Shown: positions 1-64,000 of the stretch, in pieces
Position numbering within the stretch: the stretch's first letter is position 1
How the letters are laid out: each line of letters starts with the position of its first letter
Source of the DNA: Candidatus Uhrbacteria bacterium
GTDB taxonomy: Bacteria > Patescibacteriota > Patescibacteriia > 2-12-FULL-60-25
Assembly (NCBI GenBank): GCA_016222815.1
Contig: JACRQE010000005.1
Span: forward strand, 1-64,000
Length of the DNA: 64,000 nucleotides
Direction: 5' to 3'
Program-made: the position numbers and the translations under genes
Notes under the pieces: model-generated
The model's input: only the letters and a program-made list of their open reading frames with translations
What the model was told of the DNA's origin: nothing
Database searches by the model: none

Positions 1-1
1 C

Positions 2-175
2 ATGCGGAAGAAGTTCCCATTCGTCCAAACCATGTATGAGAAAGAAGGTGTCTCCTTCTGGTCGGTCGGTTACTTCGTTTCAACCGTCGGGGCCAACGAA
101 GAAGTCATCCAGAAATACATCGAACACCAGGGCGAGGAGGACAGAGGACGAGCGAAGCTCGTATTGACCAAATAG
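2..175 (+). CDS. IS200/IS605-type (RAYT-like) transposase, C-terminal fragment
   Basis: The frame enters from the left edge, so only the last 57 residues are visible. They resemble the C-terminal half of single-strand Y1/HuH transposases of the IS200/IS605 and REP-associated (RAYT) groups: an aromatic stretch FWSVGYFVSTVG is followed by VIQKYIEHQ, the typical end of the fold. The catalytic HuH pair would lie upstream of the window. Enzymes of this family cut single-stranded DNA next to short hairpins, and a perfect hairpin starts 3 nt after the stop codon. The split between a true IS and a domesticated RAYT cannot be made from this fragment. Confidence 0.75.
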   Translation: MRKKFPFVQTMYEKEGVSFWSVGYFVSTVGANEEVIQKYIEHQGEEDRGRAKLVLTK

Positions 176-177
176 AA

Positions 178-199
178 ACCACGGCCGTGAGGCCGTGGT
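178..199. repeat. Hairpin at the transposase 3' end
   Basis: A perfect 9-bp stem (ACCACGGCC / GGCCGTGGT) with a GTGA loop begins right after the transposase stop. IS200/IS605 elements carry such subterminal hairpins as the transposase recognition structure, so this is probably the right-end hairpin of the element. It could also act as a weak terminator, although no T-run follows. Confidence 0.6.
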
Positions 200-215
200 A
201 GTTCATGATGACGCA

Positions 216-431
216 TCAAACTTGATCGGAATTTTTTTCCAATTCATCTTTCGGATCGGGCCAGAGTCCGGATTGGTTCAAAGTTTTTTCAGCCAAGTCT
301 TCGGCTTCATCGATATCCAAACTCTCCTCCAGGATGAGGTGGTTGATGATGGTGGCGCGGCAATCGTTCTTTGGTTTAGGCTGGCCCTTCTCATCAAAGC
401 ATAAAGCGCGGAGAGATTCGGTGGTGTTCAT
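216..431 (-). CDS. Hypothetical protein, 71 aa
   Basis: Not recognised. The product is small, acidic and apparently soluble, starting MNTTESLRALCFDEKG and ending in a charged tail (DELEKNSDQV). An upstream in-frame ATG at 488 would add 19 residues of poor composition, so the internal ATG at 431 was chosen; neither has a clear Shine-Dalgarno. A helix-rich middle (ILEESLDIDEAEDLAEKTL) suggests a small folded helical protein. It lies between the transposase remnant and the tRNA-Ser promoter, transcribed away from the tRNA. Confidence 0.45.
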   Translation of the reverse strand: MNTTESLRALCFDEKGQPKPKNDCRATIINHLILEESLDIDEAEDLAEKTLNQSGLWPDPKDELEKNSDQV

Positions 432-477
432 ACGTTTACAGGATAATGAATGAGCGGCGGGCGTACAATGCTTTGGG

Positions 478-506
478 TTGACCGTCAAGGCTTAGTCGTG
501 TAACTT
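478..506 (+). promoter_or_regulatory. Promoter of the tRNA-Ser transcript
   Basis: TTGACC at 478-483 and TAACTT at 501-506 are separated by exactly 17 bp. Transcription would start near 513, giving a leader of about 118 nt before tRNA-Ser. The same TTGACC / 17 bp / TAAnnT layout precedes tRNA-Leu and the 45.9-kb RNA. Confidence 0.6.
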
Positions 507-630
507 ACTGCTCGCGACCCCTGAAAATAGGGGACCCCGCTCGCCAACGGCGAATGGGGAGCGCAGGCCGCGACCGGAATGAAGCTTGCACGCTGCGTGC
601 TAGCGAAATGCAGGTCGCATGGCCGAGCAA

Positions 631-754
<124 letters not shown>

Positions 755-774
755 GCAGGGTTCGTAGAAATTGA

Positions 775-1473
775 TCAGTTTGCTGTCGGCCAACGATAGT
801 GGCCGATGATCGGGGTGATGCGTTCCGGCCAATAGCGCAAGCCGTCGTCTTCGCGCGTGTTGCCGGCGTTGTGGATGAGCAGGGGAACGCCATCATCATC
901 GCGACGGTCGGACACGATGCCGATGTGGGATTTCGGTCCGTCGAATAAGACGAGATCTCCGCCCTGCCACTCCTTCAGGTTGGCGGAGTCGCCCGGCTTG
1001 AGTTCGAGAGTTAGTGACGTCGCGTGCGTTTTGAAAAAGACATTAAGATTGGGTACGCGGCGGAAATCGATATTGGGATCAGGTTCGCCTTTTACGCGGG
1101 TATAGGCGTCGGTCCGTTTTTTGATGTCCGTATCCACCAAATTTTTCAATTCATACCCTGCATCCCGGAAAGCGCGCCACACCAGGTCGGTACAGACGCC
1201 TTCGCCACTCGGAGGATATCCGCCATCGTAGTAAGCGCTGCGATAGGAAGGCTGCCGTTCCAGCTCGGCCCGTGCTCCGTCCAATAGGTCCTGCGTGTCG
1301 TTTTTTCCGTCGCGGTCTTCGTCGCGGGAAGAATAAATCTGCTGGATGTGCAGACGCGGTTTGGATGCGAGCATGACTGTCGCAGTTTGGGGCGAAAGAC
1401 GGATCCAAACAAATACGCTGATGACGACCAGCAGAGTACAGATTGAGATGAATGTAATGAAGGGATAGCGCAT
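775..1473 (-). CDS. DUF1287 domain protein, membrane-anchored
   Basis: 232 aa with an N-terminal membrane segment (about residues 5-27) that anchors or exports it. The rest matches the DUF1287 (YijF-like) family: GGYPPSGEGVCTDLVWR around a conserved Cys-Thr-Asp, then DPNIDFRRVPNLNVFF, and SHIGIVSD near the end. The Cys plus the later His in SHIGIV resemble the catalytic pair of NlpC/P60-like enzymes, so an envelope hydrolase role is plausible but unproven. It stands alone, ending at the shared terminator at 720-754. No clear Shine-Dalgarno was seen. Confidence 0.85.
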   Translation of the reverse strand: MRYPFITFISICTLLVVISVFVWIRLSPQTATVMLASKPRLHIQQIYSSRDEDRDGKNDTQDLLDGARAELERQPSYRSAYYDGGYPPSGEGVCTDLVWRAFRDAGYELKNLVDTDIKKRTDAYTRVKGEPDPNIDFRRVPNLNVFFKTHATSLTLELKPGDSANLKEWQGGDLVLFDGPKSHIGIVSDRRDDDGVPLLIHNAGNTREDDGLRYWPERITPIIGHYRWPTAN

Positions 1474-1588
1474 CGTTTTTTAGGTTACAACAACGACTGC
1501 CGACTGGCCATACGACCAGATTTCAGGCAATCAACCATCTGATGTATACTATGTCCATAGAATTTTTAACCTTAAGTTCTTATTTCAT

Positions 1589-1858
1589 ATGTCCCAACCT
1601 TTAAGTGCGCATAAAGTCGGGCTAAGCGTAGGAGGGTTTCTTGGTCTGTTTCATCTAGCCTGGTCATTTTTAGTGGCTTTGGGTTTTGCCCAAGCACTTC
1701 TGGATATGGTGTTCAATATGCACATGATCAGGCCGGCATTCATGGTCATGCCGTTTTCTTGGATCTACTCGCTGGCCCTTGTGGTGCTGACGTCCATATT
1801 CGGATATGTGGTGGGTTATGTGTTCAGCATGGTCTGGAACTGGGTACACATGTCCTAA
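1589..1858 (+). CDS. Small membrane protein, two predicted TM helices
   Basis: 89 aa, not recognised. Two hydrophobic segments (about residues 10-38 and 54-84) indicate a two-pass inner-membrane protein with short termini. The frame is followed at once by a strong terminator, which supports it as a real monocistronic gene. The N-terminus is MSQPLSAHKVGLSVGG. No homologous family could be named by eye. Confidence 0.6.
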   Translation: MSQPLSAHKVGLSVGGFLGLFHLAWSFLVALGFAQALLDMVFNMHMIRPAFMVMPFSWIYSLALVVLTSIFGYVVGYVFSMVWNWVHMS

Positions 1859-1878
1859 AGAAACAACTGTGGAAAAAG

Positions 1879-1909
1879 GCCGTCTGCCTAGAGCAGGCGG
1901 CTTTGTTTT
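1879..1909 (+). terminator. Rho-independent terminator
   Basis: A 9-bp stem (GCCGTCTGC / GCAGGCGGC) with a 5-nt loop is followed by TTTGTTTT. It ends the small membrane protein gene. Confidence 0.9.
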
Positions 1910-1988
1910 GGGATAAAAAATACAATCGATTGCATGATGTAACGAGCAGACAAGTATATGTGTAGGTGTTATCGTAATAACTACCTTT

Positions 1989-2636
1989 ATGCGCAGAATG
2001 AATATAGCTCTCGGCACATTCGCCGTCTTGACGGCGTTGCTTTGTTTCTCGTTTGTAGCCAAAGCAGAGGAGGCGCCTGCGACACATTGCGTGACTGCGG
2101 GCACGACAGCGACGCATGCAAACAAAACAGCATTGATGGAGAAGGATATCGCCCCATACGCGACAGCGGCAAAGGCGACTGAGGCAATCAAGAATTATCG
2201 GGAAGCCATGGCCACGGCTTGGGATGCTATGAACGAGCCATATTGCGGATACGGCAAATACGGGATTGCTTCATCGGTCAAATCTTACGGAAAGAGCGTG
2301 GATCGGGCGCGAGGCGCTTTCTTGGCAGCGGTGAAGGGATTGTCGAAAGGTAAGACTAGCGTCATCGCGACGACCCCGACAGAAGTGGAATCCCGGCATA
2401 TCCCATCAGGTCTGCATCGCGGCGTCAGGTCAGCATCCGTGCTGGATCTGCAAAAGATATTAGCGATCCACTTTAAAGAGTCATTAGACAGCGATTGGTT
2501 GACCGGTTATTTCGGGCCAGTGACCCAGAATCTCGTCCTGAAGTTCCAGCTTGAGAAAAAAATCATCAGTTCAAGCAAATCTCCGGGCGCGGGGCAGGTC
2601 GGGCCAAGGACCTCGGCAGCCTTGAATTCTTTGTAG
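1989..2636 (+). CDS. Secreted protein with C-terminal peptidoglycan-binding-like domain
   Basis: 215 aa. A signal peptide is clear (MRRMNIALGTFAVLTALLC ... AKA, cleavage near residue 26). The middle is an Ala/Lys-rich helical region with two Cys. The C-terminus, about residues 145-212, resembles the PG_binding_1 fold: VLDLQKILAIHF, a GYFGPVTQNLVLKFQ core and a final VGPRTSAALNSL, the usual pattern of that domain. It is probably exported and associated with the wall. ATG at 1998 is an alternative start. The sulfatase gene follows after 20 bp, so the two may be cotranscribed. Confidence 0.7.
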   Translation: MRRMNIALGTFAVLTALLCFSFVAKAEEAPATHCVTAGTTATHANKTALMEKDIAPYATAAKATEAIKNYREAMATAWDAMNEPYCGYGKYGIASSVKSYGKSVDRARGAFLAAVKGLSKGKTSVIATTPTEVESRHIPSGLHRGVRSASVLDLQKILAIHFKESLDSDWLTGYFGPVTQNLVLKFQLEKKIISSSKSPGAGQVGPRTSAALNSL

Positions 2637-2656
2637 ATTTGGTGTATAAGGCGTCC

Positions 2657-4567
2657 ATGACGTCAGAATCATTACGGCGAGCGGAGGGCGTATGGTTGCC
2701 GCTCGCTCTAATATCGCTGTTCACGGCGCAGAATTTTTTATTCAACCGTTGGTTCGGAATTTATCCGGGGCAGTTCGAAGGACGTTTGATTTTTGTTGCT
2801 TTGGCTTTGGGTACGGTCCTTTTTGGTCCGGCATTTTTTTTGGCCGGTAAGGGGAGGCGCGTTTATCTGTTGGCGGTCTCGATACTCACGTCGCTCATCT
2901 TCTGTTCCGAATTCCTGTACTACTCATATTCAGGCGGGTTCCTGCAGGCGTCGGCCGTGCTTTATGCCGGAGAGGCGGTGGCGGTAAGGGGAACGATCAA
3001 AAACCTGCTGTCGTTCAAATTATTGGCGTTCATCGGCGGACCGCTTTTGGTCGGTTCGGTCTGGGGATTTTCCTGGCTGGCGAAAGTCGAGCATTGGAAA
3101 TTGTCGAAAGCGGCCAAGGTGCAGATTGCATTGGCCATGATCACGCTTACGGTGAGCGGTTATGGTTTTTTGTTGGCCAAAGAATCGCAGGAGTGGGGCA
3201 GCGCGGCGCATCTGTACGAATATTCAAAGGTGTACGACATGAACATGCTGGTGGCCAAGGCCGGAGTGGTGAATTATTTTTTGGCCGACAGCATGAATTT
3301 TTTGTTCAAGAGCCGCACGGCGACGCCGGAGCAGAAGAAGTCGGTGGAGGAGTGGCCGACGCCCGTCGGTAAAGATACGGATGCGGATTTCGGTTCGGCC
3401 AAAGGGCGCAACCTGATAATCATCCAGGTGGAATCGTTGGAGAATTCGGTCATGGACAAAACAGTCGGCGGAGCAGAGATTACGCCGAACCTGAACCGTC
3501 TGGCGAGAGAGGGGCTGTATTTCGACAATTATTACACGCAGGTCGGTCCGGGCAATACGGCAGATGCCGAACTTACGACCATGAATTCGGTGTATCCGCT
3601 GGCCAACGAAGTCGCGTTCATCGGATATGCGGACAACGATTATGCGGCTTTGCCCGACTTGCTCAAGCAGAACGGTTATGGGACATATGCCCTGCATGGC
3701 GACGTGCCGAGTTTCTGGAATCGGGCCAACATGTATCCGAAGCTTGGATACATGAAGTCGTTCAGCCATGACGAGTTCACGCCGACCAGGCCGGTCGGAT
3801 TTGAGGATTTGGGTGACGTGGATTTTTTTGAACAGTCGTTGCCGAAGCTCAAGGCTCTGCCTCAGCCGTTCATGGCCACGCTCATCACTTTGAGTTCGCA
3901 TACGCCATTCACCATCCCTGCGGATCTGCAGACACTCGATGTGCCGAATGACCATACATTCAACTGGATCCAGTGGAGCTATCTGGAAAGCATCCATTAT
4001 ACGGACAAGGCGATAGGCGGGTTCATCGACGGATTGAAGCGTGAAGGTTTGTATGAAAATTCGTTGGTTGTGATCTTCGGTGACCATGGCAGCTTCACCG
4101 ATATCAGCGACGTTTTGGACAAGTCGGAGGCGATTCCGCGGGAGATGCTGAGGGAGCAGGTGCCGCTCATCGTCTTGGCGCCGGGTTCGCGGTTAAGGAC
4201 TGGAACGACGGATATCCCGGCCAGCCATCTGGATCTGTATCCCATGGTCAGCGACTGGCTGGGCATCCAAGTCCCAACCAGTATCTTAGGACAAGATGCG
4301 TTGTCGGCGGACGAACCCGTAGTGGTTCATCGGAACATGATCAGCGGGACTGTGCAGAACGTCATGACTAAAGAAAAGCTATACAGCTCTGCCGCTGACG
4401 GCGTTTTCGAGCATGGTTCGTGTCTAGATCGGTCGGCGGGCAGACCGACAGCGGTTGAGCTGTGCGCGGGCATTTTTAAGCAAGCAAAAAAACAGACTGA
4501 GATTTCGGATATCGCGGTCAGAGGTAATTTAATAACAAGTCTGGGGAGCAGAAAAACTTCAGATTAA
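2657..4567 (+). CDS. LTA-synthase-like sulfatase / phosphoglycerol transferase
   Basis: 636 aa. About five N-terminal membrane helices (to about residue 220) are followed by an extracytoplasmic alkaline-phosphatase-superfamily domain. Family landmarks are present: IIQVESLEN (metal-binding Glu, about residue 255), GPGNTADAELTT (nucleophile Thr, about 300) and GDHGSF (metal-binding Asp-His, about 475). Such enzymes move glycerol-phosphate or similar groups onto envelope polymers. ATG at 2657 is preferred over the upstream TTG at 2639 because AAGG sits 5 nt before it. It converges with, and overlaps by 9 bp, the leftward polymerase gene, next to flippase and polymerase genes that fit a glycopolymer locus. 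Confidence 0.88.
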   Translation: MTSESLRRAEGVWLPLALISLFTAQNFLFNRWFGIYPGQFEGRLIFVALALGTVLFGPAFFLAGKGRRVYLLAVSILTSLIFCSEFLYYSYSGGFLQASAVLYAGEAVAVRGTIKNLLSFKLLAFIGGPLLVGSVWGFSWLAKVEHWKLSKAAKVQIALAMITLTVSGYGFLLAKESQEWGSAAHLYEYSKVYDMNMLVAKAGVVNYFLADSMNFLFKSRTATPEQKKSVEEWPTPVGKDTDADFGSAKGRNLIIIQVESLENSVMDKTVGGAEITPNLNRLAREGLYFDNYYTQVGPGNTADAELTTMNSVYPLANEVAFIGYADNDYAALPDLLKQNGYGTYALHGDVPSFWNRANMYPKLGYMKSFSHDEFTPTRPVGFEDLGDVDFFEQSLPKLKALPQPFMATLITLSSHTPFTIPADLQTLDVPNDHTFNWIQWSYLESIHYTDKAIGGFIDGLKREGLYENSLVVIFGDHGSFTDISDVLDKSEAIPREMLREQVPLIVLAPGSRLRTGTTDIPASHLDLYPMVSDWLGIQVPTSILGQDALSADEPVVVHRNMISGTVQNVMTKEKLYSSAADGVFEHGSCLDRSAGRPTAVELCAGIFKQAKKQTEISDIAVRGNLITSLGSRKTSD

Positions 4568-5815
4568 TTTGTCCTTGCCGGTTTCAGGATTGGCGACTGC
4601 GGCGAGCGCGGCCAATATCCAGAACATGAAAGCCAAGTCATTTTTGAAATACGGGACGTCCACGAGGCCCTGGATTAGGATGGCGAGCAGGGGCAGGGCG
4701 AAGATGAGATTGTGTCGCCGCGTCAGGCGGAGCCAAGTAAAACAGATCCAAGTGAAGGCGAGGAGGCCGAGGAGGCCGGTTTCGCTCCAGAGGTTGAGGA
4801 CGATGTTGTGCGGGTATTGGAAAATCTCGATGAAAGTTTTTTTGTGGTATGGCTTGAAGATTTCGGGATAAGCGCCAAAGCCGGCGCCGAAGATCGGACG
4901 GTCTTTGAGCATGTCGAAAGTCTCCTGCCACATCCAGACGCGGACACGGCCAGACCAGCCTTGGAAAGAGAGGGTCTTGAGCGTGGGTGAGCGGAGCTGG
5001 GGAACAGAGAAGAGGATGATAATTCCCAGGAGAATCGCGCCGATGGTCGGCAGGCGCGTTTTCTTTTTCCAAAGCAGGCAGGCGGCGACGGAAATCCCGA
5101 TAGCCAAAGTTCCGCCTACGGATTTGGCGAGGAGCGTCGCGAGCGTCGCGGACAAAAAGCCGAGCCAGAGAATCATCTGTTGCGCTTCGCTGCGTTCAGG
5201 ACGACGGATAGCACCGAATGCCAAGCCGAAAAATAAAGCGGCGAGGGGAGCGCAGAAAAGAGAGACGGCGTTGGGGAACGGGAAAGGTCCGGTGGCGCGG
5301 CGCGTCAGGAGGTCCGTATCCCAAGGGTGGGGGATGGATTGGCCGGTGACGAATTGATATATGGACCATGAGGCGATGAAGATGGCGCCAGCGGCAAAAG
5401 CCTTGAAGACGATCGTGCGGTTTTTTTCATCCAAGAATCCGTTGAGGAGGATAAAAAAGACTACGGGTTCCAGGATGTAGGCTCGCCAGAGGCCGAGGGC
5501 GGCGAGATGGTTTGGGGCGACTATCACGGCAATCAGAGTCGCGACGATCCAAGCCAAAACCGGCCAAAGCCAGGTTCGGGATTTAGCTAATCCTCCACGC
5601 CAGATGCTCCAGCCTTGTTTTAGGGTGACGCCGAGCAGGGTCGTGAACCAGCAAAGCTCGAGCAGGGTCGTGGGCAGGGGTCCGAGTTTGGCGCGCAAGA
5701 GGTAGGCGGGAAGCAGGATTGGGAAAACCAAGACCGCAAACTTCGGTTTGCGCCAGGCGAGAATGCCCCAAGCCAGGGCGAGCGTCAGCAGGATCCAAGT
5801 CATGTCAGAAAACAT
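4559..5815 (-). CDS. O-antigen ligase/polymerase-like membrane protein (Wzy_C type)
   Basis: About 418 aa from the ATG at 5815, with 10-12 hydrophobic helices. The region RPIFGAGFGAYPEIF followed by HNIVLNLWSETGLLGLLAF matches the Wzy_C signature of O-antigen ligases (WaaL) and polymerases (Wzy), where the extracytoplasmic loop carries the catalytic His (here PHNIVLN). Those enzymes join or transfer undecaprenyl-linked glycans. The start overlaps the flippase stop by 11 bp (ATG at 5803 is the alternative), indicating translational coupling. Confidence 0.8.
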   Translation of the reverse strand: MFSDMTWILLTLALAWGILAWRKPKFAVLVFPILLPAYLLRAKLGPLPTTLLELCWFTTLLGVTLKQGWSIWRGGLAKSRTWLWPVLAWIVATLIAVIVAPNHLAALGLWRAYILEPVVFFILLNGFLDEKNRTIVFKAFAAGAIFIASWSIYQFVTGQSIPHPWDTDLLTRRATGPFPFPNAVSLFCAPLAALFFGLAFGAIRRPERSEAQQMILWLGFLSATLATLLAKSVGGTLAIGISVAACLLWKKKTRLPTIGAILLGIIILFSVPQLRSPTLKTLSFQGWSGRVRVWMWQETFDMLKDRPIFGAGFGAYPEIFKPYHKKTFIEIFQYPHNIVLNLWSETGLLGLLAFTWICFTWLRLTRRHNLIFALPLLAILIQGLVDVPYFKNDLAFMFWILAALAAVANPETGKDKLI

Positions 5816-7259
5816 CAGGCGGTGAAGGCATGCGACGGAAAGACAGCAACTCCTTGATGGTGGATTTGGAAACGGCACCGAACGCAACGACCAAGGCAAA
5901 GTAGATTGCGGCACCAACCAGGATTGGGATGGGCAGCCACATGTCAGCCAAGGGCAGTATGGCTAAAGCCATGATCATTGAAGCAACTAGGCACTTGGCC
6001 ATTGGCCACCAAGGAAGGCTGATGCCGGAAAGCTTGAGGGAAATCAGGGTAGTACCGAGAGCGATGACGGCTTCGGAAAATACAGTCAGCCAAGCCGCGG
6101 CAAAGATGCCGTAAGTCGGGATGAAGATCAAATAACCGGCAAGCGCGGCGATGGCCACGGCGATGTACAGAGGCATGGTTTTGCGCTGGGCGTCCAGGGC
6201 CACGATGGCATGCGATGAGACTGTGCCTAAGAAAATGGCGCCAACGGCAAGAATCAGGATTTTAAGGATTGGTCCTGATACCGCGAACTCCGGACCGGCG
6301 ACTAAAGTCATGATTTGGGTGCCGATGACGAGAGTTCCGGCAACGATCGGCGCAGCCAATAAGATCATTGACACGAAAGAGTTGCGTATCAGATTGGCGA
6401 AATGCTTTTTATCGCCGGAAGCCCAGGAATGCGCAAGCAAGGGCAAAAGAATGCCTGCATACATGAACGGAAAAGTGATGAGGATTTCAAGCACGCGGTA
6501 TGAGGCGCCGTAAACACCGACTTCGGACATAGGCCTGACGAAAGAGAGCACCAGGGTATCGGCGCGATAATAGATCAGGTTGAAGATGATTGAGATGCCG
6601 ATGGGCCAGGCGCGGCGGAGGAGGCTGCGCCAGAAGATCGGATCCCAATTCCAGCCGAAGCAGGCCAGATGATGGGCGAACCAAAAGTTGATCGCAAAAT
6701 TCGCCAGGCCGCCGATGGATATCAAGAAAACGATGGGCACCAGACCCCAACCCAGATAGACGGCCAGGGCGACACCGGCGACCATGATGATTCGTCCTGC
6801 GATTTCAGAAATCGCGACCATCTGCATCTTTAGGTGACGCTGTTGGACGCCAACCACGATTTGGTTCAAAGCAGTCGAGATGAAAGAACCCCAAATGGCG
6901 AAAAGCGTGAGTTTGAGTTCCCAGGGATAGTTGAGCAAGAGACCGATCAGCGGGGCGGCAGTCAGGATCACAAGTGAGCTGACCAAGCGCAGGGTGAAGG
7001 TGGCGCTAACGATGCGGTCTTCGGCTTTAGCGTCTCCGCGGTGTTCGCCCAGCATCTGGACCAGCATGACGTTGATGCCGAGGTCGAGGAGCAGGGCGAA
7101 TACTTGGAAATATGCTATGGCCGAGGTGTAGATGCCGAAGCCGTCCTGACCCAGGCGTCGGGTCATGAGAGCGATCATGATTACGCCCAAAGCGGTGGAT
7201 AAAAGTTTACCCACAGCTTGTACGCCTGTATTCCAAGCCAAAATTCGTGTTTCGCTCAT
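5805..7259 (-). CDS. Wzx-like polysaccharide flippase (MOP/PST family)
   Basis: 484 aa, about 12-14 predicted TM helices, typical length for a PST flippase. The start MSETRILAWNTGVQAVGK with a following RLGQDGFGIYT is characteristic of the polysaccharide_synt family, which flips lipid-linked oligosaccharides across the membrane. It is first in a two-gene leftward unit with the Wzy/WaaL-like gene, so together they cover export and polymerisation or ligation. No glycosyltransferases are within the window. Confidence 0.88.
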   Translation of the reverse strand: MSETRILAWNTGVQAVGKLLSTALGVIMIALMTRRLGQDGFGIYTSAIAYFQVFALLLDLGINVMLVQMLGEHRGDAKAEDRIVSATFTLRLVSSLVILTAAPLIGLLLNYPWELKLTLFAIWGSFISTALNQIVVGVQQRHLKMQMVAISEIAGRIIMVAGVALAVYLGWGLVPIVFLISIGGLANFAINFWFAHHLACFGWNWDPIFWRSLLRRAWPIGISIIFNLIYYRADTLVLSFVRPMSEVGVYGASYRVLEILITFPFMYAGILLPLLAHSWASGDKKHFANLIRNSFVSMILLAAPIVAGTLVIGTQIMTLVAGPEFAVSGPILKILILAVGAIFLGTVSSHAIVALDAQRKTMPLYIAVAIAALAGYLIFIPTYGIFAAAWLTVFSEAVIALGTTLISLKLSGISLPWWPMAKCLVASMIMALAILPLADMWLPIPILVGAAIYFALVVAFGAVSKSTIKELLSFRRMPSPPDVF

Positions 7260-7350
7260 GTTTCCTATTCTCGCATGGTTTGGCGATTATTTGAAGGGAC
7301 GCAGGATAAAGTCTGTTTTTACCTTTGTTCCGCAAATATAAGGTATTTTA

Positions 7351-7379
7351 TTGACAATAGAGCCAAAAAATGATATTCT
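7351..7379 (+). promoter_or_regulatory. Promoter of the Ig/SpoIID protein gene
   Basis: Consensus TTGACA (7351-7356), 17-bp spacer, TATTCT (7374-7379). Transcription would begin near 7386, 60 nt before the chosen ATG. A dyad at 7356-7417 overlaps the promoter. Confidence 0.7.
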
Positions 7380-7417
7380 GTATTTAACCCGGCCAAGTAA
7401 CGTTTTTTGGCTCTATT
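7356..7417. promoter_or_regulatory. 15-bp perfect inverted repeat spanning the promoter
   Basis: AATAGAGCCAAAAAA (7356-7370) lies inside the -35/-10 spacer, and its exact complement TTTTTTGGCTCTATT lies at 7403-7417, just downstream of the predicted start site. The left arm would not be transcribed, so the dyad fits a DNA-level operator pair better than an RNA hairpin. No regulator is identified. Confidence 0.55.
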
Positions 7418-7445
7418 CAGTACCAGAAAGAGGGTAATTCAAAAT

Positions 7446-9872
7446 ATGGAGGAACATTGCGCCAATTTTTGGCTAAAGTCAGCCAAAATTGCACAAAAGA
7501 ATCAACGACACCTAGGGGTCCGCAGCCGGATTGGAGGTTGGCATAGGCTGGCGGCATATTTGGTGTCATTTTTCATAATCGTCACCTCTGCCCCGATCCA
7601 AGTCCAGGCCGCGACGTATACGGCGACCACTTCGGATATCAAAGTCACGGTGGCGGCTGGGGAAGCTAAGCAGATCACATTGAATTTCAAGAATACGGGC
7701 ACAGGCGCTTGGACCGCAGGCAAGGATAAGACGGCGTTATATCTGTACGGCAACTCATCGATTTTCGGACATCCGACCTGGTTAAGGGATGATGAACCGG
7801 CGTTGATAAGCCAGAGCACGGTCAAGCCGGGCCAAAGTACGGCAGCAACTTTTTGGGTGCGAGCCCCGAATATTCCCGGAGTCTATAAGGAACGCTTCCT
7901 CCTGTCTTACGGCGTGAATGCCTGGATTAAAGGTTCGGTGGCCAACGTGGAGATCACGGTCACCGGAAAATCAACGGCTGCTCAAGTAACGGCGCCGACT
8001 GTTGCAACGACACCGGTGGTTACGCAGAATACGATGTCCAGCGATCCGAGCGGATGGCAAGCGGAATTGGTGGATCGTGGCGGCATCGAGTGGCAGTTAG
8101 GTCCGGAAGACCACACAATTGTCACCCTTACCTTCAAGAATACGGGAGCAAAGACGTGGTTGAATTCGGGAAAGAATTATCTGTCTTTATATACCGGAAA
8201 GACGGAGCGCAAGAGTTCGTTCAAGGATTTTTCATGGAAAAGCGACATCCAAAGTGTGGTGATGAAAGAGGCGGAAGTGAAGCCGGGGCAGATCGGACAT
8301 TTTGTCCTTGAGCTGCGTGCACCGGCGGCACCTGGCGACTACCAAGAGTCGTTCCAGTTGGCGGCTGAAGACGCATCGTGGATACCGGGCGGTACGGTCA
8401 CTTTGCCGATACATGTTTCGATGACTAGGGATTATATCGCCAAAGGCATCCCGAGCGGTGGCGATTTGGCTACCGTCCAACCTTCGCAACAAGGGAATTA
8501 CCGCGGTCTGCTGCTCTTGAGTTCTACCAAAGATGTCACCTTGCTAGGTAATGGACGCATTTCACTGACGTACGGATTCAAAAATACGGGGACCGCGACC
8601 TGGAACAACTTGTCGCTTAAACTAGCGACCGTGAGCCAGATAGCGACGACCAATGTAGCCAGCAAATACCTGACCGTACGCGACGAATCGTGGTATTCAG
8701 GAAACGAGCCGGTGCGCGCGCAGAACATCACGGCGCCGGGTCAGATAGGTTTCGTAGGTTTTACGCTGAAAGCGCCGCCGAAGAAAGGGAAATATACGGC
8801 TAAATTCAGTTTGTACGTGGACAACCAACCGGTTTCGGATGCGTTGATCGAAATACCGATTACAGTCACGGCGGACGGATATATAGAGCCAGAGCCGGCG
8901 CCAACGCCGACGCAGACCACGAATACGCCGACGACGAACAATAATTCATATCCGACACCGCTGGTCGTGCCTTTGGGTGGAGATGTTTCGGCGTTGCCGA
9001 ATGAACCCATCATTCGCGTCGGTTTGTTCAAGACTACGGATGACCAGATGGTCGTGCGGGCGGTTTCGGGAGGATTCAACTTGACGCAGAACGGAGCGAC
9101 CGTATGTTCATTCAGCTTTGGCGACAGCGTTGCGGTAAATTACGACAGGGTCAACCGGGTATACAAAGCCGCGGGTCCTGGATGCAATGTGCAGTCGACA
9201 TCGCTGTATGTGGCTGTGGCTCCAGATAACCTGTCGCCGCTCGAGATGACGGATTTTTATCGCCCTGTATCTTGGTTGCCTGGTGCTAACGACAATAAAT
9301 TTCGCGGCAAGTTGGAGCTTCGCTATACTCCAGCCACGGATGCGGTGTGGGTGATCAACGAACTGCCGATCGAGTGGTATCTCAAGGGCATGGCTGAGAC
9401 TTCGAACTCCAGCCCGCAAGAATACCAGCGTGCGCTCATGACGGCTGCCCGGACCTATGCCATGTATCATGTGCAACGCGGCACCAAACATGCGAACGAA
9501 AATTATATCGTGGACGCCACCTACGACCAGGTGTACCGTGGCTATGGTGCCGAAATCCGAGATGCTAACGTAGTCACGGCCATCGATGCGACGCGCGGGC
9601 AGATCGTGACTTACCAAGAAAAACTGGCCATCACGCCTTATTATTCGCGGTCAGACGGTCGGACGCGTTCGTGGACCGAAGTCTGGGGCGGTGGACCTTA
9701 CCCGTGGTTAGTGGGAGTGCCGGTCCCGTGGGATCAGGGAAAGACTTTGTGGGGACACGGAGTGGGCATGTCGGCGACAGGCGCGTTGGGCATGGCGGCT
9801 GACGGTTGGAATTATGAACGGATGCTGAAACACTTCTATACCGGAATCGAGTTGAGGCAGATATATAAGTAA
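7446..9872 (+). CDS. Secreted Ig-like repeat protein with C-terminal SpoIID/LytB domain
   Basis: 808 aa. A membrane or signal segment lies at about residues 35-57 (ending QVQAA). Then come three related Ig-like modules, each with a FKNTGTGAW-type motif and a KPGQ/APGQ turn (LNFKNTGTGAW, LTFKNTGAKTW, YGFKNTGTATW), recalling the NBR1-type Ig domain. A Pro/Thr/Asn linker (about 475-500) leads to a SpoIID-like domain: NELPIEWYLKGMAE, ALMTAARTYAMYH, and WGHGVGMSATGALGMA. SpoIID proteins are lytic transglycosylases or amidase enhancers acting on peptidoglycan. The ATG at 7446 follows AGAGGG; a TTG at 7407 is less likely because it falls within the dyad. Confidence 0.85.
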   Translation: MEEHCANFWLKSAKIAQKNQRHLGVRSRIGGWHRLAAYLVSFFIIVTSAPIQVQAATYTATTSDIKVTVAAGEAKQITLNFKNTGTGAWTAGKDKTALYLYGNSSIFGHPTWLRDDEPALISQSTVKPGQSTAATFWVRAPNIPGVYKERFLLSYGVNAWIKGSVANVEITVTGKSTAAQVTAPTVATTPVVTQNTMSSDPSGWQAELVDRGGIEWQLGPEDHTIVTLTFKNTGAKTWLNSGKNYLSLYTGKTERKSSFKDFSWKSDIQSVVMKEAEVKPGQIGHFVLELRAPAAPGDYQESFQLAAEDASWIPGGTVTLPIHVSMTRDYIAKGIPSGGDLATVQPSQQGNYRGLLLLSSTKDVTLLGNGRISLTYGFKNTGTATWNNLSLKLATVSQIATTNVASKYLTVRDESWYSGNEPVRAQNITAPGQIGFVGFTLKAPPKKGKYTAKFSLYVDNQPVSDALIEIPITVTADGYIEPEPAPTPTQTTNTPTTNNNSYPTPLVVPLGGDVSALPNEPIIRVGLFKTTDDQMVVRAVSGGFNLTQNGATVCSFSFGDSVAVNYDRVNRVYKAAGPGCNVQSTSLYVAVAPDNLSPLEMTDFYRPVSWLPGANDNKFRGKLELRYTPATDAVWVINELPIEWYLKGMAETSNSSPQEYQRALMTAARTYAMYHVQRGTKHANENYIVDATYDQVYRGYGAEIRDANVVTAIDATRGQIVTYQEKLAITPYYSRSDGRTRSWTEVWGGGPYPWLVGVPVPWDQGKTLWGHGVGMSATGALGMAADGWNYERMLKHFYTGIELRQIYK

Positions 9873-9926
9873 CCAGGAAAGATGAATCTAAAATAATTGA
9901 CCAACTAATTAACAATAACGGTTTCT

Positions 9927-10328
9927 ATGCCAAAACAAGAGAGGATCATGAAAGATACGATGGGGAATGTGGTTCGTGTCAACACCCCGGAAGCCCAGGC
10001 TTCGTTCAAGCGTAAAGGCGAGAGAAAGAAGGCGGAGCAGCAGCGGATGCAGGCCGAATGGGAAACGCCGCGGGCCAGCGAAAGCCGGACTGAAGACGAG
10101 AACCTAAGTCCAGAGCAGAAGAGATTGAAGGAAATTGCCCGGGAAAGGGAAGTCTTGAACAAAAAACTGAAGAATCCGAAGATGCATGCGGCTATCGTGG
10201 ACATGGGGGATCAAGAGGCGGTCGCGAAGCAGGTCCAAGCATACACAAAGGGGCTCATTGACCAATTGAAGTATTTGGATCACGAAGAGGTCAAGTTGAG
10301 GGAGAGGATGGAACAAGCGGGAAGTTAG
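9927..10328 (+). CDS. Hypothetical charged coiled-coil protein, 133 aa
   Basis: Not recognised. It is highly charged, begins MPKQERIMKDTMGN, and has two helical stretches (about residues 60-85, rich in RLKEIAREREVLNKKLK, and 100-130, DQLKYLDHEEVKLRERM) that look like an antiparallel coiled coil. There is no signal or membrane segment, so it is probably cytoplasmic. It follows the Ig/SpoIID gene by 54 bp in the same direction and ends at a strong terminator. Confidence 0.65.
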   Translation: MPKQERIMKDTMGNVVRVNTPEAQASFKRKGERKKAEQQRMQAEWETPRASESRTEDENLSPEQKRLKEIAREREVLNKKLKNPKMHAAIVDMGDQEAVAKQVQAYTKGLIDQLKYLDHEEVKLRERMEQAGS

Positions 10329-10359
10329 GGAGGATAAAACCAGTCCAAATGGAATGATG

Positions 10360-10384
10360 AACCCCGCGGTATGAACGCGGGGTT
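10360..10384. terminator. Terminator between convergent genes
   Basis: A 9-bp stem AACCCCGCG / CGCGGGGTT with a 7-nt loop lies between the rightward coiled-coil gene and the leftward kinase-fold gene. Confidence 0.75.
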
Positions 10385-10388
10385 TGTG

Positions 10389-11411
10389 TTAGGCGAGTTC
10401 GAGCGCCAGCTGGTCGAAGAGTTCCTGGTGGAGTTTGAGCAGCGGGTCGAACAGGATTTTGGTCTGGAATCTGGACGAATCACCGGCACCCAGGTCGGCT
10501 AAGATGGCGCCGAGCGTCCTTTCGAGCATGACGAAATCGAAGCGGCGGTCGAAGTCCGGGTCGGCCTGGACCACGGGCATGGCCTTGTAAGCCGTACGCC
10601 AAAGTCCGATTTCGTCCAAGACGTCGCCGTAGCCGATCAGGCCGGGGTGTTGGTGCAGGTTGCAGGCCCAGATGTTGAAGGCCAAGTCGTGCCACGGCAG
10701 GCGCCAACCCCAGAACAGGTTCGACATCAGGATGCAGCCGCCGTTCGGCGTTTTCAGGATGTCGTTGGCAGTCAAATGGCCGTGGCAGAACACGAGTTTC
10801 TCATTACCCAGATGCTGGTTGGCCAAGTCCGTGAAAAGATCGCAGCGCGCGGCATAGTCGGTCTCGGCTAGGCGGCCCTTGTGTTCGCAGATGCGCCGCC
10901 AGTTGGCGACGCGCGCCAGGGTGAAGTCCAGGGCTCTCACCTCGGGAGCGGGGATCCAGGGTTCGCGGACGCTGTTGGTCCGATATTCCTGGAAGAAGCG
11001 GCAGAAATCTCCGATTTGTTCGAGGCTGGCCGTGGGCATCTCGAAAATCGGAACCGCGTCCACGTACTCGCTCAACATGTAGCCGTAGCCTCGGGCATCA
11101 TCCCAGGGCTGATGGGTGAAGACCTCGGGGACGCGGACAAGCATGCTGCGGTTCTGCGCGGTGAAGCCCTGCAGGATGGCAGCCTCTTCGGTTTCGAGTT
11201 TGAGGCCCTGGAGTTTCAGCGTCGCGGTTTTCCCTTGCCACTGACCGCGGTGGATGACGCTGCCGACTTTCTCGCGGTCATAAATGTAGCCGCGGAATAT
11301 TTCGCAGTCTGACACGAATCCGGTTTCAAGGCAGACGGCCTCGAGGATTTCGGGAATGCGGTCCGCGAAGACGTGATTTTCGAAGTATTTGCCGGTGATG
11401 TTGTTGGACAT
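10389..11411 (-). CDS. Aminoglycoside-phosphotransferase-fold protein with degenerate catalytic motifs
   Basis: 340 aa. The start at 11411 is fixed by GGAG 6 nt upstream; a longer in-frame ATG exists at 11444. The overall pattern is that of APH/choline-kinase-like enzymes: an ATP-lobe Lys in KTATLKLQG, then a Brenner-like stretch FCHGHLTANDILK and LPWHDLAF. In active members the loop reads HGDLHxxN and is followed by a metal-binding Asp (xDWE). Here the catalytic Asp is His, the Asn is Asp, and the metal Asp is replaced (LMSNLFWG). It is therefore probably a pseudokinase or has a changed mechanism. The ends of the protein look intact, so it is not a decaying pseudogene. Confidence 0.65.
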   Translation of the reverse strand: MSNNITGKYFENHVFADRIPEILEAVCLETGFVSDCEIFRGYIYDREKVGSVIHRGQWQGKTATLKLQGLKLETEEAAILQGFTAQNRSMLVRVPEVFTHQPWDDARGYGYMLSEYVDAVPIFEMPTASLEQIGDFCRFFQEYRTNSVREPWIPAPEVRALDFTLARVANWRRICEHKGRLAETDYAARCDLFTDLANQHLGNEKLVFCHGHLTANDILKTPNGGCILMSNLFWGWRLPWHDLAFNIWACNLHQHPGLIGYGDVLDEIGLWRTAYKAMPVVQADPDFDRRFDFVMLERTLGAILADLGAGDSSRFQTKILFDPLLKLHQELFDQLALELA

Positions 11412-11468
11412 GATGTTCTCCAAGGTGCGCGGAAATTGAAACACGATTCAGGAAGCCGGTCAACCATA

Positions 11469-11489
11469 AAGCCGGCTGGCGGCCGGCTT
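11469..11489 (-). terminator. Hairpin after the PH-domain gene
   Basis: AAGCCGGC / GCCGGCTT, 8 bp with a 5-nt loop; on the minus strand TTTAT follows. A modest terminator for the PH-domain protein gene. Confidence 0.5.
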
Positions 11490-11501
11490 GTCGGGTGAAG
11501 T

Positions 11502-12116
11502 TCAGACGTCCAATTTGCGTGCCAATTTTTCTTTTTCTGCTTCGTCCGGATTGGGCATGCCGAAATCCTCGACGGCTTCCTCCAGATGTTCCTTGCGGTC
11601 AGCCTCGGAGAGCTCAAGGATGAGCTTGGCTACATGGTTGGGATGCGGAATCTCTTCGAAATGGAAGCGTTCGATTTCACCGGCGGTCTGGATGTAGACG
11701 TTACCGTAATCCAGGATGGTGTGGAGCATGCCCTTGACCTCGGCCGTGACGTCCTGGGTGCGGTAGAGACGGAGTTCGGAGACCGTGCGGCTGAAGAGCC
11801 CGCGCTGGTCGATATCCAGGATGCGGCGCTCGGTCAGGATGAAGACATCGAGCCAGTATTCGACGAACATCTGGAAGGCGAACAGGATGCCGAACAGAAA
11901 GAAGGCGGTGCCGCCCAGGACGAAGAGCGTGAAGTAACCGGGTTCATCTAGAAAACCGGGACGGAATATCTGGGTCAGGAAATAGGCGGCCGGCGGGATG
12001 AAAAAGACGAAAACCGTAATCAGGATGAGCGGCAGTAGGGTGATGGGGTGGCGCCGGAAATACAGGACCTTCTGTTCCTTGAGGTCAGAACCGGGCAGGT
12101 GGTGGAGGTCGAGCAT
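11502..12116 (-). CDS. Membrane protein with bacterial PH domain (YdbS/YdbT-like)
   Basis: 204 aa. Two close TM helices (about residues 25-50 and 65-90) are followed by a bPH2-type domain: VFILTERRILDIDQRGLFSR, then LYRTQDVTAEVKG and LDYGNVYIQTAGE, the classic strand order of this family. The C-terminus is a charged helix (about 165-204). The biochemical role of these proteins is largely unknown; they are usually envelope-associated. It is preceded by a small two-TM protein gene (2-bp gap), and the two likely form one unit. Confidence 0.85.
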   Translation of the reverse strand: MLDLHHLPGSDLKEQKVLYFRRHPITLLPLILITVFVFFIPPAAYFLTQIFRPGFLDEPGYFTLFVLGGTAFFLFGILFAFQMFVEYWLDVFILTERRILDIDQRGLFSRTVSELRLYRTQDVTAEVKGMLHTILDYGNVYIQTAGEIERFHFEEIPHPNHVAKLILELSEADRKEHLEEAVEDFGMPNPDEAEKEKLARKLDV

Positions 12117-12118
12117 AT

Positions 12119-12382
12119 TCAGAGCGCTGTCGGGTTAAAGATGGGTGAAGACACCAGGCCGCCGAAGATGTCGGCCGATTGGTTCCAGTCGACGCCGGTG
12201 AAATAGAAAGCGCTGCCCAGGACTACGGCCACGGACACGGCCAGGAAGATGAAGGTCGTGGCATAGGTGCCGAGTCCGGCCAGGCCAAAGCGCAGCATCT
12301 GCATCATGGTCAGGAGCGACATGACGGCGAAGATGCCCAAAAATACTACCCAGGCCAGCAGGAAATAGATGAGGGGAATCAT
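12119..12382 (-). CDS. Small membrane protein, two to three TM helices
   Basis: 87 aa, mostly hydrophobic: about residues 3-25, 35-60 and a short amphipathic tail after GVDWNQSADIFGG. It is not recognised. It lies directly upstream of the PH-domain gene with a 2-bp gap, so the two are probably cotranscribed and may act together in the membrane. A palindromic repeat copy sits 9 bp upstream of its start. Confidence 0.6.
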   Translation of the reverse strand: MIPLIYFLLAWVVFLGIFAVMSLLTMMQMLRFGLAGLGTYATTFIFLAVSVAVVLGSAFYFTGVDWNQSADIFGGLVSSPIFNPTAL

Positions 12383-12390
12383 AAATTATT

Positions 12391-12418
12391 GTAGGGGCGA
12401 GGCATGCCTCGCCCGTAC
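12391..12418. repeat. Short palindromic repeat, copy 1
   Basis: GTAGGGGCGA, then GGCATGCC, then TCGCCCGTAC: one mismatch from a perfect 28-bp palindrome. Related copies are at 35803, 41348 and 60707. This copy is intergenic, between the small membrane protein gene and ruvB. Confidence 0.85.
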
Positions 12419-12426
12419 GGAACACA

Positions 12427-13458
12427 TTATACCGAAAGAGGGGGTTGGTTGTCGCGCTTGGGGATCTCAAAGCCTAAATGCCGATAGGCTTGGTCCGTGG
12501 CCAGGCGGCCGCGAGGGGTGCGGTTGAGGAAGCCTTCCTGCAGCAAAAACGGTTCGATTACATCTTCGAGGGTCGCGACTTCTTCGTTTAATGCCGCGGC
12601 CAAAGTGTTTAAGCCGATGGGGCCGCCGTTGAATTTCTCTATCAGATAGCGCAAGACTCGGCGGTCGGTCTCGTCCAGGCCGCGCGGATCTATCTCCAAG
12701 GCTTGGAGCGCTAAATTGACAGTGGGTTCATCCAGGACACCTGTGCCTTTGACCTGGGCGTAGTCGCGGACGCGCTTGAGCAGACGATTGGCGATGCGCG
12801 GCGTGCGGCGGGCGCGACTGGCGATAAGGCGGGCCGGACTATCTTCAATAGGCACTTCGAGAAGGCTTGCGGTGCGGCGTACGATAGCGGACATTTCGTC
12901 GTGGCCGTAGAAATCCAGATGGAAAACAGAACCGAAACGGTCGCGCAGAGGGCCGGAGATGAGGCTGATGCGCGTAGTGGCGCCGATGAGGGTGAAACGC
13001 TTGAGATCCAGACGGAGCGTGCGCGCGGTCGGGCCTTTGCCGATAACGATATCAAGGGCGTAATCCTCCATAGCCGGGTAGAGGACCTCCTCGATATTGC
13101 GGTTCATGCGGTGGATTTCGTCGATGAATAAGATGTCTCCTTCCTCTAGATTTGTCAGGATGGCGGCCAGGTCGCCGACGCGTTCCAAAGCCGGACCGCT
13201 CGTGATTTTGATATGAGCTTCCATCTCATTTGCGATGACGTGCGCCAAGGTCGTCTTGCCCAGGCCCGGCGGGCCGTAGAGCATGACGTGTTCGCAAGGT
13301 TCGCCGCGTTGTTTGGCGGCTCGGAGGAAGATGTCCAGGTTCTCTTTGATTTTTGGCTGGCCAATGAACTCACCCAGGGTTTTTGGCCGTAAAGACACGT
13401 CAAAACCGGTTTCGGCCGCCTGGACCTCGGGGGTGATGATGCGTTCTTCCTCTTCCAT
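12427..13458 (-). CDS. ruvB: RuvB Holliday-junction branch-migration helicase
   Basis: 343 aa, full length. RuvB is the hexameric AAA+ motor that drives branch migration with RuvA. Walker A is GPPGLGKTT (62-70), Walker B is FIDEIH (about 111-116), sensor 1 is GATTR, and the GPLRDRFG arginine-finger region follows; the C-terminal winged helix ends [20 protein letters not shown], as expected. ruvA and ruvC are not adjacent. Neither the promoter nor a GTTC-N7-GTTC operator is evident upstream. Confidence 0.98.
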
Positions 13459-13517
13459 ATTGCCTAGAGCTTAAAGGTTGGGGCGGAAAATGGCCAGTTC
13501 GGGAAACGAATAAAGTA

Positions 13518-13543
13518 AGACCGCCCGGGGAGATGGGCGGTCT
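13518..13543. terminator. Terminator hairpin
   Basis: A perfect 9-bp stem AGACCGCCC / GGGCGGTCT with an 8-nt loop lies between ruvB and the 118-aa gene; it ends the leftward unit 14661-13554. Confidence 0.75.
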
Positions 13544-13553
13544 GGGAATCTGT

Positions 13554-13910
13554 TCAATGAGGATGGAGCGAGGTCAGCAGATCGTAGATCTTCTGCTTCT
13601 CTTCGGCGGTCATGGGGCGGGGTTTGGCGTCGGGCGCATCTTTCACCTGGCCGCTGAGGCCGTAGTCGGATTCAGAAGCCAAGCAGATGGCCGCGTCATA
13701 CATGGTGTGCCAGCGGCTTTTCCCGTCAAACCGCATCTCGTAAAGGAGAAAAGCGGCTTTTTCGGCAGGAACCGGCGTGACCACTTCCGCGACAGCGACT
13801 TGCGGTTCGACACTGGCTGCTTCCACGGTTTGTGATGGAAGCGGATTCGGCGGTTTGACTTCGCCCTTGAGATATTTGGCGCGCAGCTTCTTGGGAAGGG
13901 GTTTGTTCAT
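13554..13910 (-). CDS. Hypothetical protein, 118 aa
   Basis: Not recognised. A basic N-terminus (MNKPLPKKLRAKYLKG) and a Pro/Val/Ala-rich linker lead to a compact domain, about residues 50-118, with AAFLLYEMRFDGKSRWHTMYDAAICLA and a C-terminal helix EEKQKIYDLLTSL. It follows the TIM-barrel gene by 4 bp and shares its terminator, so the two form an operon. Confidence 0.55.
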   Translation of the reverse strand: MNKPLPKKLRAKYLKGEVKPPNPLPSQTVEAASVEPQVAVAEVVTPVPAEKAAFLLYEMRFDGKSRWHTMYDAAICLASESDYGLSGQVKDAPDAKPRPMTAEEKQKIYDLLTSLHPH

Positions 13911-13914
13911 TTTC

Positions 13915-14661
13915 TCAACCTTGACGGAAGAGCTCGAATGCCGCGGAGACGTATTCGCAGGCTTGTTTGAGGTCCAGATTGTCGTCCGCCGGGTTACGCA
14001 AGCGGCCCTCGGCGTCGATGCTCAAGTCTGGGATGAGCCTAACAAGCGGCTCGACCAGGTTGAGCGTCTTGGCGGACAGGCCGCCGGCAACACCCAAGCC
14101 GATCTTCGGGTGACGTTCGCGGACTGCCAGCAGAAGTTCGCTGGCCTGTACCGGGTCGAAGGCGAAACCTTTGCCGGCGCTCGGATCGATGAGGATGTCG
14201 GTGATGAGGCCGTCGTAGGAATACATCTCCAAGGCAAGGGCCGCTGGAGCGTACCCAACCAGTTCAAGGGCGGGTCGTCCGACTTGGAGTACCCGACGGA
14301 GGCCAGGGAGAAGCGATTTGGCAAGTATCGCTGGTTTGGGCCAGCACAGATTGAGCTGGTAGCCGTCGTGAGGTTGGCAGACATGACGTTCCAGATTTTC
14401 CAGTTGTTCGTCCAACGTCGAGATGTCGTCAGTGGCGTAGTGGACGAGATTGACGACGCGAGGGTCGTTGACGAAGATGCTTCCGATGTTCTGCATTGTT
14501 GGATAGCGGCTAGGGTACTTGTTGCCCAAACCGCGGATCGTTTTCCAGCTGGCCAGCACGCCGACCATGAGTTGGTGCGAAGCATCGTGGGGTATGACGT
14601 CGAGGACCGCGCGGACTTCGGCTTGCGTCATGAAACCGGTTATTCCGATGTAAGGAGCCAT
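13915..14661 (-). CDS. TIM-barrel protein, phosphoribosylanthranilate-isomerase-like
   Basis: 248 aa with a good GGGAGG Shine-Dalgarno. The alternation of strands and helices and the C-terminal motif VAGGLSAKTLNLVEPL, followed by LSIDAEGRLRN, resemble the phosphate-binding half of PRAI/TrpF-like barrels (GGL...S-x-D pattern). ILIDPSAGKGFAF matches the strand before the catalytic Asp in that fold. No trp genes are nearby and it pairs with a protein of unknown function, so a role in tryptophan synthesis is not supported. I call the fold with moderate confidence and leave the substrate open. Confidence 0.55.
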   Translation of the reverse strand: MAPYIGITGFMTQAEVRAVLDVIPHDASHQLMVGVLASWKTIRGLGNKYPSRYPTMQNIGSIFVNDPRVVNLVHYATDDISTLDEQLENLERHVCQPHDGYQLNLCWPKPAILAKSLLPGLRRVLQVGRPALELVGYAPAALALEMYSYDGLITDILIDPSAGKGFAFDPVQASELLLAVRERHPKIGLGVAGGLSAKTLNLVEPLVRLIPDLSIDAEGRLRNPADDNLDLKQACEYVSAAFELFRQG

Positions 14662-14742
14662 TGTTTCCTCCCTGGGTTACGTCAGCTGTTGAGGATGCAT
14701 AAAATTAGCCTAAAAAAGGCCGAGTGTCAATATTAGGAGGAC

Positions 14743-15996
14743 TTAGAGCACGAACAGAAGGACTACGGCGGTGGTTGTGGCGAAAAGCGTCGCGAGACCG
14801 AAGATGTTTGAGAGCTTGCCGTTCTTCCATTTGCCCATGATTTTTTTGTTGTTGGCCACGAGCAGGATGATGAAAACAAGTGGGGGAGTGATGATGCCGT
14901 TCAGGACAGCGGTCCAATACAAAGCTTTGATGGGGTTGATGCCGACGAAGTTAATGAGCAAGCCGACCAGGGTAGCGATGGTGATGGCACCGTAAAAACC
15001 GTGGGCTTGTTTGAGCTTCTTAAAGAGTCCGCCTTTCCAGCCTAATGCTTCAGATAGGGCGTACGAAGCGGATGCGGAAAGCACGGGGATGGCGAGCAGA
15101 CCGGTGCCGATGATGCCGAGGGCGAAGAGATAAGCTGCGAAGCGGCCGGCAAGAGGCTCGAGGGCTTGTGCGGCTTGGGCAGTCGTTTGTATGTCGTGGA
15201 AACCGTGGCGGAAGAAGGCGCCGGCGGCAGTGACGATGATCGAAAAAGTGATGAGTTGGGAAAAGGTCATGCCGATATATGTGTCCATGCGCATATTCTT
15301 AATTTCTTCCGGAGCGGCACCGCGGCGTTTTTGGATGGTGGTGCGGCCTTGGGAAATTTCTTCTTCGATCTCTTCGTCGGCTTGCCAGATGAAGAGATAG
15401 GGCGAGATGGTGGTGCCGAGCAAAGCGACGATGCCGGTCACGAAGGGTTTATCGAAGCTGAAAGTCGGGATTACGGCATGGCGGAAAACGTCGAACCAGT
15501 CTGTGGTGACTATCAAAGCCGTGGCCAGATAGCTGAAGAGGCTGAAAGCGAACCATTTGAGGATGTTGGCGTAGGTTTTGTAGGTTATGAAAATCTCTAA
15601 GCCCAAGATGAGGATGGTGAAGACGATGAGCAGGATGGGAAAGGGGATGCTCGGCATGAGTAAACGCGTAGCATCGGCCATAGCTCCAAGGTCCGCGCCG
15701 ATATTGACCGTGTTGGCCATGAAGACCAGCGCCACCACGAGCCAAACCACATATTTCCCGTAATGGTGGCGTAAGACCGACACCAATCCTTGGCCCGAGA
15801 CCATGCCGATGCGGCCGACCATCTCCTGGATGGCAATCATGAGCGGCAGATTCAGGAAAGTCGTCCAAAGTTGGCCGAAACCGAATTGGGCGCCGACTTG
15901 GGTGTAGGTCGCTATACCCGATGGATCATCATCCGAAGAACCTGTTATGAATCCAGGTCCTAGTCTGTCGAGGAATTTGTCGAGAAGTGAGCGCAT
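14743..15996 (-). CDS. Nramp-family divalent metal transporter, divergent
   Basis: 417 aa, about 11 TM helices. TM1 carries SSDDDPSGIATYTQVGAQFG, the Nramp TM1 motif in a variant form (canonical Asp-Pro-Gly-Asn), and TM6 reads TTISPYLF where classical Mn/Fe carriers have an Ala-x-x-Met-Pro-His. The missing TM6 Met suggests different metal selectivity; Mg or a broad-specificity branch is possible but inferred only. An acidic loop (ADEEIEEEISQG) follows TM6. It is monocistronic and divergent from the small gene at 16059. Confidence 0.85.
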   Translation of the reverse strand: MRSLLDKFLDRLGPGFITGSSDDDPSGIATYTQVGAQFGFGQLWTTFLNLPLMIAIQEMVGRIGMVSGQGLVSVLRHHYGKYVVWLVVALVFMANTVNIGADLGAMADATRLLMPSIPFPILLIVFTILILGLEIFITYKTYANILKWFAFSLFSYLATALIVTTDWFDVFRHAVIPTFSFDKPFVTGIVALLGTTISPYLFIWQADEEIEEEISQGRTTIQKRRGAAPEEIKNMRMDTYIGMTFSQLITFSIIVTAAGAFFRHGFHDIQTTAQAAQALEPLAGRFAAYLFALGIIGTGLLAIPVLSASASYALSEALGWKGGLFKKLKQAHGFYGAITIATLVGLLINFVGINPIKALYWTAVLNGIITPPLVFIILLVANNKKIMGKWKNGKLSNIFGLATLFATTTAVVLLFVL

Positions 15997-16058
15997 AGCG
16001 CATAGTTTACCACGCGCTTTGTTTTTTTTCGGATTTTGGGTTAGGCTGTACGCGCGAT

Positions 16059-16271
16059 ATGCAACCCAACCTACAAATCAGGAAAATCGCCGCTGTCCAC
16101 CAGACGCACAGGCAGTCGACGCTGCAAGCGATTTCGGATAAGGCGCATTCCATAGATTCGCGCATCGAATTCTTGAACGTCCAGGGCGAGAAAGCGCGGA
16201 AACTTTTAGATGAAGTGCCGGAGGATTCAAAATCGAGGTTGGATTGGATCAATCGCCAACTAAACGGATAA
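16059..16271 (+). CDS. Hypothetical helical protein, 70 aa
   Basis: Not recognised. Short, charged and predicted helical (ISDKAHSIDSRIEFLNVQGEKARKLLDEV). It is followed by another short coiled-coil gene 26 bp downstream, so the two probably form a unit that ends at the tRNA-Leu promoter. There is no clear Shine-Dalgarno, so confidence is limited. Confidence 0.45.
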   Translation: MQPNLQIRKIAAVHQTHRQSTLQAISDKAHSIDSRIEFLNVQGEKARKLLDEVPEDSKSRLDWINRQLNG

Positions 16272-16297
16272 CCAAAACAAATATGGGGGAAATGAAA

Positions 16298-16612
16298 ATG
16301 CCCAAAATCGAGACCGGACACGTTGATGAGATGATGACCGGTGATTTCGAGGCCAAAGTCCAGGAACTGCGCGAGCATAACGAGCGCAGCATGGAGCGCC
16401 TGGAGGAAACCGAGGCGTTATGGATCGCGGATCTCGAACAGTTGGAGGCGAAGATACCGCATGACGATGTCTTGGTGGACGACCGGACCTTATCCTTCGA
16501 TGTCCTGCGCAATGCCTGGCGCGCGAAATTGATGGAACTTGAGACTTTGCGGGAAGAACTGGAGCAGGCAAGGGAACAATTGGATTTCGTCACAGCGGAA
16601 CAAGCGGATTGA
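16298..16612 (+). CDS. Hypothetical coiled-coil protein, 104 aa
   Basis: Not recognised. GGGGGA at 16285-16290 is spaced 7 nt from the ATG at 16298, which decides the start over ATGs at 16283 and 16292. Nearly the whole protein is heptad-like: FEAKVQELREHNERSMERLEE and a C-terminal KLMELETLREELEQAREQL. It is probably a cytoplasmic dimeric coiled coil. Its stop overlaps the -35 element of the tRNA-Leu promoter. Confidence 0.55.
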   Translation: MPKIETGHVDEMMTGDFEAKVQELREHNERSMERLEETEALWIADLEQLEAKIPHDDVLVDDRTLSFDVLRNAWRAKLMELETLREELEQAREQLDFVTAEQAD

Positions 16613-16637
16613 CCGGATTACCGTTCTTTCCTAACGT
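16609..16637 (+). promoter_or_regulatory. tRNA-Leu promoter
   Basis: TTGACC (16609-16614), 17-bp spacer, TAACGT (16632-16637), ending 21 bp before the tRNA. The same -35 hexamer occurs upstream of tRNA-Ser and the 45.9-kb RNA. Confidence 0.7.
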
Positions 16638-16658
16638 TACAGAACGTCAGATAACCAG

Positions 16659-16743
16659 GGGCCCGTGGCGGAATTGGTATACGCAACGGACTTAAAATCC
16701 GTGGCCGCAAGGCATGTGGGTTCGACTCCCACCGGGCCCACCA
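16659..16743 (+). tRNA. tRNA-Leu (anticodon UAA)
   Basis: Class II tRNA of 85 nt with encoded CCA. Acceptor GGGCCCG / CGGGCCC with discriminator A, anticodon stem ACGGA / TCCGT around the loop CTTAAAA (anticodon TAA), variable arm, and T-arm GTGGG-TTCGACT-CCCAC. Confidence 0.97.
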
Positions 16744-16748
16744 GAAAT

Positions 16749-16780
16749 AAGCTGCGCATAAAAAGGCGCGGCTTGTTTTT
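16749..16780 (+). terminator. Terminator of tRNA-Leu
   Basis: A 9-bp stem AAGCTGCGC / GCGCGGCTT followed by GTTTTTG begins 6 nt after the CCA end. Confidence 0.85.
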
Positions 16781-16866
16781 GTTTTATTAACCGGAACAGG
16801 GATTGACATACAAGACTGAATCTGGAAGGCTTAGATTGTCCTTTCCACATACAAGGAGATTAGAGC

Positions 16867-17343
16867 ATGCCCAGATACAATGAGCATGATGTAGTACATG
16901 ACGATGTCTTTGGCATCCATGACTGGGCCCTGGAGCTGCAGGAGTGTCCGATCACTGGTATGAACACCGATGGATCAAAGAAGGTCCATTCCCATCATTA
17001 CTGTTGTGCCGCTTGCGGCATCCGGAGGCACGGTGCATTCGCTGAACAAGGCGCGTACCATTACTTCGTGTACGATCAATGGAAAGTGCGGTTCAGTAGT
17101 CCAGCCTTGGCCGAAGAGTTCAAGAGGCGCATCGCTGATACCTCATGCGACTTTTTTACCCACGAGCTCCTGCCGCCATGTGCCAAGACCCGCCAGCTGC
17201 CGTCGGGCATCGAGGTCTATGAGATAGATATTTGTGCGGAATGTTTCCACTACGTCCAATTCTACGACGGTTCACTGAAGTGCCAACACGGCTGCAGTGC
17301 CGGTACCATCACCCTGCTCGGTTGCTTCAAACGGAAAACGTGA
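16867..17343 (+). CDS. Hypothetical Cys/His-rich protein, 158 aa
   Basis: Not recognised. AAGGAG 8-9 nt upstream supports the ATG. Cys and His cluster as zinc-ribbon-like pairs: HSHHYCCAACGIRRHG in the middle and ICAECFHYV plus KCQHGC near the C-terminus, suggesting one or two structural zinc sites. No signal peptide is seen. It is followed 21 bp later by the NlpC/P60-like gene, also with a strong Shine-Dalgarno, so the two probably form an operon. Confidence 0.6.
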   Translation: MPRYNEHDVVHDDVFGIHDWALELQECPITGMNTDGSKKVHSHHYCCAACGIRRHGAFAEQGAYHYFVYDQWKVRFSSPALAEEFKRRIADTSCDFFTHELLPPCAKTRQLPSGIEVYEIDICAECFHYVQFYDGSLKCQHGCSAGTITLLGCFKRKT

Positions 17344-17364
17344 TTCCCAACGAAAAGGAGGCGG

Positions 17365-17997
17365 ATGATGGAATACCGAGCCGTGGGATCGCGCTGCGCA
17401 TTTGATTCTGGATGCCTGCCGGATGAGGCGAGAGTGCAGGCCGGTGAAATCCTTGAATACCTAGGATTCAAACCAGTTGATGTCGATGTCCTGGCTTTGG
17501 CTCGTAGCTGTGTCGGACGCTCGCGTTTCGTGAAGCGAGTAAATCCGGATTACGCACCAGAACAGGTCAACTGCTCAAGCCTGACCAAGTGGCTCTTTGG
17601 CCAATGCGGCATCTGGCTGCCGCGCCTCGCGATCCAGCAGCGGATGCTGGGATTCCCCGTCCCGAGAGAGCAAATAGCGGCGGGAGATCTTATTTTCGCG
17701 ACCGCTCGGTTGAACTTGTACCTGGATGATTCAGCGGACGGGGTCGGTCATGTGGGAATCGTGACCGAGAGGCAGACTGTAATCCACGCTAAGGGCAAAA
17801 AATCGGGCGTGGTCGAAGAAGCGGCGGAGAAATTCCTTTTGCCAAGCAGGTTCCGCGGCATCCGACGGATCATCGACCCGTGTCACAGCGTACGAACCTT
17901 CGAGGTCCCAGCTTCGGCTTTTGTCGAAACCTCGGATGACATCTGGTGGCTGCTCATCCAGGAGTTCTACAGGCGTAAAGGCGGAAAAGACGCTTGA
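17365..17997 (+). CDS. NlpC/P60-like cysteine hydrolase
   Basis: 210 aa; GGAGG precedes a double ATG (17365 chosen). The catalytic Cys lies in VNCSSLTKWLFGQCGIWLPR (about residue 72), GDLIFATAR follows, and the catalytic His lies in GVGHVGIVTERQTVIHAKG, all in the order expected of the NlpC/P60 papain-like fold that cleaves peptide stems of the wall. It has no visible signal peptide, so it may act in the cytoplasm, on recycled muropeptides or on an amide outside the wall. Partner: the Cys/His-rich protein just upstream. Confidence 0.7.
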   Translation: MMEYRAVGSRCAFDSGCLPDEARVQAGEILEYLGFKPVDVDVLALARSCVGRSRFVKRVNPDYAPEQVNCSSLTKWLFGQCGIWLPRLAIQQRMLGFPVPREQIAAGDLIFATARLNLYLDDSADGVGHVGIVTERQTVIHAKGKKSGVVEEAAEKFLLPSRFRGIRRIIDPCHSVRTFEVPASAFVETSDDIWWLLIQEFYRRKGGKDA

Positions 17998-18000
17998 ACC

Positions 18001-18035
18001 AACCTCCGTTCCGGGCTAGGGGCGGGGGTTTTTCG
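18001..18035 (+). terminator. Terminator after the NlpC/P60-like gene
   Basis: AACCTCCG pairs with CGGGGGTT across a 14-nt loop, followed by a T-run. Confidence 0.65.
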
Positions 18036-18108
18036 TATCCCTGGAGCAAAAATCGAAAGCATGTTAGTGTTTGTTCCGAAATTAATTCATCATTATCATT
18101 CGTTTGTT

Positions 18109-18531
18109 ATGTCCCACACCTGTAAATCGCTGTTGATGCACTGCATGGATTTCCGTTTCGGCAAGGCTATGAAAGGTTTCATGGAAGAACATCGGATGAT
18201 GGATGATGCGGATCTGGTGTCCATCGCGGGTTCGGCCAAGAATATCGTGAATCCGGAGACGCAGGCTTTCGCTTTGCGGCAGATCGAGATCTCCAAGTCG
18301 CTCCACGAGATGAAGGAAGTGAATCTGATGAACCATCTGGATTGCGGGGCGTACGGCGGACGGAAATCGTTCGAGAATGATGCAGCCGAGTACAACAAAC
18401 TGACGGGCGACCTCAAGGAAGCGCGCGATATCGTTAAAGAGAAATTTCCGGAACTGACGGTCAAGTTGTGGCTGGCGCATATCGAGGAACAGGAACACGA
18501 AAAAAAGATTTGGTTCGAGGAAATTGCGTGA
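18109..18531 (+). CDS. Beta-carbonic-anhydrase-like protein
   Basis: 140 aa from the ATG at 18109 (an ATG at 18061 would add 16 residues). Zinc ligands of the beta class can be placed: CMDFRF (Cys plus the Asp/Arg dyad) near the N-terminus and NHLDCGAYGG (His and Cys) in the middle. It is shorter than classical beta-CAs (about 200 aa), as in a compact subgroup. CO2 hydration is the family reaction; activity here is inferred. It is monocistronic, with a terminator at 18575. Confidence 0.75.
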   Translation: MSHTCKSLLMHCMDFRFGKAMKGFMEEHRMMDDADLVSIAGSAKNIVNPETQAFALRQIEISKSLHEMKEVNLMNHLDCGAYGGRKSFENDAAEYNKLTGDLKEARDIVKEKFPELTVKLWLAHIEEQEHEKKIWFEEIA

Positions 18532-18574
18532 CCAAGGTCTTGAGGTAAGTTGATTGCCAAAGTAAGGAACAGAA

Positions 18575-18599
18575 GCCCCGGCGGAAGTCGGGGTTTTGG
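18575..18599 (+). terminator. Terminator
   Basis: CCCCG / CGGGG stem with an 8-nt loop followed by TTTT, downstream of the carbonic-anhydrase-like gene. Confidence 0.65.
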
Positions 18600-18664
18600 G
18601 TTGTAATGGGTAAAGGGTTGGTGCGTTTAAGAAGGCAGAAACCTAATTCGTCTTGAGACAATAT

Positions 18665-19669
18665 ATGTTTAACCACATTTTTCGGCCATTTCTTGTCAGT
18701 TTGGCCATGGTGACCATGCTGCCGACAGCGGCTTTGGCTACTTCTTTCCCGACCCTCTCCCCGCCTCCTTCGGCGCCGGTAGCCTTGCCGACCAGCGACA
18801 TTGCAGTGCTGTTGCGGTCCGTCCCGACCGTGAGCGCCTATCGCACATTCAGCTATAACGGTTACTCGTTCGAGATTCCGCGGACGTGGTCCAGCCGCAT
18901 CGAAGACGGGTTGGCCAAAGAGGTCATATTCGAAACGAACGGCGAAGAAGTCGCTCGGCTCACCTGTCCTCCGCCGACCGTCGGCTATGAGCTCTGGGAT
19001 TTCACGGCCAGCAGGCGCTCACTGGTGAGGAACCATTTCATGTACGACGTGGAATTGAATCTGGGGAAACCATCCGCAGAGGCCATCTACGACAAAGATT
19101 CCATTGCTTTCCTGGTGGTGACGCATCGTGGTTACCAAACGAGAGGCGAAGGTGCTTACTGGGATCCGGGGTACGGCTGCCAACTAACTTCGCATTCCGA
19201 GGATTACGCCAGTCTTTCCGCCCTGTACCGCAGGATTTACCGCAGCGTGAAAGTCGAGGATTGGAAGCTCGGCATCGGCGCGGGCCTGCGGTTCCGCTAT
19301 CCGGCTGCTTGGTCGATGAAATCAGCGGACATAGACAGCGATTGGAAGCGTCAGATTTTCGCTGACGTCAACGGCCGCGAAGTCGCCGCCCTGGATTGTC
19401 CGATACCGGGTCAGGGATTCCACGACTATGAGATGTCCGTCTCCGAACGTAAGTTGAAAAAGCAAAACGGCGACTATGGCATCAAATGGATGTGGGGTAG
19501 CGTCAATGACGAAGAACACGGAAAGATTTACGTCATGCAGCATATCGGTTGGTCCAAAGCCGAACCTAAAATCGGAAATGTCGACTACCGCCAATATTCT
19601 TGCCGCCTTGTCAGCCAGCAGGACGGCCAGAAAGGCATCTTTCGCGAAATCTACAAGAGCCTGAAATAA
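18665..19669 (+). CDS. Secreted protein with two PsbP-like repeats
   Basis: 334 aa. Signal peptide MFNHIFRPFLVSLAMVTMLP to about residue 25, then a Pro-rich linker. Two halves resemble each other: FSYNGYSFEIPRTWSSRIEDG ... EVARLTCPPPTVGYELWDF (about 60-180) and GLRFRYPAAWSMKSADIDSD ... EVAALDCPIPGQGFHDYEM (about 195-330), each with a lone Cys after AxL. The pattern FxxxYPxxW is that of PsbP/MOG1-like domains found in surface lipoproteins. Function unknown. ATG at 18665 was preferred over the upstream TTG at 18653. Confidence 0.6.
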   Translation: MFNHIFRPFLVSLAMVTMLPTAALATSFPTLSPPPSAPVALPTSDIAVLLRSVPTVSAYRTFSYNGYSFEIPRTWSSRIEDGLAKEVIFETNGEEVARLTCPPPTVGYELWDFTASRRSLVRNHFMYDVELNLGKPSAEAIYDKDSIAFLVVTHRGYQTRGEGAYWDPGYGCQLTSHSEDYASLSALYRRIYRSVKVEDWKLGIGAGLRFRYPAAWSMKSADIDSDWKRQIFADVNGREVAALDCPIPGQGFHDYEMSVSERKLKKQNGDYGIKWMWGSVNDEEHGKIYVMQHIGWSKAEPKIGNVDYRQYSCRLVSQQDGQKGIFREIYKSLK

Positions 19670-19705
19670 AAAAATACCCCCGGCGGTCACCGGGGGTATT
19701 TTTTT
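19668..19705. terminator. Bidirectional terminator
   Basis: ATACCCCCGG / CCGGGGGTAT with a 6-nt loop, flanked by A7 and T7, between the convergent PsbP-like and EamA genes. Confidence 0.92.
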
Positions 19706-20576
19706 ATGCGGTCAGGTAAGACAGGGCGATGACGCCGACCAGGGTCAGGGTAATACCGGCGTATTGGTGCCAGCGTAAATGTTCGCGGTTCACGATGATG
19801 CCGAGCAGAGTGCCGAGCGCCAGGTAGCCTTCGCTGATGGTGGTGGCGATGCCGATCGGGATGAGCGTAGTCGCGTAGGCGAAGCTTATCCAGGCCAGGT
19901 TATCGAGGAAACTTTGGGCCATGATGACGTTGAAATGGCGTTTAAAATCATTCCGGATACAGGATAAATGACTGCGTTTCAGCATTATCGCGAGAGCTAA
20001 GACAGCACAAGCAGTATGTGTCAGCCAGATGGTCAAAAGAGGCGAAAATTCAATGCTGGTTATGCCGATTGTGAAGTTGCTGACGCCCAGGCCGACGGCG
20101 CCGGCCAAGGCTACAGCCACACCTTTTTCCCATTTTATCTTCTTTATCAGATTGAGCGAACGGATGCTGGTCAGAACGAGCCCAACGACCACGATCAACA
20201 TGTGGCCGTAAATCACGAGGCGGTAACGTTCGTGTCCGGCGGCCACGGCCAATAAAACAGCGATGACCAACTCGATACCGTTGATGGGTAGGACCACGGA
20301 AAGTTTGCCGAGTTTCAAGCCCTGGAAGTTCACCAGTGCCGTAACTGCAACCAGGACGCAGGCGAAGCCGATAAGCGGCCAGTTCGCCATATCGGAGAGG
20401 GCGGGGACGATTTCGTTCCAGACGAAAGGCAGTATCCCGATTGCCCCAAGAGTACCGATGTAAAAAAGCGCCCGGACGTTGCCTACGGCCCGGACCGCGC
20501 GTTGGATCGAGAAGTCGCCAAGCGCCCATCCAACGAGAGCGCCGAGGGCGAAGAGAATGCCGGTGGTCGAGTTCAT
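19704..20576 (-). CDS. EamA-family (DMT superfamily) transporter
   Basis: 290 aa with about 10 TM helices in two repeated halves, the standard EamA layout; each half ends with a repeat-type helix pair (LSVVLPINGIELVIAVLL and LALGTLLGIIVNREHL..YAGITLTLVGVIAL). These are metabolite or drug exporters; the substrate cannot be told from sequence. It follows polX by 6 bp, so the two are probably cotranscribed leftward. Confidence 0.8.
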   Translation of the reverse strand: MNSTTGILFALGALVGWALGDFSIQRAVRAVGNVRALFYIGTLGAIGILPFVWNEIVPALSDMANWPLIGFACVLVAVTALVNFQGLKLGKLSVVLPINGIELVIAVLLAVAAGHERYRLVIYGHMLIVVVGLVLTSIRSLNLIKKIKWEKGVAVALAGAVGLGVSNFTIGITSIEFSPLLTIWLTHTACAVLALAIMLKRSHLSCIRNDFKRHFNVIMAQSFLDNLAWISFAYATTLIPIGIATTISEGYLALGTLLGIIVNREHLRWHQYAGITLTLVGVIALSYLTA

Positions 20577-20582
20577 GATGTT

Positions 20583-22328
20583 TTATTTCTGAGCAAGATA
20601 AGCAAATAACTGTTTAGCGGTTTTGGTATTCAGGATGTCTTTTTTCGATGCCCAGCCGCGGCGGGCGATGGCTTCACCGAGTTTAATATAGCTGAAATGA
20701 TCGGGCGAGTGTGCGTCGGTATCGATAGAGAGCATGACGCCGGCTTTGACGGCGGCGCGGACGTGGAGGTCGTTCAGGTCGGAGCGGTCCGGATAGCAAT
20801 CGATTTCGAGGGCCACGTGGTTTTTTTTGGCCGCGGCCAGGACTTCGTCGAAATCGAATTCGATGGGTTCGCGTTTTCCGATGAGGCGGCAGGTCGGATG
20901 GAAGAAGCAGTCCACGTATGGATTCGAAAGGGCTTTGACTATGCGTTTTGTCTGTTCAGCGCGCGATAGATGGAAGGCAGAATGGATGGAGACGCCGACC
21001 CAATCAAGACTTGCAAGCGCGGTATCCGAGAGATCGAGTGAACCGTCTTTGCGGATGTCGCATTCCGTGCCTTTGAGGATGGAGAAGCCGCGGATTTTCT
21101 TGTTCAGCTTGTCGATCTCTGCGCCTTGCTTAGCCAGGTGTTTTTCGTCCAAACCATTGATGAAACCTAGGGACTTTGTGTGGTCCGTGATGGCGATGTA
21201 CTCGAGTCCGGCGGCTTGGGCGGCTTTAGCCATGTCTTCGATGGAAGAATCGCCGTCGGTCCAATTCGTTTGGACTTGAAGGTCTCCTTTGACCGAGCTG
21301 TAGGGGATGAGCTTAGGTAGTTTGTGTTTTTGGGCGGCCTCGATTTCGTCAGCACCGACGCGGATTTCGGGCGGGGGAGTGTCCATGCCTATGGCGGTGT
21401 AGATTTCTTCCTCGGTTTTGCAGACGACAAGCTTGGGTTTGGCGGAGCGTGCACCGTGGGAGCGCTTGAATAATCCGTATTCGCTTAGGGTGTAGCCTTT
21501 GGACAGCGCGAACTCGCGGAGCAGGACATTGTGGCGTTTGTCTCCCGTGAAATATTGGAGCGCGGCGCCGTAGACGTTGTCCGGGACAACACGCAAGTCG
21601 GCATCGATACCGATTTTGAGACGGACAGACGCGCGTGTCTTTCCACATTCGTGGATGCTCTCGACGAGCGGGAGTTTGGTGAAAGCGTCCATGACGCGGA
21701 TTGGGTCGCTGGAGGTCGCGAGCAGGTCGATGTCGCCGACCGTTTCCTGCATGCGGCGGAGCGAGCCGGCGTAAGTGCAATGTTTGACGCCTTTAACTTT
21801 CTTCAGCGCGGCGACGATCTCGTCGGCAAGCGGCAGGATTTCTCCGAGCAGGCGGCGGCCGGAAGCGCGTTGCATCAAGGCGAAACCGCGGGCCAGCTTG
21901 TCTTCGCTTTTTTGGCCCCAGCGCGGGATGGTGCGAACTTTGTGTTTCTCCAACGCCCATTGCAAGCCTTCAAGATTTTTTACTTTGAGATGCTTGTAAA
22001 GGTCTGCGATATGTTTCGGGCCCAAGCCCTCGATACGTGACAGACCCCAAATGTCGACCGGGAATTCCTTATGCATTTTCTCGTATTCTTTGATTTTGCC
22101 AGTGCGGAAAAACTCGTCGATTTTTTCGGCAATGCTTTGGCCGATGCCGGGGAGATCTTTGAGGGCTTTGATACCGCCTTTGCGCCAGGTGGTTTCAACG
22201 TCGTCCTTTAAAGCTCCGACGGATTCGGAGGCTAGCTGGTAGGCGCGGGGCTTGAAGGGGATGTCCAGCATCTCGTCGCGATAGCTGAACTCGAATAGGA
22301 TTTTGGCGAGTTCGTCGTATTTGGTCAT
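20583..22328 (-). CDS. polX: Family X DNA polymerase with PHP domain (PolX)
   Basis: 581 aa, typical for bacterial PolX. N-terminal helix-hairpin-helix region (DLPGIGQSIAEKI, RIEGLGPKHIADL), a nucleotidyltransferase palm with GSLRRMQETVGDIDLL (catalytic Asp pair) and the third Asp in GIDADLRVV, then a C-terminal PHP domain. PHP motif I, normally HxH, reads GDLQVQTNW, so both His are Gln, while later motifs (AITDHTKSLG, HPTCRLIGK, SIDTDAHSPDHF) persist. Gap-filling repair synthesis is expected; 3'-5' exonuclease activity may be reduced. Confidence 0.93.
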   Translation of the reverse strand: MTKYDELAKILFEFSYRDEMLDIPFKPRAYQLASESVGALKDDVETTWRKGGIKALKDLPGIGQSIAEKIDEFFRTGKIKEYEKMHKEFPVDIWGLSRIEGLGPKHIADLYKHLKVKNLEGLQWALEKHKVRTIPRWGQKSEDKLARGFALMQRASGRRLLGEILPLADEIVAALKKVKGVKHCTYAGSLRRMQETVGDIDLLATSSDPIRVMDAFTKLPLVESIHECGKTRASVRLKIGIDADLRVVPDNVYGAALQYFTGDKRHNVLLREFALSKGYTLSEYGLFKRSHGARSAKPKLVVCKTEEEIYTAIGMDTPPPEIRVGADEIEAAQKHKLPKLIPYSSVKGDLQVQTNWTDGDSSIEDMAKAAQAAGLEYIAITDHTKSLGFINGLDEKHLAKQGAEIDKLNKKIRGFSILKGTECDIRKDGSLDLSDTALASLDWVGVSIHSAFHLSRAEQTKRIVKALSNPYVDCFFHPTCRLIGKREPIEFDFDEVLAAAKKNHVALEIDCYPDRSDLNDLHVRAAVKAGVMLSIDTDAHSPDHFSYIKLGEAIARRGWASKKDILNTKTAKQLFAYLAQK

Positions 22329-22404
22329 GGGTATATGGTAACATCAATCGGCGTTTTTTGCCGTAATATTTTTCATTCCGGGTTCGACTACGAGATAAAG
22401 CATG

Positions 22405-22426
22405 ACCCGCCTAGGGCAAGGCGGGT
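22405..22426 (-). terminator. Hairpin after the 165-aa gene
   Basis: ACCCGCC / GGCGGGT, 7 bp with an 8-nt loop. It lies in the gap between polX and the 165-aa gene, where it would end the latter's transcript. Confidence 0.5.
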
Positions 22427-22462
22427 TGGGTAGAAAGCTGAAGGTGGAACGCGTGGTGAGGG

Positions 22463-22960
22463 CTACTGGCTTCTGCCAAGTCGGTGAAGACGATAGGGAG
22501 GTGGCCAGCTAATCACATCACCGGGGAAGTCGTAGCGGAATGGTAGCTCGCCTCGCTCTCGAACGACTTGTTTCGAGTCCACGAACGGGCCGATGGTGCT
22601 GGGTTCGTGCCGTGGCGGTGCCCAGGGGAAGCGCGGTTCTTCGCGTGAAATCTCTTCGACGAGCTCGTCCGGACGGGAGTAGTAGAAACAGATTTTGCCG
22701 TTCTCGCGTTCAATCTCGGAAATTTGGGCATCGCTCAAGCGTTCGTTGAAGCGACCGCGCGCCATGACTTTGCCTGGTGCGCCAGCGACGAGGATCCAGG
22801 CGACAGACTTGTCGTCGAAGACCTGATCGGCAACCGGCTTGTTCAGATGGAAGGCGAGGTGGTGGACACGCTCACGGTCTGACAGGTCGAGCTCGGCGTA
22901 TTCCTCGGGAGTCAGAGACGAGATGTCGGCGATGTCGAGGCTTGAAGGTACGCGGGGCAT
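22463..22960 (-). CDS. Hypothetical protein, 165 aa
   Basis: Not recognised. GGAGG lies 9 nt before the ATG. Sequence is acidic at the N-terminus (DIADISSLTPEEYAELDLSD), with a central motif DDKSVAWILVAGAPGKVMARGRF and a Pro-rich tail. The LVAGAPGKV stretch resembles small beta-sheet domains, not a P-loop (no GKS/T). It appears cytoplasmic, is isolated from polX by a hairpin and is divergent from the Cys-rich lipoprotein gene. Confidence 0.55.
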   Translation of the reverse strand: MPRVPSSLDIADISSLTPEEYAELDLSDRERVHHLAFHLNKPVADQVFDDKSVAWILVAGAPGKVMARGRFNERLSDAQISEIERENGKICFYYSRPDELVEEISREEPRFPWAPPRHEPSTIGPFVDSKQVVRERGELPFRYDFPGDVISWPPPYRLHRLGRSQ

Positions 22961-23032
22961 GTAGTAAACCTCCGGGTGATGGTTTCCTGGTTGGGAGGAT
23001 AGGTGGTTTCATATTTTGGGTCAAGCCTTGGA

Positions 23033-23060
23033 TTGACGCAGTCGGGGATTGTGTTAACCT
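23033..23060 (+). promoter_or_regulatory. Promoter of the Cys-rich lipoprotein gene
   Basis: TTGACG, 16-bp spacer, TAACCT, about 85 bp upstream of the chosen start. Confidence 0.5.
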
Positions 23061-23144
23061 GCGATTAGTCCCTTATATTTGGCGGATTTCATACCGGACC
23101 CGTAGATGATCCGGCGCGACTTCACAAAGAAAAGAGGTGTGGGC

Positions 23145-24638
23145 ATGGGTACTTTCAACTGGATGTGGTTGGGCGTCGGCACACTGGTCAGCATCGCCGC
23201 TCTCGCGGCTTGCAGCAGCCCGTCTTCAGACCAACCCGGCGGAACGGGAGGCGGAGGCGGTTCTGGAGGTTCGGACAGCGGTGCTACGGGCGGAGGAGGT
23301 GCCGGCGGCACGGGGGGAACTGACTCTGGACCCGAATGTGCAGTGAGCTGCGATGATGGGTTCAACTGTACGATCGATGCCTGCGTCGCTGGGGAGTGCA
23401 AGCACAGCATCGGACCCAACACCGGAGTTACCGCATGTCCGGCGGGCCAGTACTGCACAGCGGACAAGGGCTGTATCGCGAGCCCGGCGTGTGCGGATGT
23501 CGGCGATTGCCAAAAGGCTTTCGAAGGCGATGCCTGCAAGACCAACATCAAGTGCGACCCAGCCTCGTCGGTCTGCCTCTTCGACATCTTGGACAAGGAC
23601 CACGATGGATATCCTCCGCAGGTCTGCGGCGGCGATGACTGCGACGACTCGGCCGTATCTGTCCATTGCGGGGCTGTTGAGGCGTGCAACGGCAAGGACG
23701 ACGATTGCGACGGAACAGCCGACGACGGCGCGAGCTGCCTGGATACTCTGCAGTCATGTCAAGCCGGCGTTTGCGCCTGCAAGCCCGAGAACCTGTGCGG
23801 AACGGAGTGCGTCGACAAGCAGACTGACAAGGATAACTGCGGTACTTGCGGAAAAATCTGCTCGGGCGGAATGGACTGCGTAGGCGGTCAGTGCCATTGC
23901 GCCTTTGCGGGCGAAGTCGATTGCCTCGGCCATTGCACCGATACCCAGGTGGATCCGGCCAATTGCGGGGTCTGCGGGAAAGTCTGTGACCAAGGCTTCC
24001 AGTGCGTCGCCGGAGAGTGCGTGTGCAACACGACGACATGCAACGGCAAGTGCGTGGATCTCCAGACGGACGTAGAGAACTGCGGCAGTTGCGGCAAGAG
24101 CTGCGATTCGTCCGTCGGCACATGCCTTGGAGGTGCGTGTTCGGCGAATTGTGAAGCAGGTCCGTTCGGTACGGCCTGCATGGCGTGCTGGTACCAACAG
24201 ACGGTCCAGGATTCTTGCCAGGGGGCAAAAGATGCGTGCAACGACGATTGCAACAGCCTGAACCTATGCCTAGGCACCTGCACTGATCCGGCTTGTCCGG
24301 AGGGGTGCCTCGAGGCAAATCCGAACGGAAGATACAGCTACTTCATGCTTGGCGCCTGTTTCCAGATGGCGTGCAGCGACAGCTGTTTCTGCCCGGGTTG
24401 TTCTTTCGGCGATACCTCGGAGTGCCGTTACTGCCTCCAGACCTCTTGCGCAAGCGCCTGCAGCCAGTGCGATTCGGTCCCGGAGTGCGTCGCGTTGCGC
24501 GATTGCCGGAGCCGGTGCACTACAGATGGATGCCGCACATCGTGTGCGTCCGTGTTCCCGACGGCCGTGAATATTCTTAACGGCGTCGTGGGTACGAACG
24601 GGTGCGAACAGACGACCTGCGCCGCCGCATGCCAGTGA
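23145..24638 (+). CDS. Cys-rich lipoprotein with Stig1-like and MopE-like repeats
   Basis: 497 aa; AGAGG precedes the ATG. Signal peptide ends in a lipobox (ALAAC, Cys 23), followed by a Gly/Ser linker. The body is packed with Cys: a MopE-like acidic motif ACNGKDDDCDG (about residue 185), three repeats of the form DxxNCGxCGKxC (CVDKQTDKDNCGTCGKIC and two more, about 220-330), and a dense C-terminal Cys region. These repeats are typical of secreted myxobacterial and related proteins, so acquisition from such a source is possible. Disulfide-bonded and possibly metal-binding, surface-exposed; function unknown. Confidence 0.75.
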   Translation: MGTFNWMWLGVGTLVSIAALAACSSPSSDQPGGTGGGGGSGGSDSGATGGGGAGGTGGTDSGPECAVSCDDGFNCTIDACVAGECKHSIGPNTGVTACPAGQYCTADKGCIASPACADVGDCQKAFEGDACKTNIKCDPASSVCLFDILDKDHDGYPPQVCGGDDCDDSAVSVHCGAVEACNGKDDDCDGTADDGASCLDTLQSCQAGVCACKPENLCGTECVDKQTDKDNCGTCGKICSGGMDCVGGQCHCAFAGEVDCLGHCTDTQVDPANCGVCGKVCDQGFQCVAGECVCNTTTCNGKCVDLQTDVENCGSCGKSCDSSVGTCLGGACSANCEAGPFGTACMACWYQQTVQDSCQGAKDACNDDCNSLNLCLGTCTDPACPEGCLEANPNGRYSYFMLGACFQMACSDSCFCPGCSFGDTSECRYCLQTSCASACSQCDSVPECVALRDCRSRCTTDGCRTSCASVFPTAVNILNGVVGTNGCEQTTCAAACQ

Positions 24639-24676
24639 ATCGCGGGCAGCCCATTCCCTAAAAGGATCTTCCAGCA

Positions 24677-24702
24677 GCCCCGCACCGATTCTGGTGCGGG
24701 GC
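24677..24702 (+). terminator. Terminator of the Cys-rich lipoprotein gene
   Basis: A perfect 10-bp stem GCCCCGCACC / GGTGCGGGGC with a 6-nt loop. Confidence 0.85.
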
Positions 24703-24723
24703 GTTCGTGTTTTAATGGACCCC

Positions 24724-24752
24724 TTGCATATCGGCTAAACCTTTGGTAATCT
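24724..24752 (+). promoter_or_regulatory. tRNA-Gly promoter
   Basis: TTGCAT, 17-bp spacer, TAATCT, ending 15 bp before the tRNA. Confidence 0.65.
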
Positions 24753-24767
24753 CTCCGCACAATTCAA

Positions 24768-24842
24768 GCGGGTATCGTATAGTGGCTATTATGCGTCCTT
24801 GCCAAGGACGAGAGACGGGTCCGATTCCCGTTACCCGCTCCA
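24768..24842 (+). tRNA. tRNA-Gly (anticodon GCC)
   Basis: 75 nt with encoded CCA. Acceptor GCGGGTA / TACCCGC with discriminator T, anticodon stem CGTCC / GGACG around TTGCCAA, T-arm ACGGG-TCCGATT-CCCGT. A canonical class I cloverleaf. Confidence 0.97.
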
Positions 24843-24877
24843 CGTAAAAACTCTCGCACAACGAGAGTTTTTACGTG
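24841..24877. terminator. Terminator of tRNA-Gly
   Basis: A perfect 16-bp stem (CACGTAAAAACTCTCG and its complement) starts within the CCA end; it shares the outer arm CACGTAAAAAC with the tRNA-Ser terminator at 720-754. Confidence 0.92.
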
Positions 24878-24957
24878 TCCCGTGGCGCATAAAGCAATAT
24901 ATTTTTCGCGCTTTACGGGACTTCCTATGCGAGAGTTCACGTGGCACGGCCATTTTT

Positions 24958-25083
24958 TTAAAAAACAATAGCCTCGACGGCGAGAGTGGTGCGGTCGAGG
25001 CTTGGGGAGCGGGATGCGGGCTGTTCAGCGATACGGGCGAGTTCTGGATTAAGAACCAGATTGCAGGCTTTGTTCCAGGGCAT
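24958..25083 (-). CDS. Possible small protein, 41 aa
   Basis: A frame starting ATGCCCTGGAAC and encoding MPWNKACNLVLNPELARIAE, third in a leftward micro-operon; AAGGATG lies about 10 nt upstream, at the stop of the preceding gene. The last codons run through a terminator-like hairpin (24970-25002), with the stop inside its T-run, which is unusual. The alternative frame from the ATG at 25091 is less protein-like. Function unknown. Confidence 0.4.
   Translation of the reverse strand: MPWNKACNLVLNPELARIAEQPASRSPSLDRTTLAVEAIVF
24970..25002 (-). terminator. Terminator of the small-gene operon
   Basis: AGCCTCGAC / GTCGAGGCT with a 15-nt loop; on the minus strand ATTGTTTTTTAA follows. Confidence 0.75.
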
Positions 25084-25094
25084 AGTGTCATCCT

Positions 25095-25277
25095 TCACCA
25101 CGCAGTAATGATCCTTTTGAGCTTCTCGTCGCGAAGAACTTTAGCCAATGACCGGCCGACGCGCTCAACCCGCCAGCCCTCACGCTTCTCCCTTTCGGAG
25201 AGGAAAATCGTATGGAGGCGGATGAAGACGTCGTTGTTCGGTTGCGGCGGCGGCGGAGTGCGATAGGGATCGGACAT
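25095..25277 (-). CDS. Hypothetical small protein, 60 aa
   Basis: GGAGGT 5 nt before the ATG at 25277 fixes the start. Sequence MSDPYRTPPPPQPNNDVF then a helical, basic C-terminus (SEREKREGWRVERVGRSLAKVLRDEK). Not recognised. It is the middle gene of a three-gene leftward operon, 15 bp after the 62-aa gene. Confidence 0.6.
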   Translation of the reverse strand: MSDPYRTPPPPQPNNDVFIRLHTIFLSEREKREGWRVERVGRSLAKVLRDEKLKRIITAW

Positions 25278-25292
25278 GTCTACCTCCTGCAA

Positions 25293-25481
25293 TCAGCGGT
25301 AGACCTTGCGAGTGTGAGCTCGGGCTTTGGAGCGGGCGAGGAATGCCCGATGTTCCAGGGCGGCCTTGCGGATTTCCGGCATGACGCGAGCCATGCTTCG
25401 GCGTTGGCCTTCGGGTGAATCGAGCTCCTCACGGATCCGATTGAATTCCGCCTCGATCCGAGCACGCGTTTCGTCGTCCAT
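25293..25481 (-). CDS. Hypothetical small helical protein, 62 aa
   Basis: AGGAGA 7 nt upstream of the ATG at 25481 fixes the start. The product is a single charged helix-rich chain (MDDETRARIEAEFNRIREEL ... ARSKARAHTRKVYR), likely cytoplasmic. It is the first gene of the micro-operon and has a good promoter 40 bp upstream. Confidence 0.65.
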   Translation of the reverse strand: MDDETRARIEAEFNRIREELDSPEGQRRSMARVMPEIRKAALEHRAFLARSKARAHTRKVYR

Positions 25482-25519
25482 GTCAGGTCTCCTGTTTGGA
25501 AGGAACGTCTGTCGGTTAG

Positions 25520-25548
25520 AGCGTAACAATCTTTGGGTTAGGGTACAA
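25520..25548 (-). promoter_or_regulatory. Promoter of the three-gene micro-operon
   Basis: On the minus strand TTGTAC, 17-bp spacer, TACGCT, about 40 bp upstream of the 62-aa gene. Confidence 0.55.
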
Positions 25549-25558
25549 GTAAAACGAA

Positions 25559-25604
25559 ACCGCCCCGACTGCGCCACGTTCTGCGTGGTAGCCGTCGGGA
25601 CGGT
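25559..25604 (-). terminator. Terminator of the lamin-tail-domain gene
   Basis: A long interrupted stem (ACCGTCCCGAC ... GTCGGGGCGGT with inner CCACG / CGTGG) followed on the minus strand by TTTCGTTTTAC. It lies 110 bp past the stop of the large surface-protein gene. Confidence 0.7.
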
Positions 25605-25715
25605 AGTGGGACAGTCAGGTATCGGGTGGGAATAAGATGTCTTCCAAGACGCTGCACCTCGACATGAACAGTCCCGGACTTTAGGTGAACAATGAAAATG
25701 CGTCAAACCGCTATG

Positions 25716-28199
25716 TTAGGCTTGAATTTTCGTCAGCTGGGTAAGTTTCTTTTCGAGCAGGCGTTGTTTTCGCCGGCGGTTTAGATGTTTGGCGCCTTCG
25801 GTCACGGCTACGGCACCGGCGGCAGCGCCGATGGGCGTCCAGCCGGGGACTTCGGGACCACTAAAGGGATTGGCACCAGCGGCGGAAAGGGTTTTTGCGT
25901 GTCCGACCAACACGATGTCATCGGCTGAACGGGGGAGAAGGACGGGGATGTCGTGGTTCGGGTCCAATAATCCGTTGACGCGGACGATGTCCCCGGACAC
26001 CAATCGTTGAGGTCGATATTTGACGCTTTGTTTTATCGAGATGTCGAGAAAAGCATCGCCTAAATCGAGCGAGACGGTACGGCCTTTGACCTGGATGACC
26101 GTGCCGGTGACGGACATGAGGGCCCAGACGTCTTCGATGGATGGTGCGGTCAGGTCCACTAAGCGCGGCGTGACTCCGGTCGAAGTACCGTGGATATCAA
26201 GCGGATCTTTGGTCGCCATTTTGACGTAGGGCACGCCGGCGTCGTCCACGTAGAGCTGGCCGACAACGCTGACGGCGCTCCCCATTGCGGGCAGACGGCG
26301 GCTAGTAGGGACGCGGATTTGGAGGCCGCGGCCCTCGGGGGATTGGAGGACGAACGAATGATAGGGCAAGAGGCCGGGCGTGGAGCCGACGGTGCCTTCG
26401 AGTCGGACGCGCAGGGGCGCATCTTCGATTTGATTGAGCATAGAGAAAGTCAGATGTTTAATGGGTACGGTTTTGGTTGCGCTGGATGTGGTTTTCTTAG
26501 CGATCGTTTTCGGCGCTGTGGTTTTCTTTGCGACCGCAGTAACGGATTTCGTCGAGGTCGAAGATTTTGTCGGATTGGATTTAGTCGCGGGTTTTGACGC
26601 TGACGCAGCGGAAGCGCTTGGTGTCTTGATAGCTTTAGTCGTCGAAGCCTTTTTAGTCGAAATATTTTGGAGCGCGGGGAAAACCGGCGTAAGCGTTTGG
26701 CTAGCCTGAATTGAAGGCGACGGTATGACAGTTTGGTTCGAAGGCACAGGAGTGACGGCCGTCGGTACTGGTGTCAGCAGCGGATCCGGACTCATCACAT
26801 TGGCTGTTTCAGGGGTCTCTTGGTCGCTTTTTTGCCAGGTCGTGGTCAGGTCAGGATAGCGGACCAGGACTTGGCTTTTTTTCATTGAGCCATAGGAGAT
26901 GGTATCGAGGAGTTGTCCATCCGGAGCATAGAGCGAGACGCTGTCGCCGTCGTTATTCAGGCGCGAACTCGGTATCTCGATTTTGAGATAGCGGTTTACG
27001 GTCGGTTCGAGAGTGAGGTTGCCGATGACCAGTATGCGGCCTAAGTTATCGTGCAATTCACAACCTGAAAGCGGGATGGTGTTGCTGTTGTCCAGGGTCG
27101 CGATCTCAACCCATTCTTTGCCTGATTCGGGATAGGGCGAGATTTCGTTCAAGCGCAGCATGGCGTAGTTGGGTTTGGGCGGTGTGTAGGCGGTTTGAGT
27201 TTCTGTGGAGGCTTGGACGGTTTGATCTGCCATGGTCGATGTTTGTATATCCTGTTCGGCGACAAAAGTTTCTTGCGTTGAGGATGCTGATTCGTCCTGC
27301 GTTGCGGTTGCATCAGGTGTTGATGTCGCGTCTTGGTTTTCGATTACGGCTTCGGTCGAGGTCGTTTGGTCGATAGGGGGAGTGGTCGATTCTGTTTCGA
27401 CCACGGTCGATGATGTAGTTGATTCAAGTGGGTCGGGCAGGGTCTCTTCGGGAATGATGGTTTCATCTGCGATAGTTTCTTGGGTCGATGTGGCAACAGG
27501 GTCGGTCGAGGTCGTAACCGTGGATTCAGGTTCTGGTTCCGGAGTAGGTTTGACGACGGGTTCAGGTACTTGAACGTAAACCGAACAAAGGTCGCAATAA
27601 CCGGGAGTGGCGATGTCGGCCAATTCCGGTTTCAGGTTTTGAGCCAAAATGCTTGCGGACCAGGTTGATGGATCGGAACCATCGAGTTCAGCGTCTTGGC
27701 GAAGCATAGAAATCTTTGAAGGTAGGCTGGCACCGGCCGGGGGAGCGGTCCCTGTCCCTGCGACGTCGACTAGGGAACCGAGGTTGTTGTAGAGTTCGAT
27801 TCCTAGTGTCGAATTGGAAAGCGATACGGTGGTGGTCACGACTTGGGGCGTGACGACGAGAGAACTTTTGGCATTTGTAGAGTCATAGTTTGCGATAAGG
27901 AAAGTGCCGTAAGCTGGAACCACTGACGAGGAAGGGAGATGAATAGTTTTACCGCTTTCGCCGGCACCAAACAGCGACCAGCCGGAGACGTCGACTTCAG
28001 CCGAAGATAAATTCCAGAGTTCGATCCATTCGTCAGCATCGGAGAGGGAAGAGCCGGCCCAGGCGACTTCACCGATAACGATGGGTGAATCCAGATAAGC
28101 AGCGTGGACAGTGAGTGAATTGAGCGGACTTAGGGCGAGCGTCGTGACGGTCAGGCCGCACGAAATCAGCCGCATGAAAGACGCGAATCTTTTGGGCAT
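25716..28199 (-). CDS. Large surface protein with two lamin-tail domains and an OB-like domain
   Basis: 827 aa. Signal peptide to about residue 34. LTD 1 (about 37-160) starts IVIGEVAWAGSSLSDADEWIEL; LTD 2 (about 345-450) starts LRLNEISPYPESGKEWVEIA. Between and after them lie long Thr/Ser/Pro/Glu linkers (about 210-340 and 465-595, the latter Lys/Thr-rich). An OB-fold-like domain of the type found in secreted nucleases, but without a nuclease domain, spans about 595-715 (VGSTPGLLPYHSFVLQSPEGRG, then VSVVGQLYVDDAGVPYV). A weak membrane segment (GAAAGAVAVTEGAKHL) and a basic tail end it, so it may be retained at the membrane. LTDs often occur in extracellular DNA-handling proteins. Confidence 0.8.
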   Translation of the reverse strand: MPKRFASFMRLISCGLTVTTLALSPLNSLTVHAAYLDSPIVIGEVAWAGSSLSDADEWIELWNLSSAEVDVSGWSLFGAGESGKTIHLPSSSVVPAYGTFLIANYDSTNAKSSLVVTPQVVTTTVSLSNSTLGIELYNNLGSLVDVAGTGTAPPAGASLPSKISMLRQDAELDGSDPSTWSASILAQNLKPELADIATPGYCDLCSVYVQVPEPVVKPTPEPEPESTVTTSTDPVATSTQETIADETIIPEETLPDPLESTTSSTVVETESTTPPIDQTTSTEAVIENQDATSTPDATATQDESASSTQETFVAEQDIQTSTMADQTVQASTETQTAYTPPKPNYAMLRLNEISPYPESGKEWVEIATLDNSNTIPLSGCELHDNLGRILVIGNLTLEPTVNRYLKIEIPSSRLNNDGDSVSLYAPDGQLLDTISYGSMKKSQVLVRYPDLTTTWQKSDQETPETANVMSPDPLLTPVPTAVTPVPSNQTVIPSPSIQASQTLTPVFPALQNISTKKASTTKAIKTPSASAASASKPATKSNPTKSSTSTKSVTAVAKKTTAPKTIAKKTTSSATKTVPIKHLTFSMLNQIEDAPLRVRLEGTVGSTPGLLPYHSFVLQSPEGRGLQIRVPTSRRLPAMGSAVSVVGQLYVDDAGVPYVKMATKDPLDIHGTSTGVTPRLVDLTAPSIEDVWALMSVTGTVIQVKGRTVSLDLGDAFLDISIKQSVKYRPQRLVSGDIVRVNGLLDPNHDIPVLLPRSADDIVLVGHAKTLSAAGANPFSGPEVPGWTPIGAAAGAVAVTEGAKHLNRRRKQRLLEKKLTQLTKIQA

Positions 28200-28298
28200 A
28201 GGTTGTTTACGTGAATAAATAAATCCTTATCTATACCGCTGCCAAAGATTTTAGGTTGTGTCAATAATCAGCTTTTTATAGTTTTGACAATTTTTAAA

Positions 28299-28318
28299 AA
28301 TGGCTTAATTAAGCCATT
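28299..28318. promoter_or_regulatory. Putative SdpR/ArsR operator
   Basis: A perfect 20-bp palindrome (AATGGCTTAA / TTAAGCCATT) abuts the -35 element of the following promoter, where an ArsR-type autorepressor would bind. Confidence 0.6.
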
Positions 28319-28319
28319 C

Positions 28320-28348
28320 TTGACAGTAATTTGGGTTTGTATTAATAT
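28320..28348 (+). promoter_or_regulatory. Promoter of the sdpR-sdpI operon
   Basis: Consensus TTGACA (28320-28325), 17-bp spacer, TAATAT (28343-28348), 15 bp before the start codon. Confidence 0.85.
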
Positions 28349-28362
28349 ATAGACAAACATCT

Positions 28363-28635
28363 ATGGATACAGTGTTTAAAGCCTTGGCTGACCCCAGCCG
28401 ACGCAAGATCCTGGACCTGCTCAAAAAAAAGGATATGTCGGTGACTGACCTCCAGGAGCATTTCGGTTTCACTCAGGCGTCGCTTTCGCATCATTTGGAT
28501 ATCCTTAAACGCGCAGATCTGGTGGTCACGGAACGCAGGGGACAGTTCATCCATTATTCGCTCAACACTTCGGTCTTCGATGAGGTGGCGAACATGATTC
28601 TTAATTACTTCAACTATGACAAACAAGATTCTTAA
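28363..28635 (+). CDS. ArsR-family repressor, SdpR-like
   Basis: 90 aa, a compact winged helix: MDTVFKALADPSRRKILDLL, recognition helix region FTQASLSHHLDILKRADLV and wing TERRGQFIHYSL. It lacks the metal-binding Cys of ArsR/SmtB sensors and matches the SdpR subgroup, which represses its own operon with sdpI. Its last 20 nt overlap the SdpI-like gene, so the two are translationally coupled. A 20-bp palindrome at the promoter is the likely operator. Confidence 0.9.
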   Translation: MDTVFKALADPSRRKILDLLKKKDMSVTDLQEHFGFTQASLSHHLDILKRADLVVTERRGQFIHYSLNTSVFDEVANMILNYFNYDKQDS

Positions 28636-29278
28636 GACAATCGGCATCCAGGGTTGGGTGCGTATTTGCATCGTGGCAGCCATGTTCGTGGTCGGTTTGG
28701 TCTTGTATCCGTATCTGCCCGAAATGGTACCGACTCACTGGGGGATTGAGGGAGAACCGAATGCGTGGGGTCCGAAAATTTGGGGAGCATGGATTATCCC
28801 GCTCATGTCGCTGGCTTTCCTGATCCTGTTTCCGTTACTCCCGAAACTGGATCCGAAGCGCGAGAATTATGAGCACTTCAAGAAATCGTGGGGTACGATC
28901 CAAACGGCACTCGTGGGTATTTTGGGCTACATGTACGCGGTGACCATGTATGTGACGTTTTATCCGCAATACAATTCTTATGTCGGAAAAGCGGTGACAT
29001 TCGGTATCGGCGTCCTGTTCGTCATCTTGGGCAACGTCATGGGCAAGGTGCGGCAGAATTATTTCGTGGGGCTCAAGACGCCGTGGACGTTGAACGACCC
29101 GGAGGTTTGGCAGAAGAGCCAGAGGTTCTCGGGTTGGATGTTCGTTTTGGCCGGCCTGGCATTCATCATCGAATCGATCGTATGGATCGCGATCGTACCG
29201 GTTTTCATCATGACGATCAGCCTGACGGTTGTTGCACCGATCGTGTATTCTTACCTGTTGTCGCGGAAGAAGAAATAA
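28616..29278 (+). CDS. SdpI-family membrane protein
   Basis: 220 aa with about six TM helices. The DUF1648-like start (YPYLPEMVPTHWGIEGEPNAWG) and the SdpI-like region (GLKTPWTLNDPEVWQKSQRFSG) are both present and in the usual order. In Bacillus, SdpI gives immunity to the SdpC toxin and sequesters SdpR at the membrane. No sdpC, sdpA or sdpB is nearby, so here the pair may sense foreign toxins or membrane stress. It overlaps the repressor gene. Confidence 0.9.
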   Translation: MTNKILKTIGIQGWVRICIVAAMFVVGLVLYPYLPEMVPTHWGIEGEPNAWGPKIWGAWIIPLMSLAFLILFPLLPKLDPKRENYEHFKKSWGTIQTALVGILGYMYAVTMYVTFYPQYNSYVGKAVTFGIGVLFVILGNVMGKVRQNYFVGLKTPWTLNDPEVWQKSQRFSGWMFVLAGLAFIIESIVWIAIVPVFIMTISLTVVAPIVYSYLLSRKKK

Positions 29279-29295
29279 TCAAGTGTAGATTAATG

Positions 29296-29325
29296 ACCGC
29301 CTCGAATTCAAGATCGGGGCGGTTT
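29296..29325 (+). terminator. Terminator of the sdpRI operon
   Basis: ACCGCC / GGCGGT stem with a 16-nt loop followed by TTTC. Confidence 0.6.
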
Positions 29326-29384
29326 CGTATCCATCCTTGACCGCGTTCCTTTGCCGTGGTTGGATGGCTCATCGGAGGTGTACC

Positions 29385-29876
29385 TTGACCCGAAGACGCA
29401 AAGGCGAAAAACCCCAGGTGGAGATCATCAGGCGGTCGAGCCACCAGACCGACCCGGAGGACGGAAACGTCAGATTGCCGTTCAGACGGTTGGACGAACC
29501 GGCTGTCAGCTGGAAAAGCGATGTGGCGTCGCTCGAGAAATGCCTGCTCTCCCCGAAGGAAAAACGAAGGCGTAAGGATGACCTGGCGAAAATCCTGTCC
29601 AGCCCCGAATACAAGCGGTTGACCATCCAACAGCTAAGGGTCGAACTGAACAGGATCAAGCGTTGGGAGAAAGAGCTGGACCGTTTCATGTATCCGCAGA
29701 AGCTGTTCCTCATCGAACGGGTGCTGGCCCAGCTCGAACTCACGGCCCACATGACCTCTCCGGACGTCTGGCCCGAGCTGTTCGCGGTGATCGAAGAATA
29801 CCAGGCACTTAAAATCCGGACGGCGCCGGCGCGGTTCAGTGTAGTCAGAAGCATGCTGGAACAGTCCGAGGGATAA
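29385..29876 (+). CDS. Hypothetical helical protein, 163 aa
   Basis: GGAGGT lies 5 nt before a TTG codon, which was taken as the start; the longer frame from 29337 has no ribosome site. The N-terminus is very basic (LTRRRKGEKPQVEIIRRSS), the rest is helical (KEKRRRKDDLAKILSSPEYKRL, RVELNRIKRWEKELDRFM). No membrane or signal segment. Not recognised; nucleic-acid binding is conceivable from composition only. Confidence 0.6.
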   Translation: MTRRRKGEKPQVEIIRRSSHQTDPEDGNVRLPFRRLDEPAVSWKSDVASLEKCLLSPKEKRRRKDDLAKILSSPEYKRLTIQQLRVELNRIKRWEKELDRFMYPQKLFLIERVLAQLELTAHMTSPDVWPELFAVIEEYQALKIRTAPARFSVVRSMLEQSEG

Positions 29877-29885
29877 CCTACACGG

Positions 29886-29915
29886 GAGCGACCAAGCTGG
29901 TCGCTCTTTCCTTTT
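29886..29915 (+). terminator. Terminator
   Basis: A perfect 8-bp stem GAGCGACC / GGTCGCTC followed by TTTCCTTTT. Confidence 0.8.
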
Positions 29916-29980
29916 GGTCGGCTGTTGACGTTTACCGTGTTTTTGGGTTTAGATGGGTTGTACTTTCGAATGGAGGGGAG

Positions 29981-30424
29981 ATGCGTTTCGATACGGCCGA
30001 GCTGATTCGGGTCATGTCTACGTCCGCTATATGGGTATTCGGCGGATTGCCTACTCGGCAAGTGGAGAAAATCCATTTCGATGCCCAGGAGTTCCTCGAA
30101 ACACAGCCTTTTTGGCGTGAGTATCGTCTTGTGACCATGGATGACATCGAACCGGAGTCGGAGTTCCTGGAGGTTTCGGTCGATGTCCAGCGCGGAAAAT
30201 GGCTGGCATGGGCGCTCATGCATTTCTGCAAACCGCCGATTGTCGATTCTGCGCTCCGGGGCAAAGAGGTTCACTATCGCTACTTCAGCGGACTCGGCCA
30301 TACGACGGCCCACATCCCGCTCAAAAAGATTCTCGCGCGGAAATTCGAGGTGGATTGGCATGCCGCAATTTATGTCGTCCGGAAGAGGGACGATGCGTCA
30401 GATAATCAAGGAAGTCAGCCATGA
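29981..30424 (+). CDS. Hypothetical protein, 147 aa
   Basis: Not recognised. GGAGGGG immediately upstream supports the ATG. It appears soluble, with mixed strand/helix composition (FLEVSVDVQRGKWLAWALMHFC) and a His-rich middle (HYRYFSGLGHTTAHIPLKK). Its stop overlaps the next start in an ATGA arrangement, so it is coupled to the 92-aa gene. Confidence 0.6.
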   Translation: MRFDTAELIRVMSTSAIWVFGGLPTRQVEKIHFDAQEFLETQPFWREYRLVTMDDIEPESEFLEVSVDVQRGKWLAWALMHFCKPPIVDSALRGKEVHYRYFSGLGHTTAHIPLKKILARKFEVDWHAAIYVVRKRDDASDNQGSQP

Positions 30425-30699
30425 GCGAGGAACTGCTGAAGAAATTGCGGGAACAGCTTTCGTCGGATTGCTTCGAAATCAATAATGAGACTTCGGCCAC
30501 GTACCATGACTACCGCGGCGTCAGCATTGGGAAGACCAAGGCTGACCAGGCAGTTATCGACGGTTACGTGGCGGAAGTGATCTCGAAGATGATTGGTTAT
30601 CCGGTCAGGCTCGTGTTGGAGGGGCGCGCCGGCTACGGCCAACCCGGCCAATACGAAATCAACTTCGTACGTGCGTCACCGGCCACGGACCGGAAGTGA
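30421..30699 (+). CDS. Hypothetical protein, 92 aa
   Basis: Not recognised. ATGA overlap with the preceding gene shows translational coupling. Sequence MSEELLKKLREQLSSD, then a compact domain with a DQAVIDGYVAEVISKMIGYP helix and a VRLVLEGRAGYGQPGQYEI strand pair. It ends at a terminator shared with the convergent ywbE-like gene. Confidence 0.6.
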   Translation: MSEELLKKLREQLSSDCFEINNETSATYHDYRGVSIGKTKADQAVIDGYVAEVISKMIGYPVRLVLEGRAGYGQPGQYEINFVRASPATDRK

Positions 30700-30708
30700 C
30701 GCAACTCA

Positions 30709-30748
30709 TCACCCCGTCGGGCAAGACAGCCTGGCGGGGGATTTCTTT
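30709..30748 (+). terminator. Terminator
   Basis: CCCCG / CGGGG stem with partly paired loop, followed by ATTTCTTTATTC. Confidence 0.6.
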
Positions 30749-30959
30749 ATTCTAACGGCTGTACGGCCTGCACCCGTCCGATTTCACCTGTATCGAGGCG
30801 GACTTTGATGCCGCGCGGATGGATTGGGGCGTTAGTCAGGATGTCCTGGACGATACCTTCGGTGAGTTTGTCTGTTCCCTGGTCTTTCTTCAGCACAATG
30901 AAGACATGCAAGCCAGGCTTGATGTCTGCGCGCCGCGTGCCGTCGTTGTATGTGCTCAT
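30747..30959 (-). CDS. ywbE: YwbE family protein
   Basis: 70 aa, the full usual length of the family (DUF2196). The hallmark reads RRADIKPGLHVFIVLKKDQ, then KLTEGIVQDILTN and HPRGIKVRLDTGEIGRVQ, nearly colinear with Bacillus YwbE. The fold is a small beta barrel of unknown function. It is last in a leftward run of closely packed genes. Confidence 0.93.
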   Translation of the reverse strand: MSTYNDGTRRADIKPGLHVFIVLKKDQGTDKLTEGIVQDILTNAPIHPRGIKVRLDTGEIGRVQAVQPLE

Positions 30960-30960
30960 T

Positions 30961-31431
30961 TTAAGCTGAAGGAGTCGTTTTTAACCGTTTGTATTCTCGC
31001 ACAAACGCAAACTGATTCATGTAATTTTCAAGAGTCGGTTCTACTGCTTGGGTTGGATCGGTAATCTCCTGCCTACCTTCCCTGAGTTCTTCGTTAGGTA
31101 CCCTTACTTCACCCAGTGCATTTTCCCAAGCGGTTTCTTTTTCCAATATTGATTCCGGTATGATCAGTGCAAATATTTTGTGATCGCCTTGTATTTCATG
31201 CTTGTAACGGCTCGATATTTGTGACCATTTGGTCGTATACCACCATCCCGTCTGATCTGGCGTCCTGGAATATTCTGGTATCCATTCTCCTTCTACGCGG
31301 TATACAGTCACAAAAGTCTGGTCCTTGGCCCAATTTAAAAGTTTGGAATATTTTTCTTCGAGTTCGTGGAGGTGCTGTTTGTCGGGTCTCTCGATGTTAT
31401 CCAGGGAAGGGAAGGCCGCGAGTTTTTTCAT
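30961..31431 (-). CDS. Hypothetical protein, 156 aa
   Basis: Not recognised. The ATG at 31431 overlaps the stop of the MazG-like gene (ATGA), so this start was chosen over an ATG at 31458. Composition is that of a soluble alpha/beta protein: a helical start (HLHELEEKYSKLLNWAKDQT), strands (FVTVYRVEGEWIPEYS, KIFALIIPESIL) and Trp-rich WWYTTKW. Base composition is slightly more AT-rich than neighbours, which may mean late acquisition. Confidence 0.65.
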   Translation of the reverse strand: MKKLAAFPSLDNIERPDKQHLHELEEKYSKLLNWAKDQTFVTVYRVEGEWIPEYSRTPDQTGWWYTTKWSQISSRYKHEIQGDHKIFALIIPESILEKETAWENALGEVRVPNEELREGRQEITDPTQAVEPTLENYMNQFAFVREYKRLKTTPSA

Positions 31432-31745
31432 AGATTTATCCACTCGCGGGTTATCCATTTCTTGACCAGGGCTTCCTCAAGGTCGATTTTGAGCGTCTTG
31501 GACAGCACGAAAGCCAGGCCGACGACGTCCGAGAGCTCCTTGGCCATTTCGCGGTGCGAGTCTTTGGCTTTTAGGTACTTTTCGGGCCGGCAGCGTTTTT
31601 TGTGGACCAAATATGACTGAACGAATTCGCCGAGCTCCTCGCTGATTTTCATCACGAGATAATCCTCATCGACTTTGAGGTTGTCGCGTTTGGCGTTCTT
31701 TAGGAAGATTTTCGTGATGTCGGATTGAAGTTTTTTGAGTTCCAT
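31428..31745 (-). CDS. MazG-like nucleotide pyrophosphohydrolase
   Basis: 105 aa, one all-alpha NTP-PPase domain. The metal-binding EExxE-type motif is seen as KISEELGEFVQSYL and the second half as REMAKELSDVVGLAFVLSKTL (ExxD pattern). Such enzymes hydrolyse NTPs or dNTPs to monophosphates, cleaning the pool. It overlaps the downstream gene by 4 bp and sits in a six-gene leftward cluster. Confidence 0.8.
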   Translation of the reverse strand: MELKKLQSDITKIFLKNAKRDNLKVDEDYLVMKISEELGEFVQSYLVHKKRCRPEKYLKAKDSHREMAKELSDVVGLAFVLSKTLKIDLEEALVKKWITREWINL

Positions 31746-31755
31746 GTTCGTGAAA

Positions 31756-32229
31756 TTATTTGCCCTCTTTGGGTGGTTCTTGGATGTATTTGGCCTTGTG
31801 GAATTCCTGCTCGTAAGCCGCGTCGCTGACTTTTTTGATGCCAGGAGTTTTTTCGGCGGCCCGGATTGACGAGGCGTTATCGAGGTCGATGGTCAGGGTC
31901 AGGAAGGGGAGGCCGAGTTCGGCCATGAGCTTCTCCTTGAATTTCATGGCCAAACCTTGGCCGCGGAATCTGGGGTCGACTACAGTGTGGGATATGTTTT
32001 GTTCATAGTCCGTGTCGTAGACTCCGACGATGCCGAGCTTCTCACCGGCATGGCTAAGGACCGTGAAGTATCTTTGGTTCTTGCAGAAGTCCTGGCCAAG
32101 GGCCATCCAGCCGTGTTCACCTTCGAGCTCGCGGAAGTATGCCATGTCGAAATCGGCCAGCTTCCCGATTCTGGCTTTTCCCTTTTCCGGGCCTTCCTCG
32201 TTGGATTTTGGTTGATCGAAATTTTTCAT
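31756..32229 (-). CDS. GNAT-family acetyltransferase
   Basis: 157 aa from ATG 32229; the in-frame upstream extension has no ribosome site and overlaps the neighbour. GNAT motif A is visible as NISHTVVDPRFRGQGLAMKFKEKLMAELG, with the acetyl-CoA pyrophosphate loop RGQGLA. Upstream strands (KLGIVGVYDTDYEQN) and a C-terminal ASSIRAAEKTPGIKKV fit the fold. The substrate is unknown. Confidence 0.85.
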   Translation of the reverse strand: MKNFDQPKSNEEGPEKGKARIGKLADFDMAYFRELEGEHGWMALGQDFCKNQRYFTVLSHAGEKLGIVGVYDTDYEQNISHTVVDPRFRGQGLAMKFKEKLMAELGLPFLTLTIDLDNASSIRAAEKTPGIKKVSDAAYEQEFHKAKYIQEPPKEGK

Positions 32230-32234
32230 AGATA

Positions 32235-32741
32235 TCACATTTTGCGGCTGTCGTATGCCCAATGCAGCAAAGCTTGGCGTTGTTTGCGGTGGCAATCCAA
32301 GTCCCCGGCGCGGCAGTTCTTTTTTATCTGCATGGCGTGGCGGCGCATGGCTTTCCAGCGTTTGATTTGGCGTTCGTCCTCTTCCGTCAGGCGACGTCCC
32401 ATGTAGTAGCGGCAATACCACTGGAACCAACCGCGCGGGTCATCTTTGGATATCCAGCCTTTTTCCCGCCAGACCGAGAGCGGCTGGCTGGCGTCGACTT
32501 TGAAATAGTTGAGTTTGGGGTCGTGTTTTTCGGGGGAGAGCTTGGCTTTCTTGAACCACGAAGCCGGGAATTCCTTGGCGCAGTCGGTCATGTACTTGCC
32601 GCCGAACACACCGAGCTCGAGCATCTCTTTGGGCGAGAGCGTAGGTTTGAATTCAGGGTGGAAATTACGTCCGGACGGTTCGGTTAAAAAATAGACGTAC
32701 CTCTTCTGCATCTTGTCTGTGACCGTGACCTTTTTTCGCAT
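32235..32741 (-). CDS. Conserved hypothetical protein, 168 aa
   Basis: A soluble, Trp/Tyr/Lys-rich protein with a striking core GWFQWYCRYYMGRRLTEEDE and a basic tail (RWKAMRRHAMQIKKNC). The N-terminal part has LSPKEMLELGVFGGKYMTDC. I recognise this pattern as a conserved uncharacterised family but know no function. The 5-bp gap to the acetyltransferase indicates an operon. Confidence 0.7.
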   Translation of the reverse strand: MRKKVTVTDKMQKRYVYFLTEPSGRNFHPEFKPTLSPKEMLELGVFGGKYMTDCAKEFPASWFKKAKLSPEKHDPKLNYFKVDASQPLSVWREKGWISKDDPRGWFQWYCRYYMGRRLTEEDERQIKRWKAMRRHAMQIKKNCRAGDLDCHRKQRQALLHWAYDSRKM

Positions 32742-32747
32742 ACGCCA

Positions 32748-33137
32748 TCAGGGCTTGGGGGTTTTAGTTTGGCGTTTCTTGCGCCAGCCGACGAAGAATA
32801 GCCAGGCGATCAGGAAGGTGGGGCCGGCGATGATAAGGGACCAAGAAATCATGTAAGGCTGGAAGTCACCTTTCATGCCAACCACCAGGGAGACTATATA
32901 TGCCAGGCCAGCCAAGGCATAAAAGATGGCGCCCACGATTTCATGCTTCCAGGCGATGGCTAGGACCACGGCCAGGACGAAGACCGGGATGTTGTGCATG
33001 AATAAGCCGACAAGCGTGCCCCAGAAATCCAAATTCATTTCGAATATATCCAGTGAGAACATGGCCAGGAACAGCAGGAAGAGGATGGACAGGACGCGGG
33101 GCGTCCAGAAGATGATTTTGTCTTTGGTGAGTTTCAT
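32748..33137 (-). CDS. Membrane protein, four TM helices
   Basis: 129 aa; predicted helices at about 12-30, 42-62, 67-90 and 97-118, with a basic C-terminus (GWRKKRQTKTPKP) that should stay in the cytoplasm. It contains WGTLVGLFMHNIPVFVLAVVL, a pattern seen in small uncharacterised four-helix proteins. It heads the leftward cluster and is divergent from lexA. Confidence 0.65.
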   Translation of the reverse strand: MKLTKDKIIFWTPRVLSILFLLFLAMFSLDIFEMNLDFWGTLVGLFMHNIPVFVLAVVLAIAWKHEIVGAIFYALAGLAYIVSLVVGMKGDFQPYMISWSLIIAGPTFLIAWLFFVGWRKKRQTKTPKP

Positions 33138-33198
33138 ATGCTTAGCCTAATATTAGCAGGTTGTGGAAAAAGGGAGAAAAGCCCTTGGATAATGGGAT

Positions 33199-33227
33199 TT
33201 GACAAGCTTCTGCAAGTGTTCTATTTT
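33199..33227 (+). promoter_or_regulatory. lexA promoter
   Basis: TTGACA (33199-33204), 17-bp spacer, TATTTT (33222-33227). The -10 lies inside the SOS operator. Confidence 0.75.
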
Positions 33228-33240
33228 TGTTCTAACGAAC
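33218..33240. promoter_or_regulatory. LexA operator (SOS box) at lexA
   Basis: GTTCTATTTTTGTTC (33218-33232) is a GTTC-N7-GTTC direct repeat that covers the -10. A third half-site in inverse orientation, GAAC at 33237-33240, adds a GTTC-N4-GAAC dyad. The same direct repeat, read on the other strand, precedes recA. Confidence 0.75.
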
Positions 33241-33253
33241 AAATAACAAACAT

Positions 33254-33877
33254 ATGCCTCCTTTAACCCCAAAACAAAAAGAAGTGTTGGACTACATCGT
33301 CAACTTCATAAACGATAAAGGTTATCCGCCTTCGTTCCGGGAAATCGCGGACGGATTGGACTTGGCTTCGCCTTCGACCGTGCATGTGCATATACAGGCG
33401 CTAAAAGAACGCGGATTCCTGAAAGGCGGGGGAGCATCCGGACCGGGCGCCCGCAACCTCGAGCCAACGGATAAAGCTGTGATGTGGGGCAAGAGCGTGC
33501 TCTTACCGTTGAAGGGTTTGATTGCGGCTGGTGCGCCGATTGAGGCCGTGGAAGAGCGCGAGACTTTTGCTGTTCCAGTCGATTTGGCGCCGGATTCGGC
33601 CAACTCATACGTCCTGCGCGTCAAAGGAGATTCCATGATTGAGGACGGTATCTTCGACGGTGATTATGTGGTGGTGGAACGAAATCCGAGTCCGAAAAAC
33701 GGGGATACGGTGGTAGCGCTTTTGGACAACGAATATGCCACGCTTAAAAGGTTCTACCGCGAACGCGACCGCATCAGATTGCAACCAGCGAATTCCACGA
33801 TGAAACCGATTTACTGTTACGATCCGCTGATCCAGGGAGTCGTGAGGGCGGTGATACGGAAGTTTGAGTTCAGGTAG
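33254..33877 (+). CDS. lexA: LexA repressor
   Basis: 207 aa, full length. The N-terminal winged helix (TPKQKEVLDYIVNFINDKGY, then LASPSTVHVHIQALKERGF) binds the SOS operator. The Ala-Gly cleavage site is in LIAAGAPIEA (about residue 98), the catalytic Ser in KGDSMIEDGIFDGDYVVV and the Lys in ALLDNEYATLKRFY. RecA filaments trigger its self-cleavage. The operator on its own promoter shows autoregulation. Confidence 0.97.
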   Translation: MPPLTPKQKEVLDYIVNFINDKGYPPSFREIADGLDLASPSTVHVHIQALKERGFLKGGGASGPGARNLEPTDKAVMWGKSVLLPLKGLIAAGAPIEAVEERETFAVPVDLAPDSANSYVLRVKGDSMIEDGIFDGDYVVVERNPSPKNGDTVVALLDNEYATLKRFYRERDRIRLQPANSTMKPIYCYDPLIQGVVRAVIRKFEFR

Positions 33878-33903
33878 GCATGAAGCATGTAACATATAAC
33901 ATG
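33878..33903. repeat. AT-rich dispersed-repeat fragment
   Basis: A short stretch with CATGTAACATATAACATG, a dyad of CATG around an AT-rich core, between lexA and the next gene. It looks like a repeat unit, but only one copy lies in this window. Confidence 0.35.
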
Positions 33904-33910
33904 TAGAAAT

Positions 33911-34144
33911 ATGGGTGAAGAAAATATCAAAAAGTTGGATGGGGCGAACATGGATATAGACTTGGCGACGCCGGAAGACAAGATATCTTGGAAGCAGGAT
34001 AAATGTCCGTGGAATGAGGCTGAAGGAACGGGTGAGCATAAATGCGCGGTTAAGAATGTGTCGATTTGCGAGTATTTCTGCGGCATAGAATATCCAGACT
34101 TCGTGAAGTGCTGTTATCCGCATCAGAACCCGAACGATAAGTAG
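33911..34144 (+). CDS. Small Cys-rich protein, 77 aa
   Basis: Not recognised. The C-terminal half has seven Cys: DKCPWNEAEGTGEHKCAVKN, VSICEYFCGIEYPDFVKCCYPH, a spacing compatible with a metal cluster or zinc site. The N-terminus is acidic. It lies 33 bp after lexA and may be cotranscribed with it, in which case it would be under SOS control. Confidence 0.6.
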   Translation: MGEENIKKLDGANMDIDLATPEDKISWKQDKCPWNEAEGTGEHKCAVKNVSICEYFCGIEYPDFVKCCYPHQNPNDK

Positions 34145-34150
34145 TTAAAC

Positions 34151-34268
34151 TGCCATCTCGACTGAAACGGAGAGGTCTTCAGATTGAAGTCGGGTTTAAG
34201 TTTCTAATTTGAAGATTTCTCGGCTTCCCCCGCTCTTCGCGAAGGGCGGGGTTCGCTCGAAATGACAT
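34151..34268. repeat. MITE-like element with terminal inverted repeats, copy A
   Basis: About 118 bp bounded by TGCCATCTCGA and TCGAAATGACA (9 of 11 complementary), with inner complementary GGTCTTC / GAAGATT and a strong hairpin CCCCGC / GCGGGG near the right end. The architecture is that of short non-autonomous palindromic elements. Confidence 0.6.
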
Positions 34269-34277
34269 TCCATTCAT

Positions 34278-34523
34278 ATGTACTCAAAAATCGCTCAAAC
34301 AATCGACGTCCTGGTTGCCTTCCGGAAAGGCCGGGTCGAGCCCATGACTTTCAAGTGGGATGGGCATTATTATCAAGTCAAAAAGGTGAATTTGGTGCAC
34401 AGCGAACGGCGCGGACGGGAAAAGGTGGTGATTTTCTCCGTGTCCGACGAGGCGAATGCGTATCGGCTGGCTTTTTCGACGGACTATCTGACTTGGAAGC
34501 TCGAGGAAATGGCGTCTATCTAA
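34278..34523 (+). CDS. Small DinB-associated beta protein (DUF6504-like)
   Basis: 81 aa. The core PMTFKWDGHYYQVKKVNLVHSERRG followed by KVVIFSVSDEANAYRLAFSTDYLTWKLEE resembles the small all-beta proteins (DUF6504 type) encoded beside Y-family polymerases. The position, one element upstream of dinB, supports this. It is flanked on both sides by palindromic elements. Function unknown; a polymerase accessory role is inferred from context only. Confidence 0.55.
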   Translation: MYSKIAQTIDVLVAFRKGRVEPMTFKWDGHYYQVKKVNLVHSERRGREKVVIFSVSDEANAYRLAFSTDYLTWKLEEMASI

Positions 34524-34529
34524 ATGAAT

Positions 34530-34650
34530 TGTCGTCCTCGAGCGCAGGCCCGTCAGACGGGCCGCAGCGAAGGACCTTCAAAATAAATATTTGATCCTTA
34601 GATATCTAAATTGAAGGTTCTTCGGTCGCCAAGCTCCCTCGAGAACGACA
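34530..34650. repeat. MITE-like element with terminal inverted repeats, copy B
   Basis: About 121 bp bounded by TGTCGTCCTCGAG (34530-34542) and CTCGAGAACGACA (34638-34650), 12 of 13 positions complementary. GAAGGACCTTC lies toward the middle and GAAGGTTCTTC near the right arm. It ends 9 bp before the dinB start. Confidence 0.65.
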
Positions 34651-34659
34651 TTTCTACAT

Positions 34660-35997
34660 ATGTCTCTGAAACTTTCCACCTCCCTCATCGCTCACGTGGA
34701 CATGAACTCATACTTCGCGTCCGTGGAGCAGCAGGCGAACCCGACTTTGCGCGGGCGGCCTTTGGGCGTGTGCGCTTATCTGCACAAGAAAGGCTGCGTC
34801 ATCGCGGCGTCCATCGAGGCCAAGCGGTTGGGCATGAAGGTCGGGATGTCGGTGGAGGAGGCGAAGCTCAAGGTGCCGAGCGCGGTGTTCGTGCAGAATG
34901 ATCCGCCCAAGTACCGGGCCGTGACGTCGCGCGTGTTCTCCATATTGCACGAACTTACGGATTGCGTGGAGCACTATTCCATCGACGAAGCGTTTTTGGA
35001 TCTGACCGGTTGGTACCGTGATCCGGCAGAGGCGGCTTGGGCGTTGATTCGAGCGCGGTGGCGTATCCGCGACGAGGTCGGGGATTGGCTGCGTTGTTCC
35101 ATTGGCATTGCTCCGACGCGATTCTTGGCTAAAACGGCGTCTGACCTGGAAAAACCGAATGGTTTGGTGGTCATCGACAAGGATAACCTGGACGAGATTC
35201 TCTCGAAACTCGATTTGGAGGATGTGTGCGGCATCGGGCCGCGCATCCGTCGGCGGCTGGAGAAAATCGGCATCCGGACGCTTCTGGAACTCAAAAAATA
35301 TCCGGTGGGCAATTTGATGCGCGCGTTCGGGAAGAATGGGTTTTACCTTTGGTCCAAGGTCAACGGCTTCGAGGTCGAGAACGTGACGCCGTTCGACGGA
35401 GCGCCTGCGCCTAAGTCGGTCGGACATTCGTACTGTGTCCCGGATAGGGTGAATAAAGAAGGGAAGGTGCTGGCCACGCTCATCAAATTGACCGAACGGG
35501 CGGGGAGGAGGATGCGGGCGTTGGATCTGTTGGCCGGTTCGATCTACGTCAGCGTGGGGCTCCGACAGGATTACGGATTCCGATCGCAATTTGATTCGGT
35601 TCACGATGCTTTTTGGCGGCCGGGTGCCGGAGAGGGCGGGACGCTGTACACGTTGTTCGAGGAGCCTGCGTCGGATTCTTTTTCGCTCGTCGGCGCGGCG
35701 ACTGAACTCCTGCGCGAGTTGTGGCATGGCGAGTGCGTCAACTTCTTGGCTGTGACTTTGACGAATCTGGCACCGCCGTCCGGGCAGAGACGTTTATCTA
35801 ATGTAGGGGCGAGGCATGCCTCGCCCCTACCGTGGGACAGACGGACGGACCGCAAGCGGCTGGCGTCTACGGCCGCGGACCAGATCCGCGATCGTTACGG
35901 GGACGAAGCCATCATGTTCGGGCAGATGCTGGGTCTGGGCGACGAGGCGCCGGATAGGATTGGGTTTCGGAAGGTCGAGGGGGTGGAGATCCAATAA
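34660..35997 (+). CDS. dinB: Y-family translesion DNA polymerase (DinB / Pol IV)
   Basis: 445 aa. Catalytic acidic residues lie in HVDMNSYFASVE (near 14) and YSIDEAFLDLT (near 107); the fingers carry KKGCVIAASIEAKRLG; helix-hairpin-helix VCGIGPRIRRRLEKIG follows. The little-finger domain is interrupted by residues encoded by a palindromic repeat (about 382-391: VGARHASPLP), which stays in frame. The protein then resumes with a conserved-looking end. It bypasses lesions at a cost in fidelity. No SOS box is visible directly upstream because element B occupies that place. Confidence 0.93.
   Translation: MSLKLSTSLIAHVDMNSYFASVEQQANPTLRGRPLGVCAYLHKKGCVIAASIEAKRLGMKVGMSVEEAKLKVPSAVFVQNDPPKYRAVTSRVFSILHELTDCVEHYSIDEAFLDLTGWYRDPAEAAWALIRARWRIRDEVGDWLRCSIGIAPTRFLAKTASDLEKPNGLVVIDKDNLDEILSKLDLEDVCGIGPRIRRRLEKIGIRTLLELKKYPVGNLMRAFGKNGFYLWSKVNGFEVENVTPFDGAPAPKSVGHSYCVPDRVNKEGKVLATLIKLTERAGRRMRALDLLAGSIYVSVGLRQDYGFRSQFDSVHDAFWRPGAGEGGTLYTLFEEPASDSFSLVGAATELLRELWHGECVNFLAVTLTNLAPPSGQRRLSNVGARHASPLPWDRRTDRKRLASTAADQIRDRYGDEAIMFGQMLGLGDEAPDRIGFRKVEGVEIQ
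35803..35830. repeat. Short palindromic repeat, copy 2, inside dinB
   Basis: A perfect 28-bp palindrome: GTAGGGGCGA, GGCATGCC, TCGCCCCTAC. It is read in frame through the dinB little-finger region. Confidence 0.9.
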
Positions 35998-36001
35998 CAA
36001 A

Positions 36002-36031
36002 AGCCCCGGTGTTGACCGGGGCTCGTTTTTT
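36002..36031. terminator. Terminator between dinB and the SPFH gene
   Basis: A perfect 8-bp stem AGCCCCGG / CCGGGGCT followed by CGTTTTTTA; A-rich on the left side, so it also serves the leftward gene. Confidence 0.88.
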
Positions 36032-36818
36032 ATCGGCTGGTGATGGTCTGCAGGTTCACGAACGGTGTGGCACCGCCGGTCACGGTCGGGAGACGGCCGT
36101 CCCATTTTTCGATGGCGCGGAGTTCCAGGACTTGTGGATTGGATTTCAGCGCTTCGGATTCGACGCGCATGGCCTCGGCCTTGCCGCGGGCTTCTGCGAT
36201 CTTCTGGTCAGCTTCGAATTTTATCTGCTCAAGTTTGTTCTTGGCTGCGAGCGCGGATTGTTCGGCTGTGACTTTGGCTTCGATGGCCTCGTTGAACGAG
36301 CGCGAGAAGCTGAAGTCCACGATATTGAAGTCATCGACTTCGATGCCGCGCGACGCAAGTTTGTCTTTGACATGGTTGCGGATCTCCTCGCGGACCTGTT
36401 CGCGCTTGGTGATGAGTTCTTCGGCCGTGTACTTGGCGGTCGAGGCTTTGACCGATTCCTGCAGAGCCGGGTCGATGAGCCGTGTCTTGTATTCCACGCC
36501 GACATCTTGGTAGATGTTGGCTACCTTGTCCGGGCTGATGTGGAAGTTCAGGGCCACGATGCTGCTGACGCTTTGCAGGTCCTTGGAGGCGGCTGTGGCC
36601 TCAATCTGTTCCTTTTGGACTTTTACGTCCATGACGATGATGCGATCCGAGACCGGGATGCGGACGAACAAGCCCTCTCCATAGACGTGGCCGGTGACCG
36701 CGTTCCAACGGAGCAGTACGCCTCGTTCGCCAGCGCCGATGGTGCCGAACGGCCAAGCGATTGAGAGGAGGATTAGGCCAGCAAAGATGCCGAGCCCGAT
36801 ATAGATGGTCTTTTTCAT
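36030..36818 (-). CDS. Prohibitin-like SPFH/band 7 membrane protein
   Basis: 262 aa from ATG 36818. One N-terminal TM helix (about 3-24) anchors it; the band 7 domain follows (GAGERGVLLRWNAVTGHVYGEG, VSDRIIVMDVKVQKEQIEA), then a long coiled coil (LITKREQVREEIRNHVKDKL ... EQIKFEADQKIAEARGKAEAM). The arrangement is that of prohibitins, which form large rings that organise membrane domains or control FtsH-like proteases. It is monocistronic. Confidence 0.92.
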   Translation of the reverse strand: MKKTIYIGLGIFAGLILLSIAWPFGTIGAGERGVLLRWNAVTGHVYGEGLFVRIPVSDRIIVMDVKVQKEQIEATAASKDLQSVSSIVALNFHISPDKVANIYQDVGVEYKTRLIDPALQESVKASTAKYTAEELITKREQVREEIRNHVKDKLASRGIEVDDFNIVDFSFSRSFNEAIEAKVTAEQSALAAKNKLEQIKFEADQKIAEARGKAEAMRVESEALKSNPQVLELRAIEKWDGRLPTVTGGATPFVNLQTITSR

Positions 36819-36870
36819 AGATTTGCCTATAGTAGACTGGGAACCGCGATTTATGTCAATATAGCCCAAT

Positions 36871-37755
36871 ATGAAAGTCGCCATTATCTCGCCGTCAGCG
36901 CCTTCCACTTTTTCCGAGGAACGGAAGTCGCAATACCTTAAGGGGTTGGAGAACATGAAAGCCCACGGCATGGAATACGTAATCATGCCGCATGCCGCGA
37001 ACGCCTTGAGCTATGTTTCGGACACGGCCGCCAACCGACTAGCGGATTTCATGGAGGCGTATCGGGACGAGTCGGTGGATTTGGTCATGACAGCGAACGG
37101 CGGCTGGAACGCAGGCGATATTTTGGCGGATATCGACTGGGAAGTGGTGAAGCGGAACCCGAAAACTCTGGTCGGTTTTTCTGACATCACGGCTTTGTTG
37201 AACGCGGCTTATGCCCATACCGGGCGGGTACAGATCCAAGGTCCGATGGTGACTTGGGGTTTCCAGGAAAACGATCCATTGACCATCGACTGCTTCATGA
37301 AAGCCGTCAACGATAAGCGTTATGAGTTACCGCTCGAGAAATTCGGGAAGTTTTTGCGCGGCACGACACTTGAGGGGATTGGGGTCGGCGGTAATTTGGT
37401 CTCGCTCGAATCATTGCTAGGGACGCCGCACGTGCCGGATTGGGAGGGCAAGGTTTTGTTTTGGGAAGAAACTGAGGAGAAGTTGCCGGCCTTGCTCCGT
37501 GCCCTGGCGCATTTCAAAAACGTCGGCGCTTTGGAAAAGCTCGCCGGGATGATCATCGGGAGACTTGACCAGATAGACGGCAAGTTCGCTGGAAAGGAGC
37601 ATGAGCCGCTTGCAGCCGTATTTGATTATCTTGAACCATACAGCTTCCCCATCATGAAAACCGAATTGTTCGGGCATGAGATAGACCAGTACTTGCCCTT
37701 ACCGGTGGGCGGAAAAATCACGGCGGACAGCCAAAGCATAACCTTCGGATTCTAG
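36871..37755 (+). CDS. LD-carboxypeptidase, peptidase family S66
   Basis: 294 aa. S66 landmarks: the nucleophile Ser in VGFSDITALL (about 109), the Glu in GKVLFWEETEEK (about 196) and the His in ELFGHEIDQYLPLPVG (about 273). Family members cut the L,D bond of tetrapeptide stems or related peptides (LdcA, MccF). No signal peptide, so it is cytoplasmic, consistent with muropeptide recycling or immunity to a peptide antibiotic. The Ham1-like gene starts 3 bp after its stop. Confidence 0.9.
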   Translation: MKVAIISPSAPSTFSEERKSQYLKGLENMKAHGMEYVIMPHAANALSYVSDTAANRLADFMEAYRDESVDLVMTANGGWNAGDILADIDWEVVKRNPKTLVGFSDITALLNAAYAHTGRVQIQGPMVTWGFQENDPLTIDCFMKAVNDKRYELPLEKFGKFLRGTTLEGIGVGGNLVSLESLLGTPHVPDWEGKVLFWEETEEKLPALLRALAHFKNVGALEKLAGMIIGRLDQIDGKFAGKEHEPLAAVFDYLEPYSFPIMKTELFGHEIDQYLPLPVGGKITADSQSITFGF

Positions 37756-37758
37756 CAT

Positions 37759-38370
37759 ATGGCCCCGATTTTATTGGCTACCACGAATAAGCAGAAGATT
37801 GAGCGCATACGAAAGTTGCTCAAAGCTTCGGGTGTCGGGGTCGAGGCGAAAATCCCGTCCGATTTAGGTATCGAGGCCATCGATGTCGAGGAAGGGAGCG
37901 ACCTCTTGGAGAACGCGCGAGCCAAGGCCCGGGCGTATCTGGGCAAGACGGATTTGCCGATTTTGGGGACTGACACGGGATTCTTTTTGGACGGCGAGAT
38001 TTTGGATCCGGCCATGGTCAAGCGGAATGCGCTTCAGGGAAAAGAGGAAAAAACTTTGACGCAGAAAGAAGTCGGACAAGCGATGTTGGAGTTCTATCAA
38101 GAGCTTGCCAGGAAGCATGGCGGAAAAGCCGAGGCATATTGGAAAGACGTGTTTGCCCTGGTCATGCCGGACGGGACGGAGAAGACTGCGGAGGATATCC
38201 GCGAGGTCGTGCTAACCGATGAGGTCCATGGAGAAGTGAATGAATTTTTTCCGATGAGGAGCCTGTATTATTCGAAAGTCACGGGTAGGTATGCGTGTGA
38301 TGCGAGCGAGGAAGATGAGCTAATTGAACTTATGCCGTACACGCAGGCGCTAGTCGGGCTGTTAGGATGA
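37759..38370 (+). CDS. Ham1/RdgB-like non-canonical purine NTP pyrophosphatase
   Basis: 203 aa. LLATTNKQKIERIRKLL is the Ham1 start motif; ENARAKARAYLGKTDLPILGTDTGFFLDG carries the general-base Asp region. The C-terminal half diverges from RdgB (no clear SHR motif near the end), so it belongs to a related subgroup. Hydrolysis of ITP/XTP-like nucleotides is the family reaction. It is in an operon with the LD-carboxypeptidase. Confidence 0.78.
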   Translation: MAPILLATTNKQKIERIRKLLKASGVGVEAKIPSDLGIEAIDVEEGSDLLENARAKARAYLGKTDLPILGTDTGFFLDGEILDPAMVKRNALQGKEEKTLTQKEVGQAMLEFYQELARKHGGKAEAYWKDVFALVMPDGTEKTAEDIREVVLTDEVHGEVNEFFPMRSLYYSKVTGRYACDASEEDELIELMPYTQALVGLLG

Positions 38371-38374
38371 CGAA

Positions 38375-38400
38375 AGCCGCCCCGGTTGGGGCGGCTCTTA
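38375..38400. terminator. Terminator between convergent genes
   Basis: A perfect 9-bp stem AGCCGCCCC / GGGGCGGCT with a 4-nt loop. Confidence 0.85.
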
Positions 38401-38970
38401 TTTCAGCAGCTTGATGCTTTTCACAACCTGGTCGAAAATGGGCGAATCCAGGCATTCCCAGAGCCGGAATTCGTAGATGCGGTTATCGGTGCCGGCGAAG
38501 CGATAGCTGTCACAGAGCGCCGTCGTCTTATCATATATTAGCTCCGTAATGAATTTGATCCCTTTGACGCCGTTGTATTCGACATTTTCTTTATTCTTGA
38601 TGATTTCTCCTCTGCTCAACCCATAATTTTCAAGTTCATCCCAATAAACGCCGATCGTCATTTCAGGCATGGGCGTTTCATCTTGCGGGGTCGGTTTCTT
38701 CACGATGTCGATCTGTTTTTCATGCTCCACTGCGCGATAGCCCTCGGGGAGGGTCAACGAAAGGCCGAATTTTTCGTTGCGATAGGCACCCACATCAGAC
38801 GATGTCGTCGTTTCGGTCGTGGAAGGCGGTTGAGCTTGGCTTACGGTCGGTGACTGGAGAGGGGATGGATCAGGCTGGCTTTTCCAAAGAAAAATGGCGA
38901 TTCCGCCAGCTAAAGCCGATATCAGCGCTACGGATACCAGGAGCCAGGGGTTTGTGCGGTATTGGTCCAT
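38398..38970 (-). CDS. Membrane-anchored protein with PsbP-like domain
   Basis: 190 aa from ATG 38970. One N-terminal TM helix (about 10-28), a Pro/Thr/Ser linker, then a small extracytoplasmic domain (NEKFGLSLTLPEGYRAVEHE ... QVVKSIKLL) with the FGxSLTLPxGY start typical of PsbP/MOG1-like surface domains. It has two Cys likely to form a disulfide (LCDSYRF, LWECLDS). Function unknown; divergent from leuS. Confidence 0.6.
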   Translation of the reverse strand: MDQYRTNPWLLVSVALISALAGGIAIFLWKSQPDPSPLQSPTVSQAQPPSTTETTTSSDVGAYRNEKFGLSLTLPEGYRAVEHEKQIDIVKKPTPQDETPMPEMTIGVYWDELENYGLSRGEIIKNKENVEYNGVKGIKFITELIYDKTTALCDSYRFAGTDNRIYEFRLWECLDSPIFDQVVKSIKLLK

Positions 38971-39061
38971 AATAATTTTTTTAGCGTTTAATGGTTGTAT
39001 TGAAGCATTTCGGCCGATATTGTGTAAATACCACATAATTGATAGCGTTGAGTGACGAAAT

Positions 39062-41722
39062 ATGGCGCAAACCTATCCATTCCAAGATATCGAAGGCAAG
39101 TGGCAGGCAGATTGGGACAAGAACCAGACGTACAAAGCAGAAGATCTGCCGGCCAAGGAGAAATCCAAGAAGTTTTACGGACTTATCGAGTTTCCGTACC
39201 CGTCGGGTGAGGGCTTGCATGTCGGACATCCGAGGTCGTATGTGGCACTGGATGTCATGACACGCAAGAAGCGGATGGAGGGCAAGGACGTACTGTATCC
39301 CATCGGCTGGGACGCTTTCGGGTTACCGACTGAGAATTTCGCCATCAAGAATAAAATAAAACCGGCGGATGCCACCAAGAAGAACATCGCGAACTTCACG
39401 CGGCAAATCAAATCTTTGGGCATCGGATTCGACTGGTCGCGTGAGATCGATACGACCGACCCCAAGTATTACCGCTGGACGCAGTGGATGTTCCTCAAAT
39501 TCTTCAATTCTTATTTCGATGACGTGGAGGGTCGGGCGAAACCCATCGAAGAGCTGGCGATTCCGGATTCGGTGCTTGCGACGGGCGATGATGCGGTCCG
39601 TAACTACCGCGACGAACGGCGCATGGCTTTCAAGTCAACGACCAAAATCAATTGGTGTCCGCGCTGTAAGATAGGTTTAGCTAACGAAGAAGCGCAGGGC
39701 GGAGCATGCGAGCGCTGCGGCGAAGGCGTGGAACAGAAGCAGAAGGCGCAGTGGATGATCCGGATCACGAAATATGCGGAACGGTTGATCCGCGATTTGG
39801 ATACGGTCGACTATCTTGAGAAGATCAAAGCACAACAAATCAATTGGATCGGAAGGAGCGAGGGGGCATTCGTGGATTTTACGGTCAAGACGGAAAAAAG
39901 CGGGTTATTGCCGGATAAAGTGACGGTATTCACCACGCGTCCCGACACATTGTTCGGCGCGACGTACATGGTTTTGGCGCCCGAACATCCGTTGGTCGAG
40001 ACATGGCTGAAGGAAGGTGATGTGACGAACGTCGATGAGATCCAGACGTACCAGGAAGGTGCGCGGCTCAAGAGCGAGTTGCAACGACAGGAGAATAAGG
40101 AGAAGACGGGTGTGGAACTCAAAGGCGTGAGGGCCGTGAATCCTTCGACCAACCAGGAAATCCCGGTGTGGATCGCGGATTATGTTTTGGCTGGGTACGG
40201 GACCGGGGCCATCATGGCCGTGCCGGCGCATGACGAGCGCGATTTCGAATTCGCGAAACTTTTCGGATTACCGATAACCCAAGTCGTGGCAGCCGAAGAA
40301 GGCAACGAAGTGCGCGGCCTGCCGTTCGTCGAGGAGGGAGTCGCTTTCAACTCCGGGATTTTGGACGGACTGAAGACATCAGAAGCCAAAGAAAAGATGG
40401 CGGATTGGCTGGAACAGAACAATGTCGGAGCGCGGACCGTGAATTTCAAATTGCGTGACTGGGTGTTTTCGCGTCAGCGCTATTGGGGCGAACCGATTCC
40501 GATTATACATTGCGCCAAGTGCGGATATGTCCCGGTCCCGGATGAGCAATTGCCTGTGACTTTGCCGGAGGTGGAGAAATACGAGCCGACGGATACGGGC
40601 GAATCGCCATTGGCCGCCATCCGCGATTGGGTCGAGACGACTTGCCCGCAATGCGGCGGTGCGGCAGAACGCGAGACAGATACCATGCCGAATTGGGCCG
40701 GATCTTCGTGGTATTTCATGCGTTATTGCGATCCGCACAATGACCAAGCTTTCGCTGACCCGGAGAAGCTCAAGTTTTGGATGCCGGTGGACCTGTATAA
40801 CGGCGGCATGGAACACACGACACTCCACCTTCTATACTCTCGGTTCTGGTACAAGTTCATGTGGGATTTGGGATTGGTGCCGAAAGAATGCGGTTCAGAA
40901 CCGTATGCCAAACGCCGTTCGCATGCGTTGATTTTGGGCGAAGGCGGGGTAAAGATGTCCAAGTCCAAAGGCAATGTGGTGAATCCGGACGACGTGGTTT
41001 CGCAATATGGCGCCGATGTGTTCCGCGTGTACCAGATGTTCATCGGGCCGTTCGACGCGGATGCGCCGTGGGACACACATGGGATTGAGGGAGTGAAGAG
41101 ATTTTTGGAGAAAGTTTGGAGACTGTTTGAGGTTTCGACGGGTCCTGCTCCGGCAAATGCGCCTTTTGTTTTGTCATCCTCCGCGAAAGCGGGGGATCCA
41201 TCGGTGGATTCCCCGGTCAAGCCGTGGAATGACAGTAGGGAAGCCCTCTTGAATCAAACCATAAAGAAAGTGGGGGAGGACATTGATGGCATGCGCTTCA
41301 ATACAGCGGTTTCGGCTATGATGATTTTGGTGAACGAAATGTCTGACGTAGGGGCGACGCATGCGTCGCCCGCGGCAAGGCATGCCTTGCCTCTACAAGA
41401 CCTGGAATCCTTCTTGAAAATTCTTGCGCCGTTCGCGCCGCACATCTCTGAAGAACTGTGGCACAAGTTGGGATATAAGACTTCAATCCATCGCGAAGCT
41501 TGGCCGAGTTACGATCCGGCCAAATGCGTGGCTGCGACGTTCGAGCTGGTCGTCCAGGTGAATGGGAAAGTGCGCGATAAGATGATGGTGGCGACGGATA
41601 TCGCGGAAGAAGAGGCCAGGAAACTCGCACTAGCCTCGGAGAAGGTGAAGCAATTCCTCGAGGGCAAGGAACCGCAGAAGGTGGTGTATGTGAAGGGAAG
41701 ATTAATCAGCATATCGGTTTGA
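39062..41722 (+). CDS. leuS: Leucyl-tRNA synthetase with two repeat-encoded insertions
   Basis: 886 aa, a class I synthetase. The HIGH-type motif is in FPYPSGEGLHVGHPRSY (about 42), the zinc module in CPRCKIGLANEEAQGGACERCG, the CP1 editing domain is present (TRPDTLFGATYMVLAPEHP, with GTGAIMAVPAHDERDF), and KMSKS reads VKMSKSKGNVV (about 635). In the anticodon-binding region two palindromic repeats are translated: about residues 704-724 (63 nt, 21 codons) and about 763-778. Both fall at places where loops are expected, and the flanking sequence (LESFLKILAPFAPHISEELW) is intact, so the enzyme should be functional. Confidence 0.97.
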   Translation: MAQTYPFQDIEGKWQADWDKNQTYKAEDLPAKEKSKKFYGLIEFPYPSGEGLHVGHPRSYVALDVMTRKKRMEGKDVLYPIGWDAFGLPTENFAIKNKIKPADATKKNIANFTRQIKSLGIGFDWSREIDTTDPKYYRWTQWMFLKFFNSYFDDVEGRAKPIEELAIPDSVLATGDDAVRNYRDERRMAFKSTTKINWCPRCKIGLANEEAQGGACERCGEGVEQKQKAQWMIRITKYAERLIRDLDTVDYLEKIKAQQINWIGRSEGAFVDFTVKTEKSGLLPDKVTVFTTRPDTLFGATYMVLAPEHPLVETWLKEGDVTNVDEIQTYQEGARLKSELQRQENKEKTGVELKGVRAVNPSTNQEIPVWIADYVLAGYGTGAIMAVPAHDERDFEFAKLFGLPITQVVAAEEGNEVRGLPFVEEGVAFNSGILDGLKTSEAKEKMADWLEQNNVGARTVNFKLRDWVFSRQRYWGEPIPIIHCAKCGYVPVPDEQLPVTLPEVEKYEPTDTGESPLAAIRDWVETTCPQCGGAAERETDTMPNWAGSSWYFMRYCDPHNDQAFADPEKLKFWMPVDLYNGGMEHTTLHLLYSRFWYKFMWDLGLVPKECGSEPYAKRRSHALILGEGGVKMSKSKGNVVNPDDVVSQYGADVFRVYQMFIGPFDADAPWDTHGIEGVKRFLEKVWRLFEVSTGPAPANAPFVLSSSAKAGDPSVDSPVKPWNDSREALLNQTIKKVGEDIDGMRFNTAVSAMMILVNEMSDVGATHASPAARHALPLQDLESFLKILAPFAPHISEELWHKLGYKTSIHREAWPSYDPAKCVAATFELVVQVNGKVRDKMMVATDIAEEEARKLALASEKVKQFLEGKEPQKVVYVKGRLISISV
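41172..41234. repeat. Palindromic repeat inside leuS (63 bp)
   Basis: TGTCATCC at one end and GGAATGACA at the other, with nested CCGC / GCGG and GGATCCA / TGGATTCC pairs. The unit is 63 bp, exactly 21 codons. It resembles dispersed repeats of the TCATTCCCGCG type that are found across many bacterial genomes. Confidence 0.75.
41348..41396. repeat. Double palindromic repeat, copy 3, inside leuS
   Basis: Two palindromes fused: GTAGGGGCGACG-CATG-CGTCGCCC and GGCAAGG-CATG-CCTTGCCTCTAC. The outer GTAG...CTAC ends match the 28-bp copies at 12391, 35803 and 60707. Confidence 0.85.
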
Positions 41723-41726
41723 ACCT

Positions 41727-42077
41727 ATGCCTAAGATGATTGGCGAAAATATTACCAGACAAATGGGCGGCAAGAAACCGGAAGGAGAATTACCGGAAGA
41801 GATTAATGTGGGCTTTGCCAGTGGGGTTGAAGACGAAGGAGATGAGCAGGAAGTGAAACGTATTTGGGAGAAAAACGAGGAAATGGCCGAGTTATATCGT
41901 ATGGATGTGGAGTTGCATGCACTAGAGGTGCCACTTGAGAAGATGGTTCACTCTTTTTCCACCATGGAATTTCTTCTGGATAATTTTCCTGATCTGGATC
42001 ATGAAGAACTTATCGTTCGTGGAACTGATTTTTTTTCAAGTATTGGAAAGCATACACGCAGGCAGAGTGCCGATTAG
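41727..42077 (+). CDS. Hypothetical acidic protein, 116 aa
   Basis: Not recognised. It starts 4 bp after the leuS stop. Strongly acidic in the middle (GVEDEGDEQEVKRIWEKNEE) and helical at the C-terminus (HALEVPLEKMVHSFSTMEFLL), ending in a basic tail. Cytoplasmic. It is more AT-rich than leuS. No clear Shine-Dalgarno; translational coupling to leuS is possible. Confidence 0.55.
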   Translation: MPKMIGENITRQMGGKKPEGELPEEINVGFASGVEDEGDEQEVKRIWEKNEEMAELYRMDVELHALEVPLEKMVHSFSTMEFLLDNFPDLDHEELIVRGTDFFSSIGKHTRRQSAD

Positions 42078-42158
42078 CCGTAATATCACGCCAGAATTAA
42101 TGAAACGCTATTATGGATTAGCCGTAGAATAAGCCAAAAAGAACCGGATACATCAAAC

Positions 42159-43445
42159 ATGAAAGTCGCAATCGTCGGAACCGGATATGTGGGCTTGGTC
42201 TCGGGCGCGTGCCTGGCGGATTTGGGGCATTCGGTCGTGTGTATCGATACGGACGAAAGGAAGATCGCCAAGTTACTGCAGGGAATAATGCCGATATACG
42301 AGAAAGATCTGGAAGAACTGGTCGCACGAAATGTCGGAGCTGGTCGACTTTCGTTCACGACGTCATTCGCTGTGGGGATTCCAGGAGCGGAAGTCGTTTC
42401 GATCGCCGTAGGGACACCGTCGGCGCCGGATGGCTCGGTTGATATGCAGTTCGTGGATGCAGCGGCTAAGGCAATCGGAGAAAATCTTACGGGGTACGCA
42501 ATCATTGCGGATAAAAGCACGGTGCCGGTGGGGACGAGCGAGCGCGTCGTTGAGATTATCAAATCAGTCACGCAGCAGGATTTTGACGTGGTCTCGAATC
42601 CGGAGTTCCTGCGCGAAGGGACTTCGGTCCAGGATTTCATGAAACCGACGCGCATCATCATAGGCTCGGGTTCTGCGCGGGCTATCGAAACCATGCGGAG
42701 TCTGTATGCACCGATCGATTGCGCAAAGCTCGTGATGGATGCGCGGTCAGCCGAGCTGGCTAAATATGCCTGCAATTCCTTTTTGGCAGTCAAAATAAGT
42801 TTCATCAACGAAGTGGCGCACCTGTGTGAGATGATTGGCGCGGATGTCGATGCTGTGGCCGAGGGTATGGGGAGCGACCCGCGCATCGGGAAGGATTTCT
42901 TGAGGGCTGGGCCCGGTTGGGGCGGCGGCTGTTTTCCCAAGGACGTGAAAGCGTTCATCAAGTTGGGCGCGGAACATGGGCATCCCATGCCGGTCACGAA
43001 TTCAGCGCAGGCGATGAACAGGCTGGCGCGGTCGCGAATCGTCGAACGGCTTAAAGCAGAATTAGGCGGTCTGTCCGGCAAGAAGATTGGGGTGTTGGGC
43101 GTGGCGTATAAAGGCGGGACGGACGATACGCGCGAGTCGCCGGCCATCGACATCATCCGCGAATGCGTGGAAGGCGGGGCCGAAGTCACGGTTTATGATC
43201 AGGAAGCGCGGGTTGTTCCGGAGATCCACGGATTTGAGGTTGCGCATGATGATTCACCATATGAGGCAGCTAATGGCGCTGAAGCGTTAGTCGTTGCGAC
43301 CGAGTGGGAAGAATTCAAGGTTTTGGATCTGGAGAAGCTGAAGCAGGCGATGGCCGGGAATTTAATCATGGATGCACGGAATTTGTTGGACAAAGAAGCG
43401 GCGGAGAAATCGGGGTTCAGGTATATGAGGGTGGGGAAGAGATAG
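42159..43445 (+). CDS. UDP-glucose/GDP-mannose dehydrogenase family enzyme
   Basis: 428 aa. NAD-binding Rossmann start MKVAIVGTGYVGLVSGACLADLGH, catalytic Cys in GPGWGGGCFPKDVKAF (about 256), and KIGVLGVAYKGGTDDTRESPA in the C-terminal domain. This is the UDP-glucose 6-dehydrogenase (Ugd/TuaD-like) layout: oxidation of a sugar nucleotide to a uronic acid for envelope glycans. It fits with the glycopolymer genes at 2.6-7.3 kb, although it is unlinked. Confidence 0.93.
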   Translation: MKVAIVGTGYVGLVSGACLADLGHSVVCIDTDERKIAKLLQGIMPIYEKDLEELVARNVGAGRLSFTTSFAVGIPGAEVVSIAVGTPSAPDGSVDMQFVDAAAKAIGENLTGYAIIADKSTVPVGTSERVVEIIKSVTQQDFDVVSNPEFLREGTSVQDFMKPTRIIIGSGSARAIETMRSLYAPIDCAKLVMDARSAELAKYACNSFLAVKISFINEVAHLCEMIGADVDAVAEGMGSDPRIGKDFLRAGPGWGGGCFPKDVKAFIKLGAEHGHPMPVTNSAQAMNRLARSRIVERLKAELGGLSGKKIGVLGVAYKGGTDDTRESPAIDIIRECVEGGAEVTVYDQEARVVPEIHGFEVAHDDSPYEAANGAEALVVATEWEEFKVLDLEKLKQAMAGNLIMDARNLLDKEAAEKSGFRYMRVGKR

Positions 43446-43568
43446 ATTTGGTTGTTGATTGTGGTTCGTCGTCTATTCAGGTATCTTGCAGTCAAGTTGA
43501 AAACTTCGCTTGAGGCCTAAAGATGCTGTTTGGCGAAGGGGTTGTATAACTCCCTTACCGAACAGCTT

Positions 43569-44195
43569 ATGTGTTTTTGCGCAACCGGAAGTTTCGTGGC
43601 GGGCGGCGGGTTGATTGCGGCTGGGGCGGTGACGCTTGCAGTCGCCCAGCGGAAAGATTGGCCGCTGGCCGTCCTCCCGTTTATTTTCGCACTGCAACAG
43701 GCGATTGAAGGATTTCAATGGTTGGCTCCGCATCCGAGTGCGAACAGCTTATTGTTTGGATACGGTTATTTGTTCTTCGCTTATCTACTTTGGCCGGTGT
43801 ACATGCCGCTCGCCGTATATTTCGTTGAGGCTGACCAGAAGAGGCGCCGCATGCTCCGCTGGTTTGTCGGCGGGGGAGCGCTATTGTCGATTATCTTGCT
43901 GGGATATTTGTTGGTTAAACCGATAGGCATACAAATATGGCCGCTTGGCATCAAATACCTGATAGATGTGCCTTTTTATGTGCTCGGAGCCCTATGGTAT
44001 GTGATCGTCGTGTGCGGCAGTCTATTCGCTTCCAGCCGTCGTTCGCTGAAATGGTTCGGGGTGGCGACGCTGTTTTCCGCCCTTTTGGCCGCAGTCATTT
44101 TTGAACAGACATTCACCTCGGTTTGGTGTTTTTTCTCGGCTTTCTTAAGCATCTTCATTTATTTCGTCGTGGCAAAGAAGTTGAAATCAAACTGA
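43569..44195 (+). CDS. DUF6629-like membrane protein
   Basis: 208 aa, about seven TM helices. The family typically starts MCFSAxASF; here MCFCATGSFVAGGGLIAAG, which is why the ATG at 43569 was chosen over 43530. LAVLPFIFALQQAIEGFQWL matches the second conserved block. Function unknown. The gap of 50 bp to comEC allows cotranscription. Confidence 0.7.
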   Translation: MCFCATGSFVAGGGLIAAGAVTLAVAQRKDWPLAVLPFIFALQQAIEGFQWLAPHPSANSLLFGYGYLFFAYLLWPVYMPLAVYFVEADQKRRRMLRWFVGGGALLSIILLGYLLVKPIGIQIWPLGIKYLIDVPFYVLGALWYVIVVCGSLFASSRRSLKWFGVATLFSALLAAVIFEQTFTSVWCFFSAFLSIFIYFVVAKKLKSN

Positions 44196-44245
44196 GCGGC
44201 TGGCAGTCGGGTCGACATTTTTTGCAGTTGTGGTAGCTCTGGAAT

Positions 44246-45769
44246 ATGGAGCTGTCACGCTACTTGGAACGCGGGGAGTTCAGCGGTTTCGTGTTGGGTG
44301 CTTTCATCCTCGGAATCGCAGCGCATTCGTTTGCGCCGTTTTGGCATGCGTCGGAGGTTTGGATGGCGGTCGGTTTGGGCGGATGTGGGTTGGCGGTCGC
44401 GATGGCATATCCGAGAAAGCCACGTTTTCAGATTGCGGTGTTGATTCTCGCTGTAGCGTTAGGATTTTGGCGGTTCAATTCGAGTGTACCGCAGGCAAAC
44501 GACGGGATACTGCCGTTCATGGGGAACGGGATAGGATATGAAGGAATCGTCGAGAAGTTGAGCGTCTCGAAGACGTATTCTTCGGCTGTCGTGAAGATAA
44601 TCTCTGCGGATGACCGTAAAATCTCGGGGCCGGGTGAGAGATTGGTGATCAGATTGAAACAGACTGTAGAGGTCGGGACGGAAATCTCATTTACCTGTTC
44701 ATCCAGGAAACCAACGACATTCCCTTCCAACTTCGACCGGCGCAAATCTTTGGCGCGTAAAGGGGTTTGGGCCGAATGCACGACAATCGAGAGTCTGGCC
44801 ATATCGAAACAGCCGAGTCCGTTCGATCCGTTGGTCATTTTGGCGCGATGGCGGGAAACGCTGACGCGGCGCATTTCCGGCACATTTCCTTTGGATGAGG
44901 CGATGCTCCTTTCGGGCATCCTGTATGGTGATCAGGATTTGTCGGACGAGCAGTATGATTTGTTCCAGCGTTCCGGTCTCATGCATATCGTGGCCGTATC
45001 GGGCTCAAATGTCACGATAGTGGTCAGCGTCGTCCTCGGCTTGGTCCTGGCTTTGGGATTTTCGCGGAGGCATGCGTTTTGGTTGGCGACATTAGGCTTG
45101 TTGGTGTTCATCGGATTCGTGGGTTTCGGGGCATCGGTCCTGCGCGCCGCGGCAATGGGTTGGCTGGCGATTTTAGCTCGGTATATTGGACGACCGGTGT
45201 GGACTGACCGACTGCTCATAGTGGCAGCGGCGGTTTTAAATTTGATGAATCCTTGGCTCTTAGCTTTCGATCCGGGGTTTGCGCTGTCGTTTTTGGCGAC
45301 GTGGGGACTTTTGTCTTGGACGCCGGTTTTCCAGGAACGTTTGCGATTCATGCCGAATATTTTTTCCTTACGCGAAACATTGGCCACGACTTTGGGGGCG
45401 ACCATCATGACCGTGCCGTATCTCGCTTGGGCATTCGGGCGGATGTCTTTGGCCGGGCTGATTACGAATGCGTTGGCTTTGCCGCTTATCCCGTGGACCA
45501 TGATGTGGGGAGCGATGGCAACGGTTTGGGGAAGGTTGCCTGGCCAAGAATTCGTGAGCTGGCCGACGTTTGGTCTGTTGAGGCTGATCATCAAGATTGC
45601 GCATCTGGCGGATGTCCTGCCTTGGTTGAACCTGAAGGTGCCTTATATGGAATGGGCGGCCATGGTCGGATGTTACATCCTGTTGTGGCAGTTGTGGCGT
45701 GCGGTGAGGAGTGAAGAAAGCATGCGGAACAAAAAAGAGCCTGTGGATAGCGATGTCGAGCTCGGCTGA
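44246..45769 (+). CDS. comEC: ComEC/Rec2 family DNA-uptake channel protein
   Basis: 507 aa. N-terminal helices, an OB-like extracytoplasmic domain (about 95-185, with Cys in FTCSSRKPTTF and WAECTTIE), and the competence domain core GILYGDQDLSDEQYDLFQRSGLMHIVAVSGSNVTI, the best-conserved ComEC block, followed by about nine TM helices. It lacks the C-terminal metallo-beta-lactamase domain of longer ComEC proteins. It should pass single-stranded DNA through the membrane; with LTD surface proteins nearby, DNA scavenging is plausible. Confidence 0.92.
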   Translation: MELSRYLERGEFSGFVLGAFILGIAAHSFAPFWHASEVWMAVGLGGCGLAVAMAYPRKPRFQIAVLILAVALGFWRFNSSVPQANDGILPFMGNGIGYEGIVEKLSVSKTYSSAVVKIISADDRKISGPGERLVIRLKQTVEVGTEISFTCSSRKPTTFPSNFDRRKSLARKGVWAECTTIESLAISKQPSPFDPLVILARWRETLTRRISGTFPLDEAMLLSGILYGDQDLSDEQYDLFQRSGLMHIVAVSGSNVTIVVSVVLGLVLALGFSRRHAFWLATLGLLVFIGFVGFGASVLRAAAMGWLAILARYIGRPVWTDRLLIVAAAVLNLMNPWLLAFDPGFALSFLATWGLLSWTPVFQERLRFMPNIFSLRETLATTLGATIMTVPYLAWAFGRMSLAGLITNALALPLIPWTMMWGAMATVWGRLPGQEFVSWPTFGLLRLIIKIAHLADVLPWLNLKVPYMEWAAMVGCYILLWQLWRAVRSEESMRNKKEPVDSDVELG

Positions 45770-45870
45770 CTGTCAGTGACGGCTGACGGTCTGGAAATGG
45801 ATCATGTGAAAGCAAGAAAGGCTATATTTCATCGGGAGATTATGTTTGTCAGCGATGACTGACAGAATCT

Positions 45871-45899
45871 TTGACCGGGGCAGCTGGATTCCATAATGT
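45871..45899 (+). promoter_or_regulatory. Promoter of the 45.9-kb RNA
   Basis: TTGACC (45871-45876), 17-bp spacer, TAATGT (45894-45899): the same stable-RNA promoter form as for tRNA-Ser and tRNA-Leu. Predicted start near 45906. Confidence 0.7.
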
Positions 45900-45905
45900 G
45901 TAACT

Positions 45906-46235
45906 AAGGGTCTTCCGATCCTGCACCTAAACAACCGAAGAAGCTGGAAGCGGCGAGGCCTGGCATGCCGGGCGCGGCTAGGGAGAGTAAAGCGGCCCTA
46001 GTCCGTTCCCCAATCCGGTGCGGTGACTGGATTGGAGATGGCAAGAGCGGGGAAACAGGTCTCAAAACAAAGAGGAGAGAATACGTATGCCGAACGCGCA
46101 TCCGACGAGTCTAGAGAAATGACGGTCTTAACAACCGCGGGGGAGTCCCGCTTGTCGTACGATTCCGAGTCCGGCCTGTGCGGCCACTGTACTCGGGTCA
46201 AGATGCGGATAGTTTCCGCTTCCAGCTCCGTCGGG
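45906..46235 (+). ncRNA. Unidentified structured RNA, about 330 nt
   Basis: A gap of 480 bp without a convincing protein. A perfect 12-bp long-range stem closes it: AGCTGGAAGCGG (45942-45953) with CCGCTTCCAGCT (46216-46227). Inside are further perfect helices: CTAGGG / CCCTAG, GTTCCCC / GGGGAAAC enclosing CCAATCC / GGATTGG, CGGG / CCCG, CCGAGT / ACTCGG enclosing GGCC / GGCC, and GCGGA / TCCGC. It has a stable-RNA-type promoter. Hallmarks of RNase P RNA, tmRNA (no T-arm/CCA end) and SRP RNA were looked for and not found, so the identity is open; a divergent housekeeping RNA is the main alternative. Confidence 0.6.
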
Positions 46236-46250
46236 TAGAATTGATTAATT

Positions 46251-46856
46251 ATGAAAACCATCCGTTTGACCAATAACCACGTCATTTTCCTCGCAGCAGT
46301 GTGTGTGATCGTCGCGGCGGCCGTAGCCATCAGGCTCCTGATGGTTCAGACGCCGGATAAGACAGCTGATGTCAGGACTTCGGTTTCGACAAATACGCAG
46401 TCAACGGTAAAGATCGAGACTGCAGGATTGCCGGAACCGACGAGTGCCAGATTCGCGAGCGGCGATGCGCTCCAGGGCTTGGGTGCGAATTGGACATTCC
46501 TTAAACAAGAGGATCAGCGCATGTTGAGCATGAGCTTTGTCGCAGGCACGGCACCGGGACGCGAATCCGTGGTCCAGTTGGTAAGCAATCCGAAAGTCAG
46601 CCTGACGCTCGAGGAATCCTATATCAACGACCAGAAGAAGTTGGATGCAGCGTTAGCCGAGAAGGATGTGAAGAAGGTGACAGTGGCGAAACGCGAGGGA
46701 TATATCGTGCCCATGGGGAGTCTGGCTGGCGGCACGGCACTTGTCCTGACAGGTTCAACCACCATTTTGATAATCCAAGATACGAATACCGAGCTTTGGC
46801 CTGAAGAGCTCGACCCTGAAGTCGCGACTTACATTGCGACGGCCCGCGTTCCCTAG
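46251..46856 (+). CDS. Membrane-anchored extracytoplasmic protein, 201 aa
   Basis: Not recognised. One N-terminal TM helix (about 12-33), a Ser/Thr linker and a folded extracytoplasmic domain (FLKQEDQRMLSMSFVAG ... ALVLTGSTTILIIQDTN). The topology matches the other single-pass PsbP-like proteins in the window (38398), though the sequence relation is weak. It starts 16 bp after the structured RNA. Confidence 0.6.
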   Translation: MKTIRLTNNHVIFLAAVCVIVAAAVAIRLLMVQTPDKTADVRTSVSTNTQSTVKIETAGLPEPTSARFASGDALQGLGANWTFLKQEDQRMLSMSFVAGTAPGRESVVQLVSNPKVSLTLEESYINDQKKLDAALAEKDVKKVTVAKREGYIVPMGSLAGGTALVLTGSTTILIIQDTNTELWPEELDPEVATYIATARVP

Positions 46857-46911
46857 CGTTCCTTATTCTCGCCCAGGATGCATAGTGGGCGGAAATCAGG
46901 AGGCAAGCACC

Positions 46912-46968
46912 TTGAAAAAACAGGGTTTGATGACCAAACCCTGCAGACGCAAACGGAACAAGGAGTAG
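46912..46968 (+). CDS. Possible leader ORF, 18 codons
   Basis: AGGAGG at 46899-46904 precedes a TTG codon that opens a frame encoding LKKQGLMTKPCRRKRNKE. Its stop (TAG at 46966-46968) lies in the spacer between the AAGGAG ribosome site of the lipoprotein gene and its ATG. A hairpin CAGGGTTTG / CAAACCCTG (46921-46943) lies within it. It may be a leader peptide that couples translation, or chance. Confidence 0.3.
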   Translation: MKKQGLMTKPCRRKRNKE

Positions 46969-46974
46969 ACCGTC

Positions 46975-49248
46975 ATGTTGAACAGAATCATCTTGTTGCT
47001 CGCGATCTTGGCAATGATTTCGGGTTGTTCGTCCGACCCGGGTCCCGAAGACCCGAAGGCGGACGAGACCCAGGAGGCAATCCAGCTGGATCCGCAAACA
47101 GGCATCCCGTATGCCACGACCTACCAGTTTCCGATCCAGGGATTCAACGCCTCGGACTTCGGATTCGGGTTCGGCAGTATGAACAACCTCATCTGCATGG
47201 CCCGCGACAGTAACGGGACATGCGTCGCCTACGGCTACCATCTGGCGCATGATTCGCAGGTGGGACGCACGCCGTACGGCAAGGAAGTCCTGGCGCCGGC
47301 CGACGGCATCGTGCGCATCACGACCGACATAACGTTCCAGGGTTACGGTTCGACGAACCGCCTGAACTCGAGCTACTACGGCTGTGCAGTCGTGCTCGAA
47401 CACGAGTTTGCCAACGGCGATCGGTTCACCTCGCTCCTGGGCCACGTACAGTGCGAGTCCGTCACCGGATACGATCCGGCGGCGCGTATCGGCAACCCGG
47501 CGCGTGGCACCGTGGTACGACGTGGCCAGTATGTGGGGCATATCGGCCACTACTGGTATGGTTCGGCCAAGACGGTCGACTGGCACCATATCCATTGGGG
47601 GCTGAAAAAGGGCGCATTCTCGCCAGCGGCATACACGCGGACCGGGCTTCGGCCATGGGTGCGCGGCTATGCGGCGCGGAGCGAGTTCAGCAAGGACCCG
47701 CAGACCGGTAAGATGACGCATGCCGAATGGGTGGATCCCATCGACATCGTGAAGATGCTGGGTGATCCGGCGCTGACGCCTGATGTGGGCGTGCGCCACC
47801 ATCCGCCAGGCTCCATGCTCGAAGATGAGCAGGGTGCGTTCTGGCTGGTCACGGGTGAAGCTGTGGCAGCGAGACTGCCGACCGACGTCCTGACTGCGGA
47901 CCATTACGATACGTCGCTCGCGGCGCGGGTCTCGCAGGACGAGCTCGATTGCTACGCACATGCCTCGGACATCGCGACGCTGGGCAAGGTCACGCTCTAC
48001 AAGCGGCCAGGGTCCAACACGGTGGTCATGGCTTATGACGACCGCAAGGAACGCTATGACGTCATACGGCAAGAGGCGTTGTATTCCTGGGGGTACAACT
48101 TCCAGGGTTTGACCACGGACGCGGCCAAGATCCAGAAATGCGAAACGACGTATACGCCGCGCGGGTATCGGCTTCTTCGGCCGGGAACATTGGTCAAAGC
48201 CGACGAGGAGAGCGAGGTCTCGATCGTGACACCGTGGCAGACGCGGCGGGCGATCGGGACGGGCGAGATCTTCGAGAAGCTGGGCTACAACTGGGACCGC
48301 GTCATGTCCGTACCGTATGACGTCATCAGTTCGGTCGCAGGCGTGCGCGAAGCAGTGATCGTGGATTACGATTCGATCTTCGCATGCGCTTTGCCGGCGC
48401 CGTGCCCCTCGGAAGGGACGTGCGGCGGCGGTGATGATCCGGAGGATTACGACGATGGGACCGACGACCCGGAAGCAGGTAGCGAGCCTGAAGCAAACAA
48501 CGGTCAGGTACAGACAGATGCGGGAGTGCAGCCGGAAACCGCGCCTGCCGCCGAAACCTGCAACGGCCTGGATGACGACGGCAACGGCTTGATTGACGAA
48601 ATCTTCTTGTGCAGGCTGGGTGCGACGGATGGCCCGCCTTGCGTCTCTTCTTGCGGAAGCGTGGGGCAACAAGTGTGCGATGCCCCGACCTGCTCATGGG
48701 GGACCTGCAGACCCAAAGCAGAGAACTGCGCCAACACCATCGACGACGACTGTAACGGTCTGGTCGATTGCGCAGATCCGGTTTGCCAGGGGACGGTAGA
48801 ATGCCAGCCCGAACCTGATGCCGGGCAATCGGATGGCGGAACGCCGGAAGCATCGACTCCTGAAGCAGGGAACGGCATGAGCCTTCTGCGCCTCATCTAC
48901 AACGGTCCAGCCGCGCCGGGTGCGATCAAGCTCTTTGCTTGGTGGCAGCCGCCAAGCGGTCCGGCCAGGAGCTGGGCGCAGGTAACCGAATGCGTCGATA
49001 CCCTTCTGGGGGATGGCAAGCTCGATTGCGTCTTCAGCGTCCAGTCCGGAACCTCACCCCTCGAGTTCCAGATCAACTTGCCCGATGGCCGGTTCTGGGG
49101 AGACCAGAATTGTTCGAGCGGCGGCTGCGGTTCGACGGTCGGGACAGTAAGCCTGGACGGACCGAACGGGCCGCTCACGGTCACGCTCGTGCCCAACAAC
49201 CCGAACGGCCAGCCATATTTCAACGGGCATGTGCAAAACGTGCCATAA
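46975..49248 (+). CDS. Lipoprotein with M23-like peptidase domain and MopE-type motifs
   Basis: 757 aa with AAGGAG upstream. Signal peptide and lipobox MISGC (Cys 18). An M23 (LytM-like) domain spans about residues 45-215: YHLAHDSQVGRTPYGKEVLAPADG, LLGHVQCE and the zinc HxH in DWHHIHWGL. The middle (about 290-470) is a repeat-containing unknown region. The C-terminal part has acidic metal-binding-type motifs CNGLDDDGNGLIDE and CANTIDDDCNGLVDC plus a Pro/Glu linker, ending in a beta-rich domain. Likely a surface-anchored peptidoglycan hydrolase. The MopE motifs link it to the Cys-rich lipoprotein at 23.1 kb. Confidence 0.8.
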   Translation: MLNRIILLLAILAMISGCSSDPGPEDPKADETQEAIQLDPQTGIPYATTYQFPIQGFNASDFGFGFGSMNNLICMARDSNGTCVAYGYHLAHDSQVGRTPYGKEVLAPADGIVRITTDITFQGYGSTNRLNSSYYGCAVVLEHEFANGDRFTSLLGHVQCESVTGYDPAARIGNPARGTVVRRGQYVGHIGHYWYGSAKTVDWHHIHWGLKKGAFSPAAYTRTGLRPWVRGYAARSEFSKDPQTGKMTHAEWVDPIDIVKMLGDPALTPDVGVRHHPPGSMLEDEQGAFWLVTGEAVAARLPTDVLTADHYDTSLAARVSQDELDCYAHASDIATLGKVTLYKRPGSNTVVMAYDDRKERYDVIRQEALYSWGYNFQGLTTDAAKIQKCETTYTPRGYRLLRPGTLVKADEESEVSIVTPWQTRRAIGTGEIFEKLGYNWDRVMSVPYDVISSVAGVREAVIVDYDSIFACALPAPCPSEGTCGGGDDPEDYDDGTDDPEAGSEPEANNGQVQTDAGVQPETAPAAETCNGLDDDGNGLIDEIFLCRLGATDGPPCVSSCGSVGQQVCDAPTCSWGTCRPKAENCANTIDDDCNGLVDCADPVCQGTVECQPEPDAGQSDGGTPEASTPEAGNGMSLLRLIYNGPAAPGAIKLFAWWQPPSGPARSWAQVTECVDTLLGDGKLDCVFSVQSGTSPLEFQINLPDGRFWGDQNCSSGGCGSTVGTVSLDGPNGPLTVTLVPNNPNGQPYFNGHVQNVP

Positions 49249-49348
49249 CCTTCCTTGACCCCGTCCGTGAAAACGTTACGGGGTCATTGACTTGAAAAAA
49301 ATATCCACATGCGTTCGCTTGCATGGTAAGGTGGTTTGTGGGAAAGTA

Positions 49349-49363
49349 GAACAAAATTAGAAC
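49349..49363. promoter_or_regulatory. LexA operator (SOS box) at recA
   Basis: GAACAAAATTAGAAC; on the other strand GTTCTAATTTTGTTC, differing by one base from the lexA copy at 33218-33232. It lies 25 bp before the recA start. Confidence 0.75.
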
Positions 49364-49387
49364 AGTAAAAAAACATCACTAAATTTT

Positions 49388-50482
49388 ATGGCGAAAAAAG
49401 TCACTGACGAACGGGATGAGCGGCGGTTGGCGGCTCAAGAGGCGATAGACCAGATTAAGGAACGGTTCGGCGAGGGGAGCATTATGCGGTTGGGCGAGGC
49501 CAAGAAGATGATCGTGGATACGGTGCCGACCGGCTGCCTATCACTCGATTTAGCCTTGGGTGTTTTGGGCGTGCCGCGCGGACGCGTCATCGAGATTTTT
49601 GGCCCTGAAGCATCGGGCAAGACGACTTTGGCCCAGCACATCATCGCCGAAGTGCAGAAACTCGGCGGCATCGCGGCTTTCGTGGATGCGGAACATGCTC
49701 TGGATCCGGATTATGCACGTAAGATAGGCGTGAATGTGGACGAGCTCCTCATTTCACAGCCGGATACGGGCGAGCAGGCTTTGGATATCGTGGAAACGCT
49801 GGTCCGTTCCAATGCCGTGGATGTGGTGGTGGTGGACTCGGTAGCTGCGCTGACGCCGAAAGCAGAAATCGAAGGCGAGATGGGCGAATCGCATATGGGC
49901 TTGCAGGCGCGGCTCATGAGTCAAGCTTTGCGCAAGCTCACGAGCATCGTGTCCAAGACCAAGACGGTGGTCATATTCATCAACCAGATTCGCCAGAAGA
50001 TTGGCGTCGTGTTCGGCAACCCGGAGACGACCACCGGCGGCGTGGCGCTCAAGTTCTATTCATCGGTACGCATCGAAGTTCGACGTTCGGCGCAGATAAA
50101 GATGGGGGAGAGGATTTTGGGCAATCGGACCAAGGTCAAGATCGTGAAGAACAAGATGGCGGCGCCGTTCCGCACCTGCGAGTTCGATATCATGTACAAC
50201 GAGGGCATCTCGATACCCGGGGACTTGCTCGACCTGGCGTCCGAGTACGAAGTCATCAAGAAGAACGGAAATTCATACACATACGGAACCGAGAAGCTGG
50301 GTATCGGGCGCGAGAATGCCAAGCTCGGCTTGCGCGAACGGCCGCAGATCCACAAGGAAATCCGCGATAGGGTCATCGCGCTTTGGAAAGAGAAGGAGCT
50401 GGCTGAGAATGGGCCGGCCATCAAAGCTCCGGCTGCACCAGAAGGATCGGACGACGAGCTGCCGCCGCCGGAAGAGGTGTAA
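49388..50482 (+). CDS. recA: RecA recombinase
   Basis: 364 aa, full length. Walker [10 protein letters not shown] (about 72-80), Walker [12 protein letters not shown]1/L2 regions ([20 protein letters not shown], then [20 protein letters not shown]) and a C-terminal acidic tail ([12 protein letters not shown]). It forms the filament for strand exchange and LexA cleavage. An SOS box directly upstream indicates LexA control. Monocistronic, with a terminator. Confidence 0.99.
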
Positions 50483-50500
50483 ACACGTAACTGACGGAAG

Positions 50501-50530
50501 AATCCCGCTCTCACAAAGGGCGGGATTTTG
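50501..50530 (+). terminator. recA terminator
   Basis: AATCCCG / CGGGATT stem with a 13-nt loop, followed by TTG; moderate strength. Confidence 0.65.
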
Positions 50531-50631
50531 TTCACGTCTGATGCATTGCTGTTGGGGGGGGGCTGACGAGAGCATGCTATAATCGACCCAATAATATGAA
50601 AAACTTCTTCCATCATGACGGAGAAAAGGAC

Positions 50632-53600
50632 ATGGGACGAGCATATTTATGGTTGAGCGTCCTTTTCGTAATCATCTCCATCGTCTGCGTCGTCGCCATC
50701 TTGCGTTTGCGGTCATTGGCGCAAACCACGGAACAGCAGGCCAGCGCATCGAATGCCACGCCGGTAGTGGATGAGCTCATACCTTCGGATACGACCTTGG
50801 TCGGAGACATCAGGGTTCCGGCCGACGGACTCACCCCGAACGAAGGCACGACCGTCAACCTATTCGTCAGAGGCATGGTCTCTGACGCGAACGGTTGCGC
50901 CAACTTGGATCATGTGGCGATCAAGGTATACCGCTCAAGCGTCACGGACGGGAACGGATGCACACTCGACAACAACGACTGCTATGCGGCCACCATCCCG
51001 AAAGCCGAACTTGTGGGATGCACGGGCCCCGGCATCGTGGATGCGACATTCGAGACGGCCATACCGATTGCGAACTATGCGGATCCGACGGATACCGGAA
51101 GTCCATACGCCGACGATACCTGGAAAGCGGAAGCCACGGTATATGATGCCCTGAACGATTCCGGTTCCTTAGATGCCGACTTCGAGGTCAGGAGCTTGGG
51201 CGCTTTCAGCCTGTCCGCCGACCACCTGAACTACGGCACCATCACGCTCGGCGCCACTTCGCCCCAACAGAGCCTCACGTTCTCGAATACCGGCAACCGG
51301 CTCGTCAACTCGTATGTCAATGCAGATGACGACTTAAAATCCAATTTGAGCGGTTTTTCGGACATACTTTCCACCGCCGTCCATTATTCATCGACCAACA
51401 ACTTCACTTACGGGGTCAGCGATGCAGCCATCGGACTCTCGCCTGAACTCTGGGAGTTCAATCTTGCCCATCAGACCGATGACGCCACGATCCCGACCGT
51501 ACCCGGATATTTCCTCTTGAAAGTACCCGCATTCGGCGTCAACGGCACGTATTCTAACGTCGTCACGTTCACGGCTGATGCGCCGGCTTATGTTCCACCG
51601 GCAACAGAGATTGTATCCATGTCCACAACAGCATTGCCGGTTAACAGTTCAGGCTTCACGTTGGATATAACAGGTACCAGTTTCCCCGTGGATTCGGTCG
51701 GTAGGGTAAATGGATCAGACAGGGCGACTACCCGCATTAGTTCTTCGCATTTATCAGTCACCATACCAGCTTCTGATCTGACGACGGTAGGAGAAAAATC
51801 GGTTACGGTCTACAGTTTGTCCACAAATAGCACGTCGACGCCCCATATCCTGATGGTTACGGCGCTTACCACAACTTGCCCGACATCCGGCAATAATGTA
51901 GTGATATCCGCCAATTGCCAGTTCGATTCAGGCACGTATACGTATACCGGTACGCTTACAGTGAATAACGGAGTAACGGTTACCGCCAATAGTGCATACA
52001 GCAATACTAGGGTGGCGATTATCGCTGATAGTTTGGACGTCCAGGGAACAATCAGCGCCGACTCTAAGGGGTATATCGGTAAAACCGGACCCGGCGGTCT
52101 ATCTGGCAGCGGCGGTGGCGGTGGCGGTTACGGCGGCAATGGAGGCACGTCGAACAACGGCGGGACATCGCTCGGCGGTCCGACTTATGGTTCCGTCACC
52201 CAGCCGACTGATATGGGTTCCGGAGGCCAATCGTATTATAACGATACGTCAGGCGGTAAAGGCGGCGGCGGAATCAAGTTGACGGTGAGCGGGACGGCGA
52301 CAATCAGCGGCACAGTCAGGGCTAATGGCGGACAGGGAGGAAACGCGACCGGAGGCGGTTCAGGTGGATCGATTTGGATTACAGCCGGTACCCTGGCCGG
52401 TTCGGGTACAGTAGCGGCGAATGGCGGAGCGGGAAACGCAGCTTCGGGAGGCGGTGGCGGAGGTCGCGTCGCGGTCTATTACACCACAGACTCTTCAACG
52501 TTGATTTCAGGCAACAGGATTACGGCATATGGCGGTGCCGATTCCTACAACACGGGAGAAACTTATGGCGGTGCAGGTACGATATATGCCAAGGCGGCAT
52601 CCGCAACCAACGGCGATTTGATCGTGGATAACAACAACGCCGTGCGTACCTATAACACCACGCAGGCATCATCAGTCAGCTTAAACGTCGACAACATGAC
52701 TATCCGGAACGGTGGCAGGTATATCGTACCGACTGGAGATGCTCTAACGGTCGCTTCGACCGGATCATTGACTGGTGGAGGAACGCTGCGTCCGCGATTG
52801 ACAGTAAATAGCGGCGGCACCTTCAATCCGCCGACGACTGGTTCGTTTACGTTGAGCTCCCTTGACTTGACGAATAACGGAACCGTGGGCTCGGTGACGA
52901 ACCTGACACTTTCGAGTTCCACTTGTACCCAGGGTACGACAGGTAACTTCGGGGCTACGCTCACCGGGTTGACGATAGGATCAGGAGGGGACTTCGTGGT
53001 CCAGGGTCTGACGGGTATCTCGCTAAGCAGCCTGACCGTCAATTCCGGCGGTACTTTCACCAGCGGCTTTTTGACGAATATCCCAATTACAACCGTAACG
53101 GTGAATTCAGGAGGGACTATGACCCATTTGGCGAATTCAACGTCTAAAGCATATCAACTTGATTTGACGTCAAATAGCCTCACGCTCAATTCCGGGGCAT
53201 TCATCAATACGAATTTTAAAGGATTCATCGGTAAGAACGGGCCGGGTGGATTGTCGGGAAGCGGCGGTGGCGGAGCCGGATATGGCGGACATGGCGGGTA
53301 CTCGAATAACGGCGGATACTCGGCTGGCGGTCCGACATACGGTTCAACGACTACGCCATCCGATATCGGTTCAGGCGGCCAGTCGTATTACAATGATACG
53401 AGCGGCGGTAAGGGTGGCGGTGCCGTAAAATTGACGGTCACCGGGACAGCTACAATCAACGGGACTGTTTCTTCAAACGGAGGAATCGGAGGGAACGCGA
53501 CAGGCGGAGGGTCTGGAGGATCGGTTTGGATTATCGCAGGGACATTCGCTGGTTCGGGAACGATTACAGCAAACGGTGGGAATGGGAATAATGCTTCCGG

Positions 53601-53751
53601 AGGAGGGGGTGGCGGTCGCGTAGCTGTCAATTACACGGCAGACATATCGTCAATCATCTCAGGCGGCAAAATATCGGTAACTGGTGGCTTGCTTTCGGGA
53701 GGCGGCACGAGCAATGGCGACCCAGGTTCGATATCGACGGTCGCGCAATAA
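50632..53751 (+). CDS. Giant Gly-rich surface protein with duplicated module
   Basis: 1039 aa from ATG 50632, which has GGAG 8 nt upstream (an ATG at 50596 lacks one). One N-terminal TM helix (about 5-27) anchors it outside the cell. A Cys-bearing N-terminal domain is followed by a domain with LSFTNTG-like motifs and an Ig-like segment (VSMSTTALPVNSSGFTLDITG). Two copies of a Gly-rich module lie at about 473-620 and 862-1003; each runs GPGGLSGSGGGGxGYGG, SYYNDTSGGKGGG, GGSGGSxWI and GGGGGGRVAV. Thr/Ser-rich parallel-beta-like repeats lie between. Probably an adhesin or sheath component. Confidence 0.75.
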   Translation: MGRAYLWLSVLFVIISIVCVVAILRLRSLAQTTEQQASASNATPVVDELIPSDTTLVGDIRVPADGLTPNEGTTVNLFVRGMVSDANGCANLDHVAIKVYRSSVTDGNGCTLDNNDCYAATIPKAELVGCTGPGIVDATFETAIPIANYADPTDTGSPYADDTWKAEATVYDALNDSGSLDADFEVRSLGAFSLSADHLNYGTITLGATSPQQSLTFSNTGNRLVNSYVNADDDLKSNLSGFSDILSTAVHYSSTNNFTYGVSDAAIGLSPELWEFNLAHQTDDATIPTVPGYFLLKVPAFGVNGTYSNVVTFTADAPAYVPPATEIVSMSTTALPVNSSGFTLDITGTSFPVDSVGRVNGSDRATTRISSSHLSVTIPASDLTTVGEKSVTVYSLSTNSTSTPHILMVTALTTTCPTSGNNVVISANCQFDSGTYTYTGTLTVNNGVTVTANSAYSNTRVAIIADSLDVQGTISADSKGYIGKTGPGGLSGSGGGGGGYGGNGGTSNNGGTSLGGPTYGSVTQPTDMGSGGQSYYNDTSGGKGGGGIKLTVSGTATISGTVRANGGQGGNATGGGSGGSIWITAGTLAGSGTVAANGGAGNAASGGGGGGRVAVYYTTDSSTLISGNRITAYGGADSYNTGETYGGAGTIYAKAASATNGDLIVDNNNAVRTYNTTQASSVSLNVDNMTIRNGGRYIVPTGDALTVASTGSLTGGGTLRPRLTVNSGGTFNPPTTGSFTLSSLDLTNNGTVGSVTNLTLSSSTCTQGTTGNFGATLTGLTIGSGGDFVVQGLTGISLSSLTVNSGGTFTSGFLTNIPITTVTVNSGGTMTHLANSTSKAYQLDLTSNSLTLNSGAFINTNFKGFIGKNGPGGLSGSGGGGAGYGGHGGYSNNGGYSAGGPTYGSTTTPSDIGSGGQSYYNDTSGGKGGGAVKLTVTGTATINGTVSSNGGIGGNATGGGSGGSVWIIAGTFAGSGTITANGGNGNNASGGGGGGRVAVNYTADISSIISGGKISVTGGLLSGGGTSNGDPGSISTVAQ

Positions 53752-53763
53752 CAGCGTATGGCC

Positions 53764-53800
53764 CCAAATCCCGTCCGGAAACGGACGGGATTTGGTTTGA
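53764..53800 (+). terminator. Terminator of the surface-protein gene
   Basis: A perfect 14-bp stem CCAAATCCCGTCCG with GAAA loop; TTTG follows. Confidence 0.85.
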
Positions 53801-53885
53801 AGCAGGTTGTGAAAATCGAGCGGGTCCTGCATCTGGGCCCAATCGTGACAATTTGCGGTAAGTCCGTTAAGATAGCGAAGAAAAC

Positions 53886-56120
53886 ATGTCACGCAGACGC
53901 AGAGGGTTCAAATTCCCGGATCTCCATTTGGATCCGGAAACGGCGCACGGCATCTTGACCGTGGTCATTTTTGCGGTAGCGGCCTTCATCCTGCTGTCAG
54001 AGTTCGATTTGGCGGGCTCGGTTGGAGTATCGGTGGACCAGGCTTTGGCGCATGTCCTGGGTTGGGACAGGATCGTGCTGCCTTTCTTTTTGTTCGCAGT
54101 CGGCATCCACTTGGTTACCCCCGAAAAATTCCCGCTCAAGGGCACGAACTATGTCGGTTTCATACTTTTTTTCCTGTCGCTAAACCCTTTCATCCAGGTC
54201 GCCAATCCGCAGGAGAACGTCGGATTGCCGGAAAAGCTCGCCACCATGGGCGGTAAATTAGGGTCATTGATGGGTGAACCGATCGTCGGCCTGTTGGGAA
54301 GATTGGGGGCTGGTATTTTCTTTTTCGCCCTGTTCGTGATTTCGCTTTTGCTCATATTCAACACTTCGCTTAAACGCGTGGTCCAGATATTGAATATCGT
54401 GTTCGGCTATCTGAAACGCATCTTGCTGGCTTTGCTCGTGCCGTTCCGTTGGGTTTCGACGAAGAGGATCAAGATGAAGGACGAGAAAATCAGGGCCGAA
54501 ACCGTGAGGGCTTCAGAACCGAGGCTCGTGACGCCGGAACCGATCCCGGTCGCATCCAAGAAGGTGTCGGAGACGGAAGAGGATGAGGAAGACGAGGATG
54601 AAGATGTCGTGCCGCTCAAGCCGCATAAGCGCCAGCCTAAAGTCGAGGTTCCGTTCGAGCTGCTGACCAAACGCGACCAAAAGCCGACATCGGGCGACAT
54701 CCAACGCAACCAGTACGTGATCCAGCGCACGCTCGAGACGTTCGGCATACCGGTCGAGATGGGGGATGTGGCTGTGGGTCCGACCGTGACGCAGTTCACA
54801 CTCAAGCCGTCCGAGGGCATCAAGCTGTCGCGCATCACGGCTTTGCACAATGATTTGGCGCTGGCATTGGCCGCGCATCCTATCCGCATAGAAGCGCCGA
54901 TTCCGGGAAAATCTTTGGTCGGTCTTGAAGTTCCGAACCAGAGCGTAGCCACTGTGGGCATGCGCGAGATGTTGGAGTCCAAAGAATGGCGCGAACGGCG
55001 CGACCATCTGGCGTTCGCGTTGGGACGCGACGTGACCGGCAAACCGTGGATCCCGGAGGTCGGAAAGATGCCGCACATGCTCGTGGCCGGCGCTACCGGT
55101 TCGGGCAAGTCCGTTTGCTTGAACACGCTCATCATTTCGCTCCTGTATTCTTACGGACCCGATGATTTGAAATTCATCATGGTGGATCCGAAGCGCGTGG
55201 AACTGCAGGTCTACAACGGCATACCGCATCTGGTTACGCCGGTCATCACGGACGTGGACAAGACGGTGAATTCGCTCAAGTGGGCGCTACGCGAGATGGA
55301 CCGGCGTTTCGATGTATTGTCCAAGTTCGGGGCGCGCGATATCGGTTCGTATAATGCCCGTTCACAGGAAAAACTGCCGTACCTCGTGATCATCGTGGAC
55401 GAATTGGCCGACTTGATGGTCACGGCTATGTCAGAGGTAGAAGGGCCGATTGTGCGTTTGGCTCAGATGGCGCGCGCTGTGGGCATCCACCTGGTCCTCG
55501 CCACCCAACGGCCGTCGGTCGATGTCTTGACCGGCCTCATCAAAGCCAACATTCCGGCGCGCATCGCTTTTGCAGTCGCGTCATCCACGGATTCGCGGAC
55601 CATCCTGGATTCGATGGGCGCGGAAAAACTCATCGGCCGCGGCGACATGCTGTTCCAGACGTCTGACATGGCTAGCCCCAAACGCATCCAGGGATGTTTC
55701 GTGGCGGATGACGAGATCGGGAGAGTAGTGGAATATCTGAAGAGCAAGTACGATCCGGCGGATTATGATCCGAGCGTGGTCGAGGGGCATTCGAACGGAG
55801 GCGGGACTTCGATGCGCAGCGGCATAGACGAGGGGGATTCGGACGCGCTCCTGCCTGAAGCCAAAGAAGAGATAATCCGCGCGGGCAAAGCCTCGGCTTC
55901 ACTGCTCCAGCGCCGACTTAAAGTTGGCTATGCTCGGGCGGCGCGCATCCTGGACTTGCTCGAGCAGGAAGGTTTTATCGGACCTGGAGACGGAGCTAAG
56001 CCGCGCGAAATCCTCAAAGTGGAATTCACCAAAGGCATGGACCAGATTCCGGCGGCTTCGGCCAGCCATCCAGCATTGGAACAGGTAGACCGCGAGATTC
56101 CGGAAATTGAAGAAGACTAG
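53886..56120 (+). CDS. ftsK: FtsK/SpoIIIE DNA translocase
   Basis: 744 aa. Four or five TM helices (about 22-175), an acidic linker (ETEEDEEDEDEDVVPLK, about 228-244), then the alpha/beta motor: Walker A GATGSGKS (about 401-408), Walker B YLVIIVDELADLM (about 498), and the C-terminal gamma winged helix (LLQRRLKVGYARAARILDLLEQEGFIG, about 675-705) that reads polar DNA sequences. It moves chromosome termini through the septum. The linker is short compared with E. coli FtsK, as is usual in small genomes. Confidence 0.97.
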   Translation: MSRRRRGFKFPDLHLDPETAHGILTVVIFAVAAFILLSEFDLAGSVGVSVDQALAHVLGWDRIVLPFFLFAVGIHLVTPEKFPLKGTNYVGFILFFLSLNPFIQVANPQENVGLPEKLATMGGKLGSLMGEPIVGLLGRLGAGIFFFALFVISLLLIFNTSLKRVVQILNIVFGYLKRILLALLVPFRWVSTKRIKMKDEKIRAETVRASEPRLVTPEPIPVASKKVSETEEDEEDEDEDVVPLKPHKRQPKVEVPFELLTKRDQKPTSGDIQRNQYVIQRTLETFGIPVEMGDVAVGPTVTQFTLKPSEGIKLSRITALHNDLALALAAHPIRIEAPIPGKSLVGLEVPNQSVATVGMREMLESKEWRERRDHLAFALGRDVTGKPWIPEVGKMPHMLVAGATGSGKSVCLNTLIISLLYSYGPDDLKFIMVDPKRVELQVYNGIPHLVTPVITDVDKTVNSLKWALREMDRRFDVLSKFGARDIGSYNARSQEKLPYLVIIVDELADLMVTAMSEVEGPIVRLAQMARAVGIHLVLATQRPSVDVLTGLIKANIPARIAFAVASSTDSRTILDSMGAEKLIGRGDMLFQTSDMASPKRIQGCFVADDEIGRVVEYLKSKYDPADYDPSVVEGHSNGGGTSMRSGIDEGDSDALLPEAKEEIIRAGKASASLLQRRLKVGYARAARILDLLEQEGFIGPGDGAKPREILKVEFTKGMDQIPAASASHPALEQVDREIPEIEED

Positions 56121-56195
56121 TTCAAAGCTTTAAGATTAGAGAAATGGTTTGATGCCTGACTTTAAGTTTTAAGCTTTAAGTTATAAGCTGTATTA
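56121..56195. repeat. AT-rich direct-repeat tract
   Basis: The gap between ftsK and the RodZ-like gene contains repeated AAGCTTTAAG / TTTAAG units in both orientations (for example TTTAAGTTTTAAGCTTTAAG). No gene is visible; it may be a dispersed AT-rich repeat. Confidence 0.45.
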
Positions 56196-56196
56196 G

Positions 56197-56946
56197 ATGC
56201 CGTTCATCAAGAAAAAGCTGCATGACGCCAGGCAGGGTTTTGGCGCCGACCTCAAGGAACTGCGCGAGCTGCGCGGCTTTACGCGTGAGGCTTTAGCGCG
56301 TCTGACCGGCATCCATGCATTGACGATTGCGGCTTTGGAAGAGGGGCAGCTCGAGAACCTGACCGACCCGGTGTATGCTGAGCGTCACGTCCGTGCACTG
56401 GTCAAAGTCCTGGATGGCAGTCCGACTTTTTACCTGGAAAAATATCGGGCTTTGTTGGCTGATCTTGGGATACAGGAGAAAACTCCGGTCTCATTGCGTC
56501 CGCGGGTTAGTCGTTATGATTTCGTGGTGAGTTCGCGTCTGGTGTTTCTGGCTGGATTCAGCGTGTTGATACTTCTGATTGGCGGATATGTGGTCTGGCA
56601 GGCCAAACAGATGACGTCATTGCCGGCGTTGGAAGTCACGAGTCCGACCGAGGGGTTGCATCTGGACCGGCCGTCGATCCAGGTCACGGGTTCGACTGAC
56701 GCGGCGGCCAAGCTGACGATCAACGGCGCACCGGTCATCGTGGGGGGCGATGGCAGATTTTCGGTGGATGTGGATGTCCCTCCGGGGTTGTCGTTGATAA
56801 AAGTGCAATCCAATCGGCGATACAGCGCCCCGGTGATTATCGAGAGACATGTGTTTTTGGAACGGTCGGTGCCGTCGGATATCCGTTCGGTTTCATCGAC
56901 GACCGAAACGGATAACGCAACATCGACGACGAGTACGGAGCGGTGA
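56197..56946 (+). CDS. RodZ-like protein: HTH, TM helix, extracytoplasmic Ig-like domain
   Basis: 249 aa. N-terminal RodZ-type helix-turn-helix (about 13-85: LKELRELRGFTREALARLTG, then IAALEEGQLENLTDPVYAE), a TM helix (about 112-132) and a periplasmic-side domain (VTSPTEGLHLDRPSIQVTGS ... INGAPVIVGGDGRFSVDV), a beta domain also seen in other surface proteins. RodZ links MreB to the wall machinery; without mreB in view the exact role is inferred. It follows ftsK by 76 bp. Confidence 0.82.
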   Translation: MPFIKKKLHDARQGFGADLKELRELRGFTREALARLTGIHALTIAALEEGQLENLTDPVYAERHVRALVKVLDGSPTFYLEKYRALLADLGIQEKTPVSLRPRVSRYDFVVSSRLVFLAGFSVLILLIGGYVVWQAKQMTSLPALEVTSPTEGLHLDRPSIQVTGSTDAAAKLTINGAPVIVGGDGRFSVDVDVPPGLSLIKVQSNRRYSAPVIIERHVFLERSVPSDIRSVSSTTETDNATSTTSTER

Positions 56947-56956
56947 GATCCGTATA

Positions 56957-56985
56957 AAGGTCCTTCTACAAGCTCAGGACGACAA
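56957..56985. repeat. Dispersed-repeat fragment
   Basis: GGTCCTTCTACAAGCTCAGG plus ACGAC resembles a very widespread bacterial repeat (its reverse complement encodes PELVEG in stray frames). Single copy in this window, just after the RodZ-like gene. Confidence 0.5.
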
Positions 56986-57000
56986 AATGAAATTATGGAT

Positions 57001-57030
57001 ACAAAAAACGCCCCTTGAGGGGGTTTTTGT
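57001..57030. terminator. Bidirectional terminator
   Basis: CCCC-TTGA-GGGG core flanked by A6 and T5 tracts. It ends the RodZ-like gene rightward and the candidate small RNA leftward. Confidence 0.85.
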
Positions 57031-57174
57031 TTTTCCGACGCCGGAGCTGCAAAGCGCTGCCACGTGAGGGATGGCAGAACCCGTGGGAGGAGAGAGTTTC
57101 TCTCAAAGAACGAGAGATCCACGGAAACAGCCATCATGAAACGTGCATCGCTTCGCAGTTCCCGGATCGGGAAC
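57001..57174 (-). ncRNA. Candidate rod-shaped small RNA, about 175 nt
   Basis: A minus-strand promoter (57182-57210) and the terminator at 57001-57030 bracket a 175-nt transcript. It starts with a hairpin GTTCCCG / CGGGAAC (57158-57174), followed by one long irregular rod: CTGCGAAGCG pairs with CGCTTTGCAG (57149-57158 with 57047-57056), then ACGTGCA / TGCCACGT, GATGG / CCATC (57070-57074 with 57131-57135), CCGTGG / CCACGG (57081-57086 with 57119-57124), and a top hairpin with GAGAG / CTCTC. Size and rod-with-internal-loops shape resemble 6S RNA; no sequence match is claimed. Confidence 0.5.
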
Positions 57175-57181
57175 AGGCAAT

Positions 57182-57210
57182 AGCGTATGGGCGCCACGCG
57201 CCGGTGTCAA
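57182..57210 (-). promoter_or_regulatory. Promoter of the candidate small RNA
   Basis: On the minus strand: TTGACA, 17-bp spacer, TACGCT. Predicted start near 57174. Confidence 0.6.
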
Positions 57211-57309
57211 TATGTGGATTCAGACGTTCGGCTCCGTTGCTCCAACAGGTGGAGTGGCGGAGGAAACGCCCGACCGAATGCGTTGCATCCAGTCGGGGAA
57301 AAAGAAGGT

Positions 57310-57864
57310 TCAGCGGGCGAGCGGATCAGGCACGTGGCGCAAGCCGCCGGCGATGAGCTCGTTGACCGTGACGCGATTGTCGAAGTCGAGGAGTTCGAAT
57401 CCGCGGCAGAAGGTGGCGTAGGGGCTGGTCCGCATCTCGATGGTTCCGGAAGAACCTGGTTGTCCTCGACCCCGGAAGAGCTTCTCCCATCCGCGTTCCA
57501 GGTACGGCTTCAGGTAGCGCTCGTCGTCCGCCTCGTCCACCGGCGCTGGGATTACCGTGTAGAGCAGGCAGCGCATGCCGTCGGTCTGGTCCACGCCTTC
57601 GCGCGTGAGGACGAATGCCAGCGAATGGTCCAGCTCAACGCGGTGCGTGAGCGGCGAAACAGGTCGTTTGGGCCGGAACACGGCTCGGGGCATCGGAGCC
57701 AACATACCGGATTCCGGTAAGGGCAAGGTAGGCGAGGCCTGGGGCGGCTCGACGGGGCGCTTCTGGATGAAGCGGTCCCGGGCATCCACGACGACGTTAC
57801 CGCCGCGGTGAAGCTTTTCGAGTCTAGGCCGACTGGTTGCCTTGCGCAGAGCTCCGGTTTGCAT
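57310..57864 (-). CDS. Hypothetical protein, 184 aa
   Basis: Not recognised. AGAGGT 7 nt before the ATG at 57864 supports this start (57936 is a longer in-frame option). The N-terminus is basic (MQTGALRKATSRPRLEKLHRGG), with a Pro-rich linker and a folded C-terminal half (VELDHSLAFVLTREGVDQTDG, LLYTVIPAPVDEADDERYLKPYLERGWEKLF). No membrane segment. It lies downstream of the 499-aa gene, separated by two hairpins. Confidence 0.55.
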   Translation of the reverse strand: MQTGALRKATSRPRLEKLHRGGNVVVDARDRFIQKRPVEPPQASPTLPLPESGMLAPMPRAVFRPKRPVSPLTHRVELDHSLAFVLTREGVDQTDGMRCLLYTVIPAPVDEADDERYLKPYLERGWEKLFRGRGQPGSSGTIEMRTSPYATFCRGFELLDFDNRVTVNELIAGGLRHVPDPLAR

Positions 57865-57910
57865 GGTGACTACCTCTGGAATGTGCGGCTGTGGATCGCT
57901 CCGAACAAAA

Positions 57911-57973
57911 GATCCCTTAATATCTTCATACACCATTCAGGCGTTCTTGGCAAGATGCAGACATTAAGGGATC
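57911..57973. repeat. 19-bp inverted repeat
   Basis: GATCCCTTAATATCTTCAT (57911-57929) pairs with its near-complement at 57955-57973 (17 of 19). It lies between two leftward unknown genes and next to a second hairpin, so it may be an RNA processing or attenuation structure. Confidence 0.6.
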
Positions 57974-58002
57974 CCGCGAAGCCTAGAGATTGGCTTCGCG
58001 GG
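57973..58002 (-). terminator. Hairpin after the 499-aa gene
   Basis: A perfect 11-bp stem CCCGCGAAGCC / GGCTTCGCGGG with an 8-nt loop; no T-run follows on the minus strand, so termination may be partial. Confidence 0.6.
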
Positions 58003-58031
58003 GTAGCAGACGGATTAGGTTGTGAGGAACC

Positions 58032-59531
58032 CTACGCTTGGGGTGCGGCTTCGGGAGCCGGAGGCGTGGGGGCGGGGGGAGCAGGGTCAGCCGGAGTGGC
58101 TTCGGCCGGGGCTGCTTCAGGGGCAGCTTCGACCTTGGCCTTCTTGGCCCGGGGCGCGCGCTTTTTGGCCGGCTTGGATTCCGCGGGGGCGGTTTCCTCG
58201 GCCGGCTTGGCAGCTGCTTCGGGCTTGGGCTCGACCTTGGGTACTTCGGGAGCAACTGCCTCGGTCGCTGCGGGCTTGGCTTCGCTCGGCGCTGCGGCGT
58301 TCATGGCAGCGAGGGCGGCCATGAAGTCGGCGTCGTCGGGCTCAGCTGCGGTAGCGGTCTCGGCGGCTGCGACCTCGGGCTTGGTTTCAGGCACCTGCTC
58401 GACAGGCTGTACGGCTTGCTCCTCGACCAGGAGCTTCATGTTCCGGATAATCGAGGTGTTGGTCGGGTGGTCTTCCAGCCAGCCCACGAACTTGCTGACT
58501 CGGACCTCTTTCTCCATCCGACCGGCAAGGGCGTCCAGGCTTTTGACCAGAGCGTCCAGCTGGGCGTCGTCCAGACCCGGAAGCAACTCCGGAAGCCCTT
58601 CGACGTACTCGTTCATGAGCGTGGCGATCGGGTTGTCGGAACCGGGCAGTTCGGGCAAGAGCATGTCCATCCACGTCGTGATGGCGTGAAGTGGCTCCTG
58701 CAGACGCATGATGAACAAGAAGCCCCTTCCGTTCTGCCCGACGCGACCGCGAGGCCGCTTGTTCGGGTGGAACTTCTTGGCGCGCGGTTCGGGCGTGCGT
58801 CCGAAGATCAAGTGGGTGACGTAGACTCCGCCTCCACCCTGAAGGGTCATGTTGGCTGTTCCGGTAAACCGGATGAAGCGGCGAGCGAAGATCTCGTTTC
58901 CCTTGTCGTCGAACTTGTCGTCGAAATACCCGACATGTCCGGGCGCCCGATCGCAGGGTGAGTTCTTGGTCAGCGCGCGACGGACCCAGTCCAGATTGAT
59001 GCGCTGGACGTTGGGCCGCCTGCCCCGGGGGTCCTTGACCACGCCGCTCTCGTCGGGAGTGGTGTCGATGACGTCCATGACGCCCGCATTGATCCACTCC
59101 TCGATCTCGTTGCCGATGCGCTTGAGGCCCGGGTGGGCCAACGCTTCGGTCGGGGTCAGGTGATCCATGTTCCCGTACAGGATCTGCAGGTCAGCCTGGT
59201 ACTCCAGGACCGATTGGCTTTCGAGCCACTCGAGATGTTCGCGTTCTGACGGGGGCATACCGGCGCGGTCCGCTGCCGTAGTTTCGTCGAGCTCACGGGC
59301 GGCTTGCAGCCTCACGAGCTCGTCGGACTTGATCGTGACCGGTTGGCCGTGACGGGTGTAGGCGGGCTGGTTCTTCATGACCAGCAACATGTTGGGCGGC
59401 GGCGGGAGTTTGTGCTCCCCTCCGTCGTCGATTACCTCGATGTTCTTGAAGCTGGTTGTCAGGGCTTCCGGAACACCGTACTCGGCGTGGCGGATCTGGG
59501 CGAGAAGGGCGTCGCGAATCGTCTTGTTCAT
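58032..59531 (-). CDS. Hypothetical protein with Ala/Pro/Lys-rich tail, 499 aa
   Basis: AAGGAG 7 nt before the ATG. Not recognised. The N-terminal 370 residues look like a folded soluble domain: LPPPPNMLLVMKNQPAYTRH, a conserved-looking GRRPNVQRINLDWVRRALT, FARRFIRFTGTANMTLQGGGG, FGRTPEPRAKKFHPNKRPRG. The C-terminus, from about 395, is low-complexity (KPEVAAAETATAAEP ... KPAKKRAPRAKKAKVE ... PAPPAPTPPAPEAAP), typical of nucleic-acid-binding tails. There is no signal peptide. An RNA- or DNA-binding role is a guess from composition. Confidence 0.6.
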   Translation of the reverse strand: MNKTIRDALLAQIRHAEYGVPEALTTSFKNIEVIDDGGEHKLPPPPNMLLVMKNQPAYTRHGQPVTIKSDELVRLQAARELDETTAADRAGMPPSEREHLEWLESQSVLEYQADLQILYGNMDHLTPTEALAHPGLKRIGNEIEEWINAGVMDVIDTTPDESGVVKDPRGRRPNVQRINLDWVRRALTKNSPCDRAPGHVGYFDDKFDDKGNEIFARRFIRFTGTANMTLQGGGGVYVTHLIFGRTPEPRAKKFHPNKRPRGRVGQNGRGFLFIMRLQEPLHAITTWMDMLLPELPGSDNPIATLMNEYVEGLPELLPGLDDAQLDALVKSLDALAGRMEKEVRVSKFVGWLEDHPTNTSIIRNMKLLVEEQAVQPVEQVPETKPEVAAAETATAAEPDDADFMAALAAMNAAAPSEAKPAATEAVAPEVPKVEPKPEAAAKPAEETAPAESKPAKKRAPRAKKAKVEAAPEAAPAEATPADPAPPAPTPPAPEAAPQA

Positions 59532-59922
59532 GCTGATTCTCCTTGTGCGATATCCTCACAGACGGTGTTTGTCCGCCTGCTATTGCTCCATTGGATGTCC
59601 GAATCCGCGGTATGCGGGTGGACGAATGGAGGTCAGTTTAGTTGTCGAAATTGCGAGACCGAAAGCGGGGAGGTCCACGTGATTGGTTAAGGGTTACCTG
59701 ATTGCCAAAAGGCAAATGCGGCCAAACACCATGTCTGACCGGTAGGAACCACTTTAATGTGCGTGGACGACGGACCGTTGAAGGGTTCGCCCCAATCCGC
59801 TGACGAGCTGGCTCATCGGCAGGTTGGGGAGAATCTGAATTTCCGCATCAATATTCGTTGGGTAATGAACGAAGGCTGGTGTGGAAGGCCGGCCCGAAGG
59901 TTGGGCTGGCCTGGTGAGAGGG
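59532..59922. other. Gene-poor stretch
   Basis: No convincing gene. It holds the leader of the 499-aa gene, a short hairpin region (CCGC / GCGG near 59605-59618) and, at 59886-59912, a 10-bp stem AGGCCGGCCC / GGGCTGGCCT that probably ends the leftward 92-aa gene. A minus-strand frame ending LVSGLGRTLQRSVVHAH (59754) overlaps that gene and was not accepted. Confidence 0.5.
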
Positions 59923-60201
59923 TCATGGCCGGTAGCTCCGTCGCATTTTTTCCTCTTCACGCATGGTGCGCTGGAGGCGATTCCAGGAATCGATTTTGGA
60001 CTGGAACTGGCCGAAAACCGGGGATTCGGAAACGAACCTCTTGGCTAGACGACCGAGCATGAAGCTCGATCCGAGCCAAATCAGGATGATCTCGAAGAAA
60101 ACCGGCGGGTCGGCCTTGAAATGGCCTAGAAGGCTGATGCAGACCGCCGACCAGAGGATTCCGACGACTGCAACCAGCGTATAAACCACATGTTTCCGCA
60201 T
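59923..60201 (-). CDS. Small membrane protein, two TM helices, 92 aa
   Basis: From ATG 60201 (AAGGA upstream, somewhat distant). Two TM helices (about 4-26 and 35-55) and a basic cytoplasmic tail (SKIDSWNRLQRTMREEEKMRR). A competing frame (60126-60665) overlaps its start but is less protein-like. Transcription probably begins at the strong promoter at 60535-60563, giving a leader of about 330 nt. Confidence 0.6.
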   Translation of the reverse strand: MRKHVVYTLVAVVGILWSAVCISLLGHFKADPPVFFEIILIWLGSSFMLGRLAKRFVSESPVFGQFQSKIDSWNRLQRTMREEEKMRRSYRP

Positions 60202-60534
60202 TGAATGTACGCTTTCCTTGGGTACTGGCCCTCGAGTCCGGTGAGGTCCGGCATGGCGCGGACCGTATAAATTAGGTCCATTTGGGGCCGGACTGACACC
60301 GGGCTTGAAGGCCGTTTTCCGCAAGGAGCTGGAGGCGACTCACGGGTCTGCAAAAGCTTACCGCGAGTCGAGCATTGGATTCGGGTTTCAGCACCAGGCT
60401 TAGCTCGAATCCAGGAGAGAGGGTGCCGGGTCGCAGGTCCAGAATGATCCGGAGCCGTTACCAGCAAGATTGCCTCCATTTCCTTTGGGAAAACGTGTCT
60501 AAAATCGGGTTTTCCAAGGTTCTTGCAATGAGAG
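60202..60534 (-). other. Long leader of the 92-aa gene
   Basis: 333 bp between the promoter at 60535-60563 and the small membrane protein gene. It contains an open frame with an AAAGGAAATGGAGG start region that runs into the gene, but its composition (Pro/Ser/Arg-rich) is poor. I see no clear structured element. Confidence 0.4.
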
Positions 60535-60563
60535 AACTTAACAGAAAATTGCGAATTTGTCAA
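60535..60563 (-). promoter_or_regulatory. Strong minus-strand promoter
   Basis: TTGACA, 17-bp spacer, TAAGTT on the minus strand, directly after the terminator of the micro-ORF unit. Confidence 0.75.
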
Positions 60564-60593
60564 GCCTCTTAGAATGCTTGTTTTATTGGGTAT

Positions 60594-60617
60594 TAAAAAA
60601 GCCGCTAAGTTGAGCGG
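60594..60617 (-). terminator. Terminator of the leftward micro-ORF unit
   Basis: CCGCT / AGCGG with a 6-nt loop followed on the minus strand by CTTTTTTAA. Confidence 0.85.
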
Positions 60618-60700
60618 TCGCATCTGGCGCACACGGTTGAGCAGGTAATTACACTGTTGATTCACCTCAAGCCCTGAAATTGCAGGGGCTGGGGTGGATG

Positions 60701-60740
60701 GCTGTTGTAGGGGCGATTCATGAATCGCCCCTACAACAGC
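60701..60740. repeat. Short palindromic repeat, copy 4 (extended)
   Basis: A perfect 40-bp palindrome: GCTGTT flanks, core GTAGGGGCGA-TTCATGAA-TCGCCCCTAC. It differs from copies 1 and 2 in the central bases by paired changes that keep the palindrome. It sits 6 bp past the stop of the 57-aa gene. Confidence 0.9.
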
Positions 60741-60746
60741 CGAGGG

Positions 60747-60920
60747 TTACTGCTGCTCGAAGTAGCTGAACGGCTTGGCGAGTAGCTGGAAGTACTCTTC
60801 AGCGGCGCGGACATCGAGGGGCATCATGGGGGGAAACACCGTGATTTCCTCTAGGATCAGCGCTTCCAAGTCGACGACGGGACGCTGGCTGGGGGTGGGT
60901 TTCTTGTCCTTGTTTTTCAC
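60747..60920 (-). CDS. Hypothetical small protein, 57 aa
   Basis: AAGGAG 6 nt before a GTG codon sets the start (60920). Sequence VKNKDKKPTPSQRPVVDLEA then a hydrophobic-aromatic C-terminus (AEEYFQLLAKPFSYFEQQ). Not recognised. It is the last gene of the leftward micro-ORF unit, ending at a palindromic repeat and a terminator. Confidence 0.6.
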   Translation of the reverse strand: MKNKDKKPTPSQRPVVDLEALILEEITVFPPMMPLDVRAAEEYFQLLAKPFSYFEQQ

Positions 60921-61607
60921 GAATTTCTCCTTGGTAAAAGGTGTATGACTATGCGCCCGTACACTGCACGAACGCCAAAGAGGATCCGGGGATCCTCCTG
61001 ACTTTGATTTTGGTTTTTCCTCCATCTGAAGGCGCGACTAAGTCGTGCTCTCGGATCGATGCTGGAGTTTTAGTAGGTCTCCAGCGTTTTTTACTGCACC
61101 CGGCCTTGTCCGGGTTTAGTGATACCCCATGCACTTCCTTTCTGAATCGAGGGGTTGGGCCGGCGGCGTTCGTCGAGTTGCCGCTACGGCCGCGTTGAAG
61201 GTTTTGGGAGATGAGCGCGCCGTTTTCTACTAAGTTCGGTATCAACTTTTTCTATCGGACTCTCCCGCTTGGTTTGTTCCGGCCCCATCCGATCAGGGGC
61301 TACTCACGAAACTCGGAGATTCATCACCTCGTCCTTTCTCTTCGATGTTCGAAAAAATTCAGTCCGTGACAAGCCCATCAGGGTTCATCCTGACGTTCCT
61401 TTCTCCGACCGAAGTCGGGGTTTGATAAGCGGCATTGTTTGCCGCGGCTGACCGGAACGATCTGTGACCCGTCCGCCGTTCGAGGCGGAAGTCTGCGATC
61501 CGTGAATCCGGCCCGAGGCAGTGAACATCAGTGTTCATGACCTCAGGGGGATTGCTGAACTCAAGTTGGGAGTTCAGCAAAGGGTTTGAAAGGGCGGGGG
61601 GAGGGGG
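60921..61607 (-). other. Hairpin-rich region with SD-preceded mini-ORFs
   Basis: 687 bp with no normal gene. On the minus strand several tiny frames follow AAAGGA-type sites: MNPDGLVTD (start near 61388), MNLRVS (near 61326) and MGYH (near 61132). Hairpins lie between them: GCTGAACTC / GAGTTCAGC (61554-61578), GCGGC / GCCGC (61430s), ACCCGG / CCGGGT (61098-61116) and GCTGGAG / CTCCAGC (61061-61085), the last followed by GTTTTTTA on the plus strand. A 34-residue frame MGPEQTKRESPIEKVDTELS also opens at 61288. It may be a long structured RNA. Confidence 0.4.
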
Positions 61608-61844
61608 TCAGCGCATGCGGCTGAGCTTGGTGCCGAAGCCCACGGTCCTCGGTGAGGAGTGGGTGACCGGGTCGGGCGGGCGACGGACCTCACGCGGGTC
61701 CATCAGGACGACGGTCTCACGCAGAGCGATCAAAGGATGGGTGTGGACCGCGCTGTCCGCGGTCATGACCGGCACTTCCGGTCCATCCACTGCTCGGCGG
61801 CGCACGACACCGGCCTGAACCTTCTCGTACAGGTACTTGGGCAT
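61608..61844 (-). CDS. Hypothetical small protein, 78 aa
   Basis: GAGGAG 6 nt before the ATG at 61844 fixes the start. MPKYLYEKVQAGVVRRRAVD followed by a compact beta-like chain (VPVMTADSAVHTHPLIALRETVVLMD) and a basic end. Not recognised. It lies 52 bp after the tRNA-like element in the same transcript direction. Confidence 0.6.
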   Translation of the reverse strand: MPKYLYEKVQAGVVRRRAVDGPEVPVMTADSAVHTHPLIALRETVVLMDPREVRRPPDPVTHSSPRTVGFGTKLSRMR

Positions 61845-61896
61845 CTCGATCTCCTCGTTGGAAGTTGCGTTTGATCCCGTGTTAGGGGATCGCATT

Positions 61897-61998
61897 TGGT
61901 GCCACCGATGGGAATTGAACCCACATCACCCCTGTTCGGGGACTCCGTGCGATGGACTTGCGGCCCATCACCCGTAGCACCTGCCATTAGGCGGTGGC
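61897..61998 (-). tRNA. tRNA-like element, anticodon GCA, irregular
   Basis: 102 nt with encoded ACCA. The acceptor GCCACCG / CGGTGGC and the T-arm GTGGG-TTCAATT-CCCAT are canonical. An anticodon-type hairpin (GATGGG / TCCATC) has the 7-nt loop CCGCAAG, placing GCA (Cys) in the anticodon position, but position 33 is C, not U. A long variable arm has a CCCC / GGGG stem. No proper D-arm can be drawn (only CCT / AGG). Discriminator is A, not the U of normal tRNA-Cys. It may be an odd class II tRNA, a tRNA-derived regulatory element or a degenerate tRNA. Confidence 0.4.
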
Positions 61999-62156
61999 AT
62001 GATCGTCTGGATTTCTCCGGACGGACGCAGAGGGGACGAAGCGACGCCGAAGCGTGCCCAGTCCGATGGAGCTTTACTCTCATGGAGACCCAGTCGAAAC
62101 CGGTTCTCATGATTTCTGCCGCCAACCGCCCCGGAACTCTTACGAGCCCGGAACAA
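61968..62156 (-). CDS. Possible small protein, 62 aa
   Basis: GGAGGAGA 4-5 nt before a TTG opens a frame MFRARKSSGAVGGRNHENRF that is basic and ends inside the 5' part of the tRNA-like element (31-nt overlap). The overlap and the composition leave it doubtful. Not recognised. Confidence 0.25.
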   Translation of the reverse strand: MFRARKSSGAVGGRNHENRFRLGLHESKAPSDWARFGVASSPLRPSGEIQTIMPPPNGRCYG

Positions 62157-62424
62157 GTTCTCTCCTCCACGTCTGTCAGGGGAAATGTCATTGCCAGGGT
62201 CACGAAGGGGATGACAGGAGGCCGAAGCCTTTGCCATCCATGGCCGAGTACTGCCAGCGGTGTCAGTTGCCCCGAGGGGCACCAACGAAGCTGGGTTCCA
62301 TGGCCATCTGCGACGGATACCTCTAGGAGGTCCACCGCAAGATCTCTCTCCTCCGCGACTCTGGAAACGACTGGAATAACCAAATTGGACGTTTGGAACG
62401 TCTCGAGAGTCAGAAAACCGCAGA

Positions 62425-62508
62425 TCACTTGCTTACCTGGCGGTCCCGTCCTCCTCTTCGAGACTCGTCTGGTTGTAAGGTTTTTTTGTTTTGGGCACGA
62501 TCAGCCAT
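62425..62508 (-). CDS. Possible near-leaderless micro-protein, 27 aa
   Basis: MADRAQNKKTLQPDESRRGG and on to VSK, very basic. It starts about 7 nt after the predicted transcription start of a strong promoter, so it would be translated without a Shine-Dalgarno. First frame of the leftward unit 62.5 to 60.6 kb. Confidence 0.35.
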   Translation of the reverse strand: MADRAQNKKTLQPDESRRGGRDRQVSK

Positions 62509-62521
62509 TTCAGAACTAGCC

Positions 62522-62550
62522 ACTATAACACATATCAATCCTTTTGTCAA
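62522..62550 (-). promoter_or_regulatory. Consensus minus-strand promoter
   Basis: TTGACA, 17-bp spacer, TATAGT on the minus strand: the best sigma70-type promoter in the window. It faces the micro-ORF and tRNA-like region, not a normal gene. Confidence 0.85.
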
Positions 62551-62783
62551 GGGGTAGCGGTCAATATTTATATTAAAAAATTAGGCTAAAATTAGGCAAT
62601 AAATATGATAATCTAAAAATGGCTTATTTAACTTGTTTATATGATGCTTTACGGTTTGTGAAGGCTGATAATGACCTAAATAAAGCGAAATTAACGACAT
62701 TGGGGGTATTGCCACGACTGAAAATACGTGTTATGTCTGTAGAGTGCTCTTTTTGCCCATAACCTCCATCAGGAGTTCGATCG

Positions 62784-63203
62784 ATGAGAATCGGTCCACG
62801 TCCGGCTTCTGAAAAACGGCCCAATAATACGGGTCAGACCACAAGACGGTCCAGGCACGACGCCCAGTATGGGCGAACCAAGGAAAAAGCCGCAATGTGC
62901 GCCCTGGGCTTGCGGGAGTTGCCGCCCTGGCTCAAATCCTATCGCCGCGCCAACCTCAAGGAAGACCTGGAAGGCAAGGACCTGGTCATCGAAACCACGG
63001 CCGGACCCATCTTCATCCAAATCAAGAGTTCGGCAGAGGAATGCTTCAGATTCCGGCAAAAGCCCCGGAATTTCATCTATGACGTGGTGTTGATCAAGTC
63101 GGTCGAAGACCTGGAAGCTATCCGGACTGACCTCCTGAACAGAGCTGAGCGTCTGTATAGGATGCTCTGGCGCGAAATGCGGAAAATGAAGAAAAGTGCG
63201 TGA
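62784..63203 (+). CDS. Predicted PD-(D/E)XK-fold protein, 139 aa
   Basis: AGGAG 8 nt before the ATG. N-terminus basic (PASEKRPNNTGQTTRRSRHD); core EDLEGKDLVIETTAGPIFIQ followed by IKSS. The pattern Asp, about 15 residues, then Gln/Glu-x-Lys (IQIKSS) fits a PD-(D/E)XK nuclease or resolvase-like fold, though the usual Glu before x-Lys is Gln here. C-terminal helical segment (RTDLLNRAERLYRMLWREMRKM). Function unknown; nuclease activity is inference. Confidence 0.55.
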   Translation: MRIGPRPASEKRPNNTGQTTRRSRHDAQYGRTKEKAAMCALGLRELPPWLKSYRRANLKEDLEGKDLVIETTAGPIFIQIKSSAEECFRFRQKPRNFIYDVVLIKSVEDLEAIRTDLLNRAERLYRMLWREMRKMKKSA

Positions 63204-63212
63204 AGACGAGAA

Positions 63213-63242
63213 ACCCCGGTACGTCCTGTGCCGGGGTCTTAA
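63213..63242 (+). terminator. Terminator
   Basis: ACCCCGG / CCGGGGT, 7 bp with an 11-nt loop, followed by CTTAATTT. Confidence 0.75.
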
Positions 63243-63294
63243 TTTATCCAAAATAACGTAATTTTTGAAAATGACTTGACAAATCCATTCACTC

Positions 63295-63323
63295 TTGACG
63301 TTGGTTTGATTTAATGGCACAAT
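63295..63323 (+). promoter_or_regulatory. Promoter of the 63.3-kb RNA
   Basis: TTGACG, 17-bp spacer, CACAAT. The -10 is weak. Confidence 0.45.
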
Positions 63324-63329
63324 CCGCGC

Positions 63330-63510
63330 ACGAGACCCGCATGTGGCGGGCACACTGTGCGGCTAGCCAGATGAAGGAAAACCTGCAGAACCTTCACTTG
63401 TCCAGCCGTACCCATCTTAGAGATAGGTTAAGCAACACCCACTCCATACGATGGTTACGCTCCACGCCTAAGCATTAGACTCCTCCGGAAACCGATTCCG
63501 GGGAGTTTTC
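63330..63510 (+). ncRNA. Candidate small RNA upstream of rpoB, about 180 nt
   Basis: No protein is encoded here. The transcript would fold into an outer stem CGCAC / GTGCG enclosing CCCGC / GCGGG, a second stem-loop CGGCT / AGCCG enclosing TGAAGG / CCTTCA (63361-63410), then a looser part. It ends in a terminator, ACTCC-T-CCGGAA / TTCCGG-GGAGT plus TTTTC (63479-63510). It may be an independent small RNA or an rpoB leader with attenuator. Confidence 0.5.
63479..63510 (+). terminator. Terminator of the 63.3-kb RNA
   Basis: 11 bp with one bulged T, 5-nt loop, TTTTC tail. Confidence 0.75.
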
Positions 63511-63559
63511 GTGTCTAGGCATGGAGAGGCACTCCGTACTTTCAGCTGAAATTATTAAA

Positions 63560-63685
63560 GTTAGGACTTTCGCGTTTGGCGAATAGCTTCGTTGGACGTT
63601 GCGGTGCTCGACGCCGTATGTCGAATACGGCTTTCTCCGCTCCTCACGTCCGCCTTGCTCTTCATCCAAACGCGAAAGTCCTAAC
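63560..63685. repeat. 126-bp imperfect palindrome upstream of rpoB
   Basis: Perfect 20-bp ends (GTTAGGACTTTCGCGTTTGG at 63560-63579 and its complement at 63666-63685), further pairing inside (GGACGT / ACGTCC) and a central hairpin GCCGTAT / AATACGGC. It lies 105 bp before the rpoB start. Confidence 0.8.
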
Positions 63686-63789
63686 AACGATGCCCTCCGC
63701 ACCTCGCCGGCGCCTGGTCACACCGCCGGATCTGTCCGTCAGATCCAGGCCCGCGCGGGATCGGAAATCAGCATCTTAGAGACATTTTC

Positions 63790-64000
63790 ATGCCTAAGAC
63801 AGTATTCAGGCGCCAGAAGCCCATCGAGGCTGAGCGCCGGTATTTCACGGCGTCGCGCGACGCCATGGCCCTGCCGGATCTGATTGAGATCCAAAAGCAG
63901 AGCTACCGCTGGTTCCTGGAAACGGGAATCCGCGACCTGTTGAAGGAGATTTCGCCGATCAAGGACTTCATCGGCCGTGATCTTGAGTTGTCGTTCGTGG
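63790..64000 (+). CDS. rpoB: RNA polymerase beta subunit, N-terminal part
   Basis: Runs off the right edge; 70 residues visible. ALPDLIEIQKQSYRWFLETG followed by LLKEISPIKDFIGRDLELSF is the conserved RpoB start (bacterial RpoB typically has LxEIQxxSFxxFL and FPIxxxxG/RxxLEF). The upstream GAGA is a poor ribosome site, but the next ATG is well inside the conserved region. The preceding small RNA, terminator and palindrome may control its expression. rpoC is not in view. Confidence 0.93.
   Translation, partial: MPKTVFRRQKPIEAERRYFTASRDAMALPDLIEIQKQSYRWFLETGIRDLLKEISPIKDFIGRDLELSFV

Follow-up and report, generated by a model that had tools for sequence, protein, structure and literature searches.

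What kind of gene occupies the gap downstream of comEC in this genome of Candidatus Uhrbacteria (Patescibacteria)? A large part of bacterial diversity falls within the Patescibacteria, whose genomes are reduced, and the genome studied here (G000) is 1.3 Mb in size and 98% complete. For the window, i.e. the whole stretch of 64,000 nt that was analysed, a preliminary description made from the letters alone had assigned the gap to a structured RNA with a stable-RNA promoter, regarded as either a housekeeping RNA that has diverged strongly or a new class of RNA. The RNA gene is sited on the + strand between comEC and a gene for a 201-aa protein, with recA further downstream (Table 1).

Table 1. 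Features of the RNA gene and its surroundings, with positions in the window
Feature	Position	Strand	Remarks
comEC	44246..45769	+	constant upstream neighbour; Pfam Competence 9.7e-46
Inverted repeat TGTTTGTCAGCGATGACTGACA	45843..45864	.	directly 5′ of the promoter
-35 box TTGACC	45871..45876	+	distance to the leader conserved in most of the family
-10 box TAATGT	45894..45899	+	17-nt spacing; inferred transcription start near 45906
RNA	45906..46234	+	~330 nt; ends inferred from promoter and closing helix; R2 match 45906-46038, E 3.9e-25
5′ hairpin HP0, GGGUC(UUCC)GAUCC	45908..45921	+	double-sided changes in 5/5 pairs; 69.6% of cells paired (23 sequences)
Leader motif GCACCUAAACAA	45923..45934	+	family consensus G[C/U]ACCUCGACAA; predicted single-stranded
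P1 5′ strand	45940..45953	+	closing helix; 12 perfect pairs counted from 45942; covaries between genera
P2 5′ strand	45970..45975	+	P2: 88.4% of cells paired
P3 5′ strand	45978..45983	+	P3: 98.6% of cells paired; double-sided changes in 6/6 pairs
P3 apical loop AGAGUAAAGCGG	45984..45995	+	12 nt, strongly conserved
P3 3′ strand	45996..46001	+	covariation count on alignment A5
P2 3′ strand	46005..46010	+	covariation count on alignment A5
P4 hairpin	46011..46034	+	94.6% of cells paired; invariant G-U beside closing G-C
P4 loop UGCGGUGA	46019-46026	+	conserved; family form UNNGGCRA
Variable 3′ domain	46036..46215	+	size and fold differ between genera
P1 3′ strand (P1′)	46216..46229	+	pairs with P1 5′ strand
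-10-like TAGAAT	46236..46241	+	just before ATG 46251 of the 201-aa gene
201-aa protein gene, ATG 46251	46251..46856	+	N-terminus weakly pilin-like; in some relatives only
757-aa putative lipoprotein gene	46975..49248	+	no Pfam match; between the RNA and recA
recA	49388..50482	+	downstream neighbour

The preliminary description had started the RNA at 45871. This position belongs to the -35 box, and the RNA itself therefore starts near 45906, ~35 nt further 3′. Across the family, the promoter is conserved in sequence and, in most members, in its spacing of 16-17 nt. It had been likened to the promoters of the tRNA genes, which holds for tRNA-Leu in the window (TTGACC-17-TAACGT, compared with TTGACC-17-TAATGT here), whereas tRNA-Ser and tRNA-Gly lack a clear site of this form; 'stable-RNA promoter' is thus a fair label with respect to one of the three tRNA genes. 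In place of the inverted repeat that precedes the promoter, two sister species (L013 and L012) carry a perfect palindrome (TGTTTGTCAGCGCTGACAAACA), and other genera have a hairpin and a T-run at this position, resembling a comEC terminator. The inverted repeat may be either an operator or a derivative of the comEC terminator. A repeated regulatory palindrome was rejected, since even with three mismatches allowed the window contains a single match.

By BLAST, the RNA was recovered from three more species of the window's genus and from one further genus. A covariance model of 70 positions containing P2-P4 only (R1) matched in 18 of the 41 genomes of the family. An unfiltered search downstream of comEC, followed by a model to which the leader and the 5′ hairpin were added (R2), brought the count to 25. 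By covariance models and comEC synteny, the RNA is found in 12 of the family's 21 genera, and three further genomes are borderline (G029, E 2.5e-4; G014, 0.005; G027, 0.07). All copies examined directly follow comEC and share its strand, and both models gave a single match per genome. This fixed synteny could stem from slow rearrangement. Outside the family of the window, no relative was found in the sampled genomes of the class (381) or the phylum (380).

From 5′ to 3′, the elements are the promoter, HP0, the leader, P1, a spacer, P2 around P3, P4, the variable 3′ domain and P1′. The leader (GCACCUCGACAA) is conserved, as are the 5′ hairpin, the promoter and the 12-nt loop of P3 (AGnGUAAAGCGG). 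Leader and P1′ included, the domain spans 268 to ~486 nt across relatives, the largest values (genus g4) being less certain. The transcript folds at -134.4 kcal/mol with z = -2.2, and the interval 45930-46240 has z = -3.15. Since z is only -2.2 to -3.2, folding alone is modest evidence for a structured RNA, and the real proof is comparative.

For this comparison, 23 relatives were placed in a sequence-based MAFFT alignment (A5). In the four helices HP0 and P2-P4, 89% of cells were paired and double-sided changes occurred in 20 of the 25 pairs. Double-sided cells numbered 121, compared with 37.7 after shuffling and no more than 33 with the partners slid, and the covariation score was 0.60 versus 0.24. 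As R1 contained P2-P4, the covariation counts of these helices lean somewhat towards structure. HP0 and P1 were absent from R1, the model that first found the relatives, and P1 was sought afterwards. Counted from the first position of the leader motif, the best P1 helix begins 11-21 nt further on; it comprises 9-17 pairs, with letters that are unrelated between genera (e.g. GAAGCUGGAAGCGG, GCAACAGACUCGGAACG and AAGUGCAGGUAUAACA). When compared with shuffled and genus-swapped 3′ regions, P1 was below 0.05 in 19 of the 27 genomes tested (combined p ~1e-15); it was not found in G022, G007, G014 or G027.

Covarying helices (HP0, P1 and P2-P4) are thus found in related genomes, and the perfect 12-bp helix proposed for 45942-45953 and 46216-46227 is present as part of P1. 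The nested helices of the preliminary description fared unequally, because HP0, P1, P2, P3 and P4 are conserved whereas the predicted helices of the 3′ half (46036-46215) vary across genera. Two additional pairings were rejected in a swap control. A pseudoknot of the P4 loop with downstream sequence (CGGC/GCCG in the window's genus) did no better than genus-swapped partners (p 0.90), and the same was true of an extension of P1 in which the leader would pair with the 3′ flank (p 0.61).

These comparisons bear directly on whether the gap could encode a protein, or whether GC-rich sequence simply folds at random. A 71-aa frame at 46023-46238 and a fold z-score of only -2 to -3 would suit such accounts; however, the indels between homologues in sister species have lengths not divisible by three and break the frame, and base-pair covariation refutes both. 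Either account can hardly be entertained, in agreement with the earlier view that the gap holds no credible protein. That the RNA is a known housekeeping RNA in strongly diverged form (RNase P RNA, tmRNA, SRP RNA or 6S RNA) is also improbable, even though the size, promoter and single copy would fit and SRP RNA was not found in the host genome. Rfam, scanned up to E = 10, gives no match to the region, save for a chance human lncRNA hit outside it, and a scan of 17 relatives (E up to 3) gave one chance sub-threshold match, outside the RNA. The hallmarks of RNase P RNA, tmRNA and SRP RNA had been reported as missing, and indeed no such model matches the region. RNase P RNA (RF00010) has a canonical copy on contig C6 (161 bits), and its likeness to the RNA described here lies in size class, a long closing P1 and single copy. 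tmRNA (RF00023) likewise has a canonical copy elsewhere, on contig C8 (98.7 bits), and ARAGORN made no call at the region. No 6S model matched the region or the 17 relatives; 6S RNA is a rod with a central bubble mimicking an open promoter, whereas the RNA here has a branched core.

SRP RNA was a tempting identity in a genome with no detected SRP RNA. The region gave no covariance-model match and has no S domain, and the P3 stretch GGGGAGGUAAAGCGGCCC that presumably recalls the Alu-domain sequence of Bacillus SRP RNA is taken as a lead only. Small SRP RNA (RF00169) was found in none of 115 sampled genomes of the class and large SRP RNA (RF01854) in none of the 41 family genomes. The Ffh M-domain was detected in 0 of 57 class genomes, compared with 14 of 14 controls, and an E. 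coli Ffh query had no match among the ORFs of G000. SRP RNA was therefore rejected, because Ffh was not found across the sampled class genomes either and the absence of SRP in Parcubacteria has already been published (PMC4508563). As a separate observation, the absence of SRP RNA and Ffh here extends that report to a wider sample. Short colinear look-alikes of the 23S rRNA peptidyl-transferase region (GCACCUCGA, UAAAGCGG and GGUACG..CUG) occur in the leader, the P3 loop and P4. Descent from that region was rejected, as the likeness was at chance level by local alignment, a genome profile HMM and a colinear three-motif scan.

A ribozyme or the remnant of a mobile element is less probable still. 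The compact covarying core with invariant positions might be expected of one, but each genome has a single copy, always at the same site and with no protein of an intron or transposon next to it, and neither group I/II nor other ribozyme models match. A mobile or viral origin also gained nothing from viral contigs, in which the single pattern tried gave no match. Of the two options in the preliminary description, a divergent housekeeping RNA or a new class, it is the latter that gains support: covarying helices with no Rfam match, RNase P RNA and tmRNA encoded elsewhere and a genome with no SRP RNA or Ffh found together point to a new, lineage-specific RNA class. As a family defined by sequence and structure, the RNA has no kin in Rfam and occurs in a single bacterial family, which makes it new as an RNA class. 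A fold of ~300-450 nt has been kept in at least 12 genera while its letters turn over, which implies that it is strongly selected for a role not accounted for by any known RNA family.

OLE, ROOL, GOLLD and raiA RNA are several hundred nt long, covary strongly and mostly have stand-alone genes, and their functions are unknown or partly known. Structures of OLE, ROOL and GOLLD have been described (PMC12286853). The RNA reported here shares size class and strong covariation with these four RNAs, and differs in having no Rfam match, in being confined to one family of Patescibacteria and in its own architecture, HP0 - leader - P1[P2-P3, P4, variable domain]. No earlier description of it was found in the open-access papers searched. 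In kind, it belongs with the orphan structured RNAs, and it may yet turn out to serve a familiar function.

Whether such an RNA works on its own or as part of the next mRNA depends on what lies downstream. A cis-acting element in the 5′ UTR of the next gene (201-aa protein or lipoprotein), i.e. a large riboswitch or thermosensor with P1 as the switching helix, is possible and in our judgement the less probable reading. In its favour, the end of P1′ is close to the next start codon (23-61 nt in most genomes measured), no intrinsic terminator was found after P1′, and a multi-branched fold closed by P1 suits an aptamer. Furthermore, the large genus g14 has SD-like sequences ahead of the next start, within a possible regulatory hairpin, and no evident promoter there. 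However, by eye, a -10-like box precedes the ATG of the 201-aa-type gene by 7-15 nt in nine genomes; in the window, this box (TAGAAT) appears to be the gene's own promoter, probably of the leaderless type. Genome-wide, TAnnnT boxes at 966 starts of G000 peak at -12 (51) and -15 (42) over a background of ~11, and so leaderless transcripts are probably common in this genome. Moreover, the gene downstream of the RNA is not constant and varies by genus between the 201-aa gene and the lipoprotein gene, and no terminator or anti-SD arrangement is conserved across genera. Genome G022 keeps the core and the 5′ hairpin between comEC and recA in the absence of both intervening genes; it has a degenerate leader, and the search for P1 gave nothing (p 0.98). 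Because of G022 and the apparent own promoter of the downstream gene, we favour a stand-alone, trans-acting RNA over a 5′ UTR switch. On balance, the RNA probably represents a family not described before, a structural RNA that is transcribed constitutively and most likely acts in trans.

As a stand-alone RNA, it would be transcribed alone from the TTGACC promoter, and P1 would close a branched domain of ~270-450 nt. This domain would fix the loops of P3 (AGnGUAAAGCGG) and P4 in position next to the single-stranded leader (GCACCUCGACAA). The leader and both loops are conserved and predicted to be unpaired, and together they may form the binding site for a partner, either protein or RNA, in the manner of other RNA scaffolds, with the variable 3′ domain as a tolerant extension. 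A more specific role is a doubtful guess: a lineage-specific housekeeping RNA of Uhrbacteria with a ribonucleoprotein that would serve some basic process, be it that of the ribosome, RNA polymerase, SRP-less protein targeting, or DNA uptake and recombination (next to comEC and recA). The alignment, the covariance models and the promoter are direct handles for further work on this RNA.

Some further features were seen in the sequence that follows P1′. The 757-aa putative lipoprotein contains the repeats ETCNGLDDDGNGLIDE and NTIDDDCNGLVDCADPVC. In genus g14 (L043, L044, L046 and L173), P1′ is followed by a conserved CUCCUCUACGACGCGUAUUGGAGG with an SD-like GGAGG before the next start codon. A second covarying hairpin with the loop [A/G]AUGCAUA was noticed by eye ~25-65 nt past P1′ in L025, L026, L027 and L032 (genera g2, g4 and g18).
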